Assembly: GCA_026400595.1 (NCBI GenBank) | Contig: JAPLOT010000081.1 | Coordinates: forward strand, 1-34,850 | Length of the DNA stretch: 34,850 nt | Direction of reading: 5' to 3' | Source of the DNA: Alphaproteobacteria bacterium | Lineage (GTDB): Bacteria; Pseudomonadota; Alphaproteobacteria; Rhizobiales; Aestuariivirgaceae | Program-made: the position numbers and the translations under genes | Shown here: positions 1-34,850 of the stretch, in pieces | Layout: each line of letters begins with the position of its first letter | How positions within the stretch are numbered: the first letter of the stretch is position 1 | The notes under the pieces: model-generated | What the model saw: only the letters and a program-made list of their open reading frames with translations | Told to the model about the DNA's origin: nothing | Database searches by the model: none

Positions 1-662
1 ACGACGCCGTCATTGAACACGGCGATGCGATTCGACATGGTCAGCGCTTCCGACTGGTCATGCGTCACGTAGACGATGGTGACGCCCAGCCGCTCGTGGA
101 TGTGCTTGATCTCGTATTGCATCTGCTCGCGCAACTGCTTGTCGAGCGCGCCGAGCGGTTCGTCCATCAGCACCAGATCGGGCTCGAAGACCAGCGCGCG
201 GGCCACCGCGATACGCTGCTGCTGTCCGCCGGAGAGCTGTCCTGGGCGGCGATTGCCCATCTGCGGCAGCTCCACCATCTTGAGGATCTTGGCGACGCGC
301 TCCTCGGTCTCCGCCTTGCCCACGCCGCGCACCTGCAGCGGGAAGGCAAGGTTCTCGTTGATCGTCATGTGGGGGAAGAGCGCGTAGTTCTGGAACACCA
401 TGCCGATGCCACGCTTGTGCGGCGGCACGTTGTTGATGGGTTGATCCTTCACGTAGATCTCGCCATGCGTGGCTGGCTCGAATCCGGCGAGCATCATCAG
501 GGTGGTCGTCTTGCCCGAGCCAGAGGGGCCGAGCATGGTCAGGAACTCGCCCTTGGCGATGTCGAGATTGAGATTCTTCACCACCAGCGTCTCGCCGTCG
601 TAGCTCTTCTGCACGTCGACGAAACGCACCATGTTGTTTGCGGACGCTTGTTCCCTGGCCAT
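1..662 (-). CDS. ABC transporter ATP-binding protein, PotA/spermidine-putrescine type (3' end truncated by window start)
   Basis: Reverse-strand translation from ATG at 662: MAREQASANNMVRFVDVQKSYDGETLVVKNLNLDIAKGEFLTMLGPSGSGKTTTLMMLAGFEP...LSGGQQQRIAVARALVFEPDLVLMDEPLGALDKQLREQMQ; Walker A, ABC signature, Walker B and H-loop (VTHDQSEA) present. Confidence 0.93.
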   Translation of the reverse strand, partial: MAREQASANNMVRFVDVQKSYDGETLVVKNLNLDIAKGEFLTMLGPSGSGKTTTLMMLAGFEPATHGEIYVKDQPINNVPPHKRGIGMVFQNYALFPHMTINENLAFPLQVRGVGKAETEERVAKILKMVELPQMGNRRPGQLSGGQQQRIAVARALVFEPDLVLMDEPLGALDKQLREQMQYEIKHIHERLGVTIVYVTHDQSEALTMSNRIAVFNDGV

Positions 663-741
663 ACCCCTCACACTTTCGATCGCTCTGCGGCGCGGCTGCT
701 GGCGTCGATCATAGGGCCGCCGCCGCGGCATTCAAGTCCGG

Positions 742-2037
742 TCATTTCTTCCGCTTGCGCGCAGACTTCACGGCCTTCGAGCGGGTCGGACCGGGGCTGG
801 CCGGGACGATAAGATGGTCCGGTCCGTAGGGGAAGCCGGTGATGTTGCGGTTGCCCTTCTCAGTGATCACGAGAATGTCATGCTCGCGGTAGCCGCCGGC
901 GCCCTTCTGGCCTTCCGGAATCATGATCATCGGCTCCATCGAGACGACCATGCCGGGCTCCAGGACGGTATCGCAATCCTCGCGCAGTTCCAGGCCGCCT
1001 TCCCGGCCATAGTAATGGCAGAGCACGCCGAAGGAATGGCCATAGCCGAAGGTGCGGTACTTCAGAAGGTCATGGCTGGCATAGATGTCGTTCAGCGCCT
1101 TTGCCACTTCGGAGCATTTCGCACCGGGAACCAGCAGCTTCTTTCCTTCGTCATGAACGTGGCAGTTGACCTCCCAGAGCCGGAGATGTTCCTTCGAGGC
1201 CGTTTCGGCAAAGAGCGTGCGCTCCAGCGCGACGTAATAGCCCGCCACCATCGGGAAGCAGTTCAGGCTCAGAATGTCGCCGCGGCGGATCTTGCGGCTG
1301 GTCACCGGATTATGCGCCCCATCGGTGTTCACGCCCGACTGGAACCAGGTCCATGTGTCCATCAGTTCCGCGTTCGGAAAGACCCGCGCGATCTCGCGCA
1401 CCATGGCCTGGGTCGAATGCAACGCCACCTCATGTTCGGGAATGCCAACCGTGGTCGCTTCGACCACTGCGGCACCACCGATGTCGGCAATCCGGGTCAT
1501 CTTGGTGATGTGCTTGATTTCCTCCGACGACTTGATCATCCGCATGCGCATCGAGGGTGCGGCGACGTCGACGAAGTCAACGCCCGGCAAGGCGTCCTGA
1601 AGCTGCTTGCGGAAATCCAGGTTCACGTGATCGAACTCGATGCCGATCCGCTTGGCTCCCTTCACCAGTCCCTGCACTGCCGTGAAGTAGTTTTCCTTCG
1701 ACCAGTCCGTATAGGTGACGTTGTCGCCGAAAGTGCGCCGCGCCGGCTGGCCGCCGTCGATGGCCGCGCTTACCGAGGTTGCACCCTTCTGGGTGATCAC
1801 CAGGCCGTATTTGCGGCCGAAATAGCAGTAGAGGAAGTCCGACAGGTAGCAGATGTTGTGGTAGCTGGTGAACAGGCAGGCATCCACGTTGCTCCGCGCC
1901 ATCCAGCCGCGGATGTTGTCCTGACGCCGCTGCATTTCGGCCGCCGAGAAGGTGGGCTTCGGGCGCTTGCCGTTGTTGCGGTAGTCGACGACGTTGGGGC
2001 GTTCGAGAGCGGGCACGATGTTCTCCATACTGTTCAC
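742..2037 (-). CDS. Creatinase (creatine amidinohydrolase), M24/pita-bread fold
   Basis: 431 aa; extended similarity recalled to Pseudomonas creatinase: FTSYHNICYLSDFLYCYFGRKYGLVIT, IDGGQPARRT, LMDTWTWFQSGVNTDGAHNPVT, GDILSLNCFPM, YRTFGYGHSFG, LEPGMVVSMEPMIM, GAGGYREHDIL. Confidence 0.9.
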   Translation of the reverse strand: MNSMENIVPALERPNVVDYRNNGKRPKPTFSAAEMQRRQDNIRGWMARSNVDACLFTSYHNICYLSDFLYCYFGRKYGLVITQKGATSVSAAIDGGQPARRTFGDNVTYTDWSKENYFTAVQGLVKGAKRIGIEFDHVNLDFRKQLQDALPGVDFVDVAAPSMRMRMIKSSEEIKHITKMTRIADIGGAAVVEATTVGIPEHEVALHSTQAMVREIARVFPNAELMDTWTWFQSGVNTDGAHNPVTSRKIRRGDILSLNCFPMVAGYYVALERTLFAETASKEHLRLWEVNCHVHDEGKKLLVPGAKCSEVAKALNDIYASHDLLKYRTFGYGHSFGVLCHYYGREGGLELREDCDTVLEPGMVVSMEPMIMIPEGQKGAGGYREHDILVITEKGNRNITGFPYGPDHLIVPASPGPTRSKAVKSARKRKK

Positions 2038-2107
2038 ACCCTCATGTCCGGCGAAACGCGGGCTTGAGTCAAAGGATCATCCCTCACATAATCCATGAAC
2101 AAATCTC

Positions 2108-3013
2108 ATGGAGATACGCTTGGCCAAGCTGCCGCCGCTCAATGCGCTCAAATGCCTGGAAGCCGCCGCGCGATCCCAGAGCTTCTCGCGCGCCGCCGAG
2201 GAGCTGCATGTCACCCAGTCGGCGGTCAGCCACCAGATCCGGCTACTCGAAGACTGGTTCGGCACGTCACTGTTTGAACGCCGCGGCCGTCAGACCGTGC
2301 CGACGCCGAAGGGCGAGGAACTTGCCCGGTCCTTGGCCGAGGCTTTCGACATCATCGGGGTGGCCTGCAAGCGAATCGCCCAAAGCGACGCCGGGCCGGC
2401 CCTGACGATCGCCGCATTGCCTTCCATCGCGACAATCTGGCTCATACCTCGGCTGACCCGCTTCTTCGCCGAGCGGCCCGAGATCTCGGTCAAGGTCGTC
2501 TACGCCTTCCACGAACAGGCGCTGGACTTCGAAGACATCGACATTGCCATCCTGTGGGGTACGGGCGACTGGGAGGGCTGCAGGGCCACCCGCTTTCTTG
2601 ACGGCGCGACGGTGGCCGTCTGCAACCGCGCCCTGCTCGACCGCGAAGGGCCGCTCGACTCGCCGCAGGCCCTGCTCGGCAGGCCCTTGCTGCACGACAC
2701 CGATCGCCATGACTGGCAGACCTATATGCGCCGCGCCGGGCTGAAACATGCCGGCCCGGCGCCGGGGCCTATCTTCCAGGACTTCAACCTCCTGCGGGCC
2801 GCGGCCCTCGCCGGGCAGGGCATTGCGCTGTGCCCCAAGCTCGTGATCGCCGACGACCTGGACAGCGGGCGTCTCGTTCAGGTCTCAGACGTCGTGATCA
2901 AGGAGGACCATGCCTATCACGTCATCGAGCCGGCCGATCCCGGCCATCGGCATGCCGCCGCCATCGCCGCCTTCAAGTCCTGGTTGCTCGCCGCAGCCGC
3001 TCCCGGCGATTGA
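2108..3013 (+). CDS. LysR family transcriptional regulator (GcvA-like)
   Basis: N-terminal HTH LPPLNALKCLEAAARSQSFSRAAEELHVTQSAVSHQIRLLEDWFGTSLFERRGR; LysR substrate-binding domain; divergent from creatinase. Confidence 0.93.
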   Translation: MEIRLAKLPPLNALKCLEAAARSQSFSRAAEELHVTQSAVSHQIRLLEDWFGTSLFERRGRQTVPTPKGEELARSLAEAFDIIGVACKRIAQSDAGPALTIAALPSIATIWLIPRLTRFFAERPEISVKVVYAFHEQALDFEDIDIAILWGTGDWEGCRATRFLDGATVAVCNRALLDREGPLDSPQALLGRPLLHDTDRHDWQTYMRRAGLKHAGPAPGPIFQDFNLLRAAALAGQGIALCPKLVIADDLDSGRLVQVSDVVIKEDHAYHVIEPADPGHRHAAAIAAFKSWLLAAAAPGD

Positions 3014-3056
3014 ACCGGGCCTTGACCCCGTCGCAATGTGCGGCCAGATATGACGG

Positions 3057-4061
3057 ATGTCCCAGGCGACCATGATCGATCCCTTCGGCCGGCATGTCAC
3101 CTACCTCCGGGTCTCGGTGACCGACCGCTGCGATTTCCGCTGCGTCTATTGCATGGCCGAAGACATGACCTTCCTGCCCAAGCGGGACCTGCTCTCGCTC
3201 GAGGAGCTTGACCGGGTCTGCACGGCCTTCGTCGAGAAGGGCGTTAGGAAGATCCGCCTCACCGGCGGCGAACCGCTGGTGCGCAAGGGCATCATGACGC
3301 TGGTCGCAAGCCTCGGCCGCCATCTCCGCTCCGGCGCGATGGAGGAGCTGACGCTCACCACCAACGGCAGCCAGCTGGCCAGGCATGCGGCGGAACTGGC
3401 CCTCCATGGCGTGCGCCGCATCAACGTTTCGGTCGACACCCTGGACGACGCAAAGTTCAAGGCCATCACCCGCTGGGGCGAACTGGCCAGGGTGAAGGAC
3501 GGGATCCGCGCCGCGCAGGCCGCGGGCCTTGCCATCAAGATCAACGCGGTGGCGCTCAAGGGCGTCAATGACGCTGAGATTCCCGAGATGATCCGCTGGG
3601 CGCATGGCGAAGGCATGGACCTCACGCTGATCGAGACCATGCCGCTGGGCGACATCGACGGCGACCGCACCGACCAGTACCTACCCCTGTCCGTCGTCCG
3701 GGCCGGCCTCATGGACCGGTTCACGCTCGAGGACATTACCTACAAGACCGGCGGACCGGCGCGCTACGTGCGGGTGAAGGAGACCGGCGGTCGCCTCGGC
3801 TTTATCACGCCGCTCACCCACAACTTCTGCGAAAGCTGCAACCGCGTGCGGCTGACCTGCACCGGAACGCTTTACATGTGCCTGGGCCAGGAGGATGCCG
3901 CCGACCTGCGCGCGCCCCTGCGGGCCTCCGAGGGCAACGACCTGCTCAACGCCGCCATTGACGAGGCGATCGGCCGCAAGCCCAAGGGCCATGACTTCGT
4001 CATCGACCGGCGCCGCAACAAGCCGGCAGTCTCCCGCCACATGAGCGTCACCGGCGGTTGA
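3057..4061 (+). CDS. moaA: GTP 3',8-cyclase MoaA (radical SAM)
   Basis: [24 protein letters not shown] (CxxxCxxC), [12 protein letters not shown]-terminal cluster [22 protein letters not shown], terminal GG. Confidence 0.96.
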
Positions 4062-4164
4062 ACGCTAACTCCAGGCCAGCATAGCGATGCGCCGCCCGCC
4101 GCAGGGCTTGGATGCGCCCAGAGCACTGCCGTCAGGCGGCATATCGCGCTAGACAGTCGGACAC

Positions 4165-5061
4165 ATGGTCCGGCTTCCCGAAAACACGGTGTTGCGCGCA
4201 GGCGTCTTCATGGTCCTGGCCATGGGGTCCTTCGTCACCAACGACACGCTGATCAAGCTGGTGGGCAACAGCCTGCCGGTGGGCGAAATCATCATGGTGC
4301 GCGGCGTGATCGCCATGGCCTTCATCGGCCTCATCTGTGCCTGGCAGGGGGTTCTCGGCAACCTCCCGCTGCTGCGCAGCCGTTATGTCCTGCTGCGCAC
4401 CACGCTCGACCTGATCGCCACACTTCTCTTCATCATGGCGCTCATGCACATGCCGATCGCCAACATCACGGCCGTGATGCAGGTGGTGCCGCTGGCAGTG
4501 GCCCTGCTGTCGGCGCTGGTCCTGCGCGAAAGGATCGGTCTCGGCCGCATGGTGGCGATCGTCGTGGGATTCCTCGGCGTTCTGCTGATCGTCAAGCCGA
4601 CCCCGGCCAACTTCACGATCTACGATGTCTTTGCGCTGCTGATCGTGCTTGCCGTGGCGGTTCGCGACATTGCCACGCGCCGCATCCCGGCCCGCATCCC
4701 GACCTTTCTCATCGCACTGGCGAACGCCGCGTTCGTCACCGCGGGTGGCGCTGCGCTCTGCGCGGTACAGGGCTTTACCATGCCGGACGCCTGGCAGCTG
4801 GGCACGCTCGCCCTCGCCGCGGTCTTCCTCGCCTGCGGCTACCTGTTCATGGTCACGACGCTGCGGCTCGGCGACCTCTCCGCGACGGCGCCATTCCGCT
4901 ATTCGATCATGCTTTTCGCCATCGTCTACGGCATTCTGGTGTTCGGCGAGTATCCGGACTGGCTTGCCATTTCAGGCATGTTGCTGATCGCGATCACCGG
5001 CCTTTATGCCGCGCACCGCGAAGGCCGCGTCAGAGATAGCGCCAGAATGCCAGTATCGTGA
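4165..5061 (+). CDS. DMT family (EamA) transporter
   Basis: 298 aa with about 10 hydrophobic segments in two EamA-like repeats. Confidence 0.88.
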   Translation: MVRLPENTVLRAGVFMVLAMGSFVTNDTLIKLVGNSLPVGEIIMVRGVIAMAFIGLICAWQGVLGNLPLLRSRYVLLRTTLDLIATLLFIMALMHMPIANITAVMQVVPLAVALLSALVLRERIGLGRMVAIVVGFLGVLLIVKPTPANFTIYDVFALLIVLAVAVRDIATRRIPARIPTFLIALANAAFVTAGGAALCAVQGFTMPDAWQLGTLALAAVFLACGYLFMVTTLRLGDLSATAPFRYSIMLFAIVYGILVFGEYPDWLAISGMLLIAITGLYAAHREGRVRDSARMPVS

Positions 5062-5791
5062 GGCAGACGGCCCAGACGAGGATGCCATTGCGGATGACAT
5101 TTGGCGGCATGCGCTTGGCGAAGCGCGCCGTGACATAGCCGCCGATCACGGCGCCGGTCATCATCACGAGGGAGGGAATCCAGCGAATGACGCCGGCTTG
5201 AGCGAAGATCGCGATACTGATCAGGGTCATCAGCGTGATGGTGATGTTGCGGATGGCATTCGCCTGGTGAATGTTCATCTGCGAGAAGATCGAGTATATC
5301 GCGAACATCACGATGCCCATGCCGAGGCCGAAGTAGCCGCCATAGACATAGACGATGAACTCCAGCACGAATGACAGCCACAGCCAGCGGCTGCCGTCGA
5401 AGTTGAAGTCGCGCTCCAGCTTCTGCTTCAGCCACGGGCCCAGGGCGAAGGAGAGCGTGGCGAACAGGAGCAGCCAGGGGATCACTTTCTCGAAGGCGGC
5501 CTCGCCGGTCATGATCAGGATGGTGGAGCCGATGACGCCGCCTGCGGCCGCCAGCAGCAGCCGCAACCACAAATGGCGCCGCACGCTGGCCAGTTCGATG
5601 CGATAGACGACGGTTCCCACCACATTGGCGGGCAGGACCGCCACGAAATTCGAGGCATTGGCCTCGATCTCGCTGAGGCCCGCGGCCAGCAGCAGGGGAA
5701 AGGTCATGAAGCCCGCGCCGCCCGCCATGACGTTGATCAGGCCGGCCAGCAGGCCACCCGCGAAAAGCAAGATGATGTGCAGAAGATCCAT
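5030..5791 (-). CDS. TauE/SafE family sulfite exporter-type permease
   Basis: MDLLHIILLFAGGLLAGLINVMAGGAGFMTFPLLLAAGLSEIEANASNFVAVLPANVVG...; typical TauE/SafE N-terminal repeat. Start may extend to 5872. 3' end overlaps the convergent DMT gene. Confidence 0.9.
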   Translation of the reverse strand: MDLLHIILLFAGGLLAGLINVMAGGAGFMTFPLLLAAGLSEIEANASNFVAVLPANVVGTVVYRIELASVRRHLWLRLLLAAAGGVIGSTILIMTGEAAFEKVIPWLLLFATLSFALGPWLKQKLERDFNFDGSRWLWLSFVLEFIVYVYGGYFGLGMGIVMFAIYSIFSQMNIHQANAIRNITITLMTLISIAIFAQAGVIRWIPSLVMMTGAVIGGYVTARFAKRMPPNVIRNGILVWAVCLTILAFWRYL

Positions 5792-5898
5792 GCGTGAGGC
5801 CCTGCCGCTCCATAGACCTGGTGCCCTATCTGCCACAATGGGCGGAACCGCATGGCAACCCCGTGCAATCATCGGCGGAAACGTGCTAACCAGAACGC

Positions 5899-6420
5899 AT
5901 GTGGACCAACGTGATCATTCTCTCCCTCGCTACGCTGCAGCGCATCGTGGAGTTCGTCATCGCCACCCGCAACAGGCGGCGGCAGGTTGCCCGGGGCGGC
6001 TTCGTCATCGGACCGAACCTGCAGCCGGTGATGATCCTGCTGCAGGCGGCCTGGCTGATCGGCCTGTGGTATCTCGCCTACCGGCTGGAGGTGAACTGGC
6101 CCTGGCTTTTCGCCTACATCGGCCTCGAGGCGGCGCGGGGATGGATCGTGGCCCTGCTGGGCAGCCAATGGACCTCGCGCATCGTGGTCAATGCCAGCGA
6201 ACCTTTCGAGGGGTCGCGCCCCTTCAGCATCTTCCGCGAGCCCAACTACGTGATCATCGGGCTGGAAATGTTCATCCTGCCCATGGTCTTCGGCCTGTGG
6301 TGGTGGGGCGCCATCTTCGCCGCACTCTATGCGGCGCTGATCTACTGGAAGGTCATCGCGGAGAACAAGGCGGTCAAGCCGCTGACCGAGCCGCCAGAGT
6401 CGGACGCGACGACGGCCTGA
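5899..6420 (+). CDS. Isoprenylcysteine carboxyl methyltransferase (ICMT) family membrane protein
   Basis: 173 aa; SRPFSIFREPNYVIIGLEMFILPMVFGLWWWG...ALIYWKVIAENKAV; RxPNY motif of ICMT/PEMT-like proteins. Confidence 0.75.
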   Translation: MWTNVIILSLATLQRIVEFVIATRNRRRQVARGGFVIGPNLQPVMILLQAAWLIGLWYLAYRLEVNWPWLFAYIGLEAARGWIVALLGSQWTSRIVVNASEPFEGSRPFSIFREPNYVIIGLEMFILPMVFGLWWWGAIFAALYAALIYWKVIAENKAVKPLTEPPESDATTA

Positions 6421-6432
6421 TCCGGCGCGAGG

Positions 6433-6903
6433 CTAATCGGTCTCGGTGCCTGCCACTGCAGAACCGACGGGCACCTTGACTGTGACGGGTCCAGCAGTTT
6501 CGAAGACCAGCGTAAGCTCGACCACCTCGCCCTGCTTGAGCGGCGCCTTCAGACCCATCAGCATGACATGCAGTCCGCCGGGCTCCATGGTGAGGGTTCC
6601 ATTCGGCTGGAGATCGACGGGGCCCGCTTCCTCCATGCGCATAATGTCACCATCCTTGATGGTCCGGTGCAGGGTGGCCATGGACGCGACCGGGCTTGAG
6701 ACCGTCAGGAGCCGGTCAGCCGTCTTGCCCTGATTGGTGATCGAGACATAGACCGCACCCGCCTTCGCTACAGGCGTGGCCGAAGCGCGGGCATAGGCAT
6801 CCTTCACCAGAACGTCACTGGCGCTGACGCCAGTGGCCGATGCTAGGATGGCGCCGAACGTGAGGGCGGCTGCGGCGGCGATTTCGAGCGTGAGTTTGCG
6901 CAT
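6433..6903 (-). CDS. PCu(A)C-type periplasmic copper chaperone
   Basis: Signal peptide MRKLTLEIAAAAALTFGAILASATGVSA; copper-ligand pattern MATLHRTIKDGDIMRM...PGGLHVMLMGLKAPL. Confidence 0.9.
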   Translation of the reverse strand: MRKLTLEIAAAAALTFGAILASATGVSASDVLVKDAYARASATPVAKAGAVYVSITNQGKTADRLLTVSSPVASMATLHRTIKDGDIMRMEEAGPVDLQPNGTLTMEPGGLHVMLMGLKAPLKQGEVVELTLVFETAGPVTVKVPVGSAVAGTETD

Positions 6904-7630
6904 GGCACAAGTCTTGACCCGAAAATGGGCTGTCGTATGGCAGAAGGCGCGCGACGCTGCGCCACGCATGGTCTTGGCCGTTACGTTGCTTGCGGGAGCT
7001 GAGGCCATGGCGCAGGAGCCGGTCGCCGTCGAACTGGTCCTCGCACTCGACAGCTCGGCCAGTGTGGACCGGCGGGAATTCCAACTGCAGCTGGAGGGTC
7101 TCGCATTGGCGTTCCGCGATCCCGAGGTGCTGCAGGCGGTGGAGAACCTCAAGCCCCTTGGGGCCGCCATCGCCGTGCTGCAGTGGGGCGCACCGGGGGA
7201 GACCCGGATCGTGCTTCCCTTCACACCGGTCCGCTCGGCCCGCGAAGCCAAGGCCTTCGGTTTCCAGATCGGACTGATCCGCCGCTGGCAATGGGCCAGT
7301 TCCACCTCGATCGCCACCGCGCTCGACGACAGCCGCATACTGATCGAATCAAACGACTACGAAGGATTCCGCCGCATCATCGACGTTTCGGGCGACGGGC
7401 CGGACAATGGCGGCGGGGACCTCGAGGCGGCGCGGAAACGTGCGCTCGCCGCCGAGATCACCGTGAACGGCCTGCCCATCATGGCCGATGACTCCGCGCT
7501 CGACCGCTACTACGAAGACAAGGTGATCGCCGGGGCCACCGCCTTCATCGAGCCCGCCCGCGATTTCGAGGACTATGTACGCGCCATCCGCGATAAGCTG
7601 TTGCGGGAGCTCAGGCCGCTGGGCTCCTAG
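6902..7630 (+). CDS. DUF1194 / von Willebrand factor A-like secreted protein
   Basis: VELVLALDSSASVDRREFQLQLEGLALAFRDPEV...IDVSGDGPDNGG...ITVNGLPIM...YYEDKVIAG; MIDAS-like DxSxS. Signal peptide likely; start could instead be 6968. Confidence 0.85.
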   Translation: MAQVLTRKWAVVWQKARDAAPRMVLAVTLLAGAEAMAQEPVAVELVLALDSSASVDRREFQLQLEGLALAFRDPEVLQAVENLKPLGAAIAVLQWGAPGETRIVLPFTPVRSAREAKAFGFQIGLIRRWQWASSTSIATALDDSRILIESNDYEGFRRIIDVSGDGPDNGGGDLEAARKRALAAEITVNGLPIMADDSALDRYYEDKVIAGATAFIEPARDFEDYVRAIRDKLLRELRPLGS

Positions 7631-9216
7631 CGCGCCAGCGCCCGATCGGCCGCCGTGGCCGGAATCCACCACGCCCGTCCCCGGGGAGTCTCGACATACT
7701 CCGGCCACGGAAAATCGAGCGGCGGATCGTAGTCGCACCAGGGCACCGGGTCGGCTTCCTTCGCCTTGCGGTCCGCGAACTCGGCCTTGGCTTGCGCCAG
7801 GGTACCCCGATCCAGCATCAGATCGAGGATGGTGGCGGCGATGGTCTTGCCTGCCGTGGCGATGGTCGGGTCGATGCAGGCGGGAATGCCGCCCAGGGCA
7901 TTGAGCGCCCATTCGGGATAGGCAAATCCCGGCGGCGCCTTCAGCACGGCGCGCCCGACATAAAAGCGCGCCGTGGGCGCAAACCACGTCATGTCCGTGT
8001 AATCGTCGGAGGTGTAGTGCGTCTGCCAGGCGGGGATCTGGTCGCGGATGCGGCGCTCGGCCTCCTCCGGCGGGATGAGCTGGGACAGTTCATCCGCGAA
8101 GGGCGAGGGCATGGCCTCGAGGCCGAGTTCGCGCTGCAAGGCCTGGGCCTTTGCCACGGCATCGGCGCCATAACGCGGCGCGCCCGCCCTTTCGAGATTG
8201 CGAAAAGTGATCTCCGCCATGGCATGATTGGCGAGACCGGGTTTCGACTTCGACACCCAATGCTTCCGGACGGTACAATGAGCGGCCGTGGCGGCGGCCG
8301 CCGCGTTGCGGTCGAGAACGGCATGGATGTTCCGCAGCATGGCGACATCGGGCGCGCGGGCGGCAAACATGATCATCGCCATCTGGGCGGCGAGGTTGTC
8401 GGCGGTTGCCTGGCCGCTGGCGAGAATTGTCTCGTTCAATGTCCAGGTCCCGCTGTGCGGCAGCATGTGGTCGCGCATCATCTTCGACAACGTGTACATG
8501 GCAACCACTGCGTCATTCGCGCCCGGCGCGCGCGCCATGGTGTGAGCGGCGGGAATCGGCCCACCCGCAGCTCCCGATCCCTGCAGCCAGGTTTCCGGGC
8601 TCTCGCAGAGGAACTCGTAGATCGCGGCATGATAGGGGCCGCAATGCGTATCCCAGCGCGCCGTATTGCAATAGGGCATCATGTAGAAGGGATGGAAGGA
8701 CAGGATGGCGTCGAGTCCATCATAGTAACCGCGCGCCGCATGGATGGGCTTCGATCCCCTCACCTTTTCGGCCGGCTCGCCCATGAAGCGGATCGTGCCG
8801 GAAATGCCGTGCGCCTGCATCGCCGCCTTGGCGGCCAGCGCGCCAACCAGCGAGCCGATGCCCAGAGCCGAATGCGGATCGGTATGGCCGCCCGCAAAGC
8901 GCGACAGGCCCGGGCGCGGCGCACGATAGGTGTCGGCGATCTGGCAGTTGCCCGGCACGGCATCGTACTCGGCATAGGCCATTATGGTGGGGCCAGGCCC
9001 ATTGGACCAGGTGGCCGCAAAGGCCGTGGGCATGCCGCCGCTGCCCTCCTCCACATCAAATCCCTCGGCCCGCAGCTTTCCGACATACCATGCGCTCGAC
9101 CTGTATTCCCGCCACGCCGTCTCCGCGAGATCCCAGATATGCGCGTTCCATTGCGACCAGTGCGGCTGCATGGCCTCGACCCAGGCAAAGGCCGTGCGTT
9201 GCGAGTCATGCATCAA
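7627..9216 (-). CDS. AbgB-like M20 family amidohydrolase (aminobenzoyl-glutamate hydrolase subunit B-like)
   Basis: 529 aa; AYAEYDAVPGNCQIADTYRAPRPGLSRFAGGHTDPHSALGIGSLVGALAAKAAM...GEPAEKVRGSKPIHAARGYYDGLDAILSFHP. Confidence 0.88.
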   Translation of the reverse strand: MMHDSQRTAFAWVEAMQPHWSQWNAHIWDLAETAWREYRSSAWYVGKLRAEGFDVEEGSGGMPTAFAATWSNGPGPTIMAYAEYDAVPGNCQIADTYRAPRPGLSRFAGGHTDPHSALGIGSLVGALAAKAAMQAHGISGTIRFMGEPAEKVRGSKPIHAARGYYDGLDAILSFHPFYMMPYCNTARWDTHCGPYHAAIYEFLCESPETWLQGSGAAGGPIPAAHTMARAPGANDAVVAMYTLSKMMRDHMLPHSGTWTLNETILASGQATADNLAAQMAMIMFAARAPDVAMLRNIHAVLDRNAAAAATAAHCTVRKHWVSKSKPGLANHAMAEITFRNLERAGAPRYGADAVAKAQALQRELGLEAMPSPFADELSQLIPPEEAERRIRDQIPAWQTHYTSDDYTDMTWFAPTARFYVGRAVLKAPPGFAYPEWALNALGGIPACIDPTIATAGKTIAATILDLMLDRGTLAQAKAEFADRKAKEADPVPWCDYDPPLDFPWPEYVETPRGRAWWIPATAADRALAR

Positions 9217-10636
9217 GAACCTCGATCAATTTCCTCGCCGCGCGGGCGATCTCGTCTTCGGTGAAGCCGGCAAAGCTCAAGAGAAGCCCCTGCTTGCGCT
9301 TTCGACCCGCATAATGCCCCGACAGGGACTGGCTTTCGATGCCATGCGCCAAGAGACGCGCGACAAGCCCCTCGTCGTCGGCGTGATCGTCAAGGCGCAG
9401 CAGCAGGGTCAGGCCCGCCGGCGAAGCTTCCACGTCAAAGAGCCTGCCGTCGCCGGGCTTGAGCGCGGCGATGAGGCATTCCCGCCGTGCCGCATAGATG
9501 CGGCGCATGCGGCGGATGTGGATGGCAAAGGCACCGCTCGACATGAAGCTGGCCAGCGCCGGCTGCGCCATGAGCGACGGCGGCGCGCCGTGCGACAGGC
9601 GCTCGTCGCGGAAGCGGCCAACCAGCGTCTTCGGCACCACCAGATAGCCCAGCCGGAGGATCGGCGAGAAGACCTTCGAGAAGGTGCCCGAGTAGATGAC
9701 GCTCGCCCGCTTGTCGAGACTCATCAGCGCCGGCAGGGGTCTTCCGACATAGCGGTATTCGCTGTCGTAGTCGTCCTCGATGACGATGGCACCGGCATCC
9801 GCCGCCCAGTCCAGGAGTTCGAGCCTGCGCGCCAAAGGCATGGTGACACCGGTCGGATACTGCCGTGCCGGGGTGACGAAGGCCGCCCGCGCCTGTGCCG
9901 CCCGCTCCCGCCCTGCCGACACCACCAGTCCTTCGTGGTCGACGGGAACCGGAACAACCGAAACGCCCCCCAAGGCGAAGACCCGGCGCGCGGTCGGATA
10001 GCCGGGCTCCTCGATCCAGATCCGATCGCCATCCTTCAGCACCGCGCGCGCCACGAGATCGAAGGCATCGACGCCCCCGGCCGTGACGATGACCTGTTCG
10101 GTGTCGCACGAAATCCCGCGCCACTCATAGAGGTGACGGGCGATGGCCTCCCGCAGCGGCAACCATCCGAAGGCATCATTGTGCTCGAGAAGCGTCACTG
10201 GCGGGTTGCGCCAGAAGCGTCCGAGCAACCGGCCCCAGTCATCATGGGGGAAGTTCTCCCAGTCCACCAGGCCGAAGCGGAAAGGCCGCGCCGGCTCGCG
10301 GCGCTGGCCTGCCGCCCTCGTGATCCTTGCCGGACGCGGTGCGGCAGCCGTCAGCAGCGACTCCGGCAGCTCCGCCGCCACGCGCGTGCCCGAGCCCGAA
10401 CGCGTCTCGATATAGCCCTCGCCCAGCAGCTGGCCATAGGCCTCCACGATGGTGGCGCGCGCCACTTTCAATTCGTCCGCAAGGGCCCGGGTCGACGGCA
10501 GCTTGGCCTGCGGCCTGAGCCGGCCGTCCAGCACCAGCGCCCTGATCTGCCGGGCAATCTGCGAATGCAGCGGTTCGCGGTCGTCGCGGTCGACGCCCAG
10601 CTCACTGGCCGAGGTTCCGAGAAGTGGTCTGCTCAT
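9206..10636 (-). CDS. MocR/PdxR-type regulator: GntR wHTH fused to class I aminotransferase domain
   Basis: REPLHSQIARQIRALVLDGRLRPQAKLPSTRALADELKVARATIVEAYGQLLGEGYIETRSGSGTRVA plus PLP fold with IVIEDDYDSEYRYVGRPLPALMSLD, VIYSGTFSKVFSPILRLGYLV; start chosen at MSRPLLG (ORF extends to 10705). Confidence 0.92.
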   Translation of the reverse strand: MSRPLLGTSASELGVDRDDREPLHSQIARQIRALVLDGRLRPQAKLPSTRALADELKVARATIVEAYGQLLGEGYIETRSGSGTRVAAELPESLLTAAAPRPARITRAAGQRREPARPFRFGLVDWENFPHDDWGRLLGRFWRNPPVTLLEHNDAFGWLPLREAIARHLYEWRGISCDTEQVIVTAGGVDAFDLVARAVLKDGDRIWIEEPGYPTARRVFALGGVSVVPVPVDHEGLVVSAGRERAAQARAAFVTPARQYPTGVTMPLARRLELLDWAADAGAIVIEDDYDSEYRYVGRPLPALMSLDKRASVIYSGTFSKVFSPILRLGYLVVPKTLVGRFRDERLSHGAPPSLMAQPALASFMSSGAFAIHIRRMRRIYAARRECLIAALKPGDGRLFDVEASPAGLTLLLRLDDHADDEGLVARLLAHGIESQSLSGHYAGRKRKQGLLLSFAGFTEDEIARAARKLIEVLDA

Positions 10637-10669
10637 AAGCGTCAAACATGGTCCTTTCATCCGGACCAT
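10623..10669. promoter_or_regulatory. Candidate MocR operator: direct repeat TGGTC(T/C)NNNTCAT plus perfect inverted repeat ATGGTCC-N8-GGACCAT
   Basis: 10648-10654 ATGGTCC / 10663-10669 GGACCAT; TGGTCTGCTCAT (10625) and TGGTCCTTTCAT (10649), 24 bp apart; sits at the divergent MocR/PNPOx-like promoter. Confidence 0.5.
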
Positions 10670-10707
10670 ATCGCAGCCTAAGAGGGATCGCAAACAGGAG
10701 ACCACAA

Positions 10708-11355
10708 ATGGCTGCTGCCCCCAGCGAACGAACGCGCGTGAAGCGGCTGAACAAGCGCGCGAAGTATGATGCAGAGACAGTGCATGGCATTCTTGATGCC
10801 ATGCCAGTCTGCAGCGTTGGCTATGTCTTCAAGGGCGCGCCCTTCGTGACCACCACGCTGCAGTGGCGCGAGGGCGATCACATCTTCTGGCACGGTTCGG
10901 CCGCCAGCCGCATGCTGGAGGCCTGCGAGAATGCCGAGGTCTGCGTCAGCGTCAGCATCATCGACGGCTTCGTGATGGCGCGCTCGGCCTTCAATCATTC
11001 CTGCAACTACCGCTCGGTCATGGTCTTCGGAACCGCCCGCAAGATCACCGACCCCGCCGAGAAGGAGCTGCGGTTGCGCAATTTCACCGAGCAGCTCTGG
11101 CCCGGCAGGTGGGACATGCTGCGCCCTGTCACGGCCAAGGAAATCAAGGCGACGACGGTGCTCACCCTTGCCCTGGACGAATCCTCGGCCAAGGTCCGCA
11201 ACGGACCTCCAGGCGACGACGAGGAGGACTATGCCCTTCCCATCTGGGCCGGCGTCATTCCGGTCAGGACCCAGATCCTTCCGTCGACGGACGATCCGCG
11301 CCTGATCCCGGGCCTCACCCCTCCGCCGCATATCGGCAGCTTCAAGTTCGGCTAG
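10708..11355 (+). CDS. Pyridoxamine 5'-phosphate oxidase family / flavin-nucleotide-binding protein
   Basis: VKRLNKRAKYDAETVHGILDAMPVCSVGYVFKGAPFVTTTLQWREGDHIFWHGSAASRML; RBS-like CAGGAG 8 nt upstream of ATG. Confidence 0.88.
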   Translation: MAAAPSERTRVKRLNKRAKYDAETVHGILDAMPVCSVGYVFKGAPFVTTTLQWREGDHIFWHGSAASRMLEACENAEVCVSVSIIDGFVMARSAFNHSCNYRSVMVFGTARKITDPAEKELRLRNFTEQLWPGRWDMLRPVTAKEIKATTVLTLALDESSAKVRNGPPGDDEEDYALPIWAGVIPVRTQILPSTDDPRLIPGLTPPPHIGSFKFG

Positions 11356-11762
11356 GCTGTGCGCCGCATCAGCTCGACCATATAGGCCGTCGACCAACCG
11401 AACATGAGAAAGCCGTTGGCTGTCGTGAGGCCAGACAGCAAGCGCCAGTCCGGCCCGAGCGTGATGTCGCCAAAACCGGCCGTGGTGAAGGACACCAGCG
11501 CGAAGTAGACGGCAGGTTCGAGCGTGTCGAAGGCGCCGACCGCGAGGAACGTGACGGCCCAGGCCATGACATTGATCAACTGCACCCCAAGGATGAACAG
11601 CACCGTCGTGATGATCACGCCGGTATTGGCATAACGCCGCAGGTAGCGGCGCTCGAATTTGATCATCGCCTCAAGTCGCCGGTTAAGGTAGGCCAGCATC
11701 TCGGCCTGGAAGGCGACCGTTATGGCGATCACGAGCATGCCGATCAGGATCTGCACGATCAC
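11352..11762 (-). CDS. Small potassium-channel-like (ion channel domain) membrane protein
   Basis: Pore/selectivity-filter motif SFTTAGFGDITLG between hydrophobic helices; GTG start overlapping the upstream TGA (GTGA). Confidence 0.82.
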   Translation of the reverse strand: MIVQILIGMLVIAITVAFQAEMLAYLNRRLEAMIKFERRYLRRYANTGVIITTVLFILGVQLINVMAWAVTFLAVGAFDTLEPAVYFALVSFTTAGFGDITLGPDWRLLSGLTTANGFLMFGWSTAYMVELMRRTA

Positions 11763-12118
11763 GTGTCGGAAACCTCCACGCGGAGGATCTGCCCCTGGGC
11801 GTTGAGCGTCACATGCTCGACGCCGGCGCGCCGGAAGGCCTTGCCGCTCGATCGCGACGTCGCAGCAAGCCGCCAGACGCTGCGCACAGCGTGCGGCGCG
11901 ATCAGCTCCATCGAGTCGTCGATGGAGTGCTGGTCGGGATATTCGGCAAAGTAGGCCGACATCGACTGCAGGATGGCTTCGCGTCCGGTGAGCACGCCAA
12001 TGGCGGGCGAGTGATAGGTGGCATCGGGCGCGATCAAGGGTTTCACCAGATTCACGTCGAATGCGTTCAGCGCCTCGTGGTATCGCCTGACGATGGCCAG
12101 CGCGTCGACCGCATTCAC
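11759..12118 (-). CDS. NTF2-like / SnoaL-like domain protein
   Basis: 119 aa; DALAIVRRYHEALNAFDVNLVKPLIAPDATYHSPAIGVLTGREAILQSMSAYFAEYPDQHSIDD; GTG start overlapping upstream TGA. Confidence 0.75.
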   Translation of the reverse strand: MNAVDALAIVRRYHEALNAFDVNLVKPLIAPDATYHSPAIGVLTGREAILQSMSAYFAEYPDQHSIDDSMELIAPHAVRSVWRLAATSRSSGKAFRRAGVEHVTLNAQGQILRVEVSDT

Positions 12119-13512
12119 GATGCCAGGCCGCCGATGATGCGGATCCAGCTGCGGATGCCCCGCTGGAAGCTTGCAAGATTGTATTTCTCGTTGGGACTGT
12201 GGATCGCGTCGTCGTTCAGGCCGAAGCCGACAAGCACGCTGTCCATGCCGAGGATGTCCTTGAAGGAACGGCAGATCGGAATCGAACCACCCGATCCCAT
12301 CAGCACAGCATCGCGCTTGAACTCAGCCTTGAGCGCCGCCGCCGATTTCGAGATCCAGGGATTGTTCTCCGGGATCTCGGTGGCCGGACTGCCGCCGCCG
12401 CGCCCGGAGAACGTGACCTTGCAGTCCTTCGGGATACGCGCCTTCACAAACGCCTGGAAGGCCTTCAACACCTTCTCCGGGTCCTGCTTGCCGACCAGCC
12501 GGAAGGTGAACTTGGCATGGGCCTGCGACGGCAGGACCGTCTTGGTGCCGGCGCCGGTATAGCCGCCCCAGACGCCGTTCACCTCTGCCGTGGGCCGCGC
12601 CCAGATCTGCTCAAGCACGCTCTTGCCCTTCTCGCCCGCCGGAACCGTGAGGCCGACCTCCTTCAGAAACTTCGCGTCCGAGAACTTCAGGGCCTTCCAC
12701 TGCTTCTTCGTGGCGGCAGGCAGCGGCGACACGCCATCATAGAAGCCGGGAATGGTGATCTTGCCCGTCTTGTCATGCAGGGCTGCGATCACCTTGCTCA
12801 GGACGCGGATGGGATTCATCGCGGGTCCGCCATACATGCCGGAATGCAGATCGATGCGCGGCCCGGTGATGGTGACCTCCTCATGCACTAGCCCGCGCAG
12901 GCGCGTGGTGATGGCTGGCGTCTTCGCATCCCACATGTTGGTATCGCAGACGAAGGCCACGGCGCAGGACAGTTCCTTCCTGTTGGCCTTCAGGAAGGGC
13001 ACGAGCGACGGCGAACCCGATTCTTCCTCGCCTTCGATGAGGAAGGTCGCCTTGATCGGCAGCGAGCCGGTCGCCGTGATCCATGCGCGCGCCGCCTCGA
13101 CAAAGGTCATGAACTGTCCCTTGTCGTCAGCAGTGCCGCGGCCATAGAGGCGTTCGATGCCATCCGCATCCTTGCGGCGCTGCGGCGCGAAGGGCGGGGT
13201 CTTCCACAGCTCCAGCGGATCCGCAGGCTGTACATCATAGTGCCCATAGAACAGGACATGCGGCGTCTTCGCATTCGCATCCTTGGGCGTGTAATGCTCC
13301 ACGACCATCGGGCGCCCAGGTGTCGGCCTGGCCTTCGCATCGAAACCCATGGACGAAAGGTCGGCGACGATGGCCGCTGCCGCCCTGTCGCAGTCGGCGG
13401 CGTGGGCCGGATCGGTCGAGATCGAGGGAATCCGGCAGAGCGTGAAAAGCCTTTCGAGGCTCTGGTCGAAGTCCTTCTCTGCGGCGGAGAGAATGGGGGC
13501 AAGGTCGGTCAT
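12115..13512 (-). CDS. M20 family dipeptidase
   Basis: VLFYGHYDVQPADPLELWKTPPFAPQ, YGRGTADDKGQFMTFVEA, LIEGEEESGSPSL; start at MTDLAPILSAAEKDFDQ. Confidence 0.93.
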   Translation of the reverse strand: MTDLAPILSAAEKDFDQSLERLFTLCRIPSISTDPAHAADCDRAAAAIVADLSSMGFDAKARPTPGRPMVVEHYTPKDANAKTPHVLFYGHYDVQPADPLELWKTPPFAPQRRKDADGIERLYGRGTADDKGQFMTFVEAARAWITATGSLPIKATFLIEGEEESGSPSLVPFLKANRKELSCAVAFVCDTNMWDAKTPAITTRLRGLVHEEVTITGPRIDLHSGMYGGPAMNPIRVLSKVIAALHDKTGKITIPGFYDGVSPLPAATKKQWKALKFSDAKFLKEVGLTVPAGEKGKSVLEQIWARPTAEVNGVWGGYTGAGTKTVLPSQAHAKFTFRLVGKQDPEKVLKAFQAFVKARIPKDCKVTFSGRGGGSPATEIPENNPWISKSAAALKAEFKRDAVLMGSGGSIPICRSFKDILGMDSVLVGFGLNDDAIHSPNEKYNLASFQRGIRSWIRIIGGLAS

Positions 13513-13522
13513 GGATCGTTCC

Positions 13523-14950
13523 TCACGCAAATTCGGAGATGATGCGGGCCCAGCTGCGGATGCCCTTGTGATAGCATTCGACGTCGTATTTCTCGTTGGG
13601 ACTGTGAACGCTATCGGCATCGCGCGCGAAGCCCACCAGCAGGCTGTCGATTCCCAAGTGAGTCTTGAAGGACTCGACCACGGGGATCGATGCGCCGCAG
13701 CCGATCAGCGCGGCGGGCCTCCCCCATTCGTCCTCCAGGGCCTTCCGCGCGGCAATGACCCACGGCGTGTCAGCCGCAATCGAGATGCCGGTGCTGTCGC
13801 CGTGACCGCCAGAGAACCTCGCCTTGCAATCCTTCGGCAGGCGGGCCTTCACGAAGTCCCGGAACGCCTTGTGGATCTTGCGTGGGTTCTGACCTTCCAC
13901 GAGGCGGAAGGTGAGTTTGGCGGTGGCTTCCGCCGGCAAGACGGTCTTGGAGCCAGCGCCGCGATAGCCGCCGAAGATGCCGTTGAACTCGGCGGTCGGG
14001 CGGGCCCACATCTGTTCGAGCGGCGTGAACGCCGTCTCGCCAGCAGGCTGCGACAGGCCGACATCGCCGAGATACTTCTTTGCCGAAAATCGCAGCTTCG
14101 ACCATTCCCGCCGGCGCTCGGCCGAGGGGGGCTTTACACCGTCGTAGAAGCCGGGAATGGTCACACGGCCCCGAGAGTCGTGCATATCGGCCAGGATGCG
14201 GCTTAGTACCTTGATCGGATTGACGGCCGGGCCGCCATAGTATCCGGAGTGGAGGTCGATCTTCGGCCCGGTGACGATCACCTCGTCATCGATGCAGCCG
14301 CGCAGCCGCGTGATGATGGCCGGGGTTTCGTCCATCCAGAGTTCGGTATCGCAGATGAAGGCGGCATCCGCCTTGAACTCGCGCGCATTGAGGGCCAGGA
14401 AGCGGTCAATGTGGGTGGAATCCCCCTCCTCGTCGCCCTCGAGCATGATCGTCAGCCGGAAGGGCAAGGAGCCCACCTGCGAGAGCCATGCCCGGCTGGC
14501 TTCGAGAAAGGTCATCAACTGGCCCTTGTCGTCGCTGGCCCCCCTGGCAAAGATGCGATCCTTGCCATCCTTTCCCCTGCGGATCTGCGGGGAGAAGGGC
14601 GGGCTGTCCCACAGCTGCAGCGGATCGGCGGGCTGTACGTCATAATGACCATAGAAGAGGATATGGGGTGGCCGCGGCGAGGCGGCCGGCGGGTCAAGTT
14701 TTCCGATCACGACCGGCTGGCCGGTGGTCTCCCGGATCGAGGCCTCGAAACCCATGGCGGCGAGGGTTCCTTCCAGCCAGCGGGCGGCATCACGGCACGA
14801 CCCGTGGTATTGCGGATCGGTACCGACGGAGGGAAAGCGGAGAAATTCGAACAGGCGGTCAAGGCTGAAAGTAAATTGTTGATCAATTTGCGCGAGAACA
14901 GGTTCAAGATGGGACAAGACAACACCATGGGGCCGGAAAACCGGAATCAT
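13523..14950 (-). CDS. M20 family dipeptidase (paralogue of the adjacent gene)
   Basis: ILFYGHYDVQPADPLQLWDSPPFSPQ, FARGASDDKGQLMTFLEASRAW, MLEGDEEGDSTHIDRF; collinear with 12115-13512. Start MIPVFRPHG, or ORF start at 14971. Confidence 0.92.
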   Translation of the reverse strand: MIPVFRPHGVVLSHLEPVLAQIDQQFTFSLDRLFEFLRFPSVGTDPQYHGSCRDAARWLEGTLAAMGFEASIRETTGQPVVIGKLDPPAASPRPPHILFYGHYDVQPADPLQLWDSPPFSPQIRRGKDGKDRIFARGASDDKGQLMTFLEASRAWLSQVGSLPFRLTIMLEGDEEGDSTHIDRFLALNAREFKADAAFICDTELWMDETPAIITRLRGCIDDEVIVTGPKIDLHSGYYGGPAVNPIKVLSRILADMHDSRGRVTIPGFYDGVKPPSAERRREWSKLRFSAKKYLGDVGLSQPAGETAFTPLEQMWARPTAEFNGIFGGYRGAGSKTVLPAEATAKLTFRLVEGQNPRKIHKAFRDFVKARLPKDCKARFSGGHGDSTGISIAADTPWVIAARKALEDEWGRPAALIGCGASIPVVESFKTHLGIDSLLVGFARDADSVHSPNEKYDVECYHKGIRSWARIISEFA

Positions 14951-14994
14951 AGGCACTGTCTCACGGCGCATGCCCGTGGAGCAAGGGTCAGGTC

Positions 14995-16551
14995 ATGAGC
15001 ACGGCCGCGCCGCAGTTCCAGCTGGCCCGCGACAGCCTGCAGGCACGCGAGCCCGCGGCCGGCATCGGCCGGATCCGCCGCCGGGGCTACCAGCGCTTCG
15101 TGCATCTCATGTCCTTCGTGGACCTGGCTTTCGTCTGGCGCCGGCGCTGGTTCTTCATCACCATGATCCTGGGCTTCGCGCTGATGTCGGCGCCAACCCC
15201 CGCGGGCCTGACCCACGAAGGTCAGATCGTTCTGGTCATGTCGCTCATGGCGACCATGCTCTTCATCACCGAGGCCATCCCGCTGCCAACCGTGCCACTG
15301 CTGATCATCGTCGGCGAGGTGGTGCTACTCGGCATGGATTCCACCGAAGTGGCCCGCAGCCTGATGACCGATTCCGTGCTCTTCATCATGGGGTCGCTGA
15401 TGCTCGCCGTGGCCATCGTCAAGCAGCGGCTCGACAAGCGCATTGCCTGGTGGATCGTGCGGGTGACCGGGACCAACGTCTACTGGATCAGCTTCGGCAT
15501 CGTCACGGTCTGCGGCGTTCTCGCGGCCTTCATCGGCGAGCACACGGTCGCCGCCATGATGTTGCCCGTGGGCGTCACGCTGATCTCGCTCACGTCGAAC
15601 GACCCGAAGAAGGTCCACAATCTGGCGGCCGTCATCCTGTTCTCGATTTCCTATGGCTGCTCCATTGCGGGTGTGGCGACACCGTCCGGCGGAGCCCGGA
15701 ACGCCATCATCATCAGTTACTGGAAGGACTTCTTCTACAATCCGCTGGATCCGGAAACGCGCCGCTTCCTGATGGACTACGTCACCTGGACCATCTACGC
15801 CTTCCCGATGTTCCTGCTCCGCCTGCCCATCGTGGCGGCACTGCTGATCTACACGTTCAAGCCGGAAGTCACGGACATGTCCCGGGCCATCAGCCGCCTG
15901 CGGGCGCAGGTCTCGATGCAGGGTCCCATGCGCGGCAATGAATGGATGACCATCCTGATCTTCGCCATCACCATCCTGGGCTGGGTCACGATGTCGAATA
16001 CGCTCGGGCTGGGCATCATCGCGGTCGCCGGCGCAGCAGCCTTCCTGGTCTTCGGCCTGGTGCGCTGGGAGGACATCAACTCCGGCGTCAACTGGGGGGT
16101 GGTCCTGCTCTATGCCGCGGCGATCTCGCTCGGTGTCGAGATGAAGGCGACGGGTGCTGCCGAATGGGTGGCGGCCAGCGTCTTCGACGTGATGAAGAGC
16201 CTGTCGATCGGATCGGGCATCGGCTTCAACGCAGCCATTTCGCTGCTGACCATCGGCGTCTCGAATACCATGACGGCCGGTGCCGCCGTGGCCGTGCTTG
16301 CTCCGGTGGTGCTGAAGACCGCCGTGGCTGCCGGCGAGGATCCGATCAGCGCCGGCTTCGTGACCGCCATCTCATCTGCCTTCGGCTACCTCACGCCGGC
16401 GGCGCAGCCGGCCTTCACCATCATCTTCGCCTCGGGTTATCTGAAGGGTCCCGACTTCTTCAAGATCGGCATCCGCATGATGCTGATCTCCTTTGCGGTG
16501 CTCCTGCTCCTGGCCACGGTGTACTGGCCATTCCTGCAGCACATGTCATAG
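14995..16551 (+). CDS. DASS/SLC13 family anion:sodium symporter
   Basis: 518 aa polytopic; ITEAIPLPTVPLLIIVGEVVLLG, FIGEHTVAAMMLPVGV, GVATPSGGARNAIIISYW, GVSNTMTAGAAVAVLAPVVL. Confidence 0.92.
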   Translation: MSTAAPQFQLARDSLQAREPAAGIGRIRRRGYQRFVHLMSFVDLAFVWRRRWFFITMILGFALMSAPTPAGLTHEGQIVLVMSLMATMLFITEAIPLPTVPLLIIVGEVVLLGMDSTEVARSLMTDSVLFIMGSLMLAVAIVKQRLDKRIAWWIVRVTGTNVYWISFGIVTVCGVLAAFIGEHTVAAMMLPVGVTLISLTSNDPKKVHNLAAVILFSISYGCSIAGVATPSGGARNAIIISYWKDFFYNPLDPETRRFLMDYVTWTIYAFPMFLLRLPIVAALLIYTFKPEVTDMSRAISRLRAQVSMQGPMRGNEWMTILIFAITILGWVTMSNTLGLGIIAVAGAAAFLVFGLVRWEDINSGVNWGVVLLYAAAISLGVEMKATGAAEWVAASVFDVMKSLSIGSGIGFNAAISLLTIGVSNTMTAGAAVAVLAPVVLKTAVAAGEDPISAGFVTAISSAFGYLTPAAQPAFTIIFASGYLKGPDFFKIGIRMMLISFAVLLLLATVYWPFLQHMS

Positions 16552-16560
16552 GCTGGGCGC

Positions 16561-17826
16561 ATGGCGTTCTTCAGCCGCACAACCCTCTCGGACCGCCAGG
16601 AAGCAGCGGTAAACAAGACCCTGCAGAACCTGCGGACCCAGCGCCGCAACCGGTTCCGGGCGCTTGCCTGCATCGACGGGACCGACGAATCCTTCGTGAC
16701 AGTGCGCTTCGGTGCGCGATACTGCGTGCAGAGCAACTGCGATCTGATCATCCTCTTTGTCAGACCCATCGACCAGGGGCTGCATTCCGGCGGCCTGCAG
16801 GTGCGGCTTGCCCGCCAGAACATGCTGGACGCGGGCTTCGAACTGCCCGGAGTCCGCCACCTCCGCCGCGCGATCGAGATTCTCAAGGAAGAGGGAATTG
16901 ACGTGTCTGCCTGGCCGCAGGAGGCCGAACATCAGGATGCCTGGGGGGACGCCGCCGGCGACAACAAGATCGAGTACCTCAGCCCCGAAGGCCGTTCGGT
17001 TGTGGTCAAGCTGAAGACGGCGCCGGACTCGCGCTCGATGCAGGCCGTGCGCCGGTCCGCAGTGCTCGCCACAGTGACAGGTGAGCCGATCACCCTGTTT
17101 TCGGTGGCGACGACCGAGTCGGGCCGGAGCGCCGCCGAGGAGGCCGTGGCCAATGCAAAAGCTCTTCTCAGGGCCATGAAGATCAACGTGGCCGAGACGC
17201 GCGTGGCCGTGGGCACGCCAGCGGAAGAGATCATCGAGTCGGGATCGCTCTACAAGGTCATCGTCGTGACAGACGAAGGCCGCAGCAGATTGCAGCGCCT
17301 GTTCCGCGGGTCGATCGCAACCGATGACCCGGCCTTCCGGCACGACGTCAATGAAATGGGGGAGGCCCCGGTTCTCGAACATGGCGCGTTGCGCCTCACC
17401 CAGTCCGGCGTGATCCTGGACTATCTGGCCGAACGGACCGGCCGGTACGGCGCGGAGAACGCCAGCGAACGGCGCGAGATCTGGCGCTGGATCCTCTTCG
17501 ACAATCACAAGTTCACGGCGAGCCTCGCGACCCTGCGCTTCCTCGTCAACTTCGCCAAGACGGGCGAGACTCCGGTAACGGAATTCCTGCGGGCCCGCGC
17601 CATCAACGCCATCAAGATCGTCGACGGGCATCTTGCCGAACATACCTTCATCATTGGCAAGCGACTGACGATCGCCGACGTCTCGCTGAGCGGATATGTG
17701 TTCTATGGTGACGAGCTGACCATCCCGCTCGCCAGCTATTCCAATCTGCAGAAGTGGATGGATCGCATCCGGGCGCTTCCCGGCTGGAAGCATCCCTATG
17801 ATCTGATGCCGCGCGCGCCGATGTGA
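16561..17826 (+). CDS. Chimeric protein: N-terminal universal stress protein-like region fused to a glutathione S-transferase lacking most of its N-terminal thioredoxin-like half
   Basis: Usp-like: RALACIDGTDESFVTVRFGARYCVQSNCDLIILFVRPI...AEEIIESGSLYKVIVVTDEGRSRLQRLFRGSIA; GST-like: EMGEAPVLEHGALRLTQSGVILDYLAERTGRYGAENASERREIWRWILFDNHKF...FIIGKRLTIADVSLSGYVFYG. Confidence 0.8.
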   Translation: MAFFSRTTLSDRQEAAVNKTLQNLRTQRRNRFRALACIDGTDESFVTVRFGARYCVQSNCDLIILFVRPIDQGLHSGGLQVRLARQNMLDAGFELPGVRHLRRAIEILKEEGIDVSAWPQEAEHQDAWGDAAGDNKIEYLSPEGRSVVVKLKTAPDSRSMQAVRRSAVLATVTGEPITLFSVATTESGRSAAEEAVANAKALLRAMKINVAETRVAVGTPAEEIIESGSLYKVIVVTDEGRSRLQRLFRGSIATDDPAFRHDVNEMGEAPVLEHGALRLTQSGVILDYLAERTGRYGAENASERREIWRWILFDNHKFTASLATLRFLVNFAKTGETPVTEFLRARAINAIKIVDGHLAEHTFIIGKRLTIADVSLSGYVFYGDELTIPLASYSNLQKWMDRIRALPGWKHPYDLMPRAPM

Positions 17827-17830
17827 ACGG

Positions 17831-18496
17831 TCAGGTGCTGGGGGACATGGCCTCGAGATACTCGTCCAGGTGCTCAAGGTTCTCGAACCGCATCCAGCCT
17901 TCATCCGTTTCGGCTTCGACAGTGCCGTCCGACAGAATGCGGGCGGGTCGATTGCGGATCGTCCGCTCTTCCACGACATAGAGCTGATCTTCGCCGCCCT
18001 GCGCCTCGTCGATCGCTTCCTCGATTTCCTCGATCGCCGCTTCAGCGGCGGCTTCCGACGGCGCGCTGGCCACGATGGTCTCGGTGACGTTCACGCCGGT
18101 CACCGCGGGCTTGTCGCCGAAGGCCTTGCTCAGGTCGTGCTTGGCCCGTTCGATCTTGTCGATGGTTTCCTTCACTTCGGGCGACACCTCCGTGATGGCT
18201 GTGGCAGCTGCCGCGGCCTCGGCAGCCCGGCGGCCATACTCCGGGATGGGAGTGGCCGCTGCCTTGGCCGGTGCTGCCACGAAGGCGGCGGCCGCGTATC
18301 GATCGCCCAGCACGTCCACCGCATTGATGACACCGCCAAGGCCAAGCGAGAGCAGGCCTCCCACCAGAAGCACGGACGCAGTATCGAGCGTTACGCCCCA
18401 GGCGACCATCTGCGCCGTCGAGAAGAAGACCATCAGGCCAAGCGCAATCCCTATCGCAGCCAACAGAATTCCGGCGATCCACATCAGTTTTGCCAT
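17831..18496 (-). CDS. Hypothetical membrane-anchored protein with Ala/Glu-rich region
   Basis: 221 aa; two N-terminal TM segments, low-complexity middle (RRAAEAAAAATAITEV, APSEAAAEAAIEEIEEAIDEAQ), compact C-terminus. Confidence 0.7.
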   Translation of the reverse strand: MAKLMWIAGILLAAIGIALGLMVFFSTAQMVAWGVTLDTASVLLVGGLLSLGLGGVINAVDVLGDRYAAAAFVAAPAKAAATPIPEYGRRAAEAAAAATAITEVSPEVKETIDKIERAKHDLSKAFGDKPAVTGVNVTETIVASAPSEAAAEAAIEEIEEAIDEAQGGEDQLYVVEERTIRNRPARILSDGTVEAETDEGWMRFENLEHLDEYLEAMSPST

Positions 18497-18592
18497 GGCA
18501 AGCCCCTCAACTCGATTTTCGGCAGCGGTCCCAAGCTATCATGAACCGTCGCCGTGGTTAATATTCCATCAATTTCCAAGGATTGGAAGCGC

Positions 18593-19711
18593 TTAGCTGT
18601 CCATGACGATTCGCGGTGCCGGTCGGGCAAGCCCCCCCTGTTCGACCGCCTCCCAGACCTTCCGTGCGATATCCCGATAGATGGCTGCATGCTGACCATC
18701 AGGAAGCGTGGCAGTCACCGGCTCGCCGCGATCGGACCGCAGTCTCACGTCCCGATCCAGCGGCACTTCACCGAGGAAGGTCACGCCTAGCCTCTCCGCC
18801 TCTTCGCGCGCACCGCCATGACCGAAGATCTCATGACGCTTTCCGCAGCCGTCGCAGACAAAGTAGCTCATGTTCTCCACGATGCCCAGGACCGGGACGT
18901 TGACCTTCCGGAACATGTTGAGGCCCTTGCGGGCATCGATCAACGCAAGATCCTGCGGCGTGGACACGATCACCGCGCCCGACAGCGGCGTCTGCTGCGC
19001 CAGGGTCAGCTGCGCATCGCCCGTGCCGGGCGGCATGTCGACGATCATCACGTCGGTTTCGCTCCAGGCCGTCTCGCGAAGAAGCTGCGTGAGCGCCGAC
19101 ATCACCATGGGGCCCCGCCAGATCATTGGCGTGTCCTCGGCCACGAGAAAGCCGATGGACATCAGCTCCACGCCGAAGCGCTCCATCGGCTTCATCTTCT
19201 TGCCTTCGACGTCGGCGGCCTGCGGCTTGCCGGACAGCCCGAACAGCTTTGGCATCGACGGGCCATAGACATCGGCATCGAGCACGGCCACCCGCAGGCC
19301 CAGCGCCTTGAGCCCGAGCGCAATGTTGATGGCCGTTGTCGACTTGCCCACGCCGCCCTTGCCCGACGCAACCGCAACAATATGCCGGATGCCCGGCACG
19401 GCCTGGCCGCGCTGTGCCGCCTGGGCCCTGGGGCCGGGCTCGCGTTGCGGGGGGCGTTCTGCGGTCAGGGCAACAATTGCCTTGGATACGCCGGGTATCG
19501 CCGCCACAGCCTTCTCGACGGCGGCCCGCAGGAGCTCCATCGTCTTGACGTGTTGGGGATCGGTGCTGATGGCAAACATCACCGTGCCGTCCTGTATGGA
19601 GATCTCCGATACCAGCCCGGCCGACACAAGATTGCCGCGCCCGTCCGGCGCGGCGATGCGCTTGAGCACCGATACGATGTCGTCCCTTGTAACCTGCGGC
19701 ATGTCATTCAT
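18593..19711 (-). CDS. Mrp/NBP35 (ApbC) family P-loop ATPase, Fe-S cluster carrier
   Basis: VASGKGGVGKSTTAINIALGLKALGLRVAVLDADVYGPSMPKLFG; VDMPPGTGDAQLTLAQ; CDGCGKRHEIFG; N-terminal DUF59-like domain. Confidence 0.95.
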   Translation of the reverse strand: MNDMPQVTRDDIVSVLKRIAAPDGRGNLVSAGLVSEISIQDGTVMFAISTDPQHVKTMELLRAAVEKAVAAIPGVSKAIVALTAERPPQREPGPRAQAAQRGQAVPGIRHIVAVASGKGGVGKSTTAINIALGLKALGLRVAVLDADVYGPSMPKLFGLSGKPQAADVEGKKMKPMERFGVELMSIGFLVAEDTPMIWRGPMVMSALTQLLRETAWSETDVMIVDMPPGTGDAQLTLAQQTPLSGAVIVSTPQDLALIDARKGLNMFRKVNVPVLGIVENMSYFVCDGCGKRHEIFGHGGAREEAERLGVTFLGEVPLDRDVRLRSDRGEPVTATLPDGQHAAIYRDIARKVWEAVEQGGLARPAPRIVMDS

Positions 19712-20363
19712 CCAGCTGTGCTGCGGCCCGCATAGCCGTGACCGGGGCCGCGGGCAAGACACGGCTTACAGCGGCTCGAAGCTCTGGCAGGAGATCGGTT
19801 TCGAACCAGGCGTTGCGCTTGAGCCATGCGTTGTTGCGCCATGACGGATGCGGCATCGCGATGAGCTGCGGCGACAATGCCAGTCCGCTGCGCCAGTCCC
19901 GCACCGCGGCATCCAGGCTGCCGGGAAAGGCTTTGTCCATGTGCCAGCGCATGGCATGGGCACCCAGGCAGATCACCAGTTCGACCTGGGGCATGGCCGC
20001 CATGCAGCCGGCACGCCAGGCCAGCGCGCATTCGCGGCGCGGCGGCAGGTCTGCCCCCTTCGGGGTGAGCCCCGGAAAGCAGAACCCCATGGGCAGGATG
20101 GCGGTCCGCGCCGGATCATAGAAGTCCTCCATGGAGACGCCCAACCACTGCCGCAGCCGGTCGCCCGAGGGATCGGTAAAGGGCCGGCCAGACTGGTGGA
20201 CGCGCGCCCCCGGCGCCTGCCCGGCGATCAGAAGCCGCGCCGTTGCGCTTGGCTGGAGGACCGGACGCGGCTCGTGCGGCAGCGCACGACCCGTCGGCCT
20301 GTCGCGGCAGATGCGGCAGGCAAGGATCTGATTGGTCAGGTCCGTGAGGCGAGTTTGCTTCAA
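19704..20363 (-). CDS. Uracil-DNA glycosylase family protein
   Basis: ILACRICRDRPTGRALPHEPRPVLQPSATARLLIAGQAPGARVHQSGRPFTDPSGDRLRQWLGV; PHPSWRNNAWLKRNAWFE. Confidence 0.85.
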   Translation of the reverse strand: MKQTRLTDLTNQILACRICRDRPTGRALPHEPRPVLQPSATARLLIAGQAPGARVHQSGRPFTDPSGDRLRQWLGVSMEDFYDPARTAILPMGFCFPGLTPKGADLPPRRECALAWRAGCMAAMPQVELVICLGAHAMRWHMDKAFPGSLDAAVRDWRSGLALSPQLIAMPHPSWRNNAWLKRNAWFETDLLPELRAAVSRVLPAAPVTAMRAAAQLDE

Positions 20364-20453
20364 AGTTTACCGGTGTTCCAAAGCCGACATTAGCGAAAGT
20401 GACCTATGGTGTAGGGTGAATTTGGACTGTATCGCGATGCCAAGGGACGGGTC

Positions 20454-21971
20454 ATGGCGAGCATGACAGGTGAGGACGCTCCCATGAAGAGCCAGGAGTC
20501 GCCCGTACAGGGCCCGTCGACCGGCAGCGAGTCAATGCCTGCCCAAAGCAGCGGCTGGCAAAGGGAACTGCTTGTCCATTTCCTTCGCAATCAGATTCGT
20601 GTCACCCCGGCAATGCCGGTGCTTGCCCTGCTGCTGGGGATCACCGCGATGCAGTGGGCAAACCCGACCCGGGTCATCGTCTGGATGATAGGGGCCTTCG
20701 CATGCCAGGCTATCCAGACCTACCTGTGCCAACTCTATTTCAAGCGCGAGCGCAGCTATGACGAGCAGCGCGACTGGATCGGCATCATGTCCGCCGCAGA
20801 GCTGCTGACCGGCGTCTGCTGGTTCATGCCGCTCTTCCTGTTCTGGACGGAAGCCAATCACAGTCAACAGATCTACCTCATCGCCTCCGTGATGGTGGTG
20901 ATCGCCGTCCGCCTCCTCATCGTGAACAGCTTCATGCCGGTGCTGATCGCAGGCACCGGCGTGTTGACCATCGGCGTGGCGATGCGCTGCGTCTGGGAAG
21001 CGGAACCGCTCTACATTGCGCTCGGCGCCAACATTGTCGCGCTTGAAGCCTTCCTGCTGATGGTCGCACGCAATCTTCAGGAGACTGCGCGCGACATGCT
21101 GATCTTCAAGGCCCAGAAGGATACGCTGATCGCCGACCTGCAGCGCGCCAAGGCAAAGGCCGAGGAACAGCGGCAACGCGCCGAAGAGGCGAGCCGGGCA
21201 AAGTCGGAGTTCCTGGCGACCATGAGCCACGAACTGCGCACGCCGCTGAACGCCATCATGGGATTCTCCGAAATCCTCAAGCACGAGATGTTCGGCCCTC
21301 TCGCGGTAAAGGCCTACAAGGACTATGCCGACGATATCCATCATTCCGGCAACTATCTTTTGGCGCTGATCAACGACATTCTCGATCTGTCCCGCATCGA
21401 GGCTGGCCGCCGCGACGTACAGGATGAACCGGTGAGCGTCCTGATCGCTGTCGAAGAGGTCAACCACCTGCTCCTGATGAAAGCTGCCGACAAGAAGATC
21501 GAGGTCTTCGTCGAAGTCTCCGATACGCTGCCGCGGCTCATGGCCGACCGCCGTGCCGTCAGCCAGGTTCTGATCAATCTCCTGTCGATCGCGATCAAGT
21601 TCACTCCCGCTGGAGGCCTTATCAATGTGAAGGCCGACCGCGACAGCCGCGGCGGCCTCTTCATATCGATCAAGGACAACGGACCGGGCATTCCGCACCA
21701 CGAGATCGAGGCGGCAATGAGTGCCTTCTCCCGGGGCAGCATGGCGACCAAGAAGGCGATCGACGGCGCCGGCCTCGGACTTCCAATCGTGAAGGGTCTC
21801 ATGTCGGTCCATGGCGGCACGCTGGAACTGCGCAGCAAGGCCGGCGAAGGAACCGAGGCGATCGTCACCTTCCCGCCAGGACGGGTCCTCGATGGACCAC
21901 GTGGAGAGGTTCTAGCAAGTCCAGGCATTTCAACCGAGAGTCAGCGCAAACTGATCGCAATAACCGGTTAA
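20454..21971 (+). CDS. Membrane sensor histidine kinase (HisKA/HATPase_c) with atypical N-box
   Basis: TM region, coiled coil, H-box FLATMSHELRTPLNAIMGFSEIL, G1 IKDNGPGIP, G2 GAGLGLPIVKGL; N-box reads INLLSIAIKFTP. Confidence 0.93.
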   Translation: MASMTGEDAPMKSQESPVQGPSTGSESMPAQSSGWQRELLVHFLRNQIRVTPAMPVLALLLGITAMQWANPTRVIVWMIGAFACQAIQTYLCQLYFKRERSYDEQRDWIGIMSAAELLTGVCWFMPLFLFWTEANHSQQIYLIASVMVVIAVRLLIVNSFMPVLIAGTGVLTIGVAMRCVWEAEPLYIALGANIVALEAFLLMVARNLQETARDMLIFKAQKDTLIADLQRAKAKAEEQRQRAEEASRAKSEFLATMSHELRTPLNAIMGFSEILKHEMFGPLAVKAYKDYADDIHHSGNYLLALINDILDLSRIEAGRRDVQDEPVSVLIAVEEVNHLLLMKAADKKIEVFVEVSDTLPRLMADRRAVSQVLINLLSIAIKFTPAGGLINVKADRDSRGGLFISIKDNGPGIPHHEIEAAMSAFSRGSMATKKAIDGAGLGLPIVKGLMSVHGGTLELRSKAGEGTEAIVTFPPGRVLDGPRGEVLASPGISTESQRKLIAITG

Positions 21972-22065
21972 CTCTCGTGTGATTTCCGCGCTTTGGGCAA
22001 AGCCCCTGATAGATAGCGTTAAGCAACATCCTGCTAAGAAAACACCCTAAGTTGCAGGATCCGCA

Positions 22066-24228
22066 ATGCCCTCCAGACGGTCGTTCCTCTCCGACTTTGC
22101 CGCGCGAGTATTGGTGCCCAGCATTCTCGCCGCAGGCGGTATCGCGACGCTCCTGCTTTACGTCGTCAATGGAATCTTCGACGAGACCAACCGGCTCGAT
22201 GCCGGCTATGCCAAGCAGTCGGCCAGTTCCGCGATCAATACATCGCTCGAGAACCTCGAGAGTCTGATCCACGACAATGCGGTCTGGGACGATGCCGTCG
22301 CAAACGCCTATGGCGACATCAACACGGAGTGGCTGAACGGCACCTGGGGTGATGCTACCGCCCTCGGCATCTACGATCATGTGAATCTCGTGGAACGCTC
22401 CGGCAGGACACTCTACACGGCGAGCAACGGAGATCAGACAACGGACTCGGCCGAGAACATCTACGGCGCAGAAATCCTCGAGCTACTTGCCCCGATGCCC
22501 GCAGACGAGACACTGTTCAAGGTTACATCGGGCATCGTGCGCAAGGACAATGAGCTCTATGTGGTGGCGGCCGCCCCCATCCTGCCGACCTCCGAAGACG
22601 TCGAGATCCCCAGCGGCAAGGCTCGCTTTCTCATTTTCGGGAAGACGGTGGACAACAAGCTGCTGGCCGAGCTCTCGCGCCGCTTCGTGCTGAAGAACCT
22701 TCATGTCTCGTCGTCGCTGATCAACGCACCCGATTCGATTTCCATCCTCTCGCCTTCAGGTGTTCGCATCGGAACCCTGGCATGGGAGGAACGTAGCCCC
22801 GGTGACATCCTGAAGTCGAAGTACAGCTCTGTCATCCGGATCATGCTGGCGCTGTTCCTCTTCGTCATCGCGGTATTGATCTATACCAGCTGGCGCGGTT
22901 TCCGTGACGCGCATGAAAGCCAGACCGCTGCCGTGGCCAAGTCGCTGCGTGACGATCTCACTGGGCTTGCAAACCGCCGTGAACTCCTGTCGGTTCTCAC
23001 CGACCAGCTCCATGAGGCGCGTATCGGCCGGACCGGCCTGTCCCTGGTCTATGCCGACCTCGATGGCTTCAAGGAGGTCAATGACTCCTACGGCCACGAG
23101 GTTGGCGATCTCCTGCTCAAGGCGGTGGCGGCGGGCTTTGCCCACCTGGCTCAGGATATGGGGCTGGTGGCGCGGCTTGGCGGCGACGAGTTTGCCATCA
23201 TCGTCACAGGCAAAGACAGCACGGCAAGATCGCGCGAACTCGCTAACAACATGATCTCCTTCCTGTCGGAGCCGATGATTTTCGGCGGCCGGGTGGCCTC
23301 GGTGTCGGTCAGCGTTGGCATTGTCGACCTGGAGAGGGACGACGCGGACGTCGAGGAAATCATCCGCCGCGCCGACGTGGCCATGTACGCCGCGAAATCC
23401 GCTGGCCGCAACCGGCTGCACATCTATGACAAGACGCTGGACTACAAGCGGGACGAGAACCGATCCATCGCCCGTGCCTTGCGGGAACACATCGACATGG
23501 GCCGTCTCACCGTGGTGTATCAGCCCATCGTCGATTCCCGCAGCCGCCGCATCCGGGGTGTCGAGGCGCTGGTGCGCTGGCCCAAGGATGACCGCATTCA
23601 CTACACGCCCGACGTCTTCATTCCGGTCGCGGAGGAGTCGGGCCTGATCGAAGACCTCGGCTATTTCGTCCTGTCCGAGGCCTGCAAGCAGGCCGCGCAG
23701 TGGCCGGACATCTTCGTGTCGATCAATGTCTCGCCGGTACAATTCATGAATCCCGGCTTCGCCGAACTGGTTGAACGGACGCTCACGCGCACCGGTCTCC
23801 AGGCCACCCGCCTGGAGCTCGAGGTCACCGAAGGCTTCATCATCGACAATTCCGACCGCGCCAATGTCATCATCAACCGACTGCATGACATGAAGGTCGG
23901 TGTGGCGCTCGACGACTTCGGGACGGGATTCTCCAGCATCGGCCATCTGCGCCGCTTCAAGTTCGACAAGCTTAAGCTGGACCGCTCGATGGTCACCGAC
24001 ATTCTCCGCCAGCCCTCGGCGCTGCGGCTGGTGCAGGGCACGATCGCCATGGCCGACGCCTTGGGCCTCATGGTGGTGGCCGAAGGCGTCGAAGACGAGA
24101 ACCAGGTGTCGGTGCTGCGTCTGGCCGGCTGCAGCCAGTTCCAGGGCTTCCTCTTCTCCCGCCCGGTATCAGCGCAGGAGATCGGCAGCATGCTGACGGC
24201 CGCGGCACCGCTGGCCACCTCGGCCTAG
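22066..24228 (+). CDS. CHASE4-like sensor - GGDEF - EAL cyclic-di-GMP protein
   Basis: Periplasmic region DNAVWDDAVANAYGDINTEWLNGTWG (CHASE4-like); DDLTGLANRRELL...RLGGDEFAII; EAL motifs RGVEALVRW, NVSPVQF, LELEVTEG, LDDFGTGFSS. Confidence 0.94.
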   Translation: MPSRRSFLSDFAARVLVPSILAAGGIATLLLYVVNGIFDETNRLDAGYAKQSASSAINTSLENLESLIHDNAVWDDAVANAYGDINTEWLNGTWGDATALGIYDHVNLVERSGRTLYTASNGDQTTDSAENIYGAEILELLAPMPADETLFKVTSGIVRKDNELYVVAAAPILPTSEDVEIPSGKARFLIFGKTVDNKLLAELSRRFVLKNLHVSSSLINAPDSISILSPSGVRIGTLAWEERSPGDILKSKYSSVIRIMLALFLFVIAVLIYTSWRGFRDAHESQTAAVAKSLRDDLTGLANRRELLSVLTDQLHEARIGRTGLSLVYADLDGFKEVNDSYGHEVGDLLLKAVAAGFAHLAQDMGLVARLGGDEFAIIVTGKDSTARSRELANNMISFLSEPMIFGGRVASVSVSVGIVDLERDDADVEEIIRRADVAMYAAKSAGRNRLHIYDKTLDYKRDENRSIARALREHIDMGRLTVVYQPIVDSRSRRIRGVEALVRWPKDDRIHYTPDVFIPVAEESGLIEDLGYFVLSEACKQAAQWPDIFVSINVSPVQFMNPGFAELVERTLTRTGLQATRLELEVTEGFIIDNSDRANVIINRLHDMKVGVALDDFGTGFSSIGHLRRFKFDKLKLDRSMVTDILRQPSALRLVQGTIAMADALGLMVVAEGVEDENQVSVLRLAGCSQFQGFLFSRPVSAQEIGSMLTAAAPLATSA

Positions 24229-25250
24229 TCCTGTCGGTCGCTTACGCCGGCGCTCTCGAATGTGGCCATGCCGGTATGCAACGCAATGGCGGCCTTGACC
24301 ATGGCGGCGGCGAGCGCAGCCCCAGACCCTTCCCCGAGCCGCATGCCCAGATCCAGCACGGGTTCCTTGCCGATCTTTTCCAGAAGCCGGCGATGCGCCG
24401 GCTCGGCCGAGCGATGGCCGGCGAGGCAGTGATCCAGTGCGGCAGGATCCATGGCATGCAGAACAGCAGCTGCCGCAGTCGCAACGTAACCGTCGAGCAG
24501 CACGGGAACCCGATTGAGACGGGCGGCGAGAATGGCGCCGGCCATGGCAGCGAGTTCGCGCCCGCCAAGCCGCCGCAGGACTTCCAGCGGATCTCCGAGA
24601 TGTTCGCGATGCAGTGCCACGGCGCGACGTACCGCATCGGCCTTGCGGGCAAGCCCCGCCGCGTCCACGCCGGTTCCAGGCCCGACCCAGTCCTCCGCCG
24701 CCCCACCATAGAGCCCATGCGCGATGGCCGCAGCGATGGTGGTGTTGCCGATGCCCATTTCGCCGATGCACAGCAGGTCGCAGGCTTCGATCGCCTCCAT
24801 GCCATAGGCCATGGTCGCAGCGCAGGCCGCCTCGTCGAGCGCGGCATCTTCGGTGATGTCGCGCGTCGGGTGTTCGAGCGCCAGTTCGAAGACCTTCAAT
24901 CCCAGATCGAAGCTCTTGCAGATCTGGTTCACCGCCGCGCCATCGGCACGGAAATTGGCTACCATCTGCGCCGTCACGGCGGCGGGATATGCCGCAACCC
25001 CCTGGGCGACAACGCCATGATTGCCGGCAAAGACGGCGACCACGGTTCGGTCGGCACGGGGCGGATAGTGACCCTGCCAGGCCGCCACCCACTCGGTGAT
25101 CTGCTCCAGCCGGCCCAGGGCGCCGGGCGGCTTGGTCAACGTCGCCTCGCGGGCCCGGCATTTGGCGACCGCATCGTGGTCCGGCCCCGGCATCTCCCTT
25201 ATCAGGCTGCGGATGTCGTCGAAGGGCAATCCGGTGGCGACATTTGTCAT
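24225..25250 (-). CDS. cobT: Nicotinate-nucleotide--dimethylbenzimidazole phosphoribosyltransferase
   Basis: LTKPPGALGRLE, VFAGNHGVVAQGVAAYPAAVTAQMVANF, LCIGEMGIGNTTIAAAI, GPGTGVDAAGL, LLDGYVATAAA, LGMRLGEGSGAALA. Confidence 0.95.
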   Translation of the reverse strand: MTNVATGLPFDDIRSLIREMPGPDHDAVAKCRAREATLTKPPGALGRLEQITEWVAAWQGHYPPRADRTVVAVFAGNHGVVAQGVAAYPAAVTAQMVANFRADGAAVNQICKSFDLGLKVFELALEHPTRDITEDAALDEAACAATMAYGMEAIEACDLLCIGEMGIGNTTIAAAIAHGLYGGAAEDWVGPGTGVDAAGLARKADAVRRAVALHREHLGDPLEVLRRLGGRELAAMAGAILAARLNRVPVLLDGYVATAAAAVLHAMDPAALDHCLAGHRSAEPAHRRLLEKIGKEPVLDLGMRLGEGSGAALAAAMVKAAIALHTGMATFESAGVSDRQD

Positions 25251-25312
25251 TTCTTGGCAAGGCTCCTATCTACGGGTGCACCTCATCACAGGATTCGGCC
25301 CGGCAGAGCAAC

Positions 25313-26137
25313 ATGAGCGACGATTTCGCGCCTCGAAACGGAGCCAGGCACCGAATCCGGCCGGTTGCGGAACTGCTGGTCGCCCTGCGATTCCTGACGC
25401 GCCTTCCGGTCCCCTTTGTCCGCACCCTTGACGCACCGCCTCTGGATGCGGCGATGACGATGTTCCCGCTGGCCGGTGCCATCATCGGCGCGCTCACCGG
25501 CAGTGTGCTGATCCTGGCAGGCCTTGCTGGCTTGCCCGAACTGCTGACCGCCAGCCTGGCCATTGCCGTGGGGCTCATCATCACGGGGGCACTGCACGAG
25601 GATGGCCTGTCCGACGTGGTGGACGGATTCGGCGGGGGGCACACGCGCGAGCAACGGCTGGACATCATGCGCGACAGCCGGATCGGCGCCTATGGCGCGC
25701 TGGCCCTGGGCCTGCTGCTGATGGCGCGGGCATCGCTGTACATGTCCTTCCTCGAACTTCCGCCCTGGGGTGCCATCATCCTCATCGCCAGCGCCGCCGC
25801 CTTCTCGCGGGCGCTGATGGTGGACCTGCTCTGGGCCACGCGGCCGGCGCGCGCCGACGGCCTTTCGGTCCTGGCCGGGCGGCCCACGCGCGCCCGGACG
25901 CTGGTGGCCCTGGCTCTCGGCGGAATCGGCGCGGGCCTCGGCGGCGCCTTTGTGCTGGCGCCAGCCGCGGGCGCCGTCGCACTCATCGCGGCGGGGCTGA
26001 GCCTTGCCACGGTTCGTGCCCTCGCCATGCGCAAGGTCGGGGGCCAGACCGGAGACGTCTGCGGAGCCGCCCAGGTCCTGTCGGAGCTGGCCATGCTGGC
26101 AGTCTACGGCGCAGCAATTTCTTTACCATCTTCTTAG
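25313..26137 (+). CDS. cobS: Adenosylcobinamide-GDP ribazoletransferase
   Basis: LLVALRFLTRLPVP, FPLAGAIIGALTG, ITGALHEDGLSDVVDGFGGGHTREQRLDIMRDSRIGAYGALAL, GGQTGDVCGAAQVLSEL. Confidence 0.95.
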   Translation: MSDDFAPRNGARHRIRPVAELLVALRFLTRLPVPFVRTLDAPPLDAAMTMFPLAGAIIGALTGSVLILAGLAGLPELLTASLAIAVGLIITGALHEDGLSDVVDGFGGGHTREQRLDIMRDSRIGAYGALALGLLLMARASLYMSFLELPPWGAIILIASAAAFSRALMVDLLWATRPARADGLSVLAGRPTRARTLVALALGGIGAGLGGAFVLAPAAGAVALIAAGLSLATVRALAMRKVGGQTGDVCGAAQVLSELAMLAVYGAAISLPSS

Positions 26138-26215
26138 ATGTGAACCTTCCATTTACCCTTCCTTGAACGCCCGGGCCGATTCTCGCTCTCGTCAACACGT
26201 CACGAGGGGTGAACC

Positions 26216-26647
26216 ATGTCCCGACGCTTCACCGGCGGCCTTGCGGCACTGCTGCTCAGCGGCGGCATCGCCATGGCGGCCATTGCGGAACTCAAGGCGA
26301 ATGCCCATGGCCACTACGTGACTCATGCGGCCATTAACGGACATGACATCGCAGTTCTCGTCGATACCGGCGCCACGACGGTCGCGCTCAGCTATGAGGA
26401 TGCCTCCACGGCCGGGCTGCGCCCCAGCTACCTCGCGTTCGACGTGCCCGTTTCCACCGCCAATGGCGTTGCCAGGGCGGCACGGGTGAAGATCGACCGC
26501 ATCGCCATCGAGGGCATCGAGGTCGAGGATGTCGATGCGCTCGTCCTGCCGGAAGGCGCCCTGCGCGGGACCTTGCTGGGCATGAGTTTTCTTGGCCGGC
26601 TGAGCAGCTTCCGGGTCGAGGACGGCGTGCTGCTGCTCAAGGATTGA
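26216..26647 (+). CDS. Retropepsin-like aspartic protease (clan AA, TIGR02281-like)
   Basis: Signal/TM N-terminus then VLVDTGATTVALSYEDA (DTGA active-site motif), LRGTLLGMSFLGRLSSFRVEDGVLLLKD. Confidence 0.88.
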   Translation: MSRRFTGGLAALLLSGGIAMAAIAELKANAHGHYVTHAAINGHDIAVLVDTGATTVALSYEDASTAGLRPSYLAFDVPVSTANGVARAARVKIDRIAIEGIEVEDVDALVLPEGALRGTLLGMSFLGRLSSFRVEDGVLLLKD

Positions 26648-26656
26648 GACGCTTTT

Positions 26657-26672
26657 CGCCGATCAAGCGGCG
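26657..26672 (+). terminator. Possible weak hairpin CGCCG-N6-CGGCG after the protease gene
   Basis: Perfect 5-bp GC stem at 26657-26661/26668-26672 followed by TTT; no long U tract. Confidence 0.3.
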
Positions 26673-26831
26673 TTTCCGCATGGCCGTCGGCGGGGCCGGC
26701 AACTAATCTGGCATCATGAACGCAATCCCCCTTCCCGCCATCGAGGGCGCGCTGCCGGAACGGGTGGCTGGCCTCACACTGCGCAAGCGCCGCCGCGGCG
26801 GCCGAAGCGGGCGGTTGTCGGGCCTCGGCGA

Positions 26832-27914
26832 TCAGAACTGAATGGCGAGATTGGCTTCGACCGCATAGGTGTCGAGGTCGTCCTGCAGCAACCCGCCAAG
26901 TTCGCCGATGATCGCCAGCTGGGCATGGCTGCCCAGCCCGAAGTTGAATCCGGCCTGCAGGCGCAGATCGCTGTAACTGTCCTCGATTCCTCCGAAGCCG
27001 TCGATCTCGGTGTCATTGATGAAGACATAGTCGAAGGCGGCGCCGGCCCAAGGCTCGATCGTCGCGGTAGCTCCCAGCCGGAAGGTATTGCCAAGCTGCA
27101 GAGACGGGGTGAGCATCGCCGTCTCGATGGTCTGGTCGGGCAACCCACCTTCCGTGTCGAGCCACTCCTTCGACCACGACAGACTGAGGCCCGGGGTTAA
27201 GCGCAGCATGCTGAAGTACCAGTAGCCATTGAGCGATGCCGCCGCCTGCAGCCGCTCTGAATCATAGTCGATGAAGGGCGACTGCGATCCGTCGAGCCAT
27301 GTCCCAAGCATGCTGGCCGAGAAGACGATGTTGTCGGTGAGGACGAAGCCCAGATAGGGACCAACGCCCCAGCCGCTGCTCTCGATGCCCTCGCCGAGAT
27401 CGGCGCGCTCGTAGGACCCGAGAATGCCGAGGGTCAGCCGGTCGGTGATCTTGTAGTCGATGCCGGCGATGCCATTCCACAGCCCGCCATCGACATCGAA
27501 GAACGGGATGTCATAGTCGTTCCAGGTATACTTGGCATCGCCCCACAGGTTCCATCTTGCTGTCACCGCAGCGGGCGCCGCATCGGCGGTGGGCGAGACG
27601 ATGACGGTAGAGCCGCCGTCGAGGCGCTGGCCGAATTCGGCCGGCGTGAGCGTCGAGAGACCGGCAGGTTCCACGCCGGTGGGACCGATCCCAAAACTGT
27701 TGGCAACGGCCCGCGCCACTGCATCGAATGTGTGAATCTGGATCTCGCGATTGATGTCGTTGCGGACGCAGTCACCATATCCGAAGATATCGAGCCGGGT
27801 GGAGTTCCCGCAATTGGCGAGGTTCGGATTGTTGACCGATTGCGCGCGTGCATCGCCCGCAGCAATGTTTGCCGCAAGAAAGGCACCTGCAATGAGATAT
27901 CGGCTGCCGATCAT
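26832..27914 (-). CDS. Outer-membrane beta-barrel / autotransporter-barrel domain protein
   Basis: Signal peptide MIGSRYLIAGAFLAANIAAGDARA; C-terminal alternating beta-strands ending in ANLAIQF (terminal Phe). Confidence 0.82.
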   Translation of the reverse strand: MIGSRYLIAGAFLAANIAAGDARAQSVNNPNLANCGNSTRLDIFGYGDCVRNDINREIQIHTFDAVARAVANSFGIGPTGVEPAGLSTLTPAEFGQRLDGGSTVIVSPTADAAPAAVTARWNLWGDAKYTWNDYDIPFFDVDGGLWNGIAGIDYKITDRLTLGILGSYERADLGEGIESSGWGVGPYLGFVLTDNIVFSASMLGTWLDGSQSPFIDYDSERLQAAASLNGYWYFSMLRLTPGLSLSWSKEWLDTEGGLPDQTIETAMLTPSLQLGNTFRLGATATIEPWAGAAFDYVFINDTEIDGFGGIEDSYSDLRLQAGFNFGLGSHAQLAIIGELGGLLQDDLDTYAVEANLAIQF

Positions 27915-27971
27915 GTTCCGCCTGCTTCGCTGCGGCGCATTTTGCCCGACCGCCAATCCTGCGTGCAAGAG

Positions 27972-28973
27972 CTATTCGGCTGCAACGGCAAGGTGAGGCG
28001 CGTGGCGTGTCATTTCGGCAACGGCCCGGTCAAGAACATCGAGACCTGCCCCAGCCCGGCAGGCCTGTTCCGAAAGCACGCGGCGCCAGTGCTTTCCGCC
28101 GGGCTGGCCGTGGAACAGGCCCAGCATGTGGCGGGTGATGTGCTGCAGCCAGACGCCCCGCGCCAGTTCGCCTGAAATGTAGGGTTTCATCCGTTCGACA
28201 ATCTCCAGGGCCGTGGCCGCAGATGCAGGCCGACCGTAGATGCGCGAATCAACCTCATGCAGCAGCCAGGGCTGGTGATAGGCGGAGCGGCCAAGCATGA
28301 CGCCGTCGACATGGCCGAGATGGGCGCAGGCCTGATCGAGCGATTCGATGCCGCCGTTGATCACGACCGTGAATTCGGGATGCGCCTGCTTGAGCCGGTA
28401 GACACGGTCATAGTTGAGCGGCGGGATCTCGCGGTTATCCTTGGGCGAAAGCCCCTTGAGCCAGGCCTTGCGCGCATGCACGATGAAGGTGGTGCATCCG
28501 GATTGCGCAACTGTCGTTATGAAATGGTCGAAATCACGATCATCGTCCTGGTCGTCGATGCCGATGCGGCACTTCACCGTCACTGGTATGCTCACGGCGG
28601 CGCGCATGGCGCCCACTGCGTCGCGCACCAGTTCCGGTTCAGCCATCAGGCAGGCGCCGAAACGGCCCTCCTGGACTCGGTCCGACGGGCAACCGACATT
28701 GAGGTTGATCTCGCGATAGCCGAAGTCCTCGCCCCACCGCGCGGCCTCGGCGAGGATCGCCGGGTCGCTGCCGCCGATCTGCAGGGCCACCGGCTGTTCG
28801 CGCGAATCGAAGCCGAGTAGGCGCTGCCGGTCGCCATGGCGGATCGCCAGCGCCGTCACCATCTCGGTATAGAGCAAGGCATGCGCCGTCAATTGGCGAT
28901 GGAACATCCGGCAATGCCGGTCGGTCCAGTCCATCATGGGGGCGACGGCGAATGCTATTGCCTTCCGTTCCAC
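27972..28973 (-). CDS. dusA: tRNA-dihydrouridine synthase A
   Basis: FAVAPMMDWTDRHCRMFHRQLTAHALLYTEMVTALAI; PVALQIGGSDPAILAEAA; YREINLNVGCPSDRVQEGRFGACLM; VTVKCRIGIDDQDD. Confidence 0.95.
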   Translation of the reverse strand: MERKAIAFAVAPMMDWTDRHCRMFHRQLTAHALLYTEMVTALAIRHGDRQRLLGFDSREQPVALQIGGSDPAILAEAARWGEDFGYREINLNVGCPSDRVQEGRFGACLMAEPELVRDAVGAMRAAVSIPVTVKCRIGIDDQDDDRDFDHFITTVAQSGCTTFIVHARKAWLKGLSPKDNREIPPLNYDRVYRLKQAHPEFTVVINGGIESLDQACAHLGHVDGVMLGRSAYHQPWLLHEVDSRIYGRPASAATALEIVERMKPYISGELARGVWLQHITRHMLGLFHGQPGGKHWRRVLSEQACRAGAGLDVLDRAVAEMTRHAPHLAVAAE

Positions 28974-29116
28974 GTACTTACCCTAACTCAGGAACTGCAA
29001 TCATTGGGGAACCACTGCAGACCTCCGCGTCGCGGCTGGACTGAGTCGTTCCACCACGGATCGGCCATACTCTTTGTCTGCAGCGAGACAAGTCAGGTCT
29101 ACGAAACCCTGACGTC

Positions 29117-29326
29117 CTACTCCCGCTTCCCCGACCGGCCAATCACAAAATAGATCACGTATGCGAGGGCGGCCAGCGGCGGCAGAACCAGCAGCGGGAT
29201 GAAAGCAGGCTTGGCCAGGGTGTCGTAGAAAAAGGTGAGCCCAAAGATCTCGATGGCGCCAGCCACGACGATGATGGCGCCCAGGACCGCTGAGACGGTG
29301 AAATGGAACTCCTTCGATGTCGACAT
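29117..29326 (-). CDS. Small hypothetical two-TM membrane protein
   Basis: 69 aa: MSTSKEFHFTVSAVLGAIIVVAGAIEIFGLTFFYDTLAKPAFIPLLVLPPLAALAYVIYFVIGRSGKRE. Confidence 0.7.
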   Translation of the reverse strand: MSTSKEFHFTVSAVLGAIIVVAGAIEIFGLTFFYDTLAKPAFIPLLVLPPLAALAYVIYFVIGRSGKRE

Positions 29327-29352
29327 TGGCTTTACCTCACCTGTCCAGAGAG

Positions 29353-29841
29353 CTAACGGGCCAGCTTGAGCCTGAGGCCGCTGAGATCCACCGAAGCCAT
29401 GAAGCCGATCTGCCTTGCCTGGACCTCAAGCACCACACCACGGGCATTGCGCAGCCGTGCCACGGCGCCACCGCCGGCGGCCGCCAGTCCGGCGCCCACC
29501 GCGGTATAGGTGCCGGTAATGTCAGACGCCCGGTAGAGATTGCGGGCGCGGCCCACGAAGTCCGCCGACGCCACGCCAATGGTGGCGCCGATGCTGACTC
29601 CGCCCACGCTCAGGCGATACCGCTTCCCATTGAAGCGCAGCGTCCCGCTGCCGCTGCCGAAGCCCAGGATGAAGCCCGCGCGCACCAGCCGGAACTCGAC
29701 ACGCCCCGTGCCGGCCTCGGCCGGCAGGACAGGCAGGGCCGTCAAGGCCAAAGGCGCTGCGGCGATGCTGGCGATGGCCTTTACCAGGCGCCGCCGTGAC
29801 GTGCTGGCCGGGGCAGTAGTGGGGCGTGCCTTGGAAACCAT
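29353..29841 (-). CDS. Hypothetical exported protein with Tat-like signal
   Basis: MVSKARPTTAPASTSRRRLVKAIASIAAAPLALTALPVLPAEA (twin-Arg) then Gly-rich FILGFGSGSGTLRFNGKRYRLSVGGVSIGATIGVASADFVGRARNL. Confidence 0.72.
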   Translation of the reverse strand: MVSKARPTTAPASTSRRRLVKAIASIAAAPLALTALPVLPAEAGTGRVEFRLVRAGFILGFGSGSGTLRFNGKRYRLSVGGVSIGATIGVASADFVGRARNLYRASDITGTYTAVGAGLAAAGGGAVARLRNARGVVLEVQARQIGFMASVDLSGLRLKLAR

Positions 29842-30123
29842 CTGTCTTGCCTCCCTGGTTGAACTCCACAATGCCGATTGAGGAGCCAGGTCCATAGTGT
29901 TGCGCGACTGACTGGCGCTTCGCAAGCCCCGAACGCCTGGGCGCCACTCTACAATCCTGGCGCGTGATGGTGCCGGACTGCCAAACCGCGCCTGTCCCCG
30001 GCATCGGCTTCGACCGAGGTACCGCCTATGGTCGATCCTTTCCGCGCCCGCGAGAGAACTCGCGCAGAACGCCGCCCCGCCACGCGCTCAGGCCTTCCGG
30101 TAGCCAACGAGATAAGGGTCTGG

Positions 30124-31173
30124 TTACGGAAGTTCCAGCTTGCTCTCGGCAAGATGGCTGGATTCGGCGCCACTCCCCGCGGAAAGAGCGCCAAGCAGAG
30201 GCTGCCAGATTTCGCCACGCGCGATCTCGTCAATGCACCAATGAGCCGCAGCCAGCTTTTCGAGCCACTGGCGGCGATCGAACAGCTTGGGATCAACGGC
30301 ATTTTCCAGGTCATGATCCGTAACCTCCCACGCGAAACTGGCGCGGCCCATGGCAATTGCCGGCACTCCGGCAATCAACGCGTCGACTGCCGCTCCGGAG
30401 GAGTAGGTAACGACAGACCAAGCATCCCTCAATGTCTGGGAGAAGGGTCGGGACGGATCATCAATCTCAACGGAGAGCTCTTCCAGTCGATCATGCATCC
30501 CGGCGACCTCATGGCTGCGCACCAGAGGATGAAGTCGAGCGACGATGGGACGGTTGGACAGACGACGCAACTTCGAGCAGGTGTTGAGCAGCCAGTCATT
30601 GATGTCCTCGCCCCGCAGCGACGTATCTCCGGGTACTTGTCCAACGACGACAATGTGCCGCCCCGCAGTTCGATAGGGCAGGACGTCGGGCATAGCGAGT
30701 CGCTTTGCCAAAAGATCCCAACGCCCGTCACAGAATTGCGCGAGCGCGAGACCTCCCTGATCCGGGAAACCTCCGAGCCCAACGCGGTAGTGACTGAATG
30801 GATCTGGCCTATATGACGATTCGGGTAGAAACAGCCGGGTCCACGGGGCGCGGGACGGAAGGAGGGTCTTTGCAAGCCGGGATCGCTTGAACCGTGGACT
30901 GACCCGCCGGCCCAGCACTGGAGCCTCCAAGACAATGAACTGTCCCTGATGATTTCCAAATATCTCTTGTCTGCACTCAGCCTTCTTTTTCGACAGCTCG
31001 CGGTTGACTGTTTTGGACTTTGGCAAGCCCCAAACGACTGCCACATCGCATGCTTGATACCGAAAGGAGTAGACGATCTCGCAGTTGAGGCCATGCCTCT
31101 TTGCTGATCGGCCGATCGCCAGCAACACGTTGTTGCGCTTGGCGCTGGTCGCGGCAAAGACAATGATCTTCAT
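30124..31173 (-). CDS. Orphan polysaccharide/glycosyltransferase-like protein (capsule-biosynthesis or phage-type family)
   Basis: 349 aa; HIVVVGQVPGDTSLRGEDINDWLLNTCSKLRRLSNRPIVARLHPL, VVTYSSGAAVDALIAGVPAIAMGRASFAWEVTDHDLENA, LAAAHWCIDEIARGEIW. Confidence 0.7.
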   Translation of the reverse strand: MKIIVFAATSAKRNNVLLAIGRSAKRHGLNCEIVYSFRYQACDVAVVWGLPKSKTVNRELSKKKAECRQEIFGNHQGQFIVLEAPVLGRRVSPRFKRSRLAKTLLPSRAPWTRLFLPESSYRPDPFSHYRVGLGGFPDQGGLALAQFCDGRWDLLAKRLAMPDVLPYRTAGRHIVVVGQVPGDTSLRGEDINDWLLNTCSKLRRLSNRPIVARLHPLVRSHEVAGMHDRLEELSVEIDDPSRPFSQTLRDAWSVVTYSSGAAVDALIAGVPAIAMGRASFAWEVTDHDLENAVDPKLFDRRQWLEKLAAAHWCIDEIARGEIWQPLLGALSAGSGAESSHLAESKLELP

Positions 31174-31772
31174 TTATGGAGTGGGCCTTCAAGCGGACAG
31201 TTGATGCTGCTCTGAAAGGCCTGCGGGCCATTCCCGACTCGCTGCCGGGGCTCGATGAACGGTGAATGTCCCGGCTCGGCGCCGCACGTGGCGGGGCGCC
31301 CGCGCAGGGGCGACACGCATTGCCTTCGCCTTCGGCGGCAAATCGTCTGACGACCGTTGATGCCTATTGGGTTTTGGAGTCAGGGCGGCCGAAGCCGGCG
31401 TCTTTGCGTTCTTGCGCACGGAGTATCCCACAGCATGTTGTTCGACGTTCGCTCTGGGGCTGCATATCAGTCAGCGAGATACTCGTAAAAGTTGAGTAAC
31501 TCTACTTCTCTACATCTAGTGTTGCAACTTGAAGTAGCCGCACAAACTGTGATGCTTTCACTTAAAATATTGATTTTTATATATTATTCAAGACCCCTCC
31601 GTTTTCCTTGCGTCCAACAGCGCATCAGCAAAGTCGCGACTTTGCCGCTTGCCGATCGCCGGGTTCCCTGGCGCATCGGAGATTCAAAGAGCGACAACAG
31701 CCTACCGGATCAGTACTGGCAGCCCCACCGCTCGTCGTTGCTGATGATCACACAGCTGCCAGTCCAGCAGCC

Positions 31773-32681
31773 TCAGGCAGTATCCGTCTTTCCGGCCTCT
31801 GCCGCGCGATCCGATCGGAGCGAGACCTCGTCATGGGCAATCGCCATGAGCCCTGCCGACACGATGAGGATCATGCCGATCACCGCGAGGCCGTTCGGCC
31901 ACTCGCCGAACAGCACGATGCTTGACAGCACGGCCCAGAGCGTGAGCGCATACATGAAGGGCGCCACGCTGCGGGCAGATGCCAACCTGTAGGCGAGGAA
32001 GACGCCGACATGGCCGCCCACCATCAGCGCACCGGCCGCCACCAGCAAGGCGGCACTCGTCGCATCGGGCATGACCGGCGTCTCGAAGGCCACCATGCCG
32101 AGCGTCCCGGCAATTGTCAGGATGAGCAGGACTGACAGGGCAACGACGGGTGCGGGAACATGTGGGGGCACCTTGCGGGTGAGAAGATCGCGGGTCGCCG
32201 CACAGGCTGCCACCACGAAGCCGAGCAGCGCATAGGGCGAGAAGGCCGTCGTGCCCGGCTGCGCGACCAGTAGCGCGCCCGTGACGCCGATACCGATCAG
32301 CACCAGCCGCAGCGGACCGATCCTTTCGCCCCAGATCAGGCTGGCGCCCAGCAGCACCAATAGCGGCGCCGTCTGGGCAATGGCTGTGACATCCGCAATG
32401 GGCAACCGCAATATCGCCAGAGTGAATCCGAGGTTCGCTCCAACCTCGCAGAGCCCGCGCGCCAGGGCCCAGGGATTGAAGGCATGGGCCAACGCACCGC
32501 CCTGCCCGAGGACGAGGATGATCACCGTGCAGAGAAGCGCAGCAGCCAGCGCGCGCAGCATGACGACCTGAAAGACCGGCACCTGGTCGAAGGCGAATTT
32601 CGACGCGCTGTCGCTCGCGATGAAGAGGCCCATGGACAGGACCATGGCCAGGATGCCGGCAAGGCGTGAAGAAGAGGGCAT
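31773..32681 (-). CDS. DMT family (EamA) transporter
   Basis: MPSSSRLAGILAMVLSMGLFIASDSASKFAFDQVPVFQVVMLRALAAALL...; ten hydrophobic segments. Confidence 0.9.
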   Translation of the reverse strand: MPSSSRLAGILAMVLSMGLFIASDSASKFAFDQVPVFQVVMLRALAAALLCTVIILVLGQGGALAHAFNPWALARGLCEVGANLGFTLAILRLPIADVTAIAQTAPLLVLLGASLIWGERIGPLRLVLIGIGVTGALLVAQPGTTAFSPYALLGFVVAACAATRDLLTRKVPPHVPAPVVALSVLLILTIAGTLGMVAFETPVMPDATSAALLVAAGALMVGGHVGVFLAYRLASARSVAPFMYALTLWAVLSSIVLFGEWPNGLAVIGMILIVSAGLMAIAHDEVSLRSDRAAEAGKTDTA

Positions 32682-32891
32682 GAGACCGCCGCGGAGGACT
32701 ACGACCATCTAGCCGCGGACGCGCCGGACAACAACGGTCAACTTCGGCGTGCGGCCATGCGCGACTGATCTTGGTTCTTGCGCCACCCCGCCAATCGCCG
32801 CTTTATTGGAGACTGTCCCGTGGGCCGCCAGACTGACCGGCACGGGCGAAGGCCAGGGACGAGATCCAACAGCGGCAAGAGTGCGAAGGAC

Positions 32892-34157
32892 ATGACGGTC
32901 GAGAAAACCGACACGCTGGTTGTCGGCGCAGGCCAGGCGGGCCTGGCGATGAGCGAACACCTGAGCAAAGCCGGTATCCCGCATCTCGTGCTGGAACGGC
33001 ACCGGATCGCCGAGCGCTGGCGCTCGGAAAGGTGGGATTCGCTGGTCGCCAACGGCCCGGCCTGGCACGACCGCTTTCCGGGTCTTGCCTTCGAAGTCAC
33101 CGATCCCGATGCCTTTCCACACAAGGAGCAGGTGGCGGACTACTTCGTCGCCTATGCCGAGAAGTTTGCGGCACCCGTCCGCTGCGGAGTCGAGGTCACG
33201 TCGGTCCGCAAGATTAACGGCCGCCCCGGCTTCCGTGTGGAAACCTCGCAAGGCGCCATCGAAGCCATGCGGGTGGTTGCGGCCACCGGCGCCTTCCAGC
33301 GCCCTGTCATTCCGCCGCTGGTGCCCGCTTCGGCCGGCATCGTGCAGATGCATTCGACCGCCTATCGCAATCCCGGGCAGCTTCCGGATGGTGCTGTCCT
33401 CGTGGTCGGCTCGGGTTCTTCGGGGGCCCAGATCGCCGAGGAACTTCTGGGCGCCGGCCGGACCGTCTATCTGTCGGTGGGGCCGCACGACCGGCCGCCG
33501 CGCCGCTATCGCGGACGCGACTTCGTCTGGTGGCTCGGCGTTCTGGGAAAGTGGGATGCCGCCGCACCTGCCGCCGGCATGGAACATGTCACCATCGCGG
33601 TGAGCGGTGCCCATGGCGGCAAGACTGTCGACTTCCGCCAGATGGCAGCGCGCGGCATGATCCTGATGGGCCGTACGGAAGGATTCACCGGCGGCGTCAT
33701 GCGCTTCGCGCCCGATCTCGCCCGGAACATCACGAACGGTGACGCCAACTATCTGTCGGTCCTCGACGAAGCCGATGCCTTCGTGACGCGCAACGGGCTG
33801 GACCTGCCTGAGGAACCCGAAGCCCGTATCATCGGTCCCGCACCACCTTGCATGACAGCGCCGATCCTCGAACTTGATCTGGCCAAGGCCGGAGTCGCCT
33901 CGATCATCTGGGCCACCGGATTCGCGGCCGACTACAGCTGGCTGCAGGTCGCGGCCTTCGACGAAAGGGGAAAGCCGAAGCACCAGCGCGGCGTTTCGTC
34001 CGAACCGGGAATCTATTTTCTCGGCCTGCCCTGGCAGTCGCGGCGCGGCTCGACCTTCATCTGGGGCGTCTGGCATGACGCCAAGTATCTCGCTGACCAG
34101 ATCGCCATCCAGCGCGGTTATATGCGGTATGGCCGCGAGACACACGCAGGGTCATAG
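32892..34157 (+). CDS. Flavin-containing NAD(P)/FAD-dependent monooxygenase (CzcO/FMO-like)
   Basis: DTLVVGAGQAGLAMSEHLSKAGIPHLVLERHRIAERWRSERWDSL; second Rossmann VLVVGSGSSGAQIAEEL; IIWATGFAADYSWLQ. Confidence 0.92.
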   Translation: MTVEKTDTLVVGAGQAGLAMSEHLSKAGIPHLVLERHRIAERWRSERWDSLVANGPAWHDRFPGLAFEVTDPDAFPHKEQVADYFVAYAEKFAAPVRCGVEVTSVRKINGRPGFRVETSQGAIEAMRVVAATGAFQRPVIPPLVPASAGIVQMHSTAYRNPGQLPDGAVLVVGSGSSGAQIAEELLGAGRTVYLSVGPHDRPPRRYRGRDFVWWLGVLGKWDAAAPAAGMEHVTIAVSGAHGGKTVDFRQMAARGMILMGRTEGFTGGVMRFAPDLARNITNGDANYLSVLDEADAFVTRNGLDLPEEPEARIIGPAPPCMTAPILELDLAKAGVASIIWATGFAADYSWLQVAAFDERGKPKHQRGVSSEPGIYFLGLPWQSRRGSTFIWGVWHDAKYLADQIAIQRGYMRYGRETHAGS

Positions 34158-34194
34158 CCTCTTGTCGGATTCACCTCGCCAGAGTAGCTTCCTG

Positions 34195-34390
34195 ATCGAT
34201 GGTGCCGCGGTTGGCCGAAGCTGCCGCGGCTGAAAAGGGAACACGGTGAGGAAGACCCCAGAGGGACCGAATCCGTGGCTGCCCACGCAACTGTCAGCGG
34301 AGAGGCATCCTGCACATGCCACTGGCCGGAAGGCCGGGAAGGCGCAGGAGACCGGAGACCCGCGAAGCCAGGAGACCTGCCATCACGAAC
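34195..34390 (+). ncRNA. Cobalamin (B12) riboswitch, approximate boundaries
   Basis: GGTGCCGCGGTTGG...GGCTGAAAAGGGAACACGGTGAGG...CCGTGGCTGCCCACGCAACTGT...GCCACTGG...GGGAAGGCGCAGGAG and B12 box GAAGCCAGGAGACCTGCC (34364-34381). Confidence 0.95.
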
Positions 34391-34451
34391 CGGCGTATCA
34401 CTGCGCCAGACAACCAAAGACTGCACGATGGGTGCAGAAAGGACTTGAACC

Positions 34452-34850
34452 ATGCATATCGAACCTGGCGTCGTCGACGGCGCAAAGATCGTTCTGAGCT
34501 ATGCCACGGCAGCGGCTTCCTTCGGCCTTGCGGCCAAGATGGCCATGGACACCATCCGCAAGGACGGCGGCATGGCCGCCCTGCTGACCCGCTCTGTGAT
34601 CACCACGGTGCTGGTCTTCTCATTCTTCGAGTTGCTGCCGCATTATCCCGTAGGCGTGTCAGAGGTTCACCTGATCCTGGGATCGACACTCTTCCTCATC
34701 TTTGGCGCGGGCCCGGCGGCGATCGGCCTCGCCCTCGGCCTTCTGCTTCAGGGCATGTTTATTGCGCCCTTCGATCTCCCGCAATATGGCATGAACGTCA
34801 CGACCCTGGTGGTGCCGCTCTACGCCATCAGCCTGCTGGCAAAGCGGATC
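34452..34850 (+). CDS. CbiM-like energy-coupling-factor transporter permease (cobalt/corrinoid-linked), truncated by window end
   Basis: MHIEPGVVDGAKIVLSYATAAASFGLAAKMAMDTI...FFELLPHYPVGVSEVHLILGSTLFLIFGAGPAAIGLALGLLLQGMFIAPFDLPQYGMNVTTLVVPLYA; N-terminal Met-His as in CbiM; downstream of B12 riboswitch. Confidence 0.88.
   Translation, partial: MHIEPGVVDGAKIVLSYATAAASFGLAAKMAMDTIRKDGGMAALLTRSVITTVLVFSFFELLPHYPVGVSEVHLILGSTLFLIFGAGPAAIGLALGLLLQGMFIAPFDLPQYGMNVTTLVVPLYAISLLAKRI

Follow-up and report, generated by a model that had tools for sequence, protein, structure and literature searches.

The 421-residue open reading frame at 16561-17826, which begins as a universal stress protein (Usp) and ends as a glutathione S-transferase (GST), is probably an assembly artefact of two ordinary neighboring genes, usp and gst, and not a new protein; most likely, the true genome carries both genes complete. 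The window, that is, the whole 34,850-nt stretch of DNA analyzed, is contig C406 in full, one of 580 that make up a 3.67-Mb draft genome related to Aestuariivirga (G000), which we compared with 36 other congeneric genomes, including A. litoralis (G018) and the nearest relative (G030).

The frame, on the forward strand, is open from ATG to stop and starts 9 nt past the stop of a DASS symporter frame, as a sequence-only reading of this DNA had stated. Its first part matches Usp in Pfam (PF00582, 1.5e-7; 32.5 bits, which exceeds the gathering score of 24), and its last part matches GST_C (PF00043, 1e-7), the C-terminal helical domain of GST being present, together with no more than the tail of GST_N (profile positions 48-76 of 76). 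The open frame and these matches confirm that a chimera running from Usp into GST sequence is there. The change had been placed near 17300-17350, and the junction, at about residue 255/256, does lie within that stretch; the catalytic first beta-alpha-beta unit of GST had been called missing, which is borne out by the partial GST_N match and by the loss of the active-site segment (..MGESGNAYK.. in relatives). What the earlier picture overlooked is a second loss: the Usp part is not intact, with 68 residues gone. The features of the locus are as follows:

14995-16551, forward strand: DASS (Na_sulph_symp) transporter gene, intact, the upstream partner of the usp-gst pair (PF00939, E=3.6e-48; ~77% identical to and collinear with A. 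litoralis).

16561-17028, forward strand: first part of usp, residues 1-156, comprising the first Usp-like domain without its C-terminal strands (71-82% identity in the alignment to congeneric Usp).

17028-17029, no strand: join 1, where 204 nt (68 codons) found in all congeneric usp genes compared are gone from this ORF.

17029-17325, forward strand: usp island of 297 nt, comprising the second Usp domain, which lacks both its first and its last strand (from the alignment and the model of intact Usp).

17325-17326, no strand: join 2, placed within a codon or two, where the end of usp, its stop, the intergenic gap, and the first ~43 gst codons are gone (195 nt in A. litoralis, 318 nt in G030).

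17326-17826, forward strand: remainder of gst, from ~codon 44 to the stop, without the catalytic beta-alpha-beta unit (GST_C and the partial GST_N match; 72-76% identity to the three nearest GSTs compared).

Aligned with five congeners whose usp and gst read in one frame (six rows in all), exactly two large gaps appear in the ORF, with 74-79% identity elsewhere. Gap 1 lies inside usp, directly after KLKTAPD (residue 156), and has the same size in both relatives measured, whereas gap 2 differs in length between the relatives and takes, along with the intergenic stretch and the start of gst, the last 13 codons of usp; the sequence between the two gaps is normal Usp. The earlier explanation, a deletion between adjacent usp and gst genes, stands insofar as the second join spans the usp/gst boundary exactly, but a single in-frame deletion is not supported, since there are two losses.

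Residues 1-156 and 157-254 are mostly 71-85% identical to the complete congeneric Usp, a tandem universal stress protein with solved relatives such as TTHA0350 (3ab7/3ab8), which when intact matches PF00582 in two stretches at 1.1e-23; the island is about 74-81% identical to the Usp of the nearer congeners. The ORF differs from this family by the absence of 68 middle and 13 end residues, which leaves neither Usp domain complete: on a model of the intact protein, gap 1 straddles the domain boundary, so that domain 1 lacks its end and domain 2 its first strand, and gap 2 costs domain 2 its last strand as well. Residues ~257-421 align with bacterial GSTs (nearest solved chain, 3m8n) from a point shortly ahead of the cis-Pro region through to the end, whereas the first ~43 residues, there in relatives, are gone, and with them a complete thioredoxin-like N-terminal domain bearing the catalytic residue. 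Outgroup identities of the surviving parts differ little from those of the nearest intact relative, falling a few points below them in the first stretch of Usp and in some comparisons of GST; judged by sequence, the surviving parts do not appear clearly decayed, which would fit either an artefact or a very recent event.

Inside the island, the Usp sequence ESGSLYK at 17236-17260 resembles GST ESGNAYK by chance, and tblastn extends GST matches into Usp sequence there. Matches of residues 226-255 to GST were therefore set aside as chance likeness, the island itself matching Usp, and two alignments of the ORF with misplaced parts were left out of the results.

Relatives do carry two separate genes here, a point the sequence-only reading had raised: congeners have usp (335 aa) and gst (~210 aa) as complete genes adjacent to each other, and in A. 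litoralis the DASS gene is followed directly by usp (335 aa) and then by gst (210 aa). Near-complete matches to the 335-aa Usp occur at 29 congeneric loci and near-complete GST matches at 21, mostly just downstream of usp. Nearly all congeners keep usp, and neither the fusion nor either loss is present in any of the 36 other genomes, so that a Usp-GST fusion does not form a gene family of more than one genome. The remainder of the window is largely collinear with A. litoralis or G030. On its reverse strand, two overlapping tandem ORFs (12115-13620 and 13523-14971) look by eye like M20-type peptidases, and the same pair is found in A. litoralis.

Some congeners depart from the usual arrangement. 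G014 and G015 have no close Usp match and only a weak GST match among the matches listed, and the pair may have been lost in part of the genus. In G029, a frame change and foreign sequence disrupt gst: near 1-500 of contig C18 (reverse strand), it shifts frame after the N-terminal part and runs into unrelated sequence near the contig end, and contig C25 of the same genome shows a similar end, possibly reflecting an insertion element in gst.

Neither missing piece was found elsewhere in G000: a relative's Usp matches only the two surviving stretches, and a relative's GST matches the surviving part plus distant paralogues. We also searched 414 kb of G000 contigs against 1.58 Mb of A. litoralis for similar lesions; across 85.5 kb of compared genes, on which the lesion rate rests, large internal losses appeared in 2 of the 99 best gene matches, namely the usp-gst ORF and ccmF on contig C23. 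In the latter (C23, 2052-3626), ~280 nt and ~124 nt are gone around a ~260-nt island, with joins at about 3250 and 3523, and the frame changes 3-1-3, giving two breaks. This is the sole ccmF in G000, and congeneric ccmF genes are full length save for some truncated at contig ends and one in G009 with a frame break. Cytochrome c maturation requires CcmF, so the double frame break points to the assembly. The sampled G000 contigs contain no N runs; gaps would therefore leave no mark. A terminase-like gene on contig C419 (3857-4126, reverse strand) shares 90% identity with A. litoralis across residues 8-97, after which it breaks off abruptly and gives way to sequence that is unrelated; this may be either a real truncation or another bad join.

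We infer that the loss took place in the assembly and not in the cell from the two missing pieces, the complete and separate congeneric genes, the absence of copies in the assembly, and the like lesion in ccmF. In this scenario, the draft assembly would have put three pieces in order (up to 17028, the island, and 17326 onward), losing ~200 nt at each gap, and both joins would have kept frame by chance to yield an open chimera. Closing up of gaps is a known type of artefact in fragmented metagenome-assembled genomes, and the locus resembles it in having two missing stretches around a short island, a pattern that is independent of frame and unique to one assembly; it differs in that both joins are in frame, which makes it look like a gene fusion. 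Our literature search found nothing bearing on the Usp-GST case. Against an artefact stand the in-frame joins, with a chance of about 1 in 9, and the fact that ccmF is the only parallel case; the ORF had, however, been picked out by a reader selecting for an open frame.

Alternatively, the cell's genome may truly carry two deletions, one within usp and the other spanning the usp/gst boundary; what remains would be a broken fused ORF, probably without function and on its way to being lost. The sequence is continuous and keeps its frame, the window is otherwise largely collinear with relatives, and a real loss of gst could be tolerated because GST, which can be lost or broken in the genus, is dispensable there, as its breakage in G029 indicates. 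No long direct repeat spans either join, and comparison of the flanks with two relatives reveals no obvious shared sequence there, with a few bases of microhomology still possible. This leaves no repeat long enough to mislead an assembler, but it also speaks against deletion through repeats. The idea that the missing stretches are conservation peaks that tangled the assembler also fails, as the missing Usp part is only a little more conserved than average at the nucleotide level. Real deletions would nevertheless require two independent events within 300 nt, both in frame, in a usp gene that nearly all congeners retain, with remnants lacking clear decay and with the same double-gap pattern recurring in ccmF. 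Because there are two losses, because the pieces are absent from the assembly, and because a like two-gap signature breaks ccmF, we regard assembly gaps as likelier, and real deletions as possible but less likely.

The more exciting proposal, a retained functional protein coupling the nucleotide-sensing Usp part to the GST C-terminal helical domain, draws on the open frame and on the conserved residues retained in each surviving stretch. It finds no support among the 36 congeners, none of which shares the fusion, and a working sensor/GST fusion is very unlikely, given that neither of the Usp domains nor the GST domain is complete. AlphaFold models the chimera poorly (mean pLDDT 45.7, pTM 0.31, against 66.4 and 0.65 for intact Usp), although this is weak evidence given its shallower alignment of only six rows. 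A lineage-specific protein, made of a shortened Usp unit and the GST C-terminal domain and having a function such as glutathione or ligand binding under control of the Usp part, is likewise highly improbable.

Taken as gaps closed up in two intact neighboring genes, the locus carries a caution: draft metagenome assemblies can yield open, plausible-looking domain fusions in this way, and such fusions can be exposed by asking whether comparison with congeners reveals a further loss in the gene and whether conserved genes elsewhere in the assembly carry a like lesion.
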